Shown here: one piece after another, positions 1 through 64,000 of the stretch
Position numbering within the stretch: position 1 is the first letter of the stretch
Layout of the letters: each line of letters opens with the position of its first letter
NCBI GenBank assembly: GCA_027490225.1
Contig: JAIXYK010000053.1
Span: forward strand, 1-64,000
Source: Bacteroidota bacterium
Lineage (GTDB): Bacteria > Bacteroidota > Bacteroidia > M30B66
Reading direction: 5' to 3'
Length of the DNA: 64,000 nt
Position numbers and translations under genes: made by a program
The notes under the pieces: model-generated
Told to the model about the DNA's origin: nothing
The model's database searches: none
Seen by the model: the letters and a program-made list of their open reading frames with translations, nothing else

Positions 1-90
1 AAGGATATTAACAAAAACGGACTTATCAACAAAGAAAAAGAAGCAAAAAGAAAATTTACAACAACTAAAATAAATAAATTTGAAAACTAA
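1..90 (+). CDS. C-terminal end of an unidentified gene, cut by the window edge
   Basis: Frame 1 is open from the first base to a TAA at 88-90. It gives a Lys/Asn-rich 29-residue tail ending KINKFEN. The rest of the gene lies outside the window, so no family can be named. The next reading frame could in principle start at a TTG (80) inside this tail, but a better start with a signal peptide lies at 134. Confidence 0.45.
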   Translation, partial: KDINKNGLINKEKEAKRKFTTTKINKFEN

Positions 91-133
91 AACATGTAAA
101 CCATTTTTAGGAAAAGACACGCCGGTTCAGACA

Positions 134-712
134 ATGCAAAAACGAACATTCATATTGAACATTCTAATCTTGTTTGGACAACTTTCATTTGGACAGACTT
201 ATAGTTCTTTGATAACAGATAATGAAATTTATGACTTCCTCAATTGGATGACAAAAACAGAGAAAAAATATGACGAAGAACCATTTTTGATACGCAAAAA
301 TATTTACTATAAAATGTCATCTTGGGACACAGCCAATTTTGTTAGGACTGACAGTATTAATAAACCCATTTCGGAATTTGACCGCCAATATTTATTTAAA
401 AAAAGAGGTGGTTCAGACACAATTTTCAAGACAGCGGACAAGGATTTTTTGCTTAAACAGTATTATGCAATCAAAGACACTATATGGCATAATGGATTTA
501 AGAAATCTAAACTTACAAAAAATAAAAGCCAGATTAGACCAAACCGATATTATTATTCTTTACCACTTTTTTCAAATGACAAAAACTATGTTGTAGTTCG
601 CAAGACATATTATTGCGGCAGTTTATGTGCATATTTTGGCTTTTATATTTACAGAAAAACTAACAAATTGAAATGGGAGTTTGTGACTTGTATAAATTGT
701 GGAATGAGTTAA
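134..712 (+). CDS. Small secreted protein of unknown function
   Basis: 192 residues from the ATG at 134. I prefer this start over the upstream in-frame TTG at 80 because it places a signal peptide (MQKRTFILNILILFGQLSFG, then Q) at the N-terminus. The mature protein is rich in Lys, Tyr and Asp. Its C-terminus has four cysteines in two pairs (CGSLC and CINC), which suggests disulfides in an exported protein. I do not recognise the family. The gene ends 31 nt before an attC-like palindrome (744-872), so gene plus palindrome has the layout of an integron cassette. No other partner is visible. Confidence 0.65.
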   Translation: MQKRTFILNILILFGQLSFGQTYSSLITDNEIYDFLNWMTKTEKKYDEEPFLIRKNIYYKMSSWDTANFVRTDSINKPISEFDRQYLFKKRGGSDTIFKTADKDFLLKQYYAIKDTIWHNGFKKSKLTKNKSQIRPNRYYYSLPLFSNDKNYVVVRKTYYCGSLCAYFGFYIYRKTNKLKWEFVTCINCGMS

Positions 713-743
713 ACTTTGAACAATGACAGACGAAAAAGCAGCT

Positions 744-872
744 GCTAACACATGGCAAGCGTAAAAAGCACATTTAGGTTCGTATAGAAGATTTTAGTAG
801 TTTTGGGCTTCATGGTTTCGTAGGAACTTTTTAGGTTGAAATGCTTTCTACGCCTGCCATGGGAACGTTAGC
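744..872. repeat. attC-like imperfect palindrome 1
   Basis: 129 bp bounded by GCTAAC (744-749) and GTTAGC (867-872). The arms pair over CATGGCAAGCGTAAAAAGCA against TGCTTTCTACGCCTGCCATG, with only a few mismatches. The right arm carries an extra GGAAC next to the end box, so the stem has an unpaired bulge on one strand, as attC sites do. The outer boxes resemble but do not match the classical RYYYAAC/GTTRRRY consensus. The loop contains a 28-nt core (777-804) shared with 5366-5393. It lies between the stop of one gene and the start of the next (893). Confidence 0.55.
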
Positions 873-892
873 AAACATTTAAATGAGATAAA

Positions 893-3070
893 ATGAGACT
901 TAAAATTCTCAAAATCACGATTATTATGTTCATTTGTTCAACTATGAACAGTTTTTCCCAAACTTATTTACAACAAATGGGAAGTGCGATAAATGGTGAA
1001 GCAGCGAACGATAGATCTGGAAAATCAATTTCAAGCAGCAATAATGGCAATACAGTTGCAATAGGCGCGTATTTTAATGATGGAAATGGCTCAAATTCAG
1101 GTCATGTTCGAGTTTATGAATGGAATTCAACTTCATGGGTTCAAAAAGGATTGGATGTAAATGGTGAAGCAGCTGATGATTGGTCAGGCTTTTCAGTAAG
1201 TTTAAGTTCTGATGGTAACAATGTTGCAATTGGTGCCCCAAATAATGATGGAAGTGGTTTAAATGCAGGACATGTAAGAGTTTATAGATGGATTTCAAAT
1301 GCTTGGGTGTTACTAGGCTCTGATATTAATGGTGTTGCCGCTGGAGATGGATTTGGAAATTCTGTTTCATTAAGTGATGACGGACTGAATTTAGCTGTTG
1401 GAGGTATTGGAGATGCCCTAGATCCTGGCTATGTCCGAGTTTTTTCATGGAATGGTAGTTCCTGGATACCGAAAGGAGTAATCCTTAATGGAGAAAGTGC
1501 AGAAGATTGGTTTGGTGAATCGGTCTCTTTAAATGCAGATGGTAGCATACTTGCTGTTGGTGCTCCTATGAACGATGGCAATGGTACAACATCAGGTCAT
1601 GCTCGTGTTTTTTCTTGGAATGGAAGTGCTTGGATACAACTTGGTAGTGATATTGATGGTATAACAGCTAATAGTTTTTGTGGAAAATCAGTTCAACTTA
1701 ATAATATAGGTAATCGATTAATTGTCGGATCGCCTTATTATTCCCCTTCAGGTCAAGTCAGAGTTTTCGAATGGAATGGAATCTCTTGGACGCAAGTCGG
1801 AACAGATATTTACGGAGAAGATGCCAACGAACAATTTGGAATTTCGACGGCAATTAGTGGTGATGGGAATACAATACTTGCTGGTGCTTTTGGCAATAGC
1901 GATGAAGGTTCACTTGCAGGAAGTGCCAGAGTATATTCATGGAATGGAACAGCTTGGGAACAATTAGGAAATGATTTGGATGGTGTTAGTGCAAATGACC
2001 AATGTGGATTAGCAGTTTCTATTAGTGGTAATTCAAATGTAATTTCTGTGGCTTCATATTTAAATTCGACAAATGGAGCTTCTTCGGGACATGTGCGGAA
2101 TTGGAACGTTTGCCAAGTTTCAAATTCATTTGACATACAAACAGCCTGTCAATCTTTCACTTGGATAAATGGTACAACTTACACTTCTGATAATAACACA
2201 GCTACATTCACTTTTCCTGGTGCATCATCAACAGGTTGCGATAGCATTGTTACTTTGAATTTAACAATTATCCCAAGTTCAGAGAGTACAGTTGTAGAGA
2301 GTTCTTGTGGATATTACACTTGGATAAATGGAATTACGTATACTTCCAATAATAATACAGCAACTTATACTTTGCCAAATGGAGCAGTCTCTGGCTGTGA
2401 CAGTATTATAAACTTAAATCTCACTATTTTTCCAATCGCCCAAAGTATTGATGAAATTGTTTCATGTTCCCAAATTACATGGATTGACGGGAATACTTAT
2501 AATAGTAACAATAATATCGCTTCATATACTTATATAGGTGGTGCAACAAATGGATGTGACAGTGTTGTAACATTAGATTTAACAATAAACAGTGTTACAA
2601 ATATTTCGACTACTTTATCTGGTTCAAACAACAGCATTTCTTCAAATAATGCTTCTGCTAACTACATTTGGTTAGATTGTAACAATAATTTTTCAGTAAT
2701 TCCTGGTCAAACCTCACAAACTTTTACTCCAATATCAAATGGAAATTATGCCGTTCAACTTACCCAAAATGGCTGTATTGACACTTCAGATTGTGTTCTA
2801 ATCACAACAGTTGGCATTTTTGAAAGTGAACTGGAAAAAATGTTTCAGATCTATCCAAACCCAACCAATGGTAATTTCTCAATTGATTTAGGAAAATCAT
2901 TGGATTATGTGAATATTCAAATTATAGATTTACAAGGACGAACCGTGTTTAATCAGAACTACAATAATGTCAAAATTCTTGATATAGCTTTTAAAAAACC
3001 TATGGGACTATATTTCTTGGCTATTTCAAACGATCAAGAGTTAAAGGTAATTAGATTAGTGAAGAACTAA
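893..3070 (+). CDS. T9SS-exported FG-GAP-like repeat protein
   Basis: 725 residues with a signal peptide ending FSQ near residue 23. Residues about 25-400 are seven or eight ~50-residue repeats of the form 'NGExAxDxSGxSVSLSxDGxxVAIGAP...GHVRVYxWNGxxW', which resemble FG-GAP/integrin-type beta-propeller blades. Three ~48-residue Cys modules follow (SCxxYTWINGxTYTSNNNTA...GCDSIVTLNLTI), then a Trp/Cys Ig-like module and a type A sorting domain starting YPNPTNGNFSI. It is likely a cell-surface or released adhesin-like protein exported by the type IX system. It sits alone between two attC-like palindromes, the second starting 8 nt after the stop, which is the spacing expected of a cassette gene. 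Confidence 0.85.
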   Translation: MRLKILKITIIMFICSTMNSFSQTYLQQMGSAINGEAANDRSGKSISSSNNGNTVAIGAYFNDGNGSNSGHVRVYEWNSTSWVQKGLDVNGEAADDWSGFSVSLSSDGNNVAIGAPNNDGSGLNAGHVRVYRWISNAWVLLGSDINGVAAGDGFGNSVSLSDDGLNLAVGGIGDALDPGYVRVFSWNGSSWIPKGVILNGESAEDWFGESVSLNADGSILAVGAPMNDGNGTTSGHARVFSWNGSAWIQLGSDIDGITANSFCGKSVQLNNIGNRLIVGSPYYSPSGQVRVFEWNGISWTQVGTDIYGEDANEQFGISTAISGDGNTILAGAFGNSDEGSLAGSARVYSWNGTAWEQLGNDLDGVSANDQCGLAVSISGNSNVISVASYLNSTNGASSGHVRNWNVCQVSNSFDIQTACQSFTWINGTTYTSDNNTATFTFPGASSTGCDSIVTLNLTIIPSSESTVVESSCGYYTWINGITYTSNNNTATYTLPNGAVSGCDSIINLNLTIFPIAQSIDEIVSCSQITWIDGNTYNSNNNIASYTYIGGATNGCDSVVTLDLTINSVTNISTTLSGSNNSISSNNASANYIWLDCNNNFSVIPGQTSQTFTPISNGNYAVQLTQNGCIDTSDCVLITTVGIFESELEKMFQIYPNPTNGNFSIDLGKSLDYVNIQIIDLQGRTVFNQNYNNVKILDIAFKKPMGLYFLAISNDQELKVIRLVKN

Positions 3071-3077
3071 AACGTTT

Positions 3078-3206
3078 GCTAACAGCAGTTTTGCGATAAG
3101 TGGGCATTGTAGCGTGTTTGAGGCTTTTGTTTTTCTTGATATATTCGTCTAATCTAAAGCATTTCGTTCCCCAATTCCGCTCATCGCAAAGCTGCGGAAC
3201 GTTACC
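3078..3206. repeat. attC-like imperfect palindrome 2
   Basis: 129 bp, the same length as palindrome 1. The left arm is GCTAACAGCAGTTTTGCGAT. The right arm is ATCGCAAAGCTGC, a GGAAC bulge, then GTTACC. The stem pairs almost throughout and again has the unpaired GGAAC on the right arm only. The loop sequence is unrelated to palindrome 1. It begins 8 nt after the stop of the upstream T9SS gene. Confidence 0.55.
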
Positions 3207-3285
3207 CGTAAGTTATGTCCTGTCTTCTCCTGAAAAAGTCTGACTTGACAGAATTATCACTTTGCCAAGTCAGACAACTTAAACC

Positions 3286-4182
3286 TTATTTCTTAAAAAA
3301 TTGTGAATGCTGACCAACCCAAGCCTCAATAGATGTCATCTTAACGGGTAGTTTTTCTAAGACCTCTGACATATTCGGAGAAAACATAATAGGATATTGT
3401 TTCGTATCAGCTATCTGTTGGTATACTTCTTCAGCACCTTTTCCAGCACCCGCTCCAAATAGCCCATCTAAAATTTGACCAAATTCTTTAGGTGGCATTG
3501 GGAAGTAAGAAATTTTTTGGTTCAAACCGATTGAAAATTTTTCGGCTAATTGATTACCTGTGAGGTTTTCAATTCCACTCACTAGAAAACTTTCATCAGC
3601 TAGTTCAGGTTTAAAAATTGCTTCTGCAACAAATGCTGCTACATCTTGAGTTGCTATCCAACCAATAGGCATTTCTTCAGGAGTTGGGTATGCTACCTTT
3701 TTGTCATTGATTACAAAAGGAGCTGTCCAGGGACCTAAAAGATTTTCGGCATAAACTGAGGGTTGAACAATAATGAAGGGCAATCCGCTTTCTTTTAAAT
3801 AGTTGGCAATATCAATTCTAATATCCATCGCAGGATTACCAATTTTAACAGGAAGAATAAAACCACTAGAATTCCAAACCAACAATTTTACATTATTGAC
3901 AACGGCTGCATCAATCGCATTTTTGGCATAAGCAAAACCATCAATAGGATTTGCAAGAAAGAATGGCACTAACAAAGAAATAACATCCACACCTTTAGAA
4001 ATTTCTTTCAATCGGTTTGCTTCTGACATATCCGCTAACAAAGCCGTTGCTCCCGCATGGGTTAACTTAAGCAAGTTGCTTTCTGTGTGTGTAGTTGCAT
4101 AAACCTCAGCACCTTTGTTCAATAGTGCTTTAATGACAGGAAATTGTTGAGAGCCTGCCGCTCCGTAAACTAGTACTTTCAT
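3286..4182 (-). CDS. NmrA-like NAD(P)-binding oxidoreductase, probable quinone/electrophile reductase
   Basis: 298 residues from the ATG at 4182. This start puts the nucleotide-binding motif VYGAAGSQQFPV at residues 5-16, as the family requires; the longer open frame to 4305 would add an unlikely 41-residue leader and run through the shared promoter. The protein is an atypical short-chain dehydrogenase of the NmrA/QorB type (Rossmann fold, no catalytic Tyr-Lys pair evident). It is divergent from an HxlR regulator (4296) with a large dyad between them. In bacteria this pairing usually means redox- or quinone-inducible control of the reductase. The substrate cannot be deduced from sequence. Confidence 0.8.
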   Translation of the reverse strand: MKVLVYGAAGSQQFPVIKALLNKGAEVYATTHTESNLLKLTHAGATALLADMSEANRLKEISKGVDVISLLVPFFLANPIDGFAYAKNAIDAAVVNNVKLLVWNSSGFILPVKIGNPAMDIRIDIANYLKESGLPFIIVQPSVYAENLLGPWTAPFVINDKKVAYPTPEEMPIGWIATQDVAAFVAEAIFKPELADESFLVSGIENLTGNQLAEKFSIGLNQKISYFPMPPKEFGQILDGLFGAGAGKGAEEVYQQIADTKQYPIMFSPNMSEVLEKLPVKMTSIEAWVGQHSQFFKK

Positions 4183-4244
4183 TTTTTTTAATTTTTTTGT
4201 TAATTGTGTTGCAAACATATTTACCTTTGCTATATAAAATATAC

Positions 4245-4282
4245 TACTATACCAATATATACTAGTATATTTAAGTATAGTA
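4245..4282. promoter_or_regulatory. Nested palindromic operator between the NmrA-like and HxlR genes
   Basis: The 38-bp dyad is centred between 4263 and 4264. The outer arms TACTATAC (4245-4252) and GTATAGTA (4275-4282) are exact complements, each separated by 4 nt from a perfect 14-bp palindrome ATATACTAGTATAT (4257-4270). It overlaps the AT-rich promoter region of both divergent genes and ends 13 nt before the HxlR start, so binding there could repress both genes. TACT...AGTA symmetry is consistent with HxlR-family (DUF24) operators; that HxlR binds it is inference. Confidence 0.65.
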
Positions 4283-4295
4283 ACACAATTGTAAT

Positions 4296-4646
4296 ATGTA
4301 TACAAAAGGAGAATGCACTGAGTTTATAAGACCTGTAAGGGATGTTTTGGAAATAATAAATGGGAAATGGAAATTGCCTATTTTAATTGCATTGGCTTTT
4401 GGAAACAAACGCTTCAAGGAATTAGAAAGAGACGTAGCTGGAATAACACCAAAAATGCTTTCAAAAGAATTGCGAGACTTAGAAATGAATGAACTGGTAA
4501 AGCGTACAGTTTATGATACAATTCCTGCAACTGTAGAATACTCATTGACAGACTATGGCAAATCATTAGATGATGTTATAGCTGCACTGCGAGACTGGGG
4601 AAAGAAACATAGAAAAAAGCTATATAAAAAAGAGGAAATTGAATAA
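4296..4646 (+). CDS. HxlR-family winged-helix transcriptional regulator
   Basis: 116 residues, the usual length for the family. The HxlR signature is clear: 'VLEIINGKWKLPILIAL' near residues 18-34, followed by 'RFKELERDVAGITPKMLSKEL' and a wing region (TVEYSLTDYGKSL). A single Cys at residue 7 (GEC) is in the N-terminal position used for thiol sensing in YodB/QorR-type members, so redox or electrophile sensing is plausible. It is transcribed divergently from the NmrA-like reductase and probably represses both through the dyad at 4245-4282. Protein and DNA ligands are inferred. Confidence 0.88.
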   Translation: MYTKGECTEFIRPVRDVLEIINGKWKLPILIALAFGNKRFKELERDVAGITPKMLSKELRDLEMNELVKRTVYDTIPATVEYSLTDYGKSLDDVIAALRDWGKKHRKKLYKKEEIE

Positions 4647-4763
4647 TAAAAGAAACAAATCAAATACACCTTCGCTTACCATGGGTAAGTTAGTGGATAT
4701 TACTTCGCCGGTTCAAACATCAAATTACAGTCAAAACATAAACTTTTTTCTTTAAACTAAACA

Positions 4764-5132
4764 ATGGCTGACGAAATAAAGAAACATAAATTTAAAAGAA
4801 GTGCGGACCTTCAAATTGAGGTTGTGCCATTGCAGGCATTAACAACATTAAATAAAGACCATTTAGTTACACCACATCGGACAAATTTTTATCACATTTT
4901 TTTATTTGAAAATTGCCAACCAACTCACTCTGTAGACTTCCAACAAATCAAAATAGAACCTTACTCTTTATTGTTTATTGACAAAGACCGTGTGCATCAG
5001 TTTGACAAACTGCTGAATTACCAAGGACAAGTTCTAATATTTACTGAGGACTTTTTTTGCACAACTGAAAATGACACCAGATTTTTGAGAAGCAGCATAT
5101 TATTCAATGACCTTGCAAGCGCATACACCTAA
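4764..5132 (+). CDS. Truncated AraC-type regulator: sensor domain only
   Basis: 122 residues. The sequence matches the N-terminal cupin/arabinose-binding-like half of AraC-family regulators (TNFYHIFLFENCQPTHSVDF, then 'PYSLLFIDKDRVHQFD' and 'GQVLIFTEDFF'). Full-length members run to about 280-300 residues with two C-terminal helix-turn-helix motifs, which are absent. The frame ends a few residues after 'SSILFND' where an attC-like palindrome begins, and its stop codon lies inside the palindrome's left box (ACCTAAC). The DNA-binding half therefore seems to have been lost at the element junction. It may be a remnant or a dominant-negative sensor; I favour remnant. Confidence 0.6.
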   Translation: MADEIKKHKFKRSADLQIEVVPLQALTTLNKDHLVTPHRTNFYHIFLFENCQPTHSVDFQQIKIEPYSLLFIDKDRVHQFDKLLNYQGQVLIFTEDFFCTTENDTRFLRSSILFNDLASAYT

Positions 5133-5250
5133 CACAATTTTGGCAAAAGTGGCGGTTCAGTGCTCCGAAGATACATTTATGGTTAATCAAACATTTGTTC
5201 TCCGCATCAACATTTGTGGTGAAAATTGCCACATTCGCCAAGTTGAAAAG
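5128..5250. repeat. attC-like imperfect palindrome 3 (degenerate)
   Basis: The left arm CAATTTTGGCAAAAGTGGCGG (5134 onward) pairs imperfectly with TTGCCACATTCGCCAAGTTG (5226-5245). The left box ACCTAAC (5127-5133) does fit RYYYAAC; the right box is decayed. It overlaps the end of the truncated AraC-like gene. The pairing is weaker than in the first two elements. Confidence 0.4.
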
Positions 5251-5433
5251 CAATAGCTCTTATAATCGTTTGAACTACTAAGGTCAGTAATTGAGTTGTT
5301 TTTTTAAATTAGTTTTCTGTTAAGATTTTATGTTTTTGCTTTTTTTACCGCAGAAAGGATATCTCGGTTCAAATAGAATATTTTAGTAGTTTTGAATCGG
5401 AACAAATCTTTTATCCGCTAGAATTTATACCTT
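5251..5433. other. Non-coding stretch with a fourth hairpin carrying the shared 28-nt core
   Basis: No credible gene lies between the truncated regulator and the MBL-fold gene. Positions 5347-5416 form an imperfect hairpin (ACCGCAGAAAGGATATCT opposite AAATCTTTTATCCGCT). Its centre, 5366-5393, matches 777-804 in palindrome 1 at 25 of 28 positions (GGTTC..ATAGAA.ATTTTAGTAGTTTT). It ends about 20 nt before the next start codon. Confidence 0.45.
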
Positions 5434-6147
5434 ATGTCTAAAATAATGCAAGTCTCAACTAGCCTCTGGAAAATTGAAATAGGAATAGTTAATGTCTATC
5501 TTATTAAAACCAAGGATGGATTGGTATTGGTTGATGCTGCTTGGCCAAATAAAGCGGACGCTATATTAGAGGGCGTGAAACAAACAGGTCATGACGCAGC
5601 AGATATCAAGCATTTAATGCTCACCCACGGTCATGTTGACCATGCGGGTAGTGCTGCGGAAATAAGCAAGCGTACAGGAGCGAAGTTGTACGTCCATGTT
5701 GCCGACCTTACCCTAACTTCCAAGGGGGAAACTGGATACGATGGAATTACGGTTACACCGGGCATTATTCCAAGACTCGTCTATCGGTTCGTCATTAAAC
5801 CAGGAGGCACGAAATACGAATCTTTTCCTGTTGATAAAACCATAGGAGACGGGGAAATACTTCCATTTGCCAATGATATAGAAGTTATTCATACACCAGG
5901 ACATTGTGCCGGTCATGTATCATTTTTACTGCCCCAAGATGGAATATTAATAGCAGGTGATATCTGTTCAAACGTGATGGGATTAAGCTATGCTACCATT
6001 AATGAGGATAGGGCTTTAGCGCGAAAGTCTATTTTGAAAGTGGCAGATTTTCCCTTTGAGCAAGCTGTTTTTGGGCACGGAAACCCATTAAAAAAGCGCG
6101 CTAATCAGCTGCTAAAAGAAAGGTTTATAGATGTGAAGCTGAAGTAG
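5434..6147 (+). CDS. MBL-fold metallo-hydrolase
   Basis: 237 residues, typical for a single-domain metallo-beta-lactamase-fold enzyme. Metal ligands are visible: HxHxDH at 65-70 (THGHVDH), His157 in TPGH, Asp176 in AGD, and a late His in GHGNP. All the residues for a dinuclear zinc or iron centre are therefore present. There is no signal peptide, so it should be cytoplasmic. Glyoxalase II-like, lactonase-like or general hydrolase roles are possible and the sequence does not choose between them. It is a single gene with no co-directional partner. Confidence 0.85.
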   Translation: MSKIMQVSTSLWKIEIGIVNVYLIKTKDGLVLVDAAWPNKADAILEGVKQTGHDAADIKHLMLTHGHVDHAGSAAEISKRTGAKLYVHVADLTLTSKGETGYDGITVTPGIIPRLVYRFVIKPGGTKYESFPVDKTIGDGEILPFANDIEVIHTPGHCAGHVSFLLPQDGILIAGDICSNVMGLSYATINEDRALARKSILKVADFPFEQAVFGHGNPLKKRANQLLKERFIDVKLK

Positions 6148-6317
6148 CACGAATGAACAACATTGGATTTTATGCAAGGGCATTTAAGCAGATGATAAAA
6201 AATAAATAATTCAAAAAATAAATTGCAGCTGCTTTCAAATAAAATACGTTTGATTGAGTATGAGAGCTTATTTTAACACATTCAGAGTGCTTTTTTTAAT
6301 TCACACTAAATATTTTT

Positions 6318-7082
6318 TTAAGGGTGCTTCCGCTCAAATAGAATTGATTTAACTTCTGGAAGTCTCCGACGAGAAACAGGTATCTCTGTTCCATCCTGTA
6401 AAACCAAATTATTACTAGACGATAAGCGTTCCACATAATTAAAATGAACCAAATGTGATTTATGCACCCGCTGAAATACTCGCTCGTTCAGCATGGCTTC
6501 AATATCACTTAGCGTCCGCGAGGCCAAGAATTTTTTATTTGAATTGAGATAAATCATGGTGTAATTTGAATCGGCTTCACACCGCACAATCTCACTTACT
6601 TTAAAGTGATATTCTCCTTGTTTTGTTGGAATAATTAACTGAAGATTATTTTCATTTTTAACATTCAAATTATGTCGAAGGTTTTCCAAACGCGCTCTCA
6701 TCAATGCTTTGTCTGGAATAATAAAGTATCGCTCAACAGATTTCTTCAGTTCAAATTGATCGATTGGTTTCAATAAATAATCTAGAGCACTGTATCGAAT
6801 GGCTTGAATGGCATATTCGCTGTACGAAGTGATGAATATCACCTCAAAAGAAATGTCTTTCAACTGGTCTAAAATATCGAATCCACTCAGTTGAGGCATT
6901 CGAATATCCATGAAAACAAGTTCAGGAAGCAATACTTTTAATTCATTTTTGGCTTTTTGTGCATCTTGAAAAACACCAATTATCTCAATCGTTTCGCCAA
7001 ATTGTTTTTCCAACGAAGCGCTCAGTTCCGAGAGAATAAAAGGATCATCATCGATCAAGCAAGTCCTTATTTTGGTGCTCAT
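6318..7082 (-). CDS. LytTR-family response regulator
   Basis: 254 residues. The N-terminal receiver has acidic residues DDD at 11-13, the phospho-acceptor Asp59 (LVFMDIRMP) and a C-terminal LytTR DNA-binding domain (about 148-250, with 'EADSNYTMIYL' and 'RVHKSHLVHFNYV'). It is the transcriptional output of the hybrid kinase encoded immediately upstream. Its ATG overlaps the kinase stop by 4 nt (7079-7082), so the two are translationally coupled. LytTR proteins bind pairs of short direct repeats; the targets are not known here. Confidence 0.93.
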   Translation of the reverse strand: MSTKIRTCLIDDDPFILSELSASLEKQFGETIEIIGVFQDAQKAKNELKVLLPELVFMDIRMPQLSGFDILDQLKDISFEVIFITSYSEYAIQAIRYSALDYLLKPIDQFELKKSVERYFIIPDKALMRARLENLRHNLNVKNENNLQLIIPTKQGEYHFKVSEIVRCEADSNYTMIYLNSNKKFLASRTLSDIEAMLNERVFQRVHKSHLVHFNYVERLSSSNNLVLQDGTEIPVSRRRLPEVKSILFERKHP

Positions 7083-9826
7083 ATCATCTGATTATCTTTC
7101 AACTTAAAAGTTAATTCTCGAATAATTGAATCTGCTTTATCCATAAGTAATTTTTCTTCCATTTCTTGATTTTCTATTTCCTCACATAGTTTTGCCAATT
7201 CTGTATTCTCAGTCCGAATTAACAAGGGCCTGGCTTTGTGAGCTGTTAATTTTAGGTCATCTAAACTATGACTTTTTCGAGCTTCAATAAATTCGAGCAA
7301 TAGCGGTTTAGCAAATAATTCAAAATGGCCCTTTGGTTCTTCTTCTTGCTGATTGTCGGCTGTTACATCTGTGCCAAAATACTGATTGAATACCTGAATT
7401 AAATCACTATCCGTGAATGGCTTCATGACAAATTTATTCATGCCTGAACTGTAACATAAATCAACTTCCTGCTGCGTTACACTGGCCGATAGTGCCACAA
7501 TCGGTATTTGAATGCCTTTCATTCGTATGTTTTTTGCGGCCTCATAACCACCCATCAATGGCATCTTTACATCCATGAAAATTAAATCATATTCGTCTTC
7601 GTCAATAAGATCAATTACTTCACGACCATTATATGCGCGATAAATTTGAACGCTTGGAAAGTATTTTAACAACACATCTCTCGTAACAAGGAAATTATAA
7701 TCGTTGTCCTCTGCAATAATGATGTGCTTTGTATCTGCTAATGCTATTGGTTTTAGTTCCTTTTGAACCAGATCTTGTTCAGTAGCCAAAGAATAATTCA
7801 ACGTGTAACTAAAAATTGTTCCTACTCCCAAATTACTTGTCACTGCTAATTGCCCTCCCATTCGCTCCACAAGGTTTTTCGATATAGTTAATCCAAGTCC
7901 TGTACCTTCTGTGTTTGCTGTTGCGGTGCGATTAATCTGAACAAAGCTATCGAATATCTGCGTGAGCGCTTGTTGATCAATCCCAACTCCAGTGTCAATA
8001 ACTTCTACCAGCATTGAATCGGGATGTTTAGAAGCACTAATCTTAAATAAGACCCCGCCTTTCGAGGTAAATTTAATCGCATTGGATATTAAATTACTCC
8101 AGATTTGCGACAATCGAGCAGCATCGGCTTTAATAAATTGCGGTAGCTTATCATCAATTTCTATTTTCAAAAACAAACCTTTACTCAAAGCTTTTGTGTT
8201 GAATATCCGAATAATTTGATTGGCTTCTTTGCGCAAGTCAAAAGCTATTGGATGAAGTAAAAACTGACTTGATTCTAATTTGGCTAAATCAAGAATGTCG
8301 TTCAGAATAACTTGCATGTTTTCACCTGAATGACTGATAGCTTCGAGATATTCGCGGGTTTGATCATCATGTTGCTTATCGAGTAATAATCGGGAGAGTC
8401 CGTTAATGGCGTTCATTGGCGTACGAATTTCGTGACTCATGTTTGCCAAGAATTGTTGCTTGAGGTATTCACTCCGTTCGGCCCGATCTTTCTCTTTTTC
8501 AATTAGAATGTTTTTTTCTTCCAGCTCTTTTGCCGCGCGTTTCTTGATTTTAAACCTATTTATTAATACCAGTGTAATGAGTCCGAAAACAATAGCACCA
8601 GTTAAAAAAACATACTTTTGAAAAGTTTGTCTTTCTGCTCTTTCACTTTCACTGTCTCGATTTGCACGTTCTACTTTGAGCTGTTGGTCTTTTTTTTCGG
8701 TTTCAAAACGGGTTGTAAGTTCAGCTACATTTTTCTTTTGATCTTCTTCGTTTAATGAATCTTTGAGGGCGACAAACTTGCTCAAATAATCAAATGCAAG
8801 ATCTGTTCGTTTTAACTTTTTATAGATCTTTGAGAGGCGGTCATAAGCTTCTTTTCTTTCATAAGGTGTATTATGTACTATAGTCATTGGAAGGACCTCC
8901 AATAATATTGTTTCTGCTTCTTTCAATCGGTTCGATTCATAAAGCATGGTGCCAATTAGCAAGGATTCATAAATAAAATCTCCCGGTCTGTCGAGTTCTC
9001 TGAATATTTTCAATGCCTTAGAACAATAAGAAACCGATCCGATTCGGTCGCCCATATCGAACAATAATTGCCCTAAATTTTCATACACATATGCGAGTGC
9101 ATATTCATTTCCTGATAATTCATTGAAATACATCGATTTTTTATAATACATCTCCGCATCCTTCATTTTATTTAATCCCCTCAGTGCATTAGCCTTACCA
9201 AGATTCGAAACGGCCAATTTGATGGTGTCTTTTTTTTGTTCGTCTAATTCAATGGCCTGATCAAAATATGCAATCGCTTTACCGTATTCATTCATGCGGT
9301 TGTAGGCAGCGCCAATATTATAATAGGTGGTCGATTTCCATCCTCTTGAATCACAAGCTCTATCGAGTTTTTCAGCCTCGAGAAAACATTCAAGTCCTTT
9401 CGCATCTTCGTGATGATTCAAGTAATTCCATCCCCAATTGCCTAAAACAACGGTCGTATTGCAGGGGTCATTCAGGGCTTTAAAATGCTGCAAAGCATTC
9501 CTGTAATGTACATTGGCTGAATCATATTCGCCTGCTAACGAAAGGCTAAATGCCCAAATGTTTTCACTATCGCCTAATCCTTTTGGGAAATTAATTTTCT
9601 TCGATAATACATATGATTTTTTGGCGTAATAAATTCCCGAATCAGGCTGCGACTGACTGAAGTTAAATCCGATTTTCCAGAGCAATTCTGCTCGCACCTT
9701 ATCGTTCGATGCTTTGAGCAATAATTCCTTATCGGCCGCAATCGCCGACGGATCTTGCGCAAATGACTGAATTCCTAGGGATATCCAAATTGCAATAAGT
9801 AAATACCTGGTCGTCCCATACAACAT
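7079..9826 (-). CDS. TPR-containing hybrid sensor histidine kinase
   Basis: 915 residues. Domain order: signal peptide (ending SFAQ, ~24); periplasmic TPR repeats (~40-360); coiled coil; one membrane helix (~405-423); HisKA with His465 (FLANMSHEIRTPMN); HATPase with N box (SNLISNAIKFT) and G boxes (DTGVGI, GTGLGLTI); receiver with Asp752 (IFMDVKMP); and a C-terminal all-helical region with LTAHKAR at ~860-866 that looks like an HPt domain (His863). This suggests a His-Asp-His relay ending at Asp59 of the overlapping LytTR regulator. The TPR region presumably senses a protein or peptide ligand in the periplasm. The HPt call is the least certain part. Confidence 0.92.
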   Translation of the reverse strand: MLYGTTRYLLIAIWISLGIQSFAQDPSAIAADKELLLKASNDKVRAELLWKIGFNFSQSQPDSGIYYAKKSYVLSKKINFPKGLGDSENIWAFSLSLAGEYDSANVHYRNALQHFKALNDPCNTTVVLGNWGWNYLNHHEDAKGLECFLEAEKLDRACDSRGWKSTTYYNIGAAYNRMNEYGKAIAYFDQAIELDEQKKDTIKLAVSNLGKANALRGLNKMKDAEMYYKKSMYFNELSGNEYALAYVYENLGQLLFDMGDRIGSVSYCSKALKIFRELDRPGDFIYESLLIGTMLYESNRLKEAETILLEVLPMTIVHNTPYERKEAYDRLSKIYKKLKRTDLAFDYLSKFVALKDSLNEEDQKKNVAELTTRFETEKKDQQLKVERANRDSESERAERQTFQKYVFLTGAIVFGLITLVLINRFKIKKRAAKELEEKNILIEKEKDRAERSEYLKQQFLANMSHEIRTPMNAINGLSRLLLDKQHDDQTREYLEAISHSGENMQVILNDILDLAKLESSQFLLHPIAFDLRKEANQIIRIFNTKALSKGLFLKIEIDDKLPQFIKADAARLSQIWSNLISNAIKFTSKGGVLFKISASKHPDSMLVEVIDTGVGIDQQALTQIFDSFVQINRTATANTEGTGLGLTISKNLVERMGGQLAVTSNLGVGTIFSYTLNYSLATEQDLVQKELKPIALADTKHIIIAEDNDYNFLVTRDVLLKYFPSVQIYRAYNGREVIDLIDEDEYDLIFMDVKMPLMGGYEAAKNIRMKGIQIPIVALSASVTQQEVDLCYSSGMNKFVMKPFTDSDLIQVFNQYFGTDVTADNQQEEEPKGHFELFAKPLLLEFIEARKSHSLDDLKLTAHKARPLLIRTENTELAKLCEEIENQEMEEKLLMDKADSIIRELTFKLKDNQMI

Positions 9827-10308
9827 AGCTACAAATTAAATCTTTTCAGTTTAGATTATATAGCCATTCGCTCAAAATATACTCCGATTACTCATTAAAT
9901 TTTTATGTGGTGAAAAGAAGACTTTATGTTTGTTTAAATTAATTGTCCCTATTTTGTCGCATAAATTCTCAAATAAGAATAGCCAATTCCTCATTTGGCT
10001 TGAAATAATCTTAATGGCTTTGTTATGCTTAAGTTGCTTCCTTGCCTGGCTCTTTGTTTAAGATGAATCATTTTAATTCAAAGTATAGTTATGAATTTTA
10101 CGAATTTAAATTTAATGTAAATGATGTGTTTTTAATTAGTGATTTCTAATTATCGATCATTTTCCCATTTTCCCTTTCTCCTTTCCCCTTTCTCCTTTTA
10201 ACTTTTAACTTTCTCCTTATCTACCGTTCACTCACTATATACATCGTTTAATCATTATCTCTTTTACGGCCCAGCATTTTAACTGAATTTCGCCCAAAAC
10301 AATAACCC
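9827..10308. other. Intergenic region with a polypyrimidine tract
   Basis: 482 bp between divergent genes; it must carry both promoters. No gene, RNA or strong hairpin is visible. From about 10157 to 10220 the plus strand is almost pure C/T, with repeated CTTTCTCC/CCTTTC units followed by two AACTTTT units. This looks like a low-complexity tract. Confidence 0.5.
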
Positions 10309-12279
10309 ATGAAAAGAATATTTACACTTTTATTTTTGCTGCTTAGCAAATCATATGTATTGGTTGCACAATGGTCATTCGATCCTTTAAACCCACTTGT
10401 TTTTTGCGATGCACCAAATAATCAACTTGATTTACAATCTGTTCCCGATGGTGATGGCGGGTTGTTCTGCTTTTGGCGCGATGCACGCAATGGATCAGAA
10501 TCTACAAAAGTTTATGGGCAACACTTTGATACGAATGGAAATATACTTTGGGAACCCAATGGAAAATTGATTCTGGAAGAGCCAGGCGAAATCCGAAAAT
10601 TTAAACTGTATCATTATGAGGATGATAAATTGATTGTTGTTTGGTATAACTACAATGCTCCCTTGCTTTCCGACAATAAATTATTAGTTCAGCAAATCGA
10701 CGATAATGGCAATAAAATGTGGGAAGATGATTTAGAAATTTCTCATGCTAACACTACAGAATCTTCAGTAGTTTGGTATTTTGATGAGTTCGACCTGGTG
10801 AGAGATGAATATGGTTTTCATATTGGTTTCCTTTTTTCTAACGGTAGCGGTTATCAATTTAACCTGAGTAGATTTACTACTGATGGAATTCGCACAACGC
10901 CTATGCATGGGGTTGTTTATGGGAATGGCTACAATTCCTCGATTCGAATGATAGGAAATCAAGACAATGGAGTGTTTTTATATGGAAGAACTGGAAATGG
11001 TTCTGGTGCACCTTTAAGATGTGCCTACATTGATACACTGGCTACACCGAAGAATGATGCATGGCTTGGCTGGATGGTTGTGTCTGATGCGCCAGGATTA
11101 TCATTTGCTTACGACGCAATAGCGAACGAAGGCGGAATCACATTTATATGGGAAGGAGAAAGCACAATTAAAACGAATCGAATAGATACTGCAGGTGCTT
11201 TCATTTGGGGCGTTCAGCCCAAGTTAGTTTGCACAGCTCCCGGAAATGAAATTGGTTTTACTTTTAAAGAGAATAATGGCGATTATTTTGCTGTTTGGAA
11301 AGACAATCGACCCGGAATAGTTGGAAATTATGCTATTTATGGTCAGCGGTTTAATCAAAACGGCGACATGCTCTGGGGAGCAACTGGAGCTGAAATTGCC
11401 AATACATCGAACTTTAATCCTTTCGCAAAATTTACTTTCGATGAGGATTCTAATTTGGTTGTTTGCCATAACTCCTCTTTAGGTTTGCGTAAACACATAA
11501 TTTCTTCGCAGGGAATTCAAATTCTTGGAGGAAATGGGGGAGATGCATTAACCGGAAATGTCCAACCCAATCAAGATGATTACGAATTAATTCAATTAAA
11601 TAATCACATTATTCTTGCTGGAACGAGGTATAATCCCGGCGACAACAGTGTTTTTCTTTCTTGTATTGATGGTTGCGCATTCACCTCAATCACTGAAACG
11701 ATTTCTACTTGTTCCGATTATATTTTCTACGGACAAAATTTCACCGAGAGTGGTATATACGAGGTTGAAATTCCTGGCGATACCATCATAACTTTAAATT
11801 TGACAATAAACCTACCTGTTGCTTCTGTTACCTTATCTGGCGATACACTTATTGCTGAATCAAGTGAAGGAACATATTCATGGTGGAACTGCGATACACA
11901 AACCATCGAAGCAGAAAACCAAGTAAGTTTCATTCCTGAAGTAAGTGGAAATTACGCGTTAATTCTAAATTTAAATGGATGCACCGATACCACCGATTGT
12001 GTCAATTTAGTTATTACTGGACTGAATGATTTGATAAATGATTTGGATGTTCATGTATTCCCCAATCCTAGTTCTGATGTGTTTTCCATTTCATCGGCTA
12101 CATATTTACAAAACACATGGGTTTTCGTGTACAATTATGCTGGTCAATTGGTTTTAAATCCAATACATATGAATGGTAATTCATTAACTATTCATGCTGA
12201 AGAGCTCCCATCTGGAGTTTATCAGGTTGTTTTATTCAATGGAAATAAATTAGCCGAAAAACGCTGGATGAAAAATTAA
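10309..12279 (+). CDS. T9SS-exported protein of unknown function
   Basis: 656 residues with a signal peptide ending VLVAQ near residue 21. The body (~25-450) has Trp-rich repeats of the form 'VYGQHFDTNGNILWEPNG', 'YGQRFNQNGDMLWG' and 'VQQIDDNGNKMWED', probably a beta-propeller. A Cys module follows (TCSDYIFYGQNFTESG), then a Trp/Cys Ig-like module (WWNCDTQ...CTDTTDCVNL) and a type A sorting domain starting FPNPSSDVFSI. It should be exported and anchored or released by the type IX system. It is followed at 33 nt by a lipoprotein gene with which it may be co-transcribed. Confidence 0.85.
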   Translation: MKRIFTLLFLLLSKSYVLVAQWSFDPLNPLVFCDAPNNQLDLQSVPDGDGGLFCFWRDARNGSESTKVYGQHFDTNGNILWEPNGKLILEEPGEIRKFKLYHYEDDKLIVVWYNYNAPLLSDNKLLVQQIDDNGNKMWEDDLEISHANTTESSVVWYFDEFDLVRDEYGFHIGFLFSNGSGYQFNLSRFTTDGIRTTPMHGVVYGNGYNSSIRMIGNQDNGVFLYGRTGNGSGAPLRCAYIDTLATPKNDAWLGWMVVSDAPGLSFAYDAIANEGGITFIWEGESTIKTNRIDTAGAFIWGVQPKLVCTAPGNEIGFTFKENNGDYFAVWKDNRPGIVGNYAIYGQRFNQNGDMLWGATGAEIANTSNFNPFAKFTFDEDSNLVVCHNSSLGLRKHIISSQGIQILGGNGGDALTGNVQPNQDDYELIQLNNHIILAGTRYNPGDNSVFLSCIDGCAFTSITETISTCSDYIFYGQNFTESGIYEVEIPGDTIITLNLTINLPVASVTLSGDTLIAESSEGTYSWWNCDTQTIEAENQVSFIPEVSGNYALILNLNGCTDTTDCVNLVITGLNDLINDLDVHVFPNPSSDVFSISSATYLQNTWVFVYNYAGQLVLNPIHMNGNSLTIHAEELPSGVYQVVLFNGNKLAEKRWMKN

Positions 12280-12312
12280 TTCCTCTTGAATTCATTAAAC
12301 AATTAATAAAAA

Positions 12313-13407
12313 ATGAAAAGATTATTGAGAATTTCAATCCCTGCAATCTTTGTTTTGTTAGCTATTACAACTGGATGTAAAAAGGAAGAAAAACCACCCG
12401 GTATTGTGGAGTTAGTTCCGCCTTCTCCTTCATCACCCAAATCGGTTTATATCTGCGGATTCGAGATAAATGCCAATGGCAAGAATGTAGCAAAATACTG
12501 GAAAGATTCAGTGGAAGTAGTTTTAAGCGATGGGGTTAAAGATGCAGTTGCGCGCGCCATATGGGTAGAGGGGAATGACATTTATTTGGCCGGTAGCCGA
12601 AAAGTTTCAACTGCAGGAAGTTTAAGTGTTCCCGTGTATTGGAAAAACGGAGTTTTGTCAGACCTAAGTTCTGATCCAGCAGTACTTAGTGTGGCTAACG
12701 ATATTTTTGTACAAGGACAGAATGTGTATATCGTTGGTAATGAAAGAAATGCGGATGGAGTTTCAGTGGCAAAACTTTGGGTGAATGCCGTAGTTACTAA
12801 TTTGTCGGATGGTATCATTGATGCTGGTGCAACTGGGGTTTTCGTCCAAAATGGAACTATACATGTTGTAGGTTGGCAAAGTACTTCAGCTTCAAATAGC
12901 GCTCAGAAAGCTATTCATTGGACAAATGGTGTTCCTGAAGAATTGCCTTCTTACGATGCTGAATCGACTGCTTTCGATGTTGAAGTTAGTAATGGCAATG
13001 TATTTATAAGTGGTGTTTTAGAACTAGATAATGGTGAATTTAAAAGTATGCTTTGGAAAAATGGAGAGCCACTGTATACTTCGCCCTCTGTTGAAAATTT
13101 ACAAGCTAATAAATTGTTTGTTTCTAGTGGTGATGTATATATGGCGGGGAGTTATGGAATTAGTGGTTGCACGGCTTGTTATTGGAAAAATGGAAATTTA
13201 ACTGAGCTCTGTCCTCTTTATCCTTCTGAGGATATTCTGGCCAGTGCCAGCAGTATTTGTGTTGCAAATAACGATGTTTATGTTGTAGGGATGGGAAGCA
13301 ATTCATTATCAACAGGGTTTAATGGAATGTATTGGAAGAATGGTGAGCCGCATAGGCTTGGCAATTCTCCGTTCAACGGAGTCGCTTACGATATTTCCAT
13401 CAAATAA
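12313..13407 (+). CDS. Lipoprotein with ~50-residue propeller-like repeats
   Basis: 364 residues. The lipoprotein signal ends in the lipobox ITTGC, with Cys22 as the acylation site and KKEE following. Residues ~45-360 hold about six repeats built on 'DVYVVGxxxNxxGxxxAxYWKNGxxxxLxxG', alternating a 'VYIVG' strand with a 'WKNG' turn, which is typical of beta-propeller blades. It is probably outer-membrane or surface lipidated. It lies 33 nt downstream of a T9SS gene and is followed by a second lipoprotein gene (13466), forming a likely three-gene unit. No enzymatic motif is seen. Confidence 0.82.
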   Translation: MKRLLRISIPAIFVLLAITTGCKKEEKPPGIVELVPPSPSSPKSVYICGFEINANGKNVAKYWKDSVEVVLSDGVKDAVARAIWVEGNDIYLAGSRKVSTAGSLSVPVYWKNGVLSDLSSDPAVLSVANDIFVQGQNVYIVGNERNADGVSVAKLWVNAVVTNLSDGIIDAGATGVFVQNGTIHVVGWQSTSASNSAQKAIHWTNGVPEELPSYDAESTAFDVEVSNGNVFISGVLELDNGEFKSMLWKNGEPLYTSPSVENLQANKLFVSSGDVYMAGSYGISGCTACYWKNGNLTELCPLYPSEDILASASSICVANNDVYVVGMGSNSLSTGFNGMYWKNGEPHRLGNSPFNGVAYDISIK

Positions 13408-13465
13408 AATGTTCAATTCACAAAAAGAAAATAATCGTTTCGAAATACACGCTAATTTCTCAAAA

Positions 13466-14380
13466 ATGCATTTAAATAAATTGCTTTTCGTTTTCATCGC
13501 CTTAATTGGAATGGTTTCTTGCAATAAAGAAGATGAGCCCATTGAAGAAGTCATTCAAGAGGAAGAACAAATTGAAGTACCTTATATTATTGATCCTCCA
13601 GGATGTTATATTCAAAGTATGATCTCCTCAGATCTTGAGAATCAATATATATTCGACTATAGTGCTGTTTTTCCGAGCGTTTTGGAAAGGATGAAGGCAT
13701 ATAACAGTACAACTGGCAATGTGAATGAATCATACCGTTTTGAATATTTCATACAAGCAGCATTGCAACGGCCAATATTAGATACTGTTTTTAAATACCT
13801 AGGAGATATAGACAGTCAAGAATTAACGAATTGGCATACTGCCACAGTGTATAATTATTTTTTTTCAGAGGATAACAGTTATGAAGTTTTTAGCGCCGAT
13901 GTATACGCAAATGATCCTGATCCTGATTCTTCGGGAAACCGTTTCCTTTTGAAAGGGAATATTTTTTATACCTATGATGACTATAATTTATTAACTGGTG
14001 TGGAGTATGTAGATAATGCTACGAACATTGAATCGGGGACAGAAGCCGATAATTATCGAATGGTCATCATTCACGATACCGAACAACGTTTTCGTGAATT
14101 GCATTATTATAATTCGAATGATATCGAAACATATTATGAAATTCATACACCATCTGCATATTATCAGCCAACTCAACTGTCAAAAATATTTCATCCCGAT
14201 CATGGTTGGATGACTCGTTTTGCTCCACAAACCTCTATTTATTGGACGCAAGGTGTTGGAATAGTGAGTTACAACTATGAGTATCAAGTAAACGACAAAA
14301 ATTATGTTGTTGAGCAAACATGGAATGATGGAATTAACAGCTATACGGCAAGTTTATTCAACTACCATTGCTTCGATTAA
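13466..14380 (+). CDS. Lipoprotein of unknown function
   Basis: 304 residues from the ATG at 13466. The start is chosen because it gives a lipoprotein signal (MHLNKLLFVFIALIGMVSC, Cys19 followed by NKEDEP); the open frame runs upstream to 13322 but overlaps the previous gene. After the acidic linker the protein has no motif I recognise. It contains many Tyr and Asp residues and short phrases such as 'YFIQAALQRPIL' and 'NYEYQVNDKNYVVEQTW', suggesting beta structure. It is 58 nt after the preceding lipoprotein gene and probably in the same transcript. Confidence 0.75.
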   Translation: MHLNKLLFVFIALIGMVSCNKEDEPIEEVIQEEEQIEVPYIIDPPGCYIQSMISSDLENQYIFDYSAVFPSVLERMKAYNSTTGNVNESYRFEYFIQAALQRPILDTVFKYLGDIDSQELTNWHTATVYNYFFSEDNSYEVFSADVYANDPDPDSSGNRFLLKGNIFYTYDDYNLLTGVEYVDNATNIESGTEADNYRMVIIHDTEQRFRELHYYNSNDIETYYEIHTPSAYYQPTQLSKIFHPDHGWMTRFAPQTSIYWTQGVGIVSYNYEYQVNDKNYVVEQTWNDGINSYTASLFNYHCFD

Positions 14381-14835
14381 TAAACAAGAATTCTTAATTT
14401 CTGGTAAATCCTAGCTGTTGATTGCAGAGAGTTTAGGGTAAAAAGGAAATGTTTAGCACACCACATTAATCATCAATTTAATTTAATGTAAAATTGACAT
14501 CACTAACTATGTTCTTCAAAAGAATACCATCATCAAAGAAAATGAATAATGTATCTTTTGACAAATATTGATCGTTGAGAAAATTTGAAATTGTATTGTT
14601 CTGCTAACGAGAATTTCCATGTTTTAGGCTTAATTCATTTGTTTAATTCCAAAGAAATATGCTTCGTTCAATGCCTTTAAACTATTATTTTTATTGATTT
14701 GGTTTTACAAAAGTTATCTTTTGGGGTAAGTTGTTTTTTATTTTTTTGTGCAATACTTTTATCGACCGAAATGTGTCATTTGTCATCTAAAAAGACGGTT
14801 TTGTCGAAAATGCCTTGCGCCACTAATTAAATAAA
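14381..14835. promoter_or_regulatory. Long leader/promoter region of the glutamine synthetase gene
   Basis: 455 bp without a gene, very AT-rich. TATCTTTTG occurs twice (near 14551 and 14715), each close to the Bacteroidota -7 pattern TAnnTTTG; the second has a TTTG about 20 nt upstream. The length fits nitrogen-dependent control of the glnN-amt unit, but I see no clear riboswitch fold or dyad. Confidence 0.35.
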
Positions 14836-17028
14836 ATGAAAGAAATTCTTGAACTTACCGAAGAGTCAACAAAAGCAAAGACTCAAAATGGAAACTTAAA
14901 TACTCGTAAAATCTCAGATATTTTTGGAGAGAATATTTTCGACCTAAATACCTTGAAAGCATACGTTTCAGAAGAAACTTATGCGCAAATGAATAGCGTA
15001 GTATTAAAGCAAAAACCTATTGCTTCTGAAACAGTTGAAAAAATGGCTGATGCAATGATTAAATGGGCGCTTGGCAAAGGCGTAACACATTTTACACATT
15101 GGTTTCAACCGCTTACAGAATCTCCAGCCGAGAAACATGATGCATTTTTTAAACCAACCATCAATTTAGAAGCCCGAGGAATTGAAAGCCTTTCAGCGAG
15201 CGAATTAGTAAAACGTGAGCCTGATGGTTCTAGTTTTCCTTCTGGAGGTTTAAGACAAACACATTCAGCAAGAGGTTATACCATTTGGGACCCTTCTTCT
15301 CCTGCATTTATTCTTGAAACCAAACAAGGTAAAACATTATATATTCCAGCTGTATTTATTTCATATACAGGAGAATCTTTAGATTATAAAACACCATTGT
15401 TAAAGTCGAATAATGCACTAAACAAAGCAGCTACAGCTATTTGTCGCATGTTTGATGAAAATGTTGGTCACGTATTTTCAACGCTTGGCTGGGAACAAGA
15501 ATATTTTTTGGTGGATGAGCGTTTCTATAATGCTCGACCAGATTTACTGCTAGCCGGTAGAACAATTTTTGGCGGAAAATCAGCAAAAGGTCAGCAGCTC
15601 GATGATCATTATTTTGGTTCAATTCCTGAACGTGTTGAAGAGTTCATGAAAGAGTTTGAATACGAGTGTTTGAAACTTGGCATTCCTATTCTTACTCGTC
15701 ATAATGAGGTTGCACCGGGACAATACGAATGCGCTCCTATGTTTGAGGAGACAAATGTTGCAGTAGACCATAATCAGTTATTGCGTGATGTAATGTCTAA
15801 AACGGCCATCAAACATAAATTCAGAATTCTATTCAACGAAAAGCCATTTGCAGGACTCAATGGCAGCGGTAAGCATTGCAACTGGTCGCTTTCAACAAAT
15901 ACAGGGAAGAATTTACTTTCTCCAGGCGATACTCCAGGTTCAAACTTGCAATTCCTTACGTTTTTTATCAACGTTGTAAAGGCAATGCACGACAATGGCG
16001 ATTTGCTTCGGGCAAGTATTGCAACTGCAGGCAACGACCATAGACTTGGCGCAAATGAAGCTCCACCGGCTATAATTTCAGTTTTTACTGGTTCTCTCCT
16101 CGAAAAAGTGCTTAGTGGATTTTGGGCGTCTGGTTTAATGGATGTTAAAAATCCCGAACAAGAAGTAATCGATTTAGGACTTACCAAGATTCCACAAATA
16201 AATCGTGATTATAACGACCGGAACAGAACTTCACCTTTTCCATTTACAGATAATAGATTCGAATTTAGAGCTGTAGGAGCATCTGCTCATTGCGGCGCAC
16301 CAATTACAGTGTTAAATGCAATTGTAGCCGATCAGTTAAACAAATTCAAAAGTGAAGTTGATGCTTTGAATCAAAAAAATCCTGACACAAAGGCGAATAT
16401 TGTAACAGTTTTACAAGGTTACCAAAAAGCTGTAGAAAGAATAGTTTTCAATGGGAATGGTTACTCAAAAGAGTGGGAGGAAGAGGCTGCAAAACGCGGC
16501 TTGTCTAACAACAAAAATGCTCCAGCCGCTCTTAAAGCGTTGTTTACCGATGAGGCAAAATCTCTTTTCGACCGCTTGAATATTTTCACTCCGAGAGAGC
16601 TGGAAAGTCGCAGTGAAGTGATGTTAGAAAATTATATCAACAAACTTGATATTGAGGCCAAGCTGTTTCTCGAATTAGGACATACTTTTATTTTACCAGC
16701 TGCTTTTAAAACAATTAACAGGTTAAGTGAAGTGTTTAATAATTTTAAAAGCATGGGAATGGAAGAAAGTGCTAAAAGCCTTGTTCAGGAAAACGTTACA
16801 ACTATTACTTTTTTAAGTGACAAAATAACCAAAGATTTAATATCTCTTAAAAAGGAACTAGCTGAAGCGCGTGGGAAAGAACATGCAATCGATGCAGCTG
16901 AATACTATGCAAATCAAGTGAAACCATATTTTGAAAAATTAAGAATAAGCGTAGATTCTCTTGAAGAGCTTGTTGATAATGAATATTGGATGCTTCCTAA
17001 ATACAGAGAATTGCTATTTATCAGATAA
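14836..17028 (+). CDS. glnN: Glutamine synthetase type III
   Basis: 730 residues, the usual length for GSIII and much longer than GSI or GSII. It condenses glutamate and ammonia to glutamine with ATP. The catalytic core is present: 'HFTHWFQPLTE' near 75-85, 'GWEQEYFLVD' with the metal-binding Glu pair, 'PGQYECAPMFEE', 'NGSGKHCNWSL' and 'ANEAPPAIISVFTG'. The enzyme is cytosolic, and dodecameric in the family. It is 22 nt upstream of an ammonium channel gene, so uptake and assimilation are co-expressed. GSIII is common in Bacteroidota and cyanobacteria. Confidence 0.97.
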   Translation: MKEILELTEESTKAKTQNGNLNTRKISDIFGENIFDLNTLKAYVSEETYAQMNSVVLKQKPIASETVEKMADAMIKWALGKGVTHFTHWFQPLTESPAEKHDAFFKPTINLEARGIESLSASELVKREPDGSSFPSGGLRQTHSARGYTIWDPSSPAFILETKQGKTLYIPAVFISYTGESLDYKTPLLKSNNALNKAATAICRMFDENVGHVFSTLGWEQEYFLVDERFYNARPDLLLAGRTIFGGKSAKGQQLDDHYFGSIPERVEEFMKEFEYECLKLGIPILTRHNEVAPGQYECAPMFEETNVAVDHNQLLRDVMSKTAIKHKFRILFNEKPFAGLNGSGKHCNWSLSTNTGKNLLSPGDTPGSNLQFLTFFINVVKAMHDNGDLLRASIATAGNDHRLGANEAPPAIISVFTGSLLEKVLSGFWASGLMDVKNPEQEVIDLGLTKIPQINRDYNDRNRTSPFPFTDNRFEFRAVGASAHCGAPITVLNAIVADQLNKFKSEVDALNQKNPDTKANIVTVLQGYQKAVERIVFNGNGYSKEWEEEAAKRGLSNNKNAPAALKALFTDEAKSLFDRLNIFTPRELESRSEVMLENYINKLDIEAKLFLELGHTFILPAAFKTINRLSEVFNNFKSMGMEESAKSLVQENVTTITFLSDKITKDLISLKKELAEARGKEHAIDAAEYYANQVKPYFEKLRISVDSLEELVDNEYWMLPKYRELLFIR

Positions 17029-17050
17029 TTTACAACTTGAATAATTTGAT

Positions 17051-18340
17051 ATGCAGCATTTAAAGAGGCTTTATAGTCTCCTTTTTTTGATTTTTTGCCC
17101 TTTTCTTTTACTAGCCAATGGCGAAATAAGCCAGGGAGATACCGCATGGATGTTAATGGCTACTGCTTTGGTAATGCTGATGACGCCTGCAGGACTCGCA
17201 CTTTTTTACGGAGGACTCACAAGGTCACGAAGTGTTCTTAACACCATCGGAATGAGCTACGTGGCATTCTGCGCCGCAAATATAGTTTGGGCAGTTGTTG
17301 GATATAGTTTAGTTTTTGGCGGCAATGGTGCTATTTTAGGAACATTAAAGCATATCATGTTGAACGGAATTGATGTCAATAGTGTAACTGGCTCAATTCC
17401 AACTTTACTATTTGTAGCTTTTCAAGGAACTTTTGCAGCCATAACAGTAGCTATCGTAAGTGGTTCTATTATAGAGCGGATAAAGTTTTCTACATGGATT
17501 TACTTTGCATTTCTATGGACATTAGTAGTGTATTGTCCTGTTGCCCATTGGGTTTGGGGCGGTGGATTTTTAAGTCACCACGGTGAATTAGATTTCGCTG
17601 GAGGGACAGTCATTCATATAAATGCAGGTGTTGCAGGACTCGTTTTATTGTTCCTTTTAGGTAAACGAAGAGATTTTGTTGCCGAAAAAGCAAAACCTTC
17701 ATCTTTGAAATTAACGATACTTGGTTCTGCTTTACTTTGGTTTGGATGGTTTGGATTTAACGCAGGTAGCGGATTAGCAGCAAATGGCATCGCAGCAAAT
17801 GCATTTTTAGTAACAAATCTTGCAGCATGTTTCGGTGGAATGTCCTGGTTGATTATTGAATGGATTGATTCAAAGAAACACTCTATAATTGGTATTGCTT
17901 CGGGCGTGGTGGCTGGTTTAGTGGGAATTACACCAGCGGCAGGTTATGTAGATTTTACGGGCGCTGCTGCAATTGGATTAGGTTCTGGTATTGTCGGGTA
18001 TATCTGTGTTGTGAAACTGAAAAATTGGATTCGCTACGACGATACCCTCGACGCTTTTGGTCTGCATGGTATGGTCGGGATTTTTGGGGCCATTGCAACT
18101 GGCATATTTGCCAATCCTGCTGTTAACAGCGGAACTGGACTTTTATATGGAAATCCTTCACAAGTATGGACACAACTTTTTGCCGTATTGGTAATAAGTG
18201 CTTATTCTGCAATAGCTACTTTCGTGGTATATAAAATTTGTGCTTTTTTAACAAAAGGAGGAAGGGTTTCAGAACGACAAGAAGACCTTGGAATGGATGA
18301 GGCACTACATGGAGAAAAAGCTTTTGATTTGAATGATTAA
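17051..18340 (+). CDS. amt: Ammonium transporter, Amt family
   Basis: 429 residues. A cleavable signal-like leader (ending LLLANG, ~24) precedes about eleven membrane helices. The twin histidines of the conduction pore are at 189 (GGTVIHINAG) and 339 (GLHGMVG). Asp181 (LDFAGG) matches the conserved structural Asp of AmtB. It transports ammonium into the cell for the glutamine synthetase encoded upstream. The usual neighbour, a PII protein (GlnK/GlnB), is not present in this window; a universal stress protein follows 9 nt later instead. Confidence 0.96.
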   Translation: MQHLKRLYSLLFLIFCPFLLLANGEISQGDTAWMLMATALVMLMTPAGLALFYGGLTRSRSVLNTIGMSYVAFCAANIVWAVVGYSLVFGGNGAILGTLKHIMLNGIDVNSVTGSIPTLLFVAFQGTFAAITVAIVSGSIIERIKFSTWIYFAFLWTLVVYCPVAHWVWGGGFLSHHGELDFAGGTVIHINAGVAGLVLLFLLGKRRDFVAEKAKPSSLKLTILGSALLWFGWFGFNAGSGLAANGIAANAFLVTNLAACFGGMSWLIIEWIDSKKHSIIGIASGVVAGLVGITPAAGYVDFTGAAAIGLGSGIVGYICVVKLKNWIRYDDTLDAFGLHGMVGIFGAIATGIFANPAVNSGTGLLYGNPSQVWTQLFAVLVISAYSAIATFVVYKICAFLTKGGRVSERQEDLGMDEALHGEKAFDLND

Positions 18341-18349
18341 TGTATTGAA

Positions 18350-19144
18350 ATGGAATTAAAAAAACTGATGATTTTTGATGATTTTACTGAAGCTGCAAAT
18401 ATAGCTGCCCAGCATTGTTATCAAATTGCTGCACTAAGCAAAGCTGAGGTTGTTTCCTTGCATGTTGTGAGCGATAATGAGGACTTGGACTGGGCTGAAA
18501 AAAAATGTGTAGAGCAAATCAAGAAGATGAAGAATTACGATGAAAGTGTTCCATTTCAACCCTTAGCTACAAAGCTGAATTTATTTCAGGGAATGAATAA
18601 ATGGCTGGAAGAGCGTAATATAGATATAACCTTTATGGCAACGCATGGCAAAAAAGACATACAGTTTTTAACCGGAAGTCATGCGTTAAAGCTGATATTT
18701 AATGCAGAAATACCTACTATGGTCGTGCAGCACAAAACACCATTACGTCCATATCGAAATATTCTTTTACCTGTATTTGGTCATCAGAATGAAATGCAGT
18801 TCCCTATAAATGCTCTTAAATCAATAGGTGAGCTATTTGGAGCTAAATTAATGCTTCTTACTCCAGCTTCTAAGGATGCTGCAGAAAAGGAAGAAATTCA
18901 GCAAACAGTTGCTTGGTTAAGATCGGGGCTTGTGGACAGCTTTTCTGCAATTAATGTAAAAGAAAGCAATCAATCAGAAAAGAATTTAAGCAAAGCTGTT
19001 TCAGCAGCCATAGGCGAGGAAAATTTTGACCTTATTGCAATAGTTATTGGCGCTAAGCACCACCGCGATATTTCTGAGAAAAATAAAAAATTCATACAAT
19101 CTATCATTACGAACGAAGAACATTTGCCAGTTTTGTGTTTGTGA
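18350..19144 (+). CDS. Tandem universal stress protein
   Basis: 264 residues with two UspA-like domains (~1-127 and ~133-264). Each has the alternating alpha/beta pattern; the first ends 'TGSHALKLIFNAEIPTMVVQH' and the second '...NEEHLPVLCL'. The canonical nucleotide-binding G-2x-G-9x-G(S/T) motif is not intact in either half, so ATP binding is doubtful. It begins 9 nt after amt and is probably the third gene of the glnN-amt unit. A regulatory or protective role under nitrogen or energy stress is inference from this position. Confidence 0.82.
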   Translation: MELKKLMIFDDFTEAANIAAQHCYQIAALSKAEVVSLHVVSDNEDLDWAEKKCVEQIKKMKNYDESVPFQPLATKLNLFQGMNKWLEERNIDITFMATHGKKDIQFLTGSHALKLIFNAEIPTMVVQHKTPLRPYRNILLPVFGHQNEMQFPINALKSIGELFGAKLMLLTPASKDAAEKEEIQQTVAWLRSGLVDSFSAINVKESNQSEKNLSKAVSAAIGEENFDLIAIVIGAKHHRDISEKNKKFIQSIITNEEHLPVLCL

Positions 19145-19269
19145 TAATTTCCCTCTGTTCGGCATTTTTTAACTTTTTAAGATTTTTAAGGAAACGAAAA
19201 AGGATTTTCAAATATTGATAATATGTTTTATTTATTTAAGTTCGCAACCCTAAAAAAATCAGCATTTCT

Positions 19270-20313
19270 ATGAGAATAATTTTTACTTTTATAATCCTCC
19301 TAATTTCCCAAATTTATAATGCTCAAACCTATAACGGCCCCGAAAGTGTCGATTACGATGCAATTCGTGGACGGTATATGATTTCTAATTCTGCGAATGG
19401 CAGGATTTTAAGTCGCGCAGTCGATGGAACATTAGGACTTTTTAAATCTGGAATTAGCCCAAATCCTTACGGAATTGAAGTGGTAGATTCTGTAATTTAT
19501 GCTTGCTGTGGAGGATTTATTAAGGGATATAATTTGTTCGATACCACATTGGTATGTAACATCAACACAGGAGCTACTTTTTTAAATGGCATTACGCACG
19601 ATAACCAAGGGAACCTATTCGCAACTGACTTTAGTGCCAAGAAAATTTACAGAATAAATCCAGCCGCAGGTACTTCTAATGTAATGGTAACAGGATTAAC
19701 TAAAAGCCCGAATGGTATTCTATACGACGAGCCCGGTAACCGATTGATTTTCGTAAACTGGGGAAGCAATGCTCCTGTTAGTGCCGTTTCATTGGTCGAT
19801 TCAAGTGTTTCAACTTTAACAACTACAAGTCTAAGCAATTGCGACGGAATTGCTTATGATGGTGTTCAATACTACTATGTTTCTTCCTGGGGAGTAAGCG
19901 GAATTGTTCGTTTTAACGCTGATTTTGCGGCAGCACCAACTACAGTCTATACAGGACTAACACAACCTGCAGATATCTATTACAACCTATTAACTGATAC
20001 GTTGGCCTCCCCAAATTCTGGTGCCAATACTGTTACTTTTTATGGTTTTGAGCAAACAGTTTCAATCTCAAATGAAGTAGAAAAATCAAACAATGTGCTG
20101 GTTTACCCAAATCCTTTTACCAACGAAATTAAAATTGAATCACAAGGCTTTGTGAGTTACGAAATAATTGACCAATTAGGAAAATTAGTGGTTAAAGGTG
20201 AAGTAAATGCTTTTGGCTCAATTACCACAGATAAACTGCTATCGGGAACATATTTCATTTCCCTAACAGATAGCAAAGGAAATCAGACGAAACAGAAGCT
20301 ATTGAAGCAGTAA
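19270..20313 (+). CDS. T9SS-exported SMP-30/NHL-like beta-propeller protein
   Basis: 347 residues with a signal peptide ending IYNAQ near residue 19. Residues ~20-260 form a six-bladed-type propeller resembling SMP-30/gluconolactonase or strictosidine synthase-like folds ('GITHDNQGNLFATDFSAKKI', 'SPNGILYDEPGNRLIFVNWG', 'NCDGIAYDGVQYYYVSSWG'). A type A sorting domain follows (YPNPFTNEIKI ... GTYFISL). Metal ligands for a lactonase cannot be confirmed, so this may be a binding rather than a catalytic propeller. The stop codon abuts the stop of a convergent small gene at 20314. Confidence 0.82.
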   Translation: MRIIFTFIILLISQIYNAQTYNGPESVDYDAIRGRYMISNSANGRILSRAVDGTLGLFKSGISPNPYGIEVVDSVIYACCGGFIKGYNLFDTTLVCNINTGATFLNGITHDNQGNLFATDFSAKKIYRINPAAGTSNVMVTGLTKSPNGILYDEPGNRLIFVNWGSNAPVSAVSLVDSSVSTLTTTSLSNCDGIAYDGVQYYYVSSWGVSGIVRFNADFAAAPTTVYTGLTQPADIYYNLLTDTLASPNSGANTVTFYGFEQTVSISNEVEKSNNVLVYPNPFTNEIKIESQGFVSYEIIDQLGKLVVKGEVNAFGSITTDKLLSGTYFISLTDSKGNQTKQKLLKQ

Positions 20314-20547
20314 CTACCAATTGCTGCGATACATGCTTCTGTGCAAGGTTTGTGACTTTCTAATTACCTTAATTCCCAGCCATGCAGCTGAGATAGTAAC
20401 TAAAAAAAGTAACACAAAGAATATCCATGCACCCGAAGCAGCTCCTGTTTCGCCTGGAATTCCAATTGCATCGTTTAGCAATTCTATTGTCATCGGCAAT
20501 AGAAACAGTGCAATCGTACAACTAAGTAATCCAAACAACCTATTCAT
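20314..20547 (-). CDS. Small membrane protein, two helices
   Basis: 77 residues with two hydrophobic segments (~3-24 and ~38-61), separated by a short Gly/Ala loop and ending in a basic tail (KVIRKSQTLHRS). I do not recognise the family. It lies tail-to-tail with the T9SS propeller gene, with no base between the two stops. It is short, but the hydrophobic pattern and absence of an overlapping gene support it. Confidence 0.55.
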   Translation of the reverse strand: MNRLFGLLSCTIALFLLPMTIELLNDAIGIPGETGAASGAWIFFVLLFLVTISAAWLGIKVIRKSQTLHRSMYRSNW

Positions 20548-20788
20548 CGAAACAAATATATTTTTTGGAACGCACTGTTAATCAGGTGGCTATTGTAAAG
20601 CTATGAACCACAGATTGTTAATAAAGTTGAGTGTTAAATTACTGAAATTCAGATATTTAATAAAATAAAAACAGATTTAACTCCCTTTCTTACTGTAAGA
20701 AGAATAAAAAGTATTAATCGGATTCTAGCTTATTTCACTCACTTTGAACAAATATAATTGCCATTGCAACTAAAAATTAGTTGTGTTT

Positions 20789-23700
20789 TTATTTCCTGCA
20801 TCCACAATTATGTCCATGAAAACCATGGGTCTCTTCATGCCATTTGAAATCACTGTTCCCAAATTCTTGTTCAAAGTAAAATGGAATGCGCTTCTTAGCA
20901 TTTTTCCCATATTCATTCATCGTCATCGCATCATATATATGTCCGTTAGCAACTGTATATTTTATTGTTCCAATGTTATCAATGTCATCCAATGGGTTTT
21001 TATCCAGAATTATAAAATCGGCCAATTTCCCTTTTTCTAAACTGCCAATTTCTTTCTCCATACCAATGTAATAGGCTCCATTTACAGTTGCGCATTTCAA
21101 AGCTTGCATAGCACTCATGCCTCCACTAGCTAGCATTTTCAATTCCCAGTGTGCTCCCAATCCTTGAATCTGCCCATGTGCGCCTAAATTTACTTTTACA
21201 CCAGCGTCTGCCAGTTTTTTGCAAGATTTAGCAATTTGAATATGCCCATTCAAATATTCACCATCAGGAACCATTGTACGGTGACGCGCACGTGAATCAA
21301 CCAAAGCTCTTGGTGTAAAATTCATCAAACGCTCATTTTCCCAAACATTCTCTTTTTGGTACCAGTAGTATTCTCCATTAACAGCTCCATAACTCACAAT
21401 CAGCGTAGGAGTGTAGCCAGTGCTGGAACTGCTCCAAAGTTTCACTACATCATCGTAAATATCACTTACAGGAATGTTGTGCTCTATACCTGTATGCCCA
21501 TCTAAAATCATGGTCATGTTATGTAAAAAATGAGAACCACCTTCAGGAACAACTTCCATATTCAATTTTCTCGCTCCATCAATTACCATTTGACGTTGAT
21601 TTCTGCGAGGCTGGTTATAACTCTTCACACTAAATGCGCCCCAGGCTTTTGTTCTGCGCAATGCACTCATCGCATCTTCTGGTTTGTTTATCGTTGCTCT
21701 AAAATCCCCATCAGCACCGTATAAAATCACACCTGTAGAGAATATTCTTGGACCAACCATTGTCCCAGCTTTCACCATTTCACTCTGAGAAAAAACCATT
21801 TCACTATTCGATGATGGATCATGCGTGGTCGTTACACCAAAAGCTAAATTGGTAAAATATTGCCATTGTTGCTGAGGACTTAATCCCAACCTAAATGTTC
21901 CTTGATGCGCATGTACATCAATCAAACCTGGCATAATTGTTTTTCCTTTGCAATCTACCACTTCTGCATCAGCAGGAATGCTAACCGACTCACCTTTTCC
22001 AACTTGCTCTATTCTATTGTCACGAATAACAATGCTTCCATTTTCTATCACTTCTTCACCATTCATGGTAATGATTTTTGCATTTGTAAATGCCTTTAAT
22101 CCATTCGATTTATCATGTGCCAACTGCAACCCAATTTTTAAACCTGCGCTCAGTGGTGCTTTTGGCTCTTTTGCAGCGGCAGTTAAAAAAGGAAAACATT
22201 CTTTCAGCGATACACTGAAATATTCTTCTCCAGTTGTCCAATGCATCGTTTCATTATCGCTCCAATGCAAGCTTATTCCTGCATCTTGTGCAATCTGTTT
22301 TACAGGATAAGCTGTGGATGTATTGTTCAAATCCAACGGCATTCCTGTTTGAATAAATGGTGTAACATACACCTTAAACAACTCCGAAAAGGTCAACCAT
22401 TTGTTATCTGGACTCAAACTGTATTGTGTAGCATATTTCGATGTGTAATGCGTTCTAACATCGTTTCCTGTTAAATCGCAACTTTTGAAGGCTTTCTCTA
22501 ATTCGCCGAATATTTCCCCACCTTTTGAATAAAAAATCCGTTTCCCATCATCAGAAAAATAAGCATGCTCGCCTTCTTTTGAAATCAATTTACTTTCGCC
22601 ACTTGCAGTATTCATCAAATAAATTCCAGGATCATTGCAATACGTAAATCCCTGGTGGTCATTTCCTTCTTCTTTTTGATAAACCAAAAATGCTCCATCT
22701 GGAGATAACCTGGGCGACCTAAAAATGCCCGCCATTTTACCAGACAGCACCTTTGTAAAATTATTACTCAAATTCAATTGTATAATTTGGCCTTTGTTCA
22801 CATCACTCCAAGTAACATACACCACACTTTTCCCGTCGGCCGAAAAACTCGGTTCAAATTCAAAATCAAGTCCTTTTGTCAATCGAACTGGCTTTCCATT
22901 TGGCAAATCTTTTTTCCATAAATAACCAATTGCGTTAAATATGAGCATTTTCCCATCAGCACTTGTTACAGCATGTCTTATTGCCTTGCTCGTAAAACTA
23001 TCGGGTGCAGCCAGTTGAGGTACATGCAAAGCGTTTGTAATTTTATGTTTCGAAGTCACCGAAAATGGAATTTCAGTCATCGCGCCCATTTGCGTATCAA
23101 TCTTCCTTATTTTTCCTTTTGCCCAAATGATTAACGCATTATCATCAGGTGTAAAATTATAGTTGGTATATGGACCAAACAACGCCCAGGCTTCTTGCTG
23201 GTCTTTACTTAAATCGGTATAAATCGGTCTTTCAATGCCCGTTTCTAGGTTGCGCAAATACAACACTGTTTTTTCTCTCACCCTACGCACATAAGCCAAA
23301 GTCTTTCCATCGTGCGACAATACAGGTCTTACTGCGCCTCCTGGACCTTGCACCACCGTTTCGTTTTCACCTTTTTCTATATTCAATCTTTTAATCACAT
23401 AAATCTGGCTATTCGGGTCTTTGTTATATTGAAAATAACCTCCAGGATACACATCTTCGCTGTAATAAACATATTTTCCATCCTTACTCACACAAGGCTC
23501 GCCTAAATCTTGCTGGTCGTTTTTTCGTTTGGTCAATTGCATGCCAGTTCCACCATTGGTATGGTACATCCATAATTCTCCAGCACCAGCCGAACGCGTA
23601 TTCGTAAAATGTTTTCGCGCTATAATGTATTGCCCATCGGGTGTCCAAACTGCATTGTTTAATAACCTAAAATCTTCTTTGGTAATCTGCTTCGCATTGC

Positions 23701-24079
23701 TGCCATCCGTTTGCATCATCCAAATATTATCGGCGCCATCACTATCACTTGTATAAGATATCCATTTCCCATCAGGACTAAATCTCGGTTGCACTTCGTA
23801 AGCATAACCACTTCTTAAGCAAGTCGCAGTTCCACCAGATATTGGCATCAAATAAATATCACCCAATAAATCAAAAACTATGTTTTTCCCATCAGGACTC
23901 ACATCCAAATTCATCCAAGTTCCCTCGTTGAGGTCAAAACTCACTTCCTTAAAAGCTCCCGGAGGATTGTTTATGTCCCATTTTTCGGGTTCAGTAGTTT
24001 TTTTATCAGATTTTTTTTGAGCCAATAGGGCAGGAGCAAAGCCAATAAGGCAAAGCAAAGCGATGGTTTTTAAACGCAT
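20789..24079 (-). CDS. Secreted TolB-type propeller fused to an amidohydrolase
   Basis: 1096 residues with a signal peptide ending ALLAQ (~21). Residues ~40-600 hold WD40-like/PD40 blades with the repeated 'SPDGKWISYTSDSDGxDNIW' pattern. From ~665 to 1060 is an amidohydrolase domain: beta-sandwich strand 'AKIITMNGEEVIENG', metal-binding VHAHQG (~718-724), later histidines in 'EGGSHFLHN', 'GIEHNIPV' and 'NLGAHGQ', and the closing 'GSLEKGKLADFIILDKNPL'. The fold matches imidazolonepropionase/prolidase-type periplasmic hydrolases. The propeller may gate or bind a peptide substrate. The short C-terminal tail ends in a His/Cys cluster (HNCGCRK). Activity on peptides or amides is inferred. Confidence 0.9.
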   Translation of the reverse strand: MRLKTIALLCLIGFAPALLAQKKSDKKTTEPEKWDINNPPGAFKEVSFDLNEGTWMNLDVSPDGKNIVFDLLGDIYLMPISGGTATCLRSGYAYEVQPRFSPDGKWISYTSDSDGADNIWMMQTDGSNAKQITKEDFRLLNNAVWTPDGQYIIARKHFTNTRSAGAGELWMYHTNGGTGMQLTKRKNDQQDLGEPCVSKDGKYVYYSEDVYPGGYFQYNKDPNSQIYVIKRLNIEKGENETVVQGPGGAVRPVLSHDGKTLAYVRRVREKTVLYLRNLETGIERPIYTDLSKDQQEAWALFGPYTNYNFTPDDNALIIWAKGKIRKIDTQMGAMTEIPFSVTSKHKITNALHVPQLAAPDSFTSKAIRHAVTSADGKMLIFNAIGYLWKKDLPNGKPVRLTKGLDFEFEPSFSADGKSVVYVTWSDVNKGQIIQLNLSNNFTKVLSGKMAGIFRSPRLSPDGAFLVYQKEEGNDHQGFTYCNDPGIYLMNTASGESKLISKEGEHAYFSDDGKRIFYSKGGEIFGELEKAFKSCDLTGNDVRTHYTSKYATQYSLSPDNKWLTFSELFKVYVTPFIQTGMPLDLNNTSTAYPVKQIAQDAGISLHWSDNETMHWTTGEEYFSVSLKECFPFLTAAAKEPKAPLSAGLKIGLQLAHDKSNGLKAFTNAKIITMNGEEVIENGSIVIRDNRIEQVGKGESVSIPADAEVVDCKGKTIMPGLIDVHAHQGTFRLGLSPQQQWQYFTNLAFGVTTTHDPSSNSEMVFSQSEMVKAGTMVGPRIFSTGVILYGADGDFRATINKPEDAMSALRRTKAWGAFSVKSYNQPRRNQRQMVIDGARKLNMEVVPEGGSHFLHNMTMILDGHTGIEHNIPVSDIYDDVVKLWSSSSTGYTPTLIVSYGAVNGEYYWYQKENVWENERLMNFTPRALVDSRARHRTMVPDGEYLNGHIQIAKSCKKLADAGVKVNLGAHGQIQGLGAHWELKMLASGGMSAMQALKCATVNGAYYIGMEKEIGSLEKGKLADFIILDKNPLDDIDNIGTIKYTVANGHIYDAMTMNEYGKNAKKRIPFYFEQEFGNSDFKWHEETHGFHGHNCGCRK

Positions 24080-24409
24080 TTCAATTGATTTTCGGTAAAA
24101 ATAGTAAAATAGAAATGCAAGTATTAAGGTATGTGCATATTTTGGGCACTCCCCAAATTTTTGTGTTCAACAACCGAGTCTAAAAAAGAGCATTTCGTCC
24201 CCAAAAATTTGGGTCACGTGCTCGCCTGTAGTCCCGAGGCTAAAATCATTATTGGTAATAATTTTACATGCGTTTTCAGCCTCGGGAGCTACTTGGCTCG
24301 CCCGCTAGTGCTACATCATAGTTTAAATTCTTTCATCGTAAAACTAAAGTTGAATCCTATATCTTACTTTACAAGAAAGGAATAAATTTGTACTTTATTT
24401 TAATTTCCA
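24080..24409. other. Divergent intergenic region with a composite inverted repeat
   Basis: 330 bp between two divergent genes; no gene is convincing. The main stem pairs 24228-24245 (GTAGTCCCGAGGCTAAAA) with 24271-24293 (TTTTCAGCCTCGGGAGCTAC), and the pairing continues outward via CTCGCC/GGCTCG. A second palindrome, CCCCAAAAATTTGGG (24199-24213), sits inside GAGCA/TGCTC arms. The edge TGGCTCGCCCGCT (24294-24306) resembles the TGGCTCACCCGCT found on the minus strand of the REP-like repeats elsewhere in the window. Confidence 0.5.
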
Positions 24410-27301
24410 ATGAACCATCCATTCACCTCCATCACTTTTGTTATTTGTTTCTTCTCTTCAACATTATTTGCCCAAAACTGGCAAACGCCCATCGAAATTT
24501 TAGACACAGCTGGTAGTTCCGGTGTTACTGGTCATTCTAATGTGCTGAAAATTGTAAATGGTAAACCAGCAATAGCATTTTATGACGTCACCCATACGCG
24601 CTTGCAATATGTTTATGCATTAGACGCACAAGGAACTTCCTGGTCGCCAGTCATAACAGTCGATAACAGTGGAAGTGTCGGCCTTCAGCTTTCCTTAGAA
24701 GTTGTAAATGGAAATCCCGCCATTGCCTACTACGACAATATCAATGGCGATTTACGCTATGTGAGAGCTGCCGATGCTGATGGCGCCACTTGGAATACTC
24801 CAATTTTCGTTGACTCATTAAATAACAAAGGAAAATTCCCAAGCTTAAAAGTGGTAAACGGTTTTCCTGCAATTAGCTACCAAGACGTAACTCAGTCAGA
24901 TTTAATGTTTGTAAGAGCTGCAGATTTAAATGGAAATAGTTGGGGTACTCCAATTACGGTAATGTCTGCGAATGCAGTTGCCAATAATGGAACAAGTCTG
25001 GCCGTTGTAAATGGAAATCCTGCAATTGCATTTTCTTATACAGTTGGAGCAGCTACAACTTTAAGGTATGTTGCTGCAACTGATGCAAATGGCGCTAATT
25101 GGTCAACAAGTGTAGGGATTGAAACTGGTGGTTTTTCGCCACAATTACTAGTTATAAATGGAAATCCAGCAATTTCACATTTTACCTCTGCAACTTCTCG
25201 GGTAAAATTTGTTCGTGCTACAAATGCAGATGGTTCTTCTTGGGGAAGTGGTATTTTTGTTTCAACAAATGGAGAAACAGCTACCAATCATGCATTAGCT
25301 GTAGTTGGAGGTTTTCCAACGGTTTCTTATTACGATCAATCAAATACAAGACTTAAAATCTGCACAGCTACCAATGCAAATGGTTCAACTTGGGCTGCTG
25401 CAGTTGTTGCAGATAATATCGATAATGCTGGTTTGTACAACGGTTTAGTGGAATTAGAAGGTCAGCCAGCAGTAAGTTTTACAAGAAATGTTAGTGGAAA
25501 ATTATGCTTCCGAAAAAGAACGAATGCTAATGGAAATCTATGGACAGAAGCAATTACTTGGAAAACAGGTGGCGCTTTAGGTGAATATGCAAACCTTGAA
25601 ATTGTAAACGGGTTTCCAGCAATCTGTTATTACGACCAAACCAACGGACTTCAAAAATACATAAGGTCTTTGGACGCGCAAGGAGAAACATGGGGAACAC
25701 CCATATCAATTTCACAATCAACAGATGATATTGGAAAATATTGTAAAATGAAGATTGTAAACGGTAATCCTGCAATATCTTTTTATAATACAGATAATGA
25801 AAATATTGGCTTCAAAAGAGCTGACAATGTAAATGGAAGTTCTTGGCCTTTGGTAGAGCAATATGTAAGCAATGCAGACCCATTTCAATCGCCCGAAATG
25901 GAGTTATTTGTTACCAATAACAAACCATCTATTTTGTTTTATTCGCAGGTTGTGACACGTGCTTATTTAAAAAACGCATCCGATGTCAATGGAACAAATT
26001 GGTCAGCTACACCATTTACACCTGAATCAGCTATTACCACAGGTCGTTATCTTTCTGTTGCAACTATTGCAGGATTTTCTGCCTTTTCACATTACGACCA
26101 AACCAATGGAAACTTAAGATACATAAGGGCCACAAACGTAGGAGCTACAACTTGGGGAACGCCATCTGTTGTTGACCAAACAGGCGATGTTGGTCAATTT
26201 ACAAGTTTAGCTGAAGTAAATGGAGCACCTGCGATTGCATATTACGATGTAACTAATAATAAATTAAAGTTCGTAAGAGCGACCAATTCAACAGGTTCTA
26301 CTTGGGCTACTCCTATTTCAGTTACACCAAACGGTTCAGGAGGGAAATACACGGCATTGGCAGTTTTAAATGGAAAACCAATCATATTTTACCAAGGTGG
26401 TTTTAGGTCTAAGTTGTACGCTGTTCAAGCAAACGATTCCTTAGGAACAACTTGGGGCACACCAGTAATTATACACGATGTGCCACAAACAGGTTATTAT
26501 ACGTCTGTTAAAATTTTAAGCAATGAAGTTTTTGTGGGAACTTATTGTTTACAAGATGCAAGACCTTATTTTATTCGTGGTGCAGCATGTGAGTCTCCAA
26601 TATCACCAATTAATGTAACTCCTTCTCAGGCTTTACAAATTTGCGAAGGTCAATCTACAATTTTGCAAGTGAGCGGCAATAATTTGAGCTGGTTTGATGC
26701 TGCTTCTGGAGGGAATTTACTCGCAAGTGGCAACGAATTTTCAACCACGGCATTAAATAGTACTGTTAGTTTTTATGTATCATCGAGCGAATGCAATATT
26801 GAGTCGAATAGAATTGAAATTCCAGTCAATGTTTCACCTTTGCCTAATGCTGAAATCATTCAAAATGAATTGGAGTTAACAGCCTTGCCAGCAGAAGCAA
26901 GCTATCAATGGATTCTTTGCGATGGTACTTTCATTGACAATGCAACACAACAAAATTACATGGTTGAATCGGCAGGTTCCTATTCAGTTATAGTAAACTT
27001 AAATGGTTGCGTCGATTCAAGCGCCTGTGTTGATTTATTAATAACAAATTTAAATGCAGCATCTTTTATAGATAATGAAGTTATAGTTTACCCAAATCCA
27101 GCAAAAAATGAGGTCAATATTAAGGGTAAGCATGTTATTTCTTGGCAAGTTCTAAACACTTTGGGACGAGTAGTACAATCAGGTAAATCAAATAAAATTA
27201 TAACTGAAGACCTTGAAACAGGTATTTATACAATTGTAATTTTAGATAATTTGGGAACACTAATAAGCAAAAGAATTTTCTTGCAAAAGGAGATTTTTTA
27301 G
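24410..27301 (+). CDS. T9SS-exported large repeat protein
   Basis: 963 residues with a signal peptide ending TLFAQ near residue 22. Residues ~30-730 contain about fourteen ~47-residue repeats built on 'VNGNPAIAYYDxTNGxLRYVRAxDxxGxxWGTP', most likely consecutive beta-propeller blades. Then come an Ig-like segment ('CEGQSTILQVSGNNLSWFDA'), a Trp/Cys module ('YQWILCDGTF...CVDSSACVDLL') and a type A sorting domain starting YPNPAKNEVNI. It is probably a surface-exposed binding protein. The downstream cyclase gene is convergent. Confidence 0.87.
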   Translation: MNHPFTSITFVICFFSSTLFAQNWQTPIEILDTAGSSGVTGHSNVLKIVNGKPAIAFYDVTHTRLQYVYALDAQGTSWSPVITVDNSGSVGLQLSLEVVNGNPAIAYYDNINGDLRYVRAADADGATWNTPIFVDSLNNKGKFPSLKVVNGFPAISYQDVTQSDLMFVRAADLNGNSWGTPITVMSANAVANNGTSLAVVNGNPAIAFSYTVGAATTLRYVAATDANGANWSTSVGIETGGFSPQLLVINGNPAISHFTSATSRVKFVRATNADGSSWGSGIFVSTNGETATNHALAVVGGFPTVSYYDQSNTRLKICTATNANGSTWAAAVVADNIDNAGLYNGLVELEGQPAVSFTRNVSGKLCFRKRTNANGNLWTEAITWKTGGALGEYANLEIVNGFPAICYYDQTNGLQKYIRSLDAQGETWGTPISISQSTDDIGKYCKMKIVNGNPAISFYNTDNENIGFKRADNVNGSSWPLVEQYVSNADPFQSPEMELFVTNNKPSILFYSQVVTRAYLKNASDVNGTNWSATPFTPESAITTGRYLSVATIAGFSAFSHYDQTNGNLRYIRATNVGATTWGTPSVVDQTGDVGQFTSLAEVNGAPAIAYYDVTNNKLKFVRATNSTGSTWATPISVTPNGSGGKYTALAVLNGKPIIFYQGGFRSKLYAVQANDSLGTTWGTPVIIHDVPQTGYYTSVKILSNEVFVGTYCLQDARPYFIRGAACESPISPINVTPSQALQICEGQSTILQVSGNNLSWFDAASGGNLLASGNEFSTTALNSTVSFYVSSSECNIESNRIEIPVNVSPLPNAEIIQNELELTALPAEASYQWILCDGTFIDNATQQNYMVESAGSYSVIVNLNGCVDSSACVDLLITNLNAASFIDNEVIVYPNPAKNEVNIKGKHVISWQVLNTLGRVVQSGKSNKIITEDLETGIYTIVILDNLGTLISKRIFLQKEIF

Positions 27302-27461
27302 TAAATAAGATATACACTTTTGAGATAGGTGGTATTTCTAAAAATGAGCAACAAATTAAATCTCTCAAAAATGCATTTATAGCTGCCGATAACATAGAGT
27401 ATGGTATGGGAAATAAAATTCCACTTTGGTTGTTTGGTTGTATGTATTAATAAATCTAGAG

Positions 27462-29414
27462 TCAGTATTCGAGTTTCTCTACAAAATACATATCAATTTC
27501 ACCTTTTCCCTTTGCAGAAACTTTACCCCGGTGTTCGCATTGGAATTTATCTTTCACTAATTCATATGTGGTGCTGCTTATATTCACTTTTCCTGGAGCC
27601 CCTGAAGATTCCATTCTAGAAGCGGTGTTAACAGTATCACCCCAAATATCATAAGCGAATTTTTTTACGCCAACAATTCCAGCAACAACAGGCCCAGTGT
27701 GAACACCAATACGAATTTCGAAGAATGGTAATCCTTCAGCAATTTTTCGGGCTTTCCCATCTTCAATAAATTGCCGTATTTCAAATGCTGCATTCACAAT
27801 ATCAACGGCATGTGTTGCGCTTGGCATAGGTATTCCACCTGCTGCCATATAAGCATCACCAATTGTTTTTATTTTTTCAATTCCGTATTTCTCCATTATT
27901 CTGTCGAATGCAGAAAAACACTCATGAATATCTCTTACCAATTCCTTTGGTGTCAACTTCTCAGACATGGCAGTAAAACCTTTGAAATCTGTAAACAATA
28001 CCGAAACTTCATTGAATAGTTTGGCTTCTGCTTCCCCTTTTTCTTTTAATTCTTCGGCTACTTCTTCTGGAAGAATATTCAGTAATAATTCATCACTTCT
28101 TTTCTTCTCCTTCCCAATTCTGTTGCGTTGTTTAAAAAACACTGCTGCAAACAAAAGAACAATTGCAAAACCTCCTATAAAACTATTTCTTACAATTTTT
28201 TGTCGGGTAATTTCTTGTTCTTGGATTTCTTTATCTTTGGTTAAAAGGCTGATTTTCGATTCTTTTTTCTCAATATCAAAATTCAATTGTAATAATCCGA
28301 GTTTTTTGTCCGTATTATTGTTGTAAATACTGTCTTTTATTGAAATTAAGAGATTTTGATATTTGTAAGCACTCGAATAATCTTTTAATTTTCCATAAGA
28401 ATTTGATAGACCTTCATATGCTTCTTTAATTTCTTGTAAAGCATTTAACGTCATTCCTGTATCTACCGCTTCTTTATAAATGTCTACTGCTTTATTAAAA
28501 TCATTTTTAGATTCGTAAGTTTGAGCAAGACCAATAAGCGATTGAACTAAATCTAATTTTAAATCTAATTTTTTCGAGATTTCTATTGCGTTTTTATGAA
28601 CACTGAGTGCTTTATCTAAATTATTCGAACTTGTGTAAACTTTACCCAAATAATTTAAAGCATAAGGCTCACTTTCAGTTCCCCTGCAGGCATTTAATGA
28701 TTCATTAAGATATTTTATGGAAATGTCATAATTTTTCTTTTTAAAATACAACTCTCCTAAATTCATAGAAGTAGTTCCTATTGTATATGAGTCATTAATA
28801 ATTTTACTAAGAAAATTTGCCCGTTCTAAACTCGCTAAAGCCTTGCTAAATGTAGCTTTTTTATTCATGTAAATAGTACCTACATTCGCTAAGCATGTTA
28901 CAATTCTTAGAGTGTCATTTATTTCTTCAGCAATTTTTAATGCCTTTAAATCTAATTCAAGCGATTTAGCATCATCGCCTTCTGTAAAAAAGGCCGAAGC
29001 TTGATTTCCTAAAATATTGGCAATCCCTTTTTTATCTCCAATTTGCTTGTAAATAATTAAAGCATTTTCCCAATTTAAAATTGCTTGTTTATAATCACCT
29101 TTTAAATAGTAAGCAGTACCAATGTATTTGTTGGCTAATGCTTCTCCTTTTTTAAATTTTATCTTTTCTGCTAATGTTTTCGTTCGTGTTGAAATGCTAA
29201 TCGAAGAATCTGTGTTATCATTAAGATAAGACTTACTTAATTCATTCAATAACTCTACCCTTCTTTTTTCGTCAGTAGTTTTTTCTAAAATAACTTTTAA
29301 ACTATCTGTTTCTCCAGCAATTGAATCATTTACCACAATTATTCCCACTAAGAAAACCAACAATAAAAGTGGTAAATAAAACTTGTTGGTCATGCCATTA
29401 TTGTTATTGCGCAA
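27462..29414 (-). CDS. TPR-containing class III adenylate cyclase
   Basis: 650 residues; the ATG 7 codons in (MTNKFYL) is an equally good start. Signal-like or membrane leader, TPR repeats (~40-380), a membrane helix ('SFIGGFAIVLLFAAVFF'), a helical linker ('SDELLLNILPEEVAEELKEKG') and a C-terminal cyclase domain. Metal-binding Asps are in VLFTDFKGF and TIGDAY. Substrate-choosing residues are Lys in KIKTIGD and Asp in YDIWGDTVN, which favour ATP over GTP. The Asn/Arg pair (VNTASR) for catalysis is intact. It should be active and make cAMP in response to a periplasmic TPR signal. It is convergent with the upstream T9SS gene. Confidence 0.92.
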   Translation of the reverse strand: MRNNNNGMTNKFYLPLLLLVFLVGIIVVNDSIAGETDSLKVILEKTTDEKRRVELLNELSKSYLNDNTDSSISISTRTKTLAEKIKFKKGEALANKYIGTAYYLKGDYKQAILNWENALIIYKQIGDKKGIANILGNQASAFFTEGDDAKSLELDLKALKIAEEINDTLRIVTCLANVGTIYMNKKATFSKALASLERANFLSKIINDSYTIGTTSMNLGELYFKKKNYDISIKYLNESLNACRGTESEPYALNYLGKVYTSSNNLDKALSVHKNAIEISKKLDLKLDLVQSLIGLAQTYESKNDFNKAVDIYKEAVDTGMTLNALQEIKEAYEGLSNSYGKLKDYSSAYKYQNLLISIKDSIYNNNTDKKLGLLQLNFDIEKKESKISLLTKDKEIQEQEITRQKIVRNSFIGGFAIVLLFAAVFFKQRNRIGKEKKRSDELLLNILPEEVAEELKEKGEAEAKLFNEVSVLFTDFKGFTAMSEKLTPKELVRDIHECFSAFDRIMEKYGIEKIKTIGDAYMAAGGIPMPSATHAVDIVNAAFEIRQFIEDGKARKIAEGLPFFEIRIGVHTGPVVAGIVGVKKFAYDIWGDTVNTASRMESSGAPGKVNISSTTYELVKDKFQCEHRGKVSAKGKGEIDMYFVEKLEY

Positions 29415-29519
29415 ATCTAAACAAATGTTAAGAAAAATTGAGTATTTAAAACTATGTAGTTTTTGAAATCTTTTTCTATTTTTTAGTTATTGCTAATCAA
29501 TTACAAAATAATCAAATAA

Positions 29520-29548
29520 AAAAGGCCAGTCAAAAAGACTGGCCTTTT
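29520..29548. terminator. Bidirectional rho-independent terminator
   Basis: A perfect 12-bp stem AAAAGGCCAGTC / GACTGGCCTTTT with a 5-nt A loop, flanked by A and T runs. On the minus strand it follows the stop of the 4231-residue gene (29560) by 11 nt. The flanking A and T runs allow it to act on either strand. Confidence 0.85.
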
Positions 29549-29559
29549 AATTATTTAAT

Positions 29560-32500
29560 TTATTGTTTTATATATCGCAATTCTTGAACCCTAGATTCGC
29601 CTTCAATTCGAATGAGGTATAAACCGCTGGCTTCTTTATCTAAACTTATTGTCATCCTTTCAACACCAATTGGTATAATTTCATTTTTAACCAATTGCCC
29701 GTTGGATGAATATACTTTTAAAGTCTGTTGATAGTCGCTACGAATTGCATCTATCATAAACTGACCATTACCTGGATTTGGATAAACAATCGCTTCGGCT
29801 CCCTCAATTTTCGCAATTTCTTCTTCAGGAGCTTCTCCTTCAATTTTACAAGTAGTAGTGCATATAGAAATACAACGAACACTTGAGCTTCCACAACTAT
29901 TATTTGCTTTAACCCCTACGCTTCCATTAGAAGTTCCGAATTTTACAATAATTGAAGCTGTTCCTTGTCCGCTGGTAATAGTAGCTCCGCTAGGTACTGT
30001 CCAAGTATAAGTTAGGCCACTTATTCCAGTTACAGAATAAGCAACATTTTGTTGATTTCTGCAAACAGTAGTTGGTCCAGATATTATTGATGGAGTAGCA
30101 GGTAAGCGACTTAAACTTAGACATTGTGCAGCACTTGTACCGCAACCATTTACTGCGGCCACAGTAATATTTCCACTTGTAAAGTTTGCAGGTATACTAA
30201 CCGTTATACTGTTACCATTATTTGTAATAATGTTGGCACCTTGTGGTATTGTCCAATTGTAAGAACTTGCATTTGCAACTGCTGCAATTGAATAAGTAAA
30301 TGTACCTCCTCCGCATAGATTGTTGGTTAGTCCAGAAATTGAACCTGGTTTTGAAGGTAAATTTCTGCTCAAAGTTAAGCTGCGTAGAGAACTTTGTCCA
30401 CATCCATTTACAGCACGAACACTTAACGTTCCGCCAGTATATCCTGAACCAAAACTTAAACTAATGCTATTGGTTCCAAGACCAGCAGTAATAGTGGTTC
30501 CAGTAGGAATTGTCCAACTGTATGATGAAGCATTATTGACAGCTGCAACTGAATAAGTAAATACGTCACCAGAACAAGCTTTATTGTTTCCGCTAATGCT
30601 ACCAGGAGTGCTTGGAGTAGAGACGCTTAATGCTAATGATCTTTCAGAACTATTAGCACATGCAGAAATTGCTCGCACTTTAATACTTCCGCCACTAAAA
30701 GTAGAACCTATTAATACTTGAATACTTGTAGTTCCATTTCCATTTGAAATTGTAATACCTGAAGGAGGTGTCCAAGTATATGATGTTGCATTGGCCACAG
30801 CAGCGATTGAGTATGTTACTAAATTACCAGTGCCTCTGAATGCGCATATGTTCACAGGACCAGAAATTGTTCCCGGAGTTGCAGGTGCAGTTCTAGTAAC
30901 TGAAATACTTCTTTGAATTGAAGAGCCACAACCACTCACTGTTACACTCACATTTCCACTGTTAAATGAAGAGGCAAATCTGAAGCTAATAGAAGCAGTG
31001 CCTTGTCCTGTTACATTGGTTGAGCCTGAAGGTAAAGTCCAAACAAATGAACTTGCATTTGTTGTCTGAATCGAATAAGTAGCTATTGTTCCATTGGTTC
31101 CTTGGTGAGGACAAGAGTTTGTAGGACCAGTAATAGCACTTGCAGTTGGAGCAGGTGTTATAGTAAGTTGTAAAATTCTGCTTGTGCATCCATCTTGGAA
31201 ATTGTATGTTCCAGATTGATTGTAAGTTTGGTTGTTTGCAGTCCATGTATAAGTTCCACAAGCTGTTGCTGTAGTTACAACTGGAGCAGGCTCTGTTCCT
31301 GTTACATCCCATTCGCATGATGTAGTATTAAATGTTGCAGTTTGCCAGCATGCCAATCCTGTTGGTTGAGGAGCTTGCGTTCCTGTTACAACCCAAGAAC
31401 AAGAAGTTGTATTGAAAGTGGCAGTTTGCCAACAAGCAAGGCCAGTTGGTTGTGTTGGTTGTGTTCCAATGTTTTGCCATTGACATGTTGTGTTGTTTAA
31501 AACATAATTATCCCAGCAATTTTGAGGTTGAAGTGTTACCGGCTGTCCAAGTTGAATCCAGAAACGAGGAAGTTCCTGGGCTGTACCTGGCCCATTTACA
31601 AATGTTATATTACCAGTAGCTGTGATATCTCCAAATACTCCTGAACTGTTTTTGATATTTTGAGAAACAACCGTGCTATTATTTGCCATGTAGTTTCCAA
31701 AATTAGCTCCATTGATATTTAGATTTTGCACAGTTACACTAGCACCTGTATTTGGAGCATTTACAGCTGCTCCTTGCAAGAATATATTCAAATAATTAAA
31801 TCCTTTGTTAACTAAACTGCTTGATGTAGATGACACTGATTCTCCTGAACCAAATGAGAAGTTGTTATTCCAATCAATAGACCAGGTTGTTGCGCCGGTT
31901 GCAGCATTGTAAGTGAATTTGAAATTACGTGTTTGGCCGTCACCCCAAATTGGGGTACCACTTGGATTTAAGTTTAATCCTACACCATTTGGAGGAGGAC
32001 CAGGATTAGCAGGTGTGAACAATACCGCTTCAAATCCTGAAGCACCCCATCTTGCTCTGGCTTCAACTGAAGGTGAAACTGAAAATAAATCTGTTGTTGC
32101 AATAGGAATAGCAGTTGGACTTACAAAATTTTCCACAGGTTGAGTTCCTGATACTTGCCATGCACAAGATACAGTATTGAAAGTTGCAGTTTGCCAGCAA
32201 GCTAATCCAGTTGGTTGAGGAGCTTGAGTTCCAGTTACATCCCAAGAACACGTTCCTGAATTGAAGGTTGCAGTTTGCCAGCAAGCTAATCCAGTTGGTT
32301 GAGGAGCTTGTGTTCCTGTTATATCCCAAGAACAAGTCTCTGTATTGAAATTTGCGGTTTGCCAGCAAGCTAATCCAGTTGGTTGAGGAGCTTGTGTTCC
32401 TGAAACATCCCATGCACAAGATACTGTATTGAAAGTTGCAGTTTGCCAGCAAGCAAGTCCTGTTGGTTGCTCAGGTTGAGTTCCTGAAATTTCCCAAGCA

Positions 32501-35500
32501 CAAGTATTTTGATTGAAGGTTGAAGATTGCCAGCAAGCAAGTCCTGTTGGTTGAGCCGGTAGAGAAGGCTGGCTAATACTTCCTGAAACTGTAAAAGAAC
32601 AACCGTTGGCATCTGTTACAACAAACGAATAATTACCTGCGGAAACAGTTTTTACACCATCGCCAGTGTAAGGAGCAGTTCCACCTGATGCAATAATGTT
32701 TACAGTAGTGGTTCCTCCGAAGCAAGTAATTGTTCCTTCTTCGGCGATAGCTGTTGGACCAGCTGATACAGTAAGAGTGCCGTTTTCGTAAACTGGGATA
32801 TAATTAGGAACAGAATCCAATTGGACCAAATTTGAAGGAACAATGGTATATGAACCAGGACTTAAATTACCAGGACTAACAGGATTATTATCAGCATCTA
32901 GAATTGTAAAATCAGGACCACTAGCCACTACATTGCTATCTACAGATTCATATTGATAAATAGAATTTGTAAAGGTGTATTCTGGTTGAACTCCTTGACA
33001 ATTTACAGTTTTATCATCTGCTTTTACTGAAAGCGTTTCTGGGGTAATAGTTAAGTTTCCTAAACCATAAGAAATATCAAAATTCTCAGACATTAAAACC
33101 CCAGGTGCAATATACCAATTACCAACAGTTACACCAGTTATCATATTCATTGATGTATAACCTACAATTGAATCATTTTCTAGTAAACCATCCTCGTCAT
33201 CCACAAAATCTAACGAGTCTACAATTAATACTGCATTTTCGTTGCTTTCATCATTAAATGTTGTAGTATTTACTGAACGTTTACCATTTACTGAACGTTT
33301 GCCGTTTACAGAGCGTTTTCCATTAACTGTAGCTTCTCCATTTACAGAACGCTTTCCATTAATTGCAGCACTTCCATTTACAGAACGTTTTCCGTTTACT
33401 GCCAAAGTACCGTTGTAGAAAGTGGCATTTGCAGAATCAACTTGATAATCAAACAAAGATTCTACAGCTAATGGAATATAATCAGTAGTATCATTCACAA
33501 AACCATTTACAGAACGTTTTCCATTTACAGAACGTTTTCCATTAACAGAGCGCTTTCCGCTTGTTAAGAAACTCATATTTGTTAAATCATCACCCGTTAA
33601 AAACCTTCCATTCACTGATCTCTTTCCATCTACTAAAACAACAGCATTAGACATTGTAGATTGATGCTCTGTTTCTAAAGAATCTAAGAAAACAGCCTGA
33701 TCGGCAGGATCTATATTAGTTAAGTCATAAGTGTAATTGAATTTTATTTCTTTTCCTTTTATTGACTCTCCAAATACTAATGTGGTATCTTTAGGTGTAA
33801 CAAGTAGAGGCATTCTAATGATGCTTAACACTCCATCTACAAATTGATAATTATAGAATTCTGATAAAGCTTGAGATTGCGGATTACTTAAATCAGTTAC
33901 AGATGAAGAAGCTCTTCTTAAGTAAAGACCAACACTTGATAATGTAGTTGCAGTAGACGTATAAGTTAAATCTGTTAAACCTAAACTTTCTAATGAAAGC
34001 CCTGTGTTAGCCAATGGAGTTCCATTAATAGTTACACTGACTTCATATGGAGGAATTTTTTCTCCATATTTTTTAACTGCATTATTTACTGTAACTTTTA
34101 CATTCTGAGGAATTGTTCCAAATAAATACAATGAGTCGCTCATTCCACCATCTAAACCATTTGTAGTAATAGAAGGGTTATAAACTGTTAATGGAGGGTT
34201 TCCAAAGAATGGTGGAAGTTGAACAGTTAACTCATTCTCACTAATTACAGTTGCAGGAATAGTATCGTATTGGAAGATTACAGATGCATTTTCATCAAAA
34301 TAATCTCCATTTAATGTGATATTTACAACATCTGTGCCTGGAGTATTTGTGGTATTTTGAGTAGTAAAACCACTAACAATAGGAACTGGATTTGCAAAAG
34401 ATGCTATTGCTGCCTCTCCTTGAATAAAACCAGCACCAGTTAAATCATCTTGGCCATCAGGCCCCATGTCAATTGATGTTCCTTGCAATAAGGCTTTCAT
34501 TTGAGCACTTGAGAAACTTTCACCGTTAAAATATCTTCCTTTAGCTTCTTGCAATAAAGCAGCTAGACCTGCAGCATGTGGCGCAGCAGCTGAAGTCCCA
34601 AAGAAGTTAGGGAATAAGTCTCCATCAATTGCATTTCCTTCCGCAAAACCAAAATCTACAGTAGTATTTACTCCGTTTGGAGCTACAAAATCAGGTTTGT
34701 TTCTATTTACCCCATTTATTAGAACTCCTCCTTTTGAAGAGAAAGAAGCAACAGTAGGAGTATTGACACCATAAGCAGGAGTGTTTTTATATAAAACTGC
34801 ACCAACTGCCATTGCACTCTCAGCATTTGCTTGGGCTAAGATTGTACCTTGACCTTGGTTGAACTCAACTATGCTACCATCACCTCTGAAAATTACATAT
34901 TTGAACCGAACATTCTCTGTACCTCTTTTTCTAGTAACGATAATTTTTGCATTCACGTTTGATTCAACAACAAAAGGAAGAACTTCCAATGGATCACCAC
35001 CTATGTTATTTCTGTTGAATCCGAATTTACGGGCACCTGAATCTTCAATCAAATAAATATCTAAATCGTTTGATGCTCCTTCTGATTGTCCTAATGAATA
35101 AAAATCATCTTCCCATTGCAATGCAATAGTATAAGTACCTCTTGTTAATGAAAGTTTTTGGTAAACTTCTCCTCCTCCAAAGTCATGCGCTAAGCCAGTA
35201 AAAGTAGCTGGGGCTGGTACAGGAGAGAAAATTCCTTCGTAAGACTTTTGTCCGAAGTTTCCAGCTGAAGTGAAATAGTTAACTCCTGTTGCAGAAACAT
35301 CTTCTACAGCTTGAGCAATTACACCGTCTTGGAAAAATGGCTCAGTAATATAAGTGATGTCATCTACTATAACTTTGCACCCTAAATCGCGCAATTCTTT
35401 AATTCCATCTGCAAAATTTCCTGCACTAATGAATCCTGATTTGAAGTATAGTTGCGCATTTGGTGCAACGTCGTGCACAATTTGTAACATCGCTCGTCCC

Positions 35501-38500
35501 TCATCCGTAGCTTTTCCGTATGGGTATTCTTCTAAAACTGTAACTGGTAAAGGATAATTTGGATTATCTATACCTGGTAAATCTTCGTTTTCTACGTCTC
35601 TTCCTGCTGGATCATTTGCTTTGGTATTGTAACTATCTGACAATACACCTACTTTAATTCCGTTTCCTGATACTTCCCAGCCTTGTTTTACTCTGTCTGT
35701 AGTTTGCGCAGTATCTCCTTGTGTAACGGTTAAACCAGTTCGAGGAAACGCACTTGCAATTGGAGAATAATAAGGTCTAACATAATTGATTAAAGTAGCT
35801 AAAGAGTCTAACTTTCTAAGTTTTGAAATTGGGTAAAATCCTGTGATAATGAGCGTAGAGTCTCCATTGTCAATAATATCAGTTAAACCATATTCTGGAG
35901 TTTGTAATAATGCTAATAAACCCTGGTATTCATTAATATTCGAGATGATTTCTATCAATACTTTTGTTTCTTCGGGTGTATTACCATCTTGTGTAACAAA
36001 AATATTGTTAACGTTATTTGTGTCCACAACAGAAGCTGGGAATAAGAAAAGCTGTGTTAACTCAGAACCAATGAGGTTACTGATTGTATCATTAACTGGT
36101 GGTTGGTAATACGGGATAATACAATCCGTAATTATAGCTTGTACGCTAACTGATGCATTACATCCATTTGCATCTGTAACTTGGTAATTATAATTTCCTG
36201 GAGGAAGATTTAATGTATCATCACCAGTAAATACGTATGGAGGAAGTCCATTAGTGACTACTAAATCAACATCGCCAGTCGAAGCATTCACCTCATTACA
36301 TATGAATAACGTGTTACCAGTTGTAGTAGAAAGTGAAATATTACATGTTACAAGATTATCAATATTTCCATCGCAATTGTCATCTATGCCATTTACAATT
36401 TCTGCAGCAGAAGGGTTTTGTGCTGAATTGTAATCATTACAATCTGAACCAACTGTAGTTAAACCAGCAATTGGTGAGCATGAGTAAATTGGATTTCCAA
36501 CATTCCCAAATCCATCTGCGTCAAAATCTGGGTAATATATGTCTGCAGGAGTAACTGTAATGTTTTGAGTGCAAGTTGTAGCTAAATTATTAATGTCAGT
36601 TGCTGTCCAAGTTACAGTGGTTGTTCCTATTGGGAAACAAGCTGGTGCGTCATTGGTAATGGTAACACTTGAACAATTACTAGTAGCAGTTGCAACAGGG
36701 CTTCCAACGATGATAAGACCAATTGCATTGCTTGGTATGTTATCGTAGTTTTTAGGTTGACAGAAGAAATCGAGTGTTACAAATTGCGTTAGATAATATA
36801 CACCTGGTTGAGTTGGAGCTGTGAAACTACCTCCGAAAAATGAATTTGTGTATCCATTGGATATATTGTCTTCGCACTGTAATCTATTTGAAGTTGCCCC
36901 AATTCCTATTGAAGATTGTACTACACAACCCGGGCAAAATCCTGTTATTGGATCGAAAGCTACCGAAAGGTCATATGCCAAATTCACTTGACTACCTGGA
37001 GCAACAGTAGCTTGGTTGCTACCTCCATTAATGGAGACATTGGAATAAGTAATAAAACGATCAAAAGTTTGCAATACTATAGGTGAAGCAATCGGCTGTA
37101 TGTTAAAGGAAACATCGCAATTTCCTAACGCGTTTGATTGACAAATTGTAATGTCTGAAGGGCAGTTTGTAATAATTGGCGGTTCTGTGCAAGTAACAGA
37201 GCAATCAAATTCAAATGAAGAAGAAGCGTCTTTACCAATGCTCCAATTGGAATTCATATAAGCAACTTCATTTACACCAATACAAGAAAGGTTTGGGTTG
37301 CCAGTTGCGTCAAAATTTATAAAATTTAAATTGTTTGTGTTTTTAACATTTAAACTCTGAAGCTGGTTATTGTTAATATAAAGTTCAATTAATGAATTAA
37401 GATTTGAGACGTTTAAATCTGTAATATTGTTATTTCTACATCTTAAAAATTGCAAATTAGTGTTGTTTGAAACATTCAAATTCGTCAAATTATTGAAATC
37501 AACGTTTAAATCACTTAAATTAGTTAAACTTGAAACATCAATATTTGAAAGGTTATTGTTTTGTAAATTAAGCTGACTTAAGAAGTTAAATGCAGAAAGA
37601 TTAACATCAGTTAAATTATTAGTACTTAAGTTGAGGAAATTGATGTTTGGAGGAATAGCAGCATTAATTGATGCAATTTGATTGTCTGATGCATTTAATC
37701 CAAATAGATTGGTAAATGCCTCAATGCCTGTAAGGTCAGTAATATTTTGTCCTGAAACATCTATAGAGTAGTCTATAGTTTGAGCTTCTGAACATTCAAT
37801 TTGTCCATTATCATTCGCATCTAATCCAGGAATAGCAAGCAATGCATTTTTGAAGTTTACATCTGGAATGTTTACAATACAAATCGGGGGAGGACAATTT
37901 GTACCTGTTACAACTCCACCTGGAGCAACCCAATTTGAGCTTGTTCCGTCTAAAGCAAAGCTTTGAAGTGTTCCATTGTAACCATTTCCACTTCCATCTA
38001 TTAAAGCTAATTCTGTTGGGTTAGCAATGCCATCAAAACCTTGATTGAAATGATAAGCAGCGGCTAAATCTGTTTGAGGTGTAATTTCGCAATTCAAATT
38101 AGCTAGAATTTCAGATTCAGAAATAACGCGCGTCCAAACCCTTAACTCATCAATATTACCATCGAAATTATTATTTCCGTAGGCTGCATCACCTATGTAC
38201 ATATCAGTACTTCCATCTCCAAGGAATGAAGACGGAGAAATATCAGATGTTATTAAAACACCATCTCTGTAAATTTTCCTTTCTTTGGTTACATCATCGA
38301 AAGTACAAGCCCAATGGTGCCAGTTGAAATCTGGTGTAACAGCAATTCCTAAATCGTTTTGATAAAAATTAAACATAAAGAAATTGCCGTTTGGAGCAAA
38401 TCCAATATGCAGCGATTGGTTTTGGCCAAAATTTGGTCCTTGAGCAAAAGCTATATTATAGTTTGCGTTACCAGACTGTTTTAACCACATTTCAACAGAG

Positions 38501-41500
38501 AATGATTTATTAGAAAGATCAACTCCGTTGTTTACAATTATTTTGTCATCTGATCCATCAAAGTTTAATGCGGCACCTGGATTTGAAACTGAACCTGCTT
38601 CTCCAATTTGAAAATCACCGAATGAATTAAGTCCATTAGCCCTAACAACAATAACTTGATTGTTTTGACTTGGTAATGACCAATTCGGTGCATTATACTT
38701 TGCAACAATAAAATTTGTAAAATTTGCACCAGGATCCATATCTCCGGTTTCAGAGAAGATAAGATCGGCATAATTATAAGACAAACCATTGGTTGCTTCT
38801 ACATGCCAGAAACGATTTAAACTTTTATTAGGATCAATTCCTGAGGTTAGTATTTCTGGATGATCTGTTCCGGTAGTATTTACTAAAACAGCTCCTGCAG
38901 TAGTTGCATCAATGTATAAAATTATTGGGGCTCTGACAGTTGCATCTCCTACTTCTATATTTAATCCTTGAAGACCTGGAGATATTCCAACTTCTAAATT
39001 ACCATTCACCCAGCTATTGCCGCTGGTTCCTACACTACAGCCTGGGCTTAAAGTTAATTTGTTAGATCCTGTTGTAATGATACCATTAAGAAATGTTATT
39101 GCATTGTTAACTGTTAAATCACCATTTAAGCTAAGGCCTCCTCCAAAGTTGTTGATTTGTAAATTTTGAATGATACCATTAGAACCACTATATGTTTGAT
39201 TATTTAAACCAGAAAAGATGAAAGTGTTTCCATTAATTTGTCCTTCATTGAATACTTCTGCTCCAGTGAATTCGAGATCCACACCAGCATTAATACGACC
39301 TGCTAGACCAATATCTAAAAATCCATTTAATTCTATTGGTTGCTGGTTGATATTTAAAAATCCTCCAACATCAATTTGTCCAGAAGAAGTTGCATATAAA
39401 ACACCTCCGCTGTTAAGAGTCAGAGAAGTGCTTGGATTAATGCTCAACTGACCGAAATTTATAAATTGAACAGATGCACCACTTTGACCGGAGAAAATTG
39501 TATTTGCATTGATATTTGTTGTACCAAAGTTGTTGATAAACGCATTTGTTGTAGCGTTCAGTTCATCTGCATCATTAATATTGAAAACAGCGTTAGCTTC
39601 AATTCTTACTATTAAATCTCCTCCAATTGATTTACCATTGAAACCAATCATGTTTAAGACTCCTCCACCTAAAACTTGTAAAGTAGCACCACCATTTCCA
39701 CCTGATATGGAAGTAAAATCGCCCCAGTTAAATGTTGCTCCATCATTGGTAACAACATTTCCATTTATTGTAATTTCAACTGTACCAATGGTAACAGTAC
39801 CGTTATTCTGTAAATCTATGCCCGGTCCATCGTTAATTACAATAGAGTTTTCAGACCCTAGAAAAAGACTAGCTCCAGGTTCAACTGATGTTTCATCAAT
39901 TGTAGCATTTGTCATCAATGTAACATTGTGCGGATTTCTAATTACAATTGTTCCGTCAGTAGAATTTGGAGCTTGAGAAGCTGGCACCCAGTTGCATCCA
40001 TCATATGTTTCCCAAGTTGCAGGGTCGTTCCATAGACCGCTTTGGAAGCTTCGGTATTGGTTAGTTGGAGTACAAGCTATTTCGCCAATTTGATAATAAC
40101 TTACTCCACTCGTAACGGTTCTTACCCTTAGGGAAGTTGCGTCTTGAAAGGTAACCGTGCCAAGTGACCAATTACCACCATTTAATTCTCTGGCTAAGAA
40201 ATTAGTAGCATTAGCTCCAGGGTCCAAATCATTTAAAGGCCAAATAAACCTGGTTTGCACGTCTGTGTTTCCTACACCTACTTCTACACTCCAAAATCTA
40301 TTTACACTTTTTAATGGATTAAGACCAGAACCTGCAATATTTGGATTATCTCCGTCTGTCGTTGAAACTGTAACACCTCCATTACCCAATGAATTGAAAA
40401 CAGTTACAAGAGTTGGTCGGTAGCCGATTTCGTCTCCAATACGGTAACTTATTGTGTTTGTTCCCACTGGGAAATTCATTTGCAGGTTACCGTTTACATA
40501 CCATTCTGTTCCCGAAAAATTCTGAACTGTAGCGGTTGGAACTACAATAATTTTGTTAGAACCTGTATTGATATTACCATTGGTAAATGTTAAGATAAAG
40601 TTTATGGTTTGATTTCCTCCTAAATTAACACCCGAAACATTATCAATTGTTAAATATGAAACTGAACCAACACCGCTTAATGTTTGGGGTGAAACACCGT
40701 TAAAAGTTAGTGCATTATTGGTAACATTTCCATTATTGGTAAATTCACTACCAGTGAAGTTAATGTTATGACTTCCCGATAATGTAGCTCCAGTTGAAAT
40801 ATTATATGTACCAGAATGTGTTCCTATAGTATTGTTTAATCTTAATTCACCTGAATTGATTTCTGTGAGACCTGCTTGATTGAAGTTTACATTCGCATCA
40901 AAAGTTGTAATTCCATTTGTTTTATTAATTGTACCAGTATTGTTGAATGTTAACAGCGCTCCAGAAGTTTGATTAGTAAATCCAGCAGAAGCAGAAATGT
41001 TAAATGTACCTGTATTGTTTATTGTGGCATTAGTAGCGGCTAAGTTATAAACTATATTGCCAGTTGTAGACCAGTTAATTGTTCCAGCGTTGTTAATTGT
41101 TCTTTCGTCTTGAAGAATTGAAACATTGCCAGAGCCATTGATATTTAAAATTGCACCTGCTTGAATATTGGTACTACCTAAAGCCCTCATAGTGCCAGAA
41201 GTCCAGTTCACAGTAGTTCCAGTTTCGAAATTAAGATTTCCACCACCTTGAATGATTCCGTTTGAAGTAATCGTTGTAACAAGAGTTCCAGAAATATTGG
41301 TATTAGTCCCTTGTATTCTCCAACCAGCGCCATTTATTGTTACAGATCCGTTGCCGCTAATCGAATTGGTTCCTGAAAAGTCTGTATCTGAGCCAGCAAG
41401 GAAATCTAAAAATGCGTTGTTGGTAATTGAAGAACCATTTTCCATATTAAAATCTGTACTTGCAATGTTTAAAGTACCTGATTGCAAAGACATGGTTCCT

Positions 41501-42255
41501 TGGTTATTAAATATTACTCCTGCTTGAATGGTGCTGTTACTTGTAATTGATTTAATAAAAGTACCACTTGGAGTATTCGTAAAAGTAAATGTACCTCCAC
41601 TGGTATTGCTTAAAGCCGAAGATGTATTAAAATTGAATGTTCCACTATTAGTGATGCTTGTAGCAGAACCCGCAGAACTTGTAAGTATCTGACCAGCTCC
41701 AGAATAATTTACTGTACCTCCTGAATTATTTGTAATGGAAGCATTATTATTAAATCCTTGCGTTCCGCCTATACTAGTGATGTTTAAAGTTCCACCAGAA
41801 TTAACTGTTGTAGCCACATTGCCATTTAAATTTCCTGCATTCCAATTAAAGATACCACCATTACCTACTACAATTTCTCCTGTTCCAGCAACCGTTTGGG
41901 AGTTTGAAACATTAAAAGTTCCAAAAACTTGCACTTCTGTGAAGGAAACATCGTTAGATAATGTTAATTGATTTGTTCCAGCAATTCCCAAGGTAGCACC
42001 ATTTTCAACCACGATTTGATTTGCAGTGATTGAACTAGAAATGGAAACGGAATGAGGTGCTCTGATTCTTATCTCGTTATCCGAAATCGTCGGAGCAATT
42101 GCTGCTGGTAGCCAAACAGCACCATTGTATCTCTCCCAAGTAGAGGGCGAATTCCAGATTCCGCTTGTAATGCTGCGATAATTGCCTGCAATCTGAGCAT
42201 TAGAAATGAAAGAACAAAACAATACTAAATTGAGAAGTAGAAGTTTAAACTTCAT
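29560..42255 (-). CDS. Giant T9SS-exported multidomain adhesin/protease
   Basis: 4231 residues. Signal peptide (ending SNAQ, ~21). Two N-terminal parts (~24-700 and ~731-1200) each begin 'RSxxSGxWNxPxTWExYxG' and continue as Asn/Gly-rich beta-solenoid repeats. Then a LamG-like domain (~1228-1400), leucine-rich repeats (~1462-1650), a HYR-like region, a MopE-like Asp-rich motif (~1905-1970), and a subtilisin-fold protease (Asp2207, Glu2252, Ser2555; see findings). After that come MBG-type repeats (~2715-3110) containing nine KRSVNG motifs, seven 28-residue 'QPTGLACWQ' repeats split into two blocks (~3235-3640), Ig-like repeats (~3700-4125) and a type A sorting domain (YPNPGNGQFMI). It is likely a surface adhesin with a processing protease. 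A terminator follows the stop. Confidence 0.93.
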   Translation of the reverse strand: MKFKLLLLNLVLFCSFISNAQIAGNYRSITSGIWNSPSTWERYNGAVWLPAAIAPTISDNEIRIRAPHSVSISSSITANQIVVENGATLGIAGTNQLTLSNDVSFTEVQVFGTFNVSNSQTVAGTGEIVVGNGGIFNWNAGNLNGNVATTVNSGGTLNITSIGGTQGFNNNASITNNSGGTVNYSGAGQILTSSAGSATSITNSGTFNFNTSSALSNTSGGTFTFTNTPSGTFIKSITSNSTIQAGVIFNNQGTMSLQSGTLNIASTDFNMENGSSITNNAFLDFLAGSDTDFSGTNSISGNGSVTINGAGWRIQGTNTNISGTLVTTITSNGIIQGGGNLNFETGTTVNWTSGTMRALGSTNIQAGAILNINGSGNVSILQDERTINNAGTINWSTTGNIVYNLAATNATINNTGTFNISASAGFTNQTSGALLTFNNTGTINKTNGITTFDANVNFNQAGLTEINSGELRLNNTIGTHSGTYNISTGATLSGSHNINFTGSEFTNNGNVTNNALTFNGVSPQTLSGVGSVSYLTIDNVSGVNLGGNQTINFILTFTNGNINTGSNKIIVVPTATVQNFSGTEWYVNGNLQMNFPVGTNTISYRIGDEIGYRPTLVTVFNSLGNGGVTVSTTDGDNPNIAGSGLNPLKSVNRFWSVEVGVGNTDVQTRFIWPLNDLDPGANATNFLARELNGGNWSLGTVTFQDATSLRVRTVTSGVSYYQIGEIACTPTNQYRSFQSGLWNDPATWETYDGCNWVPASQAPNSTDGTIVIRNPHNVTLMTNATIDETSVEPGASLFLGSENSIVINDGPGIDLQNNGTVTIGTVEITINGNVVTNDGATFNWGDFTSISGGNGGATLQVLGGGVLNMIGFNGKSIGGDLIVRIEANAVFNINDADELNATTNAFINNFGTTNINANTIFSGQSGASVQFINFGQLSINPSTSLTLNSGGVLYATSSGQIDVGGFLNINQQPIELNGFLDIGLAGRINAGVDLEFTGAEVFNEGQINGNTFIFSGLNNQTYSGSNGIIQNLQINNFGGGLSLNGDLTVNNAITFLNGIITTGSNKLTLSPGCSVGTSGNSWVNGNLEVGISPGLQGLNIEVGDATVRAPIILYIDATTAGAVLVNTTGTDHPEILTSGIDPNKSLNRFWHVEATNGLSYNYADLIFSETGDMDPGANFTNFIVAKYNAPNWSLPSQNNQVIVVRANGLNSFGDFQIGEAGSVSNPGAALNFDGSDDKIIVNNGVDLSNKSFSVEMWLKQSGNANYNIAFAQGPNFGQNQSLHIGFAPNGNFFMFNFYQNDLGIAVTPDFNWHHWACTFDDVTKERKIYRDGVLITSDISPSSFLGDGSTDMYIGDAAYGNNNFDGNIDELRVWTRVISESEILANLNCEITPQTDLAAAYHFNQGFDGIANPTELALIDGSGNGYNGTLQSFALDGTSSNWVAPGGVVTGTNCPPPICIVNIPDVNFKNALLAIPGLDANDNGQIECSEAQTIDYSIDVSGQNITDLTGIEAFTNLFGLNASDNQIASINAAIPPNINFLNLSTNNLTDVNLSAFNFLSQLNLQNNNLSNIDVSSLTNLSDLNVDFNNLTNLNVSNNTNLQFLRCRNNNITDLNVSNLNSLIELYINNNQLQSLNVKNTNNLNFINFDATGNPNLSCIGVNEVAYMNSNWSIGKDASSSFEFDCSVTCTEPPIITNCPSDITICQSNALGNCDVSFNIQPIASPIVLQTFDRFITYSNVSINGGSNQATVAPGSQVNLAYDLSVAFDPITGFCPGCVVQSSIGIGATSNRLQCEDNISNGYTNSFFGGSFTAPTQPGVYYLTQFVTLDFFCQPKNYDNIPSNAIGLIIVGSPVATATSNCSSVTITNDAPACFPIGTTTVTWTATDINNLATTCTQNITVTPADIYYPDFDADGFGNVGNPIYSCSPIAGLTTVGSDCNDYNSAQNPSAAEIVNGIDDNCDGNIDNLVTCNISLSTTTGNTLFICNEVNASTGDVDLVVTNGLPPYVFTGDDTLNLPPGNYNYQVTDANGCNASVSVQAIITDCIIPYYQPPVNDTISNLIGSELTQLFLFPASVVDTNNVNNIFVTQDGNTPEETKVLIEIISNINEYQGLLALLQTPEYGLTDIIDNGDSTLIITGFYPISKLRKLDSLATLINYVRPYYSPIASAFPRTGLTVTQGDTAQTTDRVKQGWEVSGNGIKVGVLSDSYNTKANDPAGRDVENEDLPGIDNPNYPLPVTVLEEYPYGKATDEGRAMLQIVHDVAPNAQLYFKSGFISAGNFADGIKELRDLGCKVIVDDITYITEPFFQDGVIAQAVEDVSATGVNYFTSAGNFGQKSYEGIFSPVPAPATFTGLAHDFGGGEVYQKLSLTRGTYTIALQWEDDFYSLGQSEGASNDLDIYLIEDSGARKFGFNRNNIGGDPLEVLPFVVESNVNAKIIVTRKRGTENVRFKYVIFRGDGSIVEFNQGQGTILAQANAESAMAVGAVLYKNTPAYGVNTPTVASFSSKGGVLINGVNRNKPDFVAPNGVNTTVDFGFAEGNAIDGDLFPNFFGTSAAAPHAAGLAALLQEAKGRYFNGESFSSAQMKALLQGTSIDMGPDGQDDLTGAGFIQGEAAIASFANPVPIVSGFTTQNTTNTPGTDVVNITLNGDYFDENASVIFQYDTIPATVISENELTVQLPPFFGNPPLTVYNPSITTNGLDGGMSDSLYLFGTIPQNVKVTVNNAVKKYGEKIPPYEVSVTINGTPLANTGLSLESLGLTDLTYTSTATTLSSVGLYLRRASSSVTDLSNPQSQALSEFYNYQFVDGVLSIIRMPLLVTPKDTTLVFGESIKGKEIKFNYTYDLTNIDPADQAVFLDSLETEHQSTMSNAVVLVDGKRSVNGRFLTGDDLTNMSFLTSGKRSVNGKRSVNGKRSVNGFVNDTTDYIPLAVESLFDYQVDSANATFYNGTLAVNGKRSVNGSAAINGKRSVNGEATVNGKRSVNGKRSVNGKRSVNTTTFNDESNENAVLIVDSLDFVDDEDGLLENDSIVGYTSMNMITGVTVGNWYIAPGVLMSENFDISYGLGNLTITPETLSVKADDKTVNCQGVQPEYTFTNSIYQYESVDSNVVASGPDFTILDADNNPVSPGNLSPGSYTIVPSNLVQLDSVPNYIPVYENGTLTVSAGPTAIAEEGTITCFGGTTTVNIIASGGTAPYTGDGVKTVSAGNYSFVVTDANGCSFTVSGSISQPSLPAQPTGLACWQSSTFNQNTCAWEISGTQPEQPTGLACWQTATFNTVSCAWDVSGTQAPQPTGLACWQTANFNTETCSWDITGTQAPQPTGLACWQTATFNSGTCSWDVTGTQAPQPTGLACWQTATFNTVSCAWQVSGTQPVENFVSPTAIPIATTDLFSVSPSVEARARWGASGFEAVLFTPANPGPPPNGVGLNLNPSGTPIWGDGQTRNFKFTYNAATGATTWSIDWNNNFSFGSGESVSSTSSSLVNKGFNYLNIFLQGAAVNAPNTGASVTVQNLNINGANFGNYMANNSTVVSQNIKNSSGVFGDITATGNITFVNGPGTAQELPRFWIQLGQPVTLQPQNCWDNYVLNNTTCQWQNIGTQPTQPTGLACWQTATFNTTSCSWVVTGTQAPQPTGLACWQTATFNTTSCEWDVTGTEPAPVVTTATACGTYTWTANNQTYNQSGTYNFQDGCTSRILQLTITPAPTASAITGPTNSCPHQGTNGTIATYSIQTTNASSFVWTLPSGSTNVTGQGTASISFRFASSFNSGNVSVTVSGCGSSIQRSISVTRTAPATPGTISGPVNICAFRGTGNLVTYSIAAVANATSYTWTPPSGITISNGNGTTSIQVLIGSTFSGGSIKVRAISACANSSERSLALSVSTPSTPGSISGNNKACSGDVFTYSVAAVNNASSYSWTIPTGTTITAGLGTNSISLSFGSGYTGGTLSVRAVNGCGQSSLRSLTLSRNLPSKPGSISGLTNNLCGGGTFTYSIAAVANASSYNWTIPQGANIITNNGNSITVSIPANFTSGNITVAAVNGCGTSAAQCLSLSRLPATPSIISGPTTVCRNQQNVAYSVTGISGLTYTWTVPSGATITSGQGTASIIVKFGTSNGSVGVKANNSCGSSSVRCISICTTTCKIEGEAPEEEIAKIEGAEAIVYPNPGNGQFMIDAIRSDYQQTLKVYSSNGQLVKNEIIPIGVERMTISLDKEASGLYLIRIEGESRVQELRYIKQ
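31265..32553 (-). repeat. Cys/Trp 28-residue repeats in the giant protein, two blocks
   Basis: Five tandem ~84-bp units (about 32121-32553) and two more (about 31265-31460) encode 'QPTGLACWQxATFNxxxCxWxVxGTQ', each with two Cys and two Trp. Between the blocks lie a ~190-residue beta domain and one degenerate unit (QPQNCWDNYVLNNTTCQWQN). The regular Cys pair suggests one disulfide per unit. Confidence 0.8.
33266..33632 (-). repeat. Nine KRSVNG motifs within MBG-type repeats
   Basis: The translated minus strand has nine copies of KRSVN(G) at about residues 2876-2991: one alone, three in tandem, two singles, three in tandem. The DNA copies use different synonymous codons (AAA/AAG, CGT/CGC/AGA, TCT/TCA, GTA/GTT/GTG), so the peptide rather than the DNA is conserved. 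Confidence 0.85.
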
Positions 42256-42612
42256 AAAGGAGGTTATTTTAGGTTAGGGTTGCAAAAATAATAAAAAACT
42301 TACCTAATAGCAAATAGGTAATAACACCCATTTGTATTGGTAAGAATTTATTAACATTTTGAAGTTCAATGTTATGTTAAAAAATAAGTTTTGGTTTTAT
42401 ATTTATTTTTTGACATAAAATGAAATTTGTTTACATGGTATCAAAACATTATTTAAGTAAAAAATAATTGCGTGTTTATTGCTCTTATTTTTAATAACAT
42501 TTTAGTTTTCAATTTTTTTGAAACTATTAAATCTACATTTGTTTCTCCTAGTTTTGAACCAAAATTCTAGTTAGGAAAAGTTGATATTCTAAATAAGAAA
42601 ATAAAACAAATC
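42256..42612. promoter_or_regulatory. Divergent promoter region of the giant gene and a T9SS gene
   Basis: 357 bp, extremely AT-rich, with no gene. It must contain both promoters and the leader of the giant gene. GGAGG at 42258-42262 on the plus strand does not serve the minus-strand gene. No hairpin or repeat stands out. Confidence 0.4.
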
Positions 42613-44541
42613 ATGCTTTACAATAGACGACTTTCCATTTCATTATTCGTTTTATTTTTGATTTTCTCCATTTCAACCAACGCCCAAACCAACAAACCTA
42701 AATGGTACTTTCTGTTAGATGGGTATTTGGATGTAATTGTAAAAGATGTGGAAGTTGACACAGCTGGTAATTCCTACGTAGCCGTTGATTATAGCGGGAA
42801 TTTAACTGTTCCTGTTTTGAGAAAGAAGTTACCTAATGCGCATCATGTGCATGCTCTTTTTTTGAAATTAGATAAAACAGGGAAACCACTTTGGGCACAT
42901 GCATTAAAAAGTGCTTTTGATAACCGAATCAATGACATTACTTTGGCTCCCAATGGAGATGTTTTGATAACTGGTTTTGGAGATGGAATTATGCATTTTC
43001 CTGGATTGAAAGACACTTTAAAATTAGGGAAAGCAAGAGAGAATGTTTTTGGAAATTACCCACAAGGTATTTTTATTGCAAGGTACAGTTCTACAGGAGA
43101 TCGGCGATGGGCGCACTTTTGGAATACTGGCTGGGGAGAGGGGAAAAGTGTAGCAGTAAATAGCAAAGATGAGGTTTACTGGAGCTATTATCACAGAAAT
43201 AGTTTGCGAGAAAATGGGCAATTGGTTGATTCTTTTGAATATACAGGCATTTCAAGAGCGAAAGTTGCAATTGCAAAATTTACTGGAAATGGAAAATTGG
43301 TAGAGATTAAGAAGTTCGATGAAGAAGAAACTTCGAGCACTGTTAAAGCAACTAATCTTAAGTTTGATGCTGCGGACAATCTTTATATTTATGGGACTTT
43401 TTCGAAATTGATTAGATTTTCAGCAAATGATTCCTTAACCAACGATAGTTACTACGAAGGTGCAGATGCATATGTGGCAAAATACGATTCTACTGGAAAA
43501 TTTAAATGGGTAAGAAGGGCAGGAGGGCAGAACTACCAGGAAATTTTGGATATTGATTTTGGTGAAGATGGTTCCATATACGCAGCAGGATATTACAGCT
43601 ATGAATGTATTTTGAGTGATGGCATACAGTTGATTCAGAAAAGCAAGTACGAGTATAAATCGGGGTATAGCTTGTTTTACTTTAAGCTTTTTACTGATGG
43701 AGAACTGGCATTTTCAAGATACGAAGAGCAGGAAGGGTATAATACCAGTTTTATGACATCATCTATGGCTGTAGATCAGAATGGTGAAACGCATATTGTG
43801 GGAAGGTATGATGGGAATATAAATCTAGAAGGATTTAAAATGGAATCGAGGGTTTACACCAGTAATTTCTTTGATAGTTATTGGAAGGAAGACAAATTGC
43901 TAAATCTGGAAAATGTTGGTTTTCATCCAAAAGGTAGTTTTAGCCCTTATAAAATCAGGATGAATAATGGATTTTACGCTGTTGCCGGCATTTATTTTGG
44001 CGATAGTTGTGGTATGGTAGTGAAAGGGAAGAAAGAAATTTTTACAAATAAAGACCATGGTAATTCGGCATTTATTTATGGAGGAGAAATCCCCTGGATA
44101 AAAGAAAAACCTAAGCAAGCAATTGTTAAAAGTAGCAGAGAGCAGCATTTAGTTTATTTAAAACCGCTTTTAGCTTGTGTGAAAAATGCGGAAGAAAATA
44201 TTCCTGACATTTGGTTCCCAACTGAGGATTCTATTCCCTCTCGTGAAACATGGTTAAACCAATCTCCTTGCGGAAATAAAGTAGCAAGTATAGAAGCGAA
44301 GCTGTTTCCTAATCCTACAAACGGACCTGTAACTTTGCAATTACTTGGAATGAAAGATGGAACGGCGCAGGTTGATATTTTTTCTAATAATGGGAAATTG
44401 ATGTTATCTCAAAAAGTGAGTATTTCGGAAACTGAGCAAGCTTTGCAATTTGATTTGAGCAACGCCGCTGCTGGTATTTATTTTTTAAGAATTGTGTATG
44501 GTGGATTTGAGAAAGCTTTGCGGATTGTGAAAGTGGAATAA
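42613..44541 (+). CDS. T9SS-exported SBBP-like propeller protein
   Basis: 642 residues with a signal peptide ending STNAQ (~25). Residues ~30-480 contain repeats such as 'DTAGNSYVAVDYSGNLTVP', 'APNGDVLITGFGDG', 'DAADNLYIYGTFS' and 'GEDGSIYAAGYYS', the SBBP-type beta-propeller pattern of Bacteroidota. A linker with two cysteines follows, then a type A sorting domain from ~560 (FPNPTNGPVTL ... AAGIYFLRIVYGG). It is exported by the type IX system. It is convergent with the metalloprotease gene, and a REP-like repeat lies between the two stops. Confidence 0.85.
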   Translation: MLYNRRLSISLFVLFLIFSISTNAQTNKPKWYFLLDGYLDVIVKDVEVDTAGNSYVAVDYSGNLTVPVLRKKLPNAHHVHALFLKLDKTGKPLWAHALKSAFDNRINDITLAPNGDVLITGFGDGIMHFPGLKDTLKLGKARENVFGNYPQGIFIARYSSTGDRRWAHFWNTGWGEGKSVAVNSKDEVYWSYYHRNSLRENGQLVDSFEYTGISRAKVAIAKFTGNGKLVEIKKFDEEETSSTVKATNLKFDAADNLYIYGTFSKLIRFSANDSLTNDSYYEGADAYVAKYDSTGKFKWVRRAGGQNYQEILDIDFGEDGSIYAAGYYSYECILSDGIQLIQKSKYEYKSGYSLFYFKLFTDGELAFSRYEEQEGYNTSFMTSSMAVDQNGETHIVGRYDGNINLEGFKMESRVYTSNFFDSYWKEDKLLNLENVGFHPKGSFSPYKIRMNNGFYAVAGIYFGDSCGMVVKGKKEIFTNKDHGNSAFIYGGEIPWIKEKPKQAIVKSSREQHLVYLKPLLACVKNAEENIPDIWFPTEDSIPSRETWLNQSPCGNKVASIEAKLFPNPTNGPVTLQLLGMKDGTAQVDIFSNNGKLMLSQKVSISETEQALQFDLSNAAAGIYFLRIVYGGFEKALRIVKVE

Positions 44542-44571
44542 ACCCACTATTTTATTTTTTGAAAACTAAAT

Positions 44572-44674
44572 GCCCAGCGTAAGCGGGTGAGCCAGACACC
44601 TTGTGTGGGCGAACACGCGACCTTCGCCAATGCGCGCAGCTTGAAAAGCGCGCATTGGCGAAGGTTACGCCCAA
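44572..44674 (-). repeat. REP-like GC-rich repeat, copy 1
   Basis: A 103-bp GC-rich element in AT-rich surroundings, between two convergent genes, 11 nt after the minus-strand metalloprotease stop. The main stem is CCTTCGCCAATGCGCGC / GCGCGCATTGGCGAAGG, with an outer GGGCG/CGCCC pair and a small ACAC-CTT-GTGT hairpin. It could also act as a transcription stop or mRNA 3' stabiliser. Confidence 0.75.
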
Positions 44675-44685
44675 ACAATAATAAT

Positions 44686-47600
44686 TTAATGCTTCACAAA
44701 GACCCTACTTGTAAATGTGTTATTGGAAGTAAAGCGAACCAGATACGTTCCTTGTGACCAGTTAGATATGTTTAACTTTTCTTGTTTGGTCGATTTGATT
44801 TCTTGGCTGTAACAAAGTTGTCCTAAATTATTGAATACTTGAATGGTGCCGTTCTCTGGATGTGAAAAACTAATTTGAACTTCTTCGTTGGCAGGATTTG
44901 GGAAAATAGAAAAACTGTTTTTGGCATCGGTCTCATTGATGCCGAGTATGCAATCTATTACGTAAAAGGTGTCTCTTGATTCACACCCGAAGGCATCTGT
45001 TGCAAGGAGTGAATATGTACCAATTGAGGTGAGGGGTAAATTTTGGGATGTTGCGCCAGTGGACCATAAGTAAGAGATGAAGCCAGCCGGTGCGTTCAAT
45101 GTAAAAGGAAGTGCAGTTTTGCATACGGTGCTTACACCATTTAAATTTAGGTTTAAGTTGATTGGTGTTGATGCCGTAATCTGAATGGTGTCGGTAACAG
45201 AATTTTCGCAACCTGAAGGTACAGTAACCCAATATGATCCTGAATTAAATGCTGTGTAGGTACTATTTTGAGAACCATCTTGCCATGTGTAACTTAGATA
45301 GTTTTGGGTAGTTTGCAACACTACTACCTGGTCTCCACATATGTTATCATCGGGACCAAGACTGAGGTTAGTTACGGTAGGATAAGGACTATAAATAGTG
45401 GTGTCTGTAAAAATGCAACCTGAATGACCTTTGAGCGTAACGAAATATACGCCTGCAGTATCTATAAAATATGGATTTTGGGTGCTACCATCTTGCCATA
45501 AGTAATAAATAAAATCATTTCCGGGATTCAGCCATAAACTATCGCAACCAAATATTTGTTCAGGCAAATTTGTAGTTTCCTGTTGGTTTGTTTGAATGTG
45601 AATGGTATCTCGGGTTATGCCGCATCTGCCAAAAACTGTAGCAAAAATGGTGTCGGTGCCGATATTGTTTCCACTGGTTAAAGTGCAGGAATTTTGGCCA
45701 TTTTGAGCGGAAAATACCCCCTGGCCAATATGTTGCCAAATGGTAGAGTCTTCTGCTGATGAAAGTGCAATGCCATAAGTATAAGTACCACCACCTTTGC
45801 AAATATTTTGTGGACCAGCAATTACAGGATTGCTCGGATTTAAATAACCTTGAAGCATATTAGGAAAGGAGGAGCCAGATTGAAAAGTTGGAAATTCGCC
45901 AATCGGTCTTGAATAAAATTGACAAGCTGCACCAGGTAAGTTTGGTTCTCGTATTTCGTCAATATTACCGCCAGTATTTGGATTGACATAAATTTTTCCG
46001 TTAGAAGCCAACACAAGTGTACCAAAAGTGGCCAGATTATAAGGGTCTACCGCATACCTTGAATTTTGAATAGCGTTTGCTGTGGTATATGTTAAGTCGT
46101 ATTGTAATAAATCGGAACCTTGCCAAAGACTTACATATAACTTTGAATTGTCGGGAGAAAATACGACATTAAATGGTTGTTGATTAATCTCAGTGCTGAG
46201 CAATAATTCAATAGGATTGAAATATTCTCCGGTTTGCTTGTTGAAATCGGACACTAAAACTCTCCAAGGCCAACCGGCAATCATACAAGCGGCCATTCTG
46301 TTGCCATCGTTTGAAAATCTCATTCCACCAAGTTCTGATTGACTTGCTGTACCAATATTTGAAATTACTGGTTGGATATTGATTCCGTTGTTATCGATAA
46401 GGAACGCATACCATTTGTTGGTTCCATTTTCCTGGGCGCCCACCCAAATATCTCGCCCGTTTGCATGCCATGTTGCGCTTAGCTTTTCGCTTCCCAAATC
46501 GAGAATTTTTATGTTTTTGTAATTGGGAACAACATCGCCTAAACCACCATTCAAAGTCATATCTACTAGGCTGTAGCGCATGCCATTTGCTAAATAGTTT
46601 TCTGAGCAATCGTTGGTGAAAACATAAAATTGGTTTGGGTTTCCTGGGTTTGGAGTTATGATTACGGCTTGTGAAGAAGATTGGCAACCAAGTAAAGAAT
46701 TTCCATTTGGCATTATGCCATAATTTGCATCCCAAATTTTACTTCCATCGGATAGAAATAGTAAATTTCCATCTGCATCTGAGATAGTAGAGGTACATTC
46801 ATTGAATACATCGAAAATTGGTGAAGCAGTTTGTAAAATTCCTCCTTCTGTAAATCTCATACCACCATTCGCAAAGACCCAATTGTCTGTGACTTTAGAG
46901 TAATTGCAATTTCCTATTTGGAAGAATTTAGTGGCTGAGGTGTCGAAACAAGTTCCGTTTCCAGTAATTAAATATAAGGCATGAGCACCAGCGGTAAGAA
47001 AAGTTTGGTTCCAAATAGTGTTGGTTGTGGATGGTTGACCGTCTAAAATCCATTGATTGCTGAGGTTATTTAAGGATAAATTAGTTGTGGTAATTTGGTC
47101 TCCAGGATTAAACTCAGTAGTTGAAGTAAAGTTAAAATTAGCTTGTGATGGGCACTCTACCTGCACAATGAGCGTTTTTGTTTCCAAGCAATTGGGAGAG
47201 TCGTTAAAAGCAGTAAGTTCTATGGTATAGGTGCCTGCAGTAGGAAAAAGATAAGTAAGTTCGTATTGATTCCCGACAATTTGGTTATTTATTTTCCATT
47301 CAACAAAATTAGGTAGGCTAATTGGGTTGCTGACAAAAGTTGCGGTAAAAGTTATACTATCGCCAGCTGTAATTTGAAGACTACTACTTGTTATGTTGCT
47401 TTGCATAGGGAAGAAGCACAGACTTTGACACGCAACAGATTGTAAGAGAATGGCCCTTTCTTCATTAAGCGCAGCTTGCATTCTTGCAGCTTGTCCGGCA
47501 GTGAAGAATTTTTGACAGGCTTGAAAGCCATAATCCATGTAGTTTTGAAATTGGTCGGGTTGGTCGCCGATGCCACCCAATGCAACAGCCCTGAATGGAT

Positions 47601-48501
47601 TATTAGTGCTTGGGTCGTTGGCGTCGGTTGTGCAAGTGTTTGGCGCATCGGTGCAATTTACAACTGCAGTAGATTGGTCGGGAGGAGTATCACAAACATG
47701 GTCTCCATCTGTTTGGCAGTTGTTGTTGGTGCATGCCCCTTCGAAAGTATGGTAAAGACCAAGGTAATGGCCAGCTTCGTGAATGTGCACTTTTGAATTG
47801 TTTATGGAACTTCCAAACAACTCGGCTTCATTCACAATGCCATCTTCTGCTTGTCCTTGAGAAGTAGGGAAAAAGGCGTAACCAGCGATTCCAGCGCCCA
47901 TGGATATGGAAGTGATTTCTTTGACCAACCAAATGTTAAGGTACTTGTTTGGGTCCCATCGAATGAGGTTTTTTAAAGCGCTATCTTGTGTTTCGACGGT
48001 TACGTTAGAGAGTTCTGAATAACCTCTGTTAATGCCATTTGTAAATAATCCGTCAGGGTCTTGTTGTGCTAAACAGAAACGAATATTTGCATCTGTACCA
48101 TTTGGGTCGAAATAAGCACCAGCGTTTGCAAATGCATCGTTGAGGTGTTGAATGCCATCGAATATTTGCTGGTCTGTGATGTTTTCAGCTCCGTTTAGGT
48201 GAATTACATGCACAACAACTGGAATGGTTTGAATAGAGCGAGAGGCGCCGTATTGTGCAGCAAGTATTTTTTGATTCATTAACTGCAAACGGTTTGCATA
48301 ACTTGGATTGGCTGCAATTTTTTGTTGCAAGAGCTGGTCGGTTAAACATTTAACTGGAGGAGAAATGCTTTGGTTAATGGCATTGTTGGAAGAAGTTCTG
48401 ACAAGTTGCGCATGAAGAGGCAAAATTCCAAGGAACAAAATGTAGAAAACACTTTGAAGAATGCAGAGTTTATGGTAGTTTGTTGTAGATTTATAAGTCA
48501 T
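44686..48501 (-). CDS. Secreted M43-type (pappalysin-like) metalloprotease with T9SS domain
   Basis: 1271 residues. Signal peptide ending PLHAQ (~32). The catalytic domain (~90-350) has the zinc motif HEAGHYLGLYH at 241-251 (His241, Glu242, His245, His251) and a later Met-turn segment 'YMDYGFQAC', as in M43 cytophagalysin/pappalysin enzymes. PKD-like repeats, a ~350-residue propeller-like region ('LLFLSDGSKIWDANYG', 'NDGNRMAACMIAGWP', 'SPDNSKLYVSLW'), further Ig-like modules and a type A sorting domain (FPNPANEEVQI) follow. It is likely a secreted protease for protein degradation. Its 3' end carries a REP-like repeat. Confidence 0.92.
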   Translation of the reverse strand: MTYKSTTNYHKLCILQSVFYILFLGILPLHAQLVRTSSNNAINQSISPPVKCLTDQLLQQKIAANPSYANRLQLMNQKILAAQYGASRSIQTIPVVVHVIHLNGAENITDQQIFDGIQHLNDAFANAGAYFDPNGTDANIRFCLAQQDPDGLFTNGINRGYSELSNVTVETQDSALKNLIRWDPNKYLNIWLVKEITSISMGAGIAGYAFFPTSQGQAEDGIVNEAELFGSSINNSKVHIHEAGHYLGLYHTFEGACTNNNCQTDGDHVCDTPPDQSTAVVNCTDAPNTCTTDANDPSTNNPFRAVALGGIGDQPDQFQNYMDYGFQACQKFFTAGQAARMQAALNEERAILLQSVACQSLCFFPMQSNITSSSLQITAGDSITFTATFVSNPISLPNFVEWKINNQIVGNQYELTYLFPTAGTYTIELTAFNDSPNCLETKTLIVQVECPSQANFNFTSTTEFNPGDQITTTNLSLNNLSNQWILDGQPSTTNTIWNQTFLTAGAHALYLITGNGTCFDTSATKFFQIGNCNYSKVTDNWVFANGGMRFTEGGILQTASPIFDVFNECTSTISDADGNLLFLSDGSKIWDANYGIMPNGNSLLGCQSSSQAVIITPNPGNPNQFYVFTNDCSENYLANGMRYSLVDMTLNGGLGDVVPNYKNIKILDLGSEKLSATWHANGRDIWVGAQENGTNKWYAFLIDNNGINIQPVISNIGTASQSELGGMRFSNDGNRMAACMIAGWPWRVLVSDFNKQTGEYFNPIELLLSTEINQQPFNVVFSPDNSKLYVSLWQGSDLLQYDLTYTTANAIQNSRYAVDPYNLATFGTLVLASNGKIYVNPNTGGNIDEIREPNLPGAACQFYSRPIGEFPTFQSGSSFPNMLQGYLNPSNPVIAGPQNICKGGGTYTYGIALSSAEDSTIWQHIGQGVFSAQNGQNSCTLTSGNNIGTDTIFATVFGRCGITRDTIHIQTNQQETTNLPEQIFGCDSLWLNPGNDFIYYLWQDGSTQNPYFIDTAGVYFVTLKGHSGCIFTDTTIYSPYPTVTNLSLGPDDNICGDQVVVLQTTQNYLSYTWQDGSQNSTYTAFNSGSYWVTVPSGCENSVTDTIQITASTPINLNLNLNGVSTVCKTALPFTLNAPAGFISYLWSTGATSQNLPLTSIGTYSLLATDAFGCESRDTFYVIDCILGINETDAKNSFSIFPNPANEEVQISFSHPENGTIQVFNNLGQLCYSQEIKSTKQEKLNISNWSQGTYLVRFTSNNTFTSRVFVKH

Positions 48502-48841
48502 TATCTAGAAATTATATATTTATTGATAATTGATTGTTGATTGTTGATTACAGCTTTTAATTAGCTGCATATTCTATTTCAAATATAATGATAAACTCAA
48601 GGTTCACTTAAAGGCATTTTCAAAAAGCACAAAATTGGGTATTTCACCGAACTAATGATACTATACTAGAGTAATTCCTAACTAAGGCGGAATTTACAGC
48701 GTAAGCGGGTGAGCCAGACACCTTGTGTGGGCGAACACGCGACCGCCGCTGATGCGCGCAGCTTGAAAAGCGCGCATTGGCGGCGGGTACGCCCTAGTTT
48801 GTTAAATAATAATGGTTAACTTGATGTTATTCAACCAATGT
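48502..48841. other. Intergenic region with promoter and REP-like repeat copy 2
   Basis: 340 bp between the metalloprotease start (48501) and the cyclase stop (48842), both minus strand. The part next to 48501 is AT-rich and should hold the protease promoter. The part near 48842 holds the repeat at 48696-48796. No gene is present. Confidence 0.55.
48696..48796 (-). repeat. REP-like GC-rich repeat, copy 2
   Basis: 101 bp, nearly identical to copies 1 and 3 along its 5' half. The stem changes to CCGCCGCTGATGCGCGC / GCGCGCATTGGCGGCGG, with two mispaired positions. It lies 45 nt after the minus-strand cyclase stop, in the same orientation as the other copies. Confidence 0.75.
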
Positions 48842-50053
48842 TTACCTCTCCAAAAAATACATATCCATTTCGCCTTTGTTTTTGGCTTGCATTTTACCGC
48901 GGTGGGTGCAGGTGAAATTGGATTTGATAGTCTGATAAGTGGTTTCGCTGATATTGATTTTTCCTGGTTCGCTGCATTGTTCGATGCGCGCGGCAGTGTT
49001 AACGGTATCGCCCCAAATGTCGTAGGCGAATTTTTTCAGACCTACAATTCCGGCCACAACAGGGCCAGAATTAATTCCAATTCTGATATCGAAAAATGGC
49101 TGGTTATTTTTGGTACATTCTACTTTGTAATTATTTACAAATGCTTGGATGGCCAATGCTGCAGAAGCCACGTTAAAAGCGTGTTTTTCGTCTTTTATAG
49201 GTAATCCGCTTACTGCAATGTAGCCATCGCCAACTGTTTTAATTTTTTCGAGGTGATGTTCGGTAATAATATTATCGAAATGAATAAAATAATAGTTTAA
49301 CAAATTAACCAGCTCTTTTGCAGTAAGGGTTTCGCTCACTTTTGTGAAGTTTACAAAATCGGTAAATAATACCGTTACATTTTCAAAATACTTGGCTTCT
49401 GCTGTGCCTTTGTATTTTAATTCTTCGGCTGTTTCGGCAGGTAGAATATTTAATAAAAGGTCGTCTGATTTTTTCTTTTCGGCTGTTAATTCGCTGGTTC
49501 TTTCAATTACTTTTTGTTCTAATATTTCATTTTGCTGGAGAATCATTTTCTCTTTATCAGCCATCAATTCAATCACATTTTGTTGAGCGGCATTTTTTTC
49601 TGTGAGCGCTATTTCTTTTTCTTTTAATGTTTCAATTAATTTAATTTTTGCTTCTTTTCCTTGCAAAAATACTTTGAAATCGTTGATGGCTTTTACCATT
49701 GTAGTTTCCAAATCGGTCATGTCTATTGGTTTAACTACAAAGTCGAAAGCGCCGCGGTTCATTGCGGTTCTGATGTTTGAAATATCGCTGTAAGCAGAAA
49801 CTACAACTGTTTTTAATTCTAAGTTATTTTCATTGATACGGTTAAGCAATGTAAGGCCATCCATTACAGGCATATTAATGTCTGTAAGCATAATATTAAG
49901 GTCATTATCGGCAATTAATTTTGCTAATGCTTCTTCGCCATTTAATGCAAATTCGAAATGATATTCACCTTCACGTATTTTGCTTCTGAATTTCTGGGTT
50001 ATAAGTACCTGAAGATCTGGTTCATCATCTACAATTAATATTCTTTGGGCCAT
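48842..50053 (-). CDS. Receiver-adenylate cyclase fusion
   Basis: 403 residues. Receiver domain with acidic pair (DDE, 9-11) and phospho-acceptor Asp58 (MLTDINMP). Long coiled coil (~130-195) and linker 'DDLLLNILPAETAEEL'. Class III cyclase domain (~225-403) with metal Asp232 (LFTDF) and Asp276 (VGDGY). Lys272 and Asp345 (YDIWGDT) specify ATP, and Asn352/Arg356 are catalytic. All needed residues are present, so phosphorylation probably controls cAMP output. It lies 9 nt after a single-domain receiver gene and downstream of a histidine kinase, all on the minus strand. A cytosolic location is expected. Confidence 0.93.
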   Translation of the reverse strand: MAQRILIVDDEPDLQVLITQKFRSKIREGEYHFEFALNGEEALAKLIADNDLNIMLTDINMPVMDGLTLLNRINENNLELKTVVVSAYSDISNIRTAMNRGAFDFVVKPIDMTDLETTMVKAINDFKVFLQGKEAKIKLIETLKEKEIALTEKNAAQQNVIELMADKEKMILQQNEILEQKVIERTSELTAEKKKSDDLLLNILPAETAEELKYKGTAEAKYFENVTVLFTDFVNFTKVSETLTAKELVNLLNYYFIHFDNIITEHHLEKIKTVGDGYIAVSGLPIKDEKHAFNVASAALAIQAFVNNYKVECTKNNQPFFDIRIGINSGPVVAGIVGLKKFAYDIWGDTVNTAARIEQCSEPGKINISETTYQTIKSNFTCTHRGKMQAKNKGEMDMYFLER

Positions 50054-50062
50054 AAATAAATA

Positions 50063-50437
50063 TTAATTTAATTCGAGAATTCTATTTTTTAATTCATTAA
50101 AATCTACAGGTTTGGTTAAATATCCATCTGCACCAAGTCGTTGAGATTCGTTAATATAATGTGGATTTCCATATGCGGTAATCATTACCACACGTAAATG
50201 TGGGTAGGCTTTCTTCACTTCTTCGAGCAATTGTAAACCTGTCATACCGGGCATATTAATATCAGATAATAGCATTACCAAATCGAAAGGATTTAAGGTA
50301 TCCATATATGCCATTGCACCTGGCGCGCTGAATGCAAAATGCAATTCCACTTCACCTGATTTAATTTGCTTGCGGAATTGTTGTTTAAACATTATTTCCA
50401 CATCCATTTCATCATCTACAACTAGTATTTTTATCAT
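50063..50437 (-). CDS. Single-domain response regulator
   Basis: 124 residues forming only a receiver domain: acidic DDE at 8-10, phospho-acceptor Asp59 (LLSDINMP), conserved Thr near 88 (VMITAYG) and Lys109 (YLTKPVD). It is similar to the receiver of the adenylate cyclase gene that follows 9 nt later. It has no output domain and may relay phosphate or compete for the kinase encoded upstream (50487). Confidence 0.92.
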   Translation of the reverse strand: MIKILVVDDEMDVEIMFKQQFRKQIKSGEVELHFAFSAPGAMAYMDTLNPFDLVMLLSDINMPGMTGLQLLEEVKKAYPHLRVVMITAYGNPHYINESQRLGADGYLTKPVDFNELKNRILELN

Positions 50438-50486
50438 GATTTTGGAATTTTATTCAATTTTTATGTTTCTATGTTAGAATAATATT

Positions 50487-51458
50487 TCACAAGGGCAAAT
50501 TAACTGAAAACTCTGTAAAATCATTCAATTCACTTTTTACTTTTAAATCCCCACCATGTGATTTTATAATATCATAACTCAAACTTAATCCTAAACCAGT
50601 GCCTTTTCCTGCGGGTTTGGTGGTGAAGAAGGGTTCAAAGATTTTTTCTTGGATGTTTTGAGCAATTCCATTTCCATTATCTTTTATTGAAATAGAAATT
50701 GTATTATTTATTTGTTTTGTTGAGAGTGTTACTGATGGTTTATAATTGAAAGTTTTGTCTTCAAGTTCCCGCTCTCTTACAGCATCGAATGCATTGTTGA
50801 TGAGGTTTAAAATAACACGGGAAATATCTTGCACTACGCAATTGACTTTTGGAAAATTAGAATCTAAGTTTTTTACCATTTCGCAATTGAAACCGGCATC
50901 AGTGGCACGTTTACCATGAAACGAAAGGTTGAGATATTCTTCGCACAATTGATTGATGTCGGTAAGTTGTTTTTCGCCAGCGCCGCTGCGGGAATGTTGC
51001 AGCATATTTTTTACAATGCTGTCGGCACGTTTGCCATGTTCGTTAATTTTTTGAAGGTTGATTTCGAGGTCTGCTAATATTTCATTGCGTTCTTCTTCTG
51101 AATTGGAGGTTTTAAATTCTTTGATAAGTTCGTTGCTCAATTCACTGAAATTATTTACAAAGTTGAGTGGGTTTTTTATTTCGTGGGCAATACCTGCAGT
51201 GAGCGCTCCGAGTGATGCGAGTTTTTCTTGTTGAACGAGTTGAGTTTGGGTAGATTTAAGTAATTCAAATGTTGCTTTAGTTTCATCGTTTAAAATTTTT
51301 AGTTTGCCATTTGTTTTTTGTTTAAGATAAATAGCAAATCCTAAAGTAATGGCAAATAATCCTAGTAACGCAGTAATTCCTAATAATAAAAAATTGTTCT
51401 TTTTACTATTGGTTTGCTGTTCCTTCAGAAGAGCAATTCCAATTGCATCTTCTTGCAT
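50487..51458 (-). CDS. Histidine kinase, C-terminal part of a split TPR kinase
   Basis: 323 residues starting at an ATG directly after a 10-A tract. One membrane helix (~22-43), coiled coil, HisKA with His92 (TAGIAHEIKNPLNF) and HATPase (NLINNAFDAV; DNGNGI; GKGTGLGLSLSYDI). It lacks its own sensor: the TPR frame 51406-52785 reads into this one if a single A is skipped (…EVEKK then MQEDAIGIALL). The predicted joined protein is about 770 residues, the architecture seen in the other TPR kinases of this window. It could also be translated separately from its own ATG. Its kinase domain nearly duplicates that of 53789-55126. Confidence 0.88.
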   Translation of the reverse strand: MQEDAIGIALLKEQQTNSKKNNFLLLGITALLGLFAITLGFAIYLKQKTNGKLKILNDETKATFELLKSTQTQLVQQEKLASLGALTAGIAHEIKNPLNFVNNFSELSNELIKEFKTSNSEEERNEILADLEINLQKINEHGKRADSIVKNMLQHSRSGAGEKQLTDINQLCEEYLNLSFHGKRATDAGFNCEMVKNLDSNFPKVNCVVQDISRVILNLINNAFDAVRERELEDKTFNYKPSVTLSTKQINNTISISIKDNGNGIAQNIQEKIFEPFFTTKPAGKGTGLGLSLSYDIIKSHGGDLKVKSELNDFTEFSVNLPL

Positions 51459-52785
51459 TTTTTTTTTCTACTTCGAAACTAATTAGTTTATTGGCTTTCT
51501 GTTCTATTTCAATCTGTTCTTTGAGGTTAAGTATTTCATTCAAAACTTTGACAGCTTCTTTATTTTTACCTAAAGTTAAATAAGCTTCAGATAATAATTT
51601 TAATTCTTTTAGCAACAAAGTAACTAAGTTAAATTGCTTTAATGCTTTAATTTCTGGAGTTAATGCAATGATTGCTTCTTCTGGCTTATTTTGTAATAAT
51701 TTTATTTTTGCATAATAGTAATTTGGAATTAAGTTACCGAAAAAGCTTGGGATTATAAATTTCATCGAATCCATTAAATCAATACTTTTCTTCTCATAAT
51801 AAATTGCAGAATCTAATTTTCCTTTCCATAAAAAATCACTTCCTAATTCCATATAATAGTGAGCTACAAATAATGGGACATTGTTTTCATTATTTATAAT
51901 GGTTTTTGTTTTTGCAAAGTAATAAGTAGCACTGTCGCTTCTCAATTGACTTTTACATTTTGCCATTTGCATGAAAAGGTAACTTGATTCATTAAAAGAT
52001 TTTTTATCATTTAAATTATTAAATTCATTAATTGCTTTTATTAAATATTTTTCTGCGTATTTTGGATCTTCATTGTCTAAGAAATAGCTACCTAAAACAG
52101 AAAACCGGTTTATTTTTCCTTGTTTACCAAGTAGTCCCAATAATGGATTATCAATTTTAAAATTTTGATTATCGTTTAAATAATCTGCTGACTTTAACAT
52201 GTAATATTCAGCGTTTTCAGTTAAACTTAAGCGATTGTAAAAACCGGAAAGGACTTGATATACAATAGAAAGTGCTGCAGAATCTTTTTTAACAGTTACA
52301 TTATTTTCTAATTTGTTATAGTATTCTATACCATCTTTAATTTTATTACTGTTTCTAAATGGGATTCTCATTTCTCTTAATAAAGATAAAATAGAATAAT
52401 ATTCATATCCTGTTGCTTTATTAAAATTATTTTCAAAATAATTTTGACCACTTTTAATTATATCTTCATTTGGTATCGTATTAAGGTATAAATGGCTAAT
52501 AATGAAATTTATGTTAATGTCAGTACATCTTTTCTTATCTAAAGAGCCTTCTAGCCTCTTAATTTCAGAATTTATTTTATTGTTGGTGAGTAAATTTTTA
52601 TTTTCATTATCCCAAAATAATTTAATTACTTTATCATAGTAAATCGTGTTATTAAATGTTTTTTCATTTATTTTATTTAGATTTATTAAAATGGAATCTT
52701 CAATTGCATTTGATTGGCAAATGCTAGCAGTGCTGAGAATAAAAATGGAAATAAAAATAAGAAGTAAGTTTTTTATTTTTAACAT
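51406..52785 (-). CDS. TPR sensor half of the split histidine kinase
   Basis: 459 residues as read, of which the last ~11 (NARRCNWNCSSEGTANQ) are out-of-frame noise after the A10 tract. A signal peptide (~22, ending ICQ) is followed by TPR-like helical repeats (~80-430; 'AEYYMLKSADYL', 'PKYAEKYLIKAINEFNNL', 'AIYYEKKSIDLMDS') and a coiled coil. No kinase residues are present. The natural product is probably a membrane-bound TPR histidine kinase continuing into 50487-51458. Whether the split is genuine, suppressed by slippage, or a sequencing error cannot be told from one sequence. Confidence 0.8.
   Translation of the reverse strand: MLKIKNLLLIFISIFILSTASICQSNAIEDSILINLNKINEKTFNNTIYYDKVIKLFWDNENKNLLTNNKINSEIKRLEGSLDKKRCTDININFIISHLYLNTIPNEDIIKSGQNYFENNFNKATGYEYYSILSLLREMRIPFRNSNKIKDGIEYYNKLENNVTVKKDSAALSIVYQVLSGFYNRLSLTENAEYYMLKSADYLNDNQNFKIDNPLLGLLGKQGKINRFSVLGSYFLDNEDPKYAEKYLIKAINEFNNLNDKKSFNESSYLFMQMAKCKSQLRSDSATYYFAKTKTIINNENNVPLFVAHYYMELGSDFLWKGKLDSAIYYEKKSIDLMDSMKFIIPSFFGNLIPNYYYAKIKLLQNKPEEAIIALTPEIKALKQFNLVTLLLKELKLLSEAYLTLGKNKEAVKVLNEILNLKEQIEIEQKANKLISFEVEKKNARRCNWNCSSEGTANQ
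51459..51468 (-). other. A10 homopolymer at the TPR/kinase frame break
   Basis: Ten consecutive A on the minus strand, immediately before the ATG of the kinase half. With nine A the two reading frames join without a stop. Runs of nine or more A are known sites of transcriptional slippage and of phase variation, and also of base-calling error. Confidence 0.8.
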
Positions 52786-52856
52786 ATTTGTTTATAAATA
52801 GTATTGTAGTGAAAATAATTTATGAATTTATTTCTTATTTAATTTTGATGGTAAAA

Positions 52857-53483
52857 CTAAATTAAAAATTCTCTTACTTTTTTATTAATTTCATCTTGCA
52901 CGCTTTTCCAGGTTTGATTTTTAAGGCTTATTGGGTCTTCGCTCTCTTCTGCATCTGCAAAAAATGTAATTGCTTGAGGAACGGTAATTAATAAATTTTG
53001 GGTGGTATATTTTTCTTTATGGTAATGAATAAAATTAGCAATGTTATAATGCTTTAAAAGTTCGGCAATATCCCAAAAATCTTTCTTTTTCCCACGACCT
53101 AAAATTGCTTGTATTTTCATGGCTATTAAATCCTCTGTAGAAAACATCCGAATTCCATCTTTTTCAATTTCTGGGCGAATAAGAGGATGCGGGTGACGAA
53201 CAATATCGACTTTTACCTTGTCTACGAAACAGAAAATTCCAAATCGAGGGTTAGTAGATCTATTTTCGAAGGCTGAGCCAAATTTATTTTCAAATGCACT
53301 TATGATTTCTTTATTCTCAAAAGGTTTATTTGAAAATAAATCTAAATCAATTGACATTCTGTGTCCATACAAAAGTGATAGGGCAGTACCTCCAACGAGT
53401 GAAAAAAATTTCAACTCTGGCATTTCCATCAATTGTCTTAATAAGGAAAGAGTGTGGGGTTCGACTGTCTTAAAATGTAACAT
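52857..53483 (-). CDS. AbiEii/AbiGii-family nucleotidyltransferase toxin
   Basis: 208 residues with the nucleotidyltransferase signature of the AbiEii family: 'FSLVGGTALSLLYGHR' followed by DLD at 46-48 (SIDLDLF), and a conserved 'STEDLIAMKIQAILGRGKKKDFWDIAELL' helix pair near 115-145. These enzymes act as type IV toxins or abortive-infection effectors by adding nucleotides to tRNA. The start overlaps the end of the preceding small gene by 46 nt, so the two are coupled. Both lie between two nearly duplicate kinase genes, which suggests an inserted defence or stability module. Confidence 0.87.
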   Translation of the reverse strand: MLHFKTVEPHTLSLLRQLMEMPELKFFSLVGGTALSLLYGHRMSIDLDLFSNKPFENKEIISAFENKFGSAFENRSTNPRFGIFCFVDKVKVDIVRHPHPLIRPEIEKDGIRMFSTEDLIAMKIQAILGRGKKKDFWDIAELLKHYNIANFIHYHKEKYTTQNLLITVPQAITFFADAEESEDPISLKNQTWKSVQDEINKKVREFLI

Positions 53484-53740
53484 CTAAAATCTGTTAATGG
53501 TCTGTTTATTACCGCACTTGCTAAATACATGGTGACTTCAGGTAAAAATTTTGCATTTAGCAATGCAGCTGTAACTTTTTCGTCGCCATAATAGCGTCGG
53601 CAGTTGCGAATATCTTCTACGTCACCTCTCTCGAAAACGCGTTCTATTACAAAGTTTGCTTTTGCGTCATAGTCGATGTTTTCGAAAACTACATCCCAAA
53701 AAATACGCTGGTTAAAAATGGGTTTAGGTTTAACTTCCAT
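53438..53740 (-). CDS. Probable antitoxin partner of the AbiEii-like toxin
   Basis: 100 residues from the ATG at 53740 (MEVKPKPIFNQRIFW); the longer frame to 53776 adds only a Lys/Tyr-rich leader. It resembles the small proteins that precede AbiEii-type toxins in Bacteroidota ('RIFWDVVFENIDYDAK', 'VIERVFERGDVEDIRNCRRYYG', 'LPEVTMYLAS'). I recall these as DUF6922-like, but cannot confirm it. It may bind DNA for autoregulation; no clear helix-turn-helix is obvious. It overlaps the toxin start, the usual antitoxin-then-toxin order. Confidence 0.72.
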   Translation of the reverse strand: MEVKPKPIFNQRIFWDVVFENIDYDAKANFVIERVFERGDVEDIRNCRRYYGDEKVTAALLNAKFLPEVTMYLASAVINRPLTDFRCYILRQSNPTLFPY

Positions 53741-53788
53741 TATGTAAAAATAGTATTTATAAATTTTAAACTTCACATTTGATTGGAA

Positions 53789-55126
53789 CTATATTGGCAG
53801 GGAAATAATAAACTCACTTCCTTCCCCTTCTTTGGTTTTCAATTTCATTTCACCACCATGTGCTTTTACAATATCGTAACTCAAACTCAATCCTAAGCCT
53901 GTGCCTTGTCCTGCGGGTTTGGTGGTGAAAAAGGGCTCAAATATTTTTTCTTGGATGTGATGCGGAATTCCTTTTCCATTATCACTGATGGAAATAGAAA
54001 TGGTATTATTTATTTTCTGCGTTGTTATTGTTACCGATGGTTTATAATTGGGAGTTTTACCTTCTATTTCACGTTCTCTTACGGCATCGAATGCGTTGTT
54101 GATGAGGTTTAAAATTACCCTTGAAATATCCTGAACCACACAATTGACTCTTGGTAAATTAGCGTCTAAGTTTTTCACCATTTCGCAATTGAAATTGGAG
54201 TCTGTGGCGCGTTTACCATGAAACGAAAGATTTAGATATTCTTCGCATAATTGATTAATATCTGTGATTTGTTTTTCGCCGGCACCGCTGCGGGAATGTT
54301 GCAGCATGTTTTTTACAATGCTGTCGGCGCGTTTGCCATGTTCGTTTATTTTTTGAAGGTTGATTTCGAGGTCGGCTAATATTTCATTGCGTTCTTCTTC
54401 TGAATTGGATGATTTGAATTCTTTGATGAGTTCGTTGCTTAACTCACTAAAATTATTTACAAAGTTGAGTGGGTTTTTTATTTCATGTGCTATTCCAGCG
54501 GTTAACGCTCCAAGAGAAGCGAGTTTTTCTTGTTGTACGAGTTGGGTTTGGGTGGATTTGAGTTCGTCAACAATTTTTTGAAGTGCTTCTTTTTGCTGAT
54601 GGATTTCGGCTGTGCGTTCTGCAACTTGCACTTCTAATTCTGCTTTTAGTTTCGTGGTTAATTGTAGTTCTTTTTCTTTTTCGGCTGCAATAATTCTGGC
54701 TTTTTCGAGCGATTTTCTTTGTCTATTATCAATGAAAAGAAGTATTCCTAACCAAAAAACAGCAAAAAGATTAGCCATATCTATGTATTCTTCCCAATCT
54801 GTATAAAGCTGTAGACTAGTTTGTTCTATTATGTATTCTGTTATATTTACAATAAATAAAGGTAAAGCTGAGTAAGTAATGGGTTTGGTTAATTGAAGAT
54901 GCTTTTTGGAAAGAGAAAGGTAGAAGAGAAAGATATACAGCGTCTGAGCTAACCAAAATGTGTAAGGAACGATTTGAGAAAAAGAACCTTCTAAAACTAA
55001 AATTCCAATACATCCATAAACTAATAGATTTATTTTCTTGTCTAGCTCGGGCTGAAGTTTTTTGCTATCTAATTTAAATTTGGCATACCAAAGAAGAATG
55101 GTAATTAAAAAGAAGTTGAATTGCAT
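53789..55126 (-). CDS. Membrane histidine kinase
   Basis: 445 residues. About five hydrophobic segments in residues 1-135, then a long coiled coil (~138-195), HisKA with His214 (TAGIAHEIKNPLNF), and HATPase with NLINNAFDAV, DNGKGI and GQGTGLGLSLSYDI. No receiver domain and no separate sensor domain, so sensing may occur in the membrane segments. From about residue 190 to the end the sequence is almost identical to the kinase at 50487-51458. It may phosphorylate the same receivers (50063, 48842). An AbiEii-like toxin pair lies between the two kinases. Confidence 0.92.
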   Translation of the reverse strand: MQFNFFLITILLWYAKFKLDSKKLQPELDKKINLLVYGCIGILVLEGSFSQIVPYTFWLAQTLYIFLFYLSLSKKHLQLTKPITYSALPLFIVNITEYIIEQTSLQLYTDWEEYIDMANLFAVFWLGILLFIDNRQRKSLEKARIIAAEKEKELQLTTKLKAELEVQVAERTAEIHQQKEALQKIVDELKSTQTQLVQQEKLASLGALTAGIAHEIKNPLNFVNNFSELSNELIKEFKSSNSEEERNEILADLEINLQKINEHGKRADSIVKNMLQHSRSGAGEKQITDINQLCEEYLNLSFHGKRATDSNFNCEMVKNLDANLPRVNCVVQDISRVILNLINNAFDAVREREIEGKTPNYKPSVTITTQKINNTISISISDNGKGIPHHIQEKIFEPFFTTKPAGQGTGLGLSLSYDIVKAHGGEMKLKTKEGEGSEFIISLPI

Positions 55127-55240
55127 ATTTTAAGTATTGAAACGTAAAGTATTATGTGAGCAAAGTAAGGATAAAGAATTTATGCCTGCTCTCTTTCCGA
55201 ATATTTTTAAAATTACTTGATTCTTAAAATGTTTCTAAAT

Positions 55241-55342
55241 GCCCAGCGTAAGCGGGTGAGCCAAACACCTTGTGTGGGCGAACACGCGACCGCCGCCAAT
55301 GCGCGCCGCTTGAAAAGCGTGCATTGGCGGCGGGTACGCCCA
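55241..55342 (-). repeat. REP-like GC-rich repeat, copy 3
   Basis: 102 bp. The stem is CCGCCGCCAATGCGCGC / GCGTGCATTGGCGGCGG. Against copy 1 both sides changed together (CCTTCGCC/GGCGAAGG to CCGCCGCC/GGCGGCGG), so the pairing is kept. It ends 15 nt before the stop of the minus-strand gene 55358-57331. Confidence 0.75.
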
Positions 55343-55357
55343 AGATTTAAAAGTCAG

Positions 55358-57331
55358 TTATCGTAAAAGCGTTAAATAACCTGCTTTTCCTATCTTTTCT
55401 CCAGCAGCGTTAAAATATTCAATGGTCCAAAAATAAGTTCCATCTGAACATGATTTATTGTTGAAAGTTCCGTCCCAGCCCTGAGAAAGATTTTCGGTGA
55501 AAAAAATTTCTGAGCCCCAGCGATTTAAGATTCTAAGTGTGGCATTCTCAATTCCTTGCAACTGTTTTGGAATGAATACATCGTTAAATCCATCACCATT
55601 GGGTGTAAATGAATTGGGTAATTCAATCACAATATCGCATAACTCGGCAGCAATTGTTATTGAATCTCTTGTAAAACAGGTTCCATTATTTAATTGCAGC
55701 CAGTAAAGGCCAGCGGTATTTATATCAATGGTAGAAGTATTGGCCCCATTAGACCACAAATAAGTATTGGCAAAGTCTGAAGTTAAAGTAATGTTTTCGC
55801 CTTGACAAAAGCTGGTATCGTTTCCAAGTTCTAAGAGAGGTGTTGTATTAAATTCAAGTTGAATGCTGTCTCTTGTAAGGCATGGGCCATTGCTTGCATC
55901 TGCCCAATATATTCCTGAATTTGAAACATTTATAGATGGCGAAGTAGCCCCATCAGACCAAATATAAGCTTCAGCAATACCAGCATTTAATGTTATAAGT
56001 TCTATGTCGCAAAAAGAAGTGTCGGGCCCAAGGTCAAAAAATGGCGTTGATAAAAATGAAATTTCTATTGAATCTCTGCCAGAACATTGACCAGAAATGG
56101 TTTCTACCCAATAAATGCCTGGACTAAAGACAGTAACTATAGGAATTGCAGCGCCATTAGACCAGGTGTAAGAATCTGCAGGTCCTGCATTTAATGTAAA
56201 TTCAGTTGCATCGCAAACACTTGTATCTTTTCCTAATGAAGGTTTGATAAAATAATTGATGTTGATGGAATCTCGGGAACTACCGCAGCTATTGCTTGCC
56301 TGAAGCCAGAAATTCCCACTGTTGTTTACGGTAAACGAATTTGCGGTTGAATTGTCTTGCCATAAATAATTCGATATTGTTCCGCCTGAGCTTATGGGAG
56401 AAATGAGTAAAGGAATCTGGTCGCAAATGCTGGTGTCGTTTCCTAATTGTATATTAGGTAATAAATCTTGTGTTACCAGAATAGAATCTCTTGCTTTACA
56501 ATTATTTTTGGTTACTTCGAGCCAGTAAACGCCGGGGCTTGTTACCTGAATAGTGTCTCCAGTGGAAGAATTGCTCCAAAGATTGACCGAATTATCAATA
56601 TTGTCGTCAATTACAAGCGTAATTCCTTCGCAAACAGTGGTGTCCGCTCCTAATGAAAATTGAAGCGCTTCGGTTGTTGTGCCGAAATACACATCGTCTA
56701 TTCCTAAATCATCGAAACCAGTAACTCTGCGACTTTCAATTTGAATAAGTGCCGTTGTATTGTTGCCAGAATTCCATTCTGAACATAAATAAATCCATTG
56801 TGGGCAGCAAGGTTCGGTAATTAAACCCAGGTCTACTTCGGCCAATTCTTGTCCATTGATTCTTAAACCCATTAAAGGAGCTCCACCTGATATGCAATCA
56901 CCTTCGCGCGCCAAGTCCCGAATCCAGCAGGAAAATACGTAGTTTGTATTGGGTTGCACAGCAATTAAATCTTGCGTTCCTACGGGTAAGTTAGGATTGA
57001 ATGGTTTCCAGGCAACATCGGGGTTATCAATTGTAGCGTTACCGGTATCGAACCAGAGAAATCTCCCTGTGATTGGGTCACCGGTTGTATGATCTGTTTG
57101 AGGAGTATTGAAACAAGCTCCATAATTACGTGATGCAACAATTATGTAAGTGCCGGGTGTGGGAATGGTTGTGTATGGGTTTTCTGTAGTAAAACCTGGT
57201 GGAATATCTGTAAATGGAGCTGAAAAATCGGGATTGTAATCGGCCAAAAGATTAATGCCGTTGGAGCAGCATTGGCTTTGAGCAGCATTGTATGATAACA
57301 GAAGTAAACTAAATAAGTACAATTTTTTCAT
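55358..57331 (-). CDS. Type-B T9SS protein with carbohydrate-binding-like head (paralogue 1)
   Basis: 657 residues with a signal peptide (ending AAQSQ, ~19). Residues ~20-220 form a beta-sandwich-like head with a conserved 'QCCSNGINLLADYNPDFSAPF' start and 'NYVFSCWIRDLAREGDC...LMGLRINGQELAEVDL', plus a Cys pair in EPCCPQW. Then six ~70-residue CHU-type repeats ('LxLGxDTSxCxxxxxTLxAGxxxxYxWSxGAxxxxIxVxxxGxYWxxxxxxxC') and a gliding-motility-associated C-terminal domain (SFTPNGDGFNDVFIPK). Paralogous to 57593-60283 with the same head. It is probably a surface adhesin or carbohydrate-binding protein. An identical 31-nt element lies upstream of both genes. Confidence 0.88.
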   Translation of the reverse strand: MKKLYLFSLLLLSYNAAQSQCCSNGINLLADYNPDFSAPFTDIPPGFTTENPYTTIPTPGTYIIVASRNYGACFNTPQTDHTTGDPITGRFLWFDTGNATIDNPDVAWKPFNPNLPVGTQDLIAVQPNTNYVFSCWIRDLAREGDCISGGAPLMGLRINGQELAEVDLGLITEPCCPQWIYLCSEWNSGNNTTALIQIESRRVTGFDDLGIDDVYFGTTTEALQFSLGADTTVCEGITLVIDDNIDNSVNLWSNSSTGDTIQVTSPGVYWLEVTKNNCKARDSILVTQDLLPNIQLGNDTSICDQIPLLISPISSGGTISNYLWQDNSTANSFTVNNSGNFWLQASNSCGSSRDSININYFIKPSLGKDTSVCDATEFTLNAGPADSYTWSNGAAIPIVTVFSPGIYWVETISGQCSGRDSIEISFLSTPFFDLGPDTSFCDIELITLNAGIAEAYIWSDGATSPSINVSNSGIYWADASNGPCLTRDSIQLEFNTTPLLELGNDTSFCQGENITLTSDFANTYLWSNGANTSTIDINTAGLYWLQLNNGTCFTRDSITIAAELCDIVIELPNSFTPNGDGFNDVFIPKQLQGIENATLRILNRWGSEIFFTENLSQGWDGTFNNKSCSDGTYFWTIEYFNAAGEKIGKAGYLTLLR

Positions 57332-57373
57332 ACACTAGAATTTTACTAAAGGTGGAAAGAGCATTATTCAAAT

Positions 57374-57404
57374 CTACATTAAACTCTTCGAAGGTTTAAT
57401 GTAG
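57374..57404. promoter_or_regulatory. 31-nt near-perfect palindrome in the leader of the type-B gene
   Basis: CTACATTAAAC, a T, CTTC / GAAG, then GTTTAATGTAG: an 11-bp arm plus a 4-bp inner stem with one bulge. It lies about 43-73 nt upstream of the start at 57331. The paralogue leader (60284-60370) lacks an equivalent palindrome. Confidence 0.55.
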
Positions 57405-57409
57405 TAGCT

Positions 57410-57440
57410 GAATTAGGGTATTTTTTTGGGTAGTTGAAAA
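57410..57440 (-). promoter_or_regulatory. Upstream element shared by two type-B paralogues, copy A
   Basis: 31 identical bases occur here and at 60371-60401. Read on the minus strand it contains a direct repeat, TACCC-AAAAAAA-TACCC, ending TAATTC. It lies about 79 nt upstream of the start codon. The spaced direct repeat resembles what a LytTR-type regulator would bind or an extended promoter; that is a suggestion only. Confidence 0.6.
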
Positions 57441-57592
57441 ACTATAAATCCATTTTTCTAGATGTCGTTTTATAGATAGTGCCACCCTTTGAATAAATGC
57501 ATTATACTACAATCATTTCTATATTTTGAAAGAACCTTATTAAGTCAAATTATACGTTATAAAAAGGGAAATTTAATTCAAAAAATTTGTAG

Positions 57593-60283
57593 TTAACGCA
57601 ATAACATTACAAATCCTCTTTCAATTTTAACATTCTTACTATAATCTTTATATTCAATTATATAAGCATAAATATCTTGTTGAACCTGGCGCTGAAAATA
57701 AGTCCCATTCCATCCTTTATTTATGTCATTACTTTCAAAAATTAACTCGCCTATTCTATTGAAAACCATCATATTGAATTCAATTATTCCTGTGCCTTTT
57801 GCATAAAATTCATCATTAACATTGTCACCGTTGGGGGTAAAAGAAGTTGGAATATATAATTGCCCTTCTTTATTGATAGTTGCTAAAAATGACCTGGTGA
57901 AAATACAACCATTGGAACCTGTATAATATAAAGTAAAGCGCTGATTATCTATAATAATTATCTTTTGGCTTTCACATGTATCACAAAGCAATAAATCTTC
58001 GGGTTGCCACCAGAATTCAGAATAATTTCCAAAACTCCACACATTCAAAGAATCCCCAAATTGAATTAAAGTATCAGTTGGAAGCATTGCTTCAGGTTCA
58101 TCTATGTTTATAGAAAGTGTATCGTAAGCGATTCCACATTCTTGTACAACTGATACCCTAATGTCGTAATTACCAGTATCTTCGAAGCAAAACAAAATAG
58201 AGTTATCATTCTCTTCAAGATTTTCACTATAAATCTTATTATTGATAAACCAAGAAACTTCATTCAAATTAGTTCCTACAGCATTGATTTTAATACAATC
58301 TCCTTTACAAATAGAGGAATCACTGAGTTCTAAGTAAATATTTGGGGATAAGATTTCGGTTACTATAAAATTGGCAGAGTCAACACAGCCATAAATATCC
58401 GAAACATTTACTTGATAATTGCCAGACTGATAAATAATTACTGTATTGCTATTCTGTCCATTGCTCCAAGCAATCTGATTAAAATTTCCAGGTAATGAAA
58501 ATGTTATGGAATCATTTGCACATAATTGCATTTCAGGAAAAATTGGAATTAAATAATTATTGTAGAAATTTAAATTTATAGTAATAATTGAATCACAGCC
58601 AGATGACGTTGTGAGCGTATCATAGAAAGTTCCTGCAGATGTTGCTATTGTTCCATTGGGTAGAACATAGCTTTGTCCATTACATAGTTGAATGTTTTGC
58701 GCAACAGTTATAGATGGTGTTATTGTTAAATTGATGGTAATGATTGAATCGCAGCCTGATGTAGTTGTCAGTGTATCGAGAAAAGTTCCCGAAGAAGTAA
58801 CTGTTGTTCCATTGGGTAGAGTATAGCTCTGACCATTACAGATATTAATGTTTTGTATTGAATTAACTGTCGGTAAAATCTGAATTTCTATAACCCGTAA
58901 ACTATCGCAATCAAACTGATTTTGAATGTTCAAGGTGTCTGAATAAAAACCAGATTGTGATAACGTTATACCAGTTGAAGAGGTGTATGAAGCCCCTGAG
59001 CACAGAGCAACCTGAATTGTGTCAAAATTTGTTGGATACCAATTAATTACCCGTTGGATTATGCTATCGCAACCCCAATAACCTAATACATTCAATGTGT
59101 CAGGATATGTTCCAGGTGAGCTTACATTATTTCCATTACTCAAAGTGTATGTTGAACCTGGGCAAATGAAAATTGTGTCAATTGGGATTATTAGTTGAAA
59201 GAATAATACAGCTATCGAATCAATTGAAACTCCGCAACTATTGCTTGCTTCCAGCCAATATACACCACTGCCATTTACTGTCAAATTATTGGCGGTTGAA
59301 TTGTTTTGCCAGATATAATTTGAAATTTGACCGCCAGCATTTGTGGGCGAAATAAGAAACTGAATTTGATTACAAATGGAAGTGTCGTTTCCTAGGTTTA
59401 TTTCTGGTAATAAATCCAATGTAACTGTAATTGAATCTCTTGCTTTGCAATTGTTTTTAGTTACTTCAAGCCAATAAGTGCCAGGACTTGTAATTTGAAT
59501 AGAATCTCCACTTGAATAATCACTCCAAAAATTGGTTGAGTTATCTATATTATCCGACACAACAAGTGTAACTCCTTCGCAAACAGCGGTATCGGCTCCT
59601 AATGAAAATTGAAGTGCTTCTGTTGTTGTGCCGAAATACACATCATCGATACCTAAATCATTCCAACCGTCAGCTCTTCTACTTTCAATTTGAATAAGTG
59701 CAGTTGTGTTGACACCTGAATTCCATTCTGCACATAAATAGGTCCATTGTGGACAACAAGGATTTGTGATAAGCGCCAAATCAACTTCGGCCATTTCCTC
59801 GCCATTAATTCGTAAACCCATTAAAGGAGCTCCGCCTGTAATACAATCTTGCTCCCGCGCTAAATCGCGAATCCAACAAGAAAAGACGTAGATTGTATTT
59901 GGCGAAACAGTAATTAAACTTTGAGTGCCCTCAGGTAGTGAAGGGTCGAATGGTTGCCAGGCAAGCTCTGGTGTAGTAGGAGAGGCTGAGGCGCTGGCAT
60001 CAAACCATAAAAATCGACCATTTATAGGGTCGCCTGTAGTGTGGTCGCCTTGAGGTGTGCTGAAACAAGCGCCATAATCGCGCATAGGAACAATTATATA
60101 GGTGCCTGGAGTTGGGTAAAAAGTGTAAGGATTAGCAGTGATAAATCCAGGAGGAACATCATCAAATGGAGCTGAAAAATCGGGGTTGTAATTGGCTAAA
60201 AGGTTTATTCCATTGGAGCAACATTGGCTATGAACAGAACCACATGAAATTAAAAGATAACTAATTAAGTAAACGTTTTTCAT
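57593..60283 (-). CDS. Type-B T9SS protein, large paralogue 2
   Basis: 896 residues with a signal peptide ending VHSQ (~20). The head (~20-225) matches the paralogue at 55358 nearly residue for residue ('QCCSNGINLLANYNPDFSAPF', 'SCWIRDLAREQDC', 'CCPQW'). Two CHU-type repeats follow, then three or four Cys modules ('CNGQSYTLPNGTTVTSSGTF...GCDSIITINL'), Ig-like segments and a gliding-motility-associated C-terminal domain (SFTPNGDNVNDEFYAKG). The longer middle, absent from paralogue 1, seems to be added modules. It is a probable surface adhesin. It carries the same upstream 31-nt element. Confidence 0.88.
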   Translation of the reverse strand: MKNVYLISYLLISCGSVHSQCCSNGINLLANYNPDFSAPFDDVPPGFITANPYTFYPTPGTYIIVPMRDYGACFSTPQGDHTTGDPINGRFLWFDASASASPTTPELAWQPFDPSLPEGTQSLITVSPNTIYVFSCWIRDLAREQDCITGGAPLMGLRINGEEMAEVDLALITNPCCPQWTYLCAEWNSGVNTTALIQIESRRADGWNDLGIDDVYFGTTTEALQFSLGADTAVCEGVTLVVSDNIDNSTNFWSDYSSGDSIQITSPGTYWLEVTKNNCKARDSITVTLDLLPEINLGNDTSICNQIQFLISPTNAGGQISNYIWQNNSTANNLTVNGSGVYWLEASNSCGVSIDSIAVLFFQLIIPIDTIFICPGSTYTLSNGNNVSSPGTYPDTLNVLGYWGCDSIIQRVINWYPTNFDTIQVALCSGASYTSSTGITLSQSGFYSDTLNIQNQFDCDSLRVIEIQILPTVNSIQNINICNGQSYTLPNGTTVTSSGTFLDTLTTTSGCDSIITINLTITPSITVAQNIQLCNGQSYVLPNGTIATSAGTFYDTLTTSSGCDSIITINLNFYNNYLIPIFPEMQLCANDSITFSLPGNFNQIAWSNGQNSNTVIIYQSGNYQVNVSDIYGCVDSANFIVTEILSPNIYLELSDSSICKGDCIKINAVGTNLNEVSWFINNKIYSENLEENDNSILFCFEDTGNYDIRVSVVQECGIAYDTLSINIDEPEAMLPTDTLIQFGDSLNVWSFGNYSEFWWQPEDLLLCDTCESQKIIIIDNQRFTLYYTGSNGCIFTRSFLATINKEGQLYIPTSFTPNGDNVNDEFYAKGTGIIEFNMMVFNRIGELIFESNDINKGWNGTYFQRQVQQDIYAYIIEYKDYSKNVKIERGFVMLLR

Positions 60284-60370
60284 GCTTCAGAATTTTAATA
60301 AAGTTGAAAACAATTGAAAGCGTAGTTTTCAAATTTACTTTAATCTTGTCTGAAGTTTTTAGCAGTGGTA

Positions 60371-60401
60371 GAATTAGGGTATTTTTTTGGGTAGTTGAAA
60401 A
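60371..60401 (-). promoter_or_regulatory. Upstream element shared by two type-B paralogues, copy B
   Basis: Identical to 57410-57440 over 31 bases, with the TACCC-A7-TACCC direct repeat on the minus strand. It lies about 88 nt upstream of the start codon at 60283. The surrounding leader is much less conserved than this block. Confidence 0.6.
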
Positions 60402-60429
60402 TAAAAATAATTAAAAATGGATTTCTAAA

Positions 60430-62865
60430 TCACCTGTTATGCAGAATCGTAAAAGGTTTTGAAATGTTATTCGACTGAATAAAATAAAGGCCGCTTTGAA
60501 ACAAACGCACATTTATTTCCATGCGTTTTGTGTTTGAGATGGTTTGGAAAACCAATCTGCCTTGTGCATCAAAAATGCGGATGGGTAGGCTCGGAAATTC
60601 ACTTTCAAGAATTAAAGTTTCATCTGCAGGAATGGGATAAACCTTTAGTTGATTTGAATTGATTGAATTTATTCCAACACTTGAAAGTAATACGCAATTG
60701 GAGGTATCGCGACAGTTTCCTGAGCTTGTTTCCAGTGCATAATTTCCATCAGAAGTTGCTGTAAAAGTTGGGTTTGTTTCACCAGAAATACTTGCAAAGT
60801 CGGCATCACAATTTAACCATTGCAATTGTACATTTTGAGGTAGATTTAATGCTGTAAACACGTTATCGTTTATTGAAATTTCAGCGTTTAAGGTGTCGAA
60901 TGTTAAATTGAGTGTGAGCAAACTATCGCAACCGTTAGCAGCAGTTAATGTGGTTTGATAAATACCTGATTGAGTAAAGGTTTGGTTGCCAATGTTGTAT
61001 GTTTCGCCAGCACAAATATTAATTGTTTGACTCTTTATTGAGACAGGTGTAACCTCCAAATTCAGAATCTCTACATTCTCGCAACTTCCATTTGTTGATA
61101 TGAATCTTGGATATACGCCATTGTTTTTTAACCAATATCCATTATAAAAAACCGAATCACCTGCGCAAATTTGATTGTAAATGTTTGTTCGGTTGATGCA
61201 CGTGGTATGTTTGGTTAAAAACATATCTTGTGCATAAATCGGAAACCATATAGCTGTATCGGAATTTAAGCTTATTGTTGTTGTTGTGCTATTTGTATAA
61301 TTAAATTGATAATCATTCGTGAAATGACCAGCACAATACAATAGGCCATTTGTATCAGTAACCATTTCGTTAATTTGAGCCTTTCCTAGTTCAGAATAAA
61401 AAATACGTTGTGAAAGATAATTGCCATCAGTTGTATAACGCAGTATATAAGGGTTAGGTGGACTATTAAAAGCATTTGTTCCAGGTGTTAAGGGAACTAT
61501 TGGAGATGCAGGGTCAACATCAACAATTTTGCAGCGCGTTGTACCGCTCATATACAAACGACCTGCACAATCAATTGCTAATTCTAAACCTTGAACATCG
61601 CCACTTATGCCAGTGTCAGAATCTGGTCCAAACAACCAATGCGCCCAACGGATTGCCCCATTATCTGTGTAACTCGCTATATAAGCATTATCTTGAACAG
61701 TTTCATAAGTATATCTTGGGATTTCATACGTGGATGTATCTGGATCGAAATCAGTTAAAGGTAAAGTAGGAATAAAGTTTGGCTGGTAACCAACAATTCC
61801 TGTGATATACATATTATCGTAAGCATCAAAAACAATATCAAATCCAGCAGTATTGGCATGACCTTCAATTTCTTTAGCCCAGATAAATGTTCCTGTGGAT
61901 GAAAATTTAGCAAAAAACATACGGGCTCCAAATGCATAATCGGGTAAAATCAATGTGGCGGCAGGATTTCCCGAAACTATTTCAAGTGTGTCCAAATATG
62001 AACCGGTAATTACTACTTCATCATTACTATTTATTCCAATGGCAGCTACACTTAAACCCCAAGGCGTAGGCCCAAATATTTTCATGTAATTTTCAAAAAC
62101 CGGAATTCCATTTGCATTTAACTTCATTAGTAGGCCTTTGTATTTGCCTGGATAAATGGTATCGATTATCACTTCGTTATGCGTAACAATAAAGTTGCCC
62201 GATATTACCCCAGTAATTATAAGTTGATTGTCGGATGTGCAATCTATATCTGAGAAAAGAATGTTATTGTAGTAGGGCTCTTCACCGGGGGCAAGAGGTA
62301 TATCTATATAGGTAAAATGAGTTTTCCATAAAAAATTACCATCCGTATCAAATTTGCCTATATAGCCTACAAAGTTTGTAGATAAATTTAACTGAACTGT
62401 AGTATCGGTCGGATTTAAATTCACATTATTAGGGCCATTCCCACTGATTATAATATTCCCTGAATTATCGACTACAATAGCGTTAGAAGTTTCAAATCCT
62501 AATGAACCTAAATTTTTAACCCATACAGCATTTCCTTGGGGATCAAGTTTCGCAAAAAATAATTGAGAAGCCCCATTGCCTAAATTTACAATTTGATTAC
62601 TATCTGCATTAAATTCTAATACATTGTTTAATAATGGAAAAAGCGGATCAGTCGGATTTGCATGTAACGTATCGGAAAATGTTCCCAAAATATAGAGGAA
62701 ACCATTTTTATCAATAGCCATATCGCTTATGTAATCTTGCTGGATAGAACCGAAGGTTTTTACCCATTGAAATGCAGGTGTTTGTCCGATTGCTTTTGAA
62801 AAAGACAACACTAAAACAAATAAAACCAGTTTGCATTTAATGCAATTTAAGTTGAAGTATTTCAT
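60430..62865 (-). CDS. T9SS-exported SBBP-like propeller protein
   Basis: 811 residues with a signal peptide ending AIGQ (~28). Residues ~30-500 show SBBP-type repeats ('DKNGFLYILGTFSDT', 'VVDNSGNIIISGNG', 'DAYDNMYITGIVG', 'DCAGRLYMSGTT'). Two Cys modules follow ('CAGDSVFYNGYWLKNNGVY' and 'CAGETYNIGNQTFTQSGIYQ...GCDSLLTLNLT'), then a Trp/Cys module ('LQWLNCDADF...CRDTSNCVLL') and a C-terminal sorting domain whose motif is YPIPADETLIL instead of YPNP. It is 27 nt upstream of no gene on its 5' side but follows the partial gene 62893 on the same strand, so the two may be co-transcribed. Confidence 0.83.
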   Translation of the reverse strand: MKYFNLNCIKCKLVLFVLVLSFSKAIGQTPAFQWVKTFGSIQQDYISDMAIDKNGFLYILGTFSDTLHANPTDPLFPLLNNVLEFNADSNQIVNLGNGASQLFFAKLDPQGNAVWVKNLGSLGFETSNAIVVDNSGNIIISGNGPNNVNLNPTDTTVQLNLSTNFVGYIGKFDTDGNFLWKTHFTYIDIPLAPGEEPYYNNILFSDIDCTSDNQLIITGVISGNFIVTHNEVIIDTIYPGKYKGLLMKLNANGIPVFENYMKIFGPTPWGLSVAAIGINSNDEVVITGSYLDTLEIVSGNPAATLILPDYAFGARMFFAKFSSTGTFIWAKEIEGHANTAGFDIVFDAYDNMYITGIVGYQPNFIPTLPLTDFDPDTSTYEIPRYTYETVQDNAYIASYTDNGAIRWAHWLFGPDSDTGISGDVQGLELAIDCAGRLYMSGTTRCKIVDVDPASPIVPLTPGTNAFNSPPNPYILRYTTDGNYLSQRIFYSELGKAQINEMVTDTNGLLYCAGHFTNDYQFNYTNSTTTTISLNSDTAIWFPIYAQDMFLTKHTTCINRTNIYNQICAGDSVFYNGYWLKNNGVYPRFISTNGSCENVEILNLEVTPVSIKSQTINICAGETYNIGNQTFTQSGIYQTTLTAANGCDSLLTLNLTFDTLNAEISINDNVFTALNLPQNVQLQWLNCDADFASISGETNPTFTATSDGNYALETSSGNCRDTSNCVLLSSVGINSINSNQLKVYPIPADETLILESEFPSLPIRIFDAQGRLVFQTISNTKRMEINVRLFQSGLYFIQSNNISKPFTILHNR

Positions 62866-62892
62866 GTAGTTTGTTAGTGTTGGATTTTAGTT

Positions 62893-64000
62893 TTATTGCT
62901 TCACAACCTTGTACCTACATTCATCTACTTCCAACACATACATGGCCGGCGCTAATTCCCGAAAGTTGATGATTTGCTTTTGGGCGTTTCCTTTGGTGGA
63001 AATTACAAGCGCTCCAGTGGCGGTAAAAAGGCGAATGTCATAACTTGATTTTTCTAAGGTAAATTCAAGTTGTTCATTTACTGGGTTAGGCGAAACAATT
63101 AAATTATCGCACAATGAACCTTGTTTTTCGGGTGTTGATGATTTAATGATTTGTCTGCAATTGCTTGTGTCTACACATTCGCCGATGGTAATTACAGCAC
63201 CATAATTACCAGTTGTTTGGGGTACGAAAGAAGTTTGTGTTGCTCCGGGAATGGCTTGTCCGGTGGTGCAATTAATCCATTGAATGCTGGTGGGAGAGCC
63301 ATTCACATAGAGCATAGAATCTGTCTGAAAAATTTGGGCGTTAAAATTCAGTATTTCGGCTTCAATTGTCAGTATGCTATCACAACCGCTTGCGTTGGTA
63401 AGGGTTTGGGTATAAATACCAGAATTGCTGTAGGTAATTCCATTTATTGAAATCGGATTGCATTCGTTGAGTGATAAGGTCGACTCAATTAGTTGACAAG
63501 TATTCAGTTTCACCAACCAACAATCATAGCTAGTATAATTATCAACGGTGCTATGATTGCCTGAAACATCATTATCATTTGAACCAGATGTTCCTGAAAC
63601 AATAAATCCTCCATCATTCGTCTGTATAATGGAGCTAGCATATTCAGGAAATGAACCTCCTAAAGATTTTTGCCACTCAGTTGTTCCTGTATTATTTAGT
63701 TTCACTAACCAATAATCCATCGAACCATGATTGCCTGAAACATCACCATCATTTGAATCCGAGTAACCTGAAACAATGTATCCTCCACCAATTGTCTGTT
63801 GAATAGATACTAAGTGTTCATACCCAGCTCCTCCTAACGATTTTTGCCACTCAATTGCTCCTATACTTGTTAGTTTAACAATCCAGTAATCTAGGCCACC
63901 ATGATTGCCTGAGACATCACCATCATTTGAACTAGACATACCTGCAAAAATGTATCCTCCATCATTTGTTTGTTGGATAGGCCCTCCTGAATCTGCCGAT
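62893..64000 (-). CDS. T9SS-exported repeat protein, 5' end outside the window
   Basis: The frame stays open to the window edge; the internal Met at 63939 is mid-repeat and not the true start (upstream codons read SADSGGPIQQTNDGGYIFAG). At least three ~55-residue repeats of the form 'SIQQTxDGGYIVSGxSxSNDGDVSGNHGxxDYWLVKLNxxGxxEWQKSLGG' are visible, then a Cys module ('CNPISINGITYSNSGIY'), a Trp/Cys module ('IQWINCTTGQ...CVDTSNC') and a sorting domain (SPNPVNEQLEF). The repeats match a widespread Bacteroidota surface-protein unit. The gap to the next gene downstream (60430-62865) is 27 nt. Confidence 0.85.
   Translation of the reverse strand, partial: SADSGGPIQQTNDGGYIFAGMSSSNDGDVSGNHGGLDYWIVKLTSIGAIEWQKSLGGAGYEHLVSIQQTIGGGYIVSGYSDSNDGDVSGNHGSMDYWLVKLNNTGTTEWQKSLGGSFPEYASSIIQTNDGGFIVSGTSGSNDNDVSGNHSTVDNYTSYDCWLVKLNTCQLIESTLSLNECNPISINGITYSNSGIYTQTLTNASGCDSILTIEAEILNFNAQIFQTDSMLYVNGSPTSIQWINCTTGQAIPGATQTSFVPQTTGNYGAVITIGECVDTSNCRQIIKSSTPEKQGSLCDNLIVSPNPVNEQLEFTLEKSSYDIRLFTATGALVISTKGNAQKQIINFRELAPAMYVLEVDECRYKVVKQ

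Follow-up and report, generated by a model that had tools for sequence, protein, structure and literature searches.

Lineage-private repeat words in a giant protease-like protein of Bacteroidota, and their linkage to a TPR sensor gene, suggest a peptide-recognition system

The window analysed here, the whole 64,000-nucleotide stretch of contig JAIXYK010000053.1 from a Bacteroidota bacterium, carries on its reverse strand a giant open reading frame followed by a gene for a TPR sensor. The short repeated peptide studied here, hereafter the word, lies within the giant frame, and the features are as follows:

29560-42255, (-) strand: giant open reading frame, 4231 aa, from the ORF call with Pfam and NCBIfam matches
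34405-35556, (-) strand: S8/sedolisin-like protease domain (DEGRAM ... GTSAAAPH), catalytic Ser at residue 2555, from Pfam Peptidase_S8
33016-33813, (-) strand: MBG_2-like domain (residues 2815-3080) whose insertions hold the words, conserved across about 60 loci
33607-33624, (-) strand: word cluster 1, one KRSVNG and then a degenerate unit, RFLTGD
33502-33555, (-) strand: word cluster 2, three tandem KRSVNG
33265-33405, (-) strand: word cluster 3, (T)LAVNG KRSVNG SAAING KRSVNG EATVNG KRSVNG KRSVNG KRSVNT, eight unbroken hexapeptide units
27462-29414, (-) strand: sensor gene, 650 aa, next in line on this strand, its open frame starting 73 bp after the giant frame

The 4231-aa protein combines Laminin_G_3, LRR, S8-like protease and MBG_2 domains, the word array, PKD_6 repeats and a T9SS type A sorting tail. 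The tail scores above the cutoffs of both sorting-domain models (TIGR04183, 35.3 bits against 23; PF18962, 34.1 bits against 27), which identifies the protein as T9SS cargo. An earlier note on this DNA had placed the words in an MBG-type setting, and the array does sit in an MBG_2-like domain. By sequence resemblance this domain appears MBG-like rather than a full MBG_2 member: its match to PF18676 covers two stretches (E=2e-4) at 22.2 bits against a curated cutoff of 25, and while MBG_2 adhesins share the domain that hosts the inserts, their 72-position family model has no word-bearing loops. Pfam Cementoin, the transglutaminase-substrate repeat of trappins, gives a sub-threshold match over the array (residues 2830-3080, E=5e-5); we rejected a relationship to the trappin hexapeptide, the score being below cutoff and the V-x-G hexapeptides being taken as a chance resemblance. 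Past the MBG domain, at residues ~3170-3620, the same frame holds another repeat, QPTGLACWQTATFNTxSCxWxVTGTQ, which also occurs in a relative of the same family (G004, locus L007).

Nine copies of KRSVN, eight of them followed by G, occupy window positions 33265-33624 (-), residues 2878-2996, starting at residues 2878, 2901, 2907, 2913, 2956, 2968, 2980, 2986 and 2992 and thus falling into runs of one, three and five. The first copy lies 323 residues past the protease serine. Our count in the frame 29560-42255 (-) agrees with the nine copies claimed earlier, as do the offset (given as about 320 residues) and, to within a few bases, the range (given as 33266-33632). Word boundaries reflect our choice of register. 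A nine-copy repeat of this kind is far beyond chance, and a degenerate codon pattern found no KRSVNG elsewhere in the 3.77-Mb genome (a reversed control pattern gave 0 matches); two further matches to the pattern encode KSSVNG and KRTVNG.

The earlier note held that synonymous codons vary freely among the copies and that the peptide is kept by selection, not by recent DNA slippage. Codon mismatch among the KRSVN copies is indeed near the expectation from the gene's usage (0.44 versus 0.51), although the variation is not entirely free: eight of the nine copies use CGT or CGC for Arg, where the remainder of the gene does so at a frequency of 0.21 (binomial P=2.8e-5). This bias, together with three copies that are identical across all five codons, shows that the KRSVN copies descend from one DNA unit. 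The claim of selection is borne out. In the 408 word codons compared across seven pairs of close orthologues, 176 changes were silent and 3 altered the amino acid; the 1975 codons of the domain outside the words gave 624 and 262 (Fisher P=2e-20), a contrast somewhat biased toward conservation since word columns were picked by consensus match. These counts show strong purifying selection on the words within lineages. Codons of close orthologues also match far better between same slots than between different slots (e.g. 0.95 versus 0.60 and 0.86 versus 0.54), so the slots are not being homogenised now, and together with the codon test this comparison rules out recent slippage.

Other giant proteins with this domain were recovered by a class-wide search, and scanning genome contigs yielded 42 Bacteroidota loci (L023-L064), among them L038 of the cultured Daejeonella oryzae and L050 of the cultured Flavihumibacter soli. 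Broken contigs of metagenome-assembled genomes account for many of the loci used here. Aligned homologues retain the MBG_2-like domain and three word clusters, usually of 2, then 3, then 5-8 units, and the first word lies 313-346 residues past the serine wherever both are recognised. The word itself is homogeneous within a lineage and different between lineages, all copies changing together. Core words, hand-assigned from the most frequent k-mers, include K[QA]AVNG in the nearest relatives of the window and RRVVNG in the same family; RALVN[GA], RAIVN[GA], RPLVN[GA], KGLVNG, KSIINA, RVLVNA and others elsewhere in Bacteroidota; and, in distant members, KVVTNA, GRVVTS, PRVITN, GIPLVN, RGTALVN, GSRGIAN (period 7), GKSIVISN (period 8), GLSVIN, QRVIAS, GRILSN, QRAVVS, QRAIAS, GKIVTN, GKSIVN and ARALAN. 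The lineage of the window has swapped its word wholesale, since its repeat identity to locus L024 is 0.61 at a flank identity of 0.65, against about 0.9 at similar flank identity for most pairs among L023-L028. Asked whether the motif accompanies the DEGRAM protease, a check that the earlier note had proposed, a class sample of 395 genomes gave the protease in 19 and the word domain in 18 of these (17 by profile, G355 by inspection); words were absent only from G243, the most distant of the 19. The KRSVNG string, by contrast, is private to the lineage of the window.

Several genomes hold two or three word-protease genes, and these paralogues tend to share one word. At flank identities of 0.4-0.5, an identical core word was found in 7 of 11 same-genome pairs, compared with 7% of 939 cross-genome pairs. 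A permutation of partners over 14 genomes gave P=5e-6 for word sharing, and for the 11 diverged pairs core identity was 0.87 versus 0.58 when shuffled (P=2.5e-5) at flank identities of 0.47 matched and 0.46 shuffled, all P values being approximate because the genomes are not fully independent. Two exceptions were seen: G419 holds two paralogues with unrelated words, and the third of three copies in G250 differs. Codon identity of the shared word is near the usage expectation in G397 (one pair), G398, G404 and G405, and is raised in G336 and G415. This last observation, like the Arg codon that most copies in the window still have in common, would be expected if concerted evolution were largely neutral, with recombination spreading a unit whose codons then drift. 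Against that explanation stand the scarcity of amino-acid changes beside freely varying silent sites and the four genomes with near-usage codon identity; the data already contradict it as the only cause, and overall we consider it very improbable, though a recombination step probably spreads new words. A word that is near-frozen within a lineage, replaced between lineages and common to diverged paralogues points to either one recognising partner per genome or copies that must match each other.

One such partner could be the protease in the same chain. Its match to Peptidase_S8 (PF00082; E=1e-16, 61.6 bits) covers the C-terminal half only. Among homologues Ser2555 is invariant and Glu2252 and His2261 of the DEGRAM region are nearly or fully so, while the N-terminal half does not align to Pfam. 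The DEGRAM Glu, invariant here, may occupy the position of the catalytic His of subtilisins; given this and the unmatched N-terminal half, kexin-like specificity cannot be taken for granted. Processing at KR-S steps by a kexin-like protease, as suggested earlier, does not hold as a conserved property, for among the words listed only those of the window (KR) and G004 (RR) are dibasic; the equivalent step is RA, RP, KG, KQ, KV or RV elsewhere, and GIPLVN and GLSVIN have no basic residue. A calcium-binding turn, another role suggested earlier, finds no conserved acidic residues in the words to support it. As the words abut without spacers, they define no clear cleavage site. In this respect they differ from the fungal KEX2-processed repeat proteins (KEPs), which include alpha-type pheromone precursors and whose words are released by KEX2 (PMC6339444). 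Both are secreted precursors with many near-identical short words, but the array here occupies an insertion in a folded domain of a bacterial T9SS protein with its own protease, and its dibasic step is not conserved. A broader version, in which the words are cleavage or docking sites of any kind for the cis-encoded protease and follow its specificity, would account for the near-constant presence of the protease in the same chain at near-fixed spacing. It is nevertheless quite unlikely, as paralogues with diverged proteases and flanks have a common word, which points to a partner in trans, and as the protease activity is itself putative.

A candidate partner in trans lies next door. The window sensor comprises an N-terminal hydrophobic segment, TPR repeats (TPR_12, E=4e-31), one TM segment and a class III adenylate/guanylate cyclase (Guanylate_cyc, E=6e-58), as judged from Pfam and hydropathy, a layout that would place the TPR part outside the cytoplasm, in the periplasm. 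Of the 37 loci whose contigs run on for 600 bp or more downstream, a TPR sensor is the next same-strand gene in 24, the window included, usually within 200 bp; with Pfam run on example sensors, these comprise 19 cyclases, 3 histidine kinases (L045, L056 and L064) and 2 cut by contig ends. The linkage extends to the distant word lineages G307, G328, G384, G360, G375, G419, G249 (two loci), G397 and G315, and cannot be put down to chance, because such cyclases (PF00211 proteins) number only 1-6 in each of the ten genomes checked. G355 has its cyclase upstream on the same strand, and the wordless protease homologue of G243 has no such neighbour. The remaining 13 of the 37 loci lack an adjoining sensor, some of them being second copies. 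A sensor-less paralogue shares the word of the sensor-linked one in G198, G375, G404 and G398, as do C121 and C58 of G249, and in G198 a single cyclase gene comes after two tandem genes that carry an identical word. L032 and L047 are tandem word-protease genes on one contig with the same word and then one TPR-cyclase gene. L189 (G315) has a word gene with two related words (GHPLAN, GGRALAN) ahead of two consecutive TPR-cyclase genes. Also near the giant gene, at window positions 48842-50053 and 50487-51458, are a second class III cyclase with a response regulator and a histidine kinase.

We compared divergence of the sensor parts with that of the carrier across 18 loci. TPR divergence tracks that of the MBG flank (r=0.88), against r=0.35 for the cyclase domain of the same polypeptide (difference 0.53, bootstrap 0.30-0.72), a contrast that is no more than suggestive, since conservation is also higher in the cyclase. 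The partial correlation of TPR with the word, given flank and cyclase, is only 0.11 and not significant (P=0.15), and the two genes could be linked for the sensing of the entire protein, not of the word. The linkage is also what a surface ligand or adhesion motif leaves unexplained. Under that alternative the word would bind an external target, a polysaccharide or partner cell whose change drives word divergence, in keeping with T9SS cargo that bears lectin-like and PKD_6 domains; we judge it distinctly unlikely.

The main rival supposes that the copies match each other. Stacking of copies within and between paralogues, as a beta-solenoid or amyloid-like ladder, would require all of them to match, and the adjoining sensor would be merely regulatory. 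The words are beta-branched and mostly end in Asn, and their homogeneity within proteins, sharing between paralogues and strong purifying selection all suit such stacking. Word length, on the other hand, is mostly 6 but can be 7 (GSRGIAN) or 8 (GKSIVISN), which is hard to reconcile with a rigid hexapeptide beta-helix. We rejected a rigid left-handed beta-helix on this ground: the array resembles the hexapeptide repeats of that fold in its six-residue period with V-N-G, yet the strict period is broken at a homologous position, with 7 in G375 and 8 in G250, and there is neither a match to a solved structure nor a confident fold. Neither Foldseek against the PDB nor a profile search of its sequences returned anything significant. 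AF2 models from 40 sequences gave pLDDT of about 80-90 for the MBG core and about 25-40 for the insert (model residues 81-218), while 7 sequences gave pLDDT 41. The predicted lack of structure speaks against stacking, albeit from an alignment of only 40 sequences, and is weakly suggestive of flexible loops. Stacking alone also does not explain the sensor linkage, and we regard it as unlikely.

We favour, with a probability of about 0.42, the reading that the private word is a recognition element for a partner in trans, most likely the TPR ectodomain of the adjoining sensor, which is the obvious candidate, and that it would serve species-specific self-sensing. About 9-13 copies would be displayed on flexible loops inserted in an MBG_2 domain fused to a T9SS-exported subtilase-like protease. 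The TPR superhelix of a periplasmic sensor domain would be bound either by the multivalent loops or by proteolytically released word peptides, and binding would set a cyclic-nucleotide or phosphorelay output. A narrower form is more doubtful, namely that the secreted protease carries a multi-copy, species-private signal that is released and then read by the periplasmic TPR sensor of the neighbouring gene through its cyclase or kinase output, with a single word in use by all or most of the carrier paralogues in a genome.

RRNPPA receptors are built of TPR repeats, and receptor and peptide genes are adjacent. In these quorum-sensing systems of Bacillota and phages, the TPR superhelices bind short peptides (PMC6458997, PMC11343458), as in Rap/Phr with tandem pheromone propeptides (PMC11343458) and arbitrium AimP/AimR (PMC6458997). 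Short private peptides, in some propeptides in several copies, are common to both arrangements, a likeness drawn without a claim of homology. RRNPPA pairs, however, join an intracellular receptor with a ligand from a small secreted propeptide, whereas the carrier here is a giant 4231-aa protease and the TPR part, set between a hydrophobic segment and the TM, appears extracytoplasmic and fused to a cyclase or histidine kinase. Neither KRSVNG nor six other word strings were found in the literature searched, which gave no description of the word; by title and abstract, matches on the MBG domain look unrelated, and none that combines Bacteroidetes with TPR, cyclase, T9SS or pheromones concerns this system. 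Word and linked sensor thus suggest an undescribed peptide-recognition system. The interpretation in the earlier note is borne out in part; that words are private to lineages and common to paralogues, and that a sensor gene adjoins, did not figure in it.

If the word is a ligand, it would belong to a widespread system of species-specific signalling or self-recognition in Bacteroidota. Even without such a role, the word is a clear-cut example of coordinated protein evolution: it changes wholesale between lineages, is near-frozen within them and is common to diverged sister genes that encode it with different codons. Such behaviour calls for either a partner in trans or a requirement that the copies match each other. 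Arrays of similar grammar also occur in archaeal proteins on Thermoplasmatota/Euryarchaeota contigs (L065-L073), as long [KR]G[LMA][VI]NG repeats, e.g. GRGLVNGRGLVNG. A TM helix and an 'IDG-DW' domain follow them closely and zinc-ribbon or TPR regions often precede them; given this other context, the arrays are possibly convergent.
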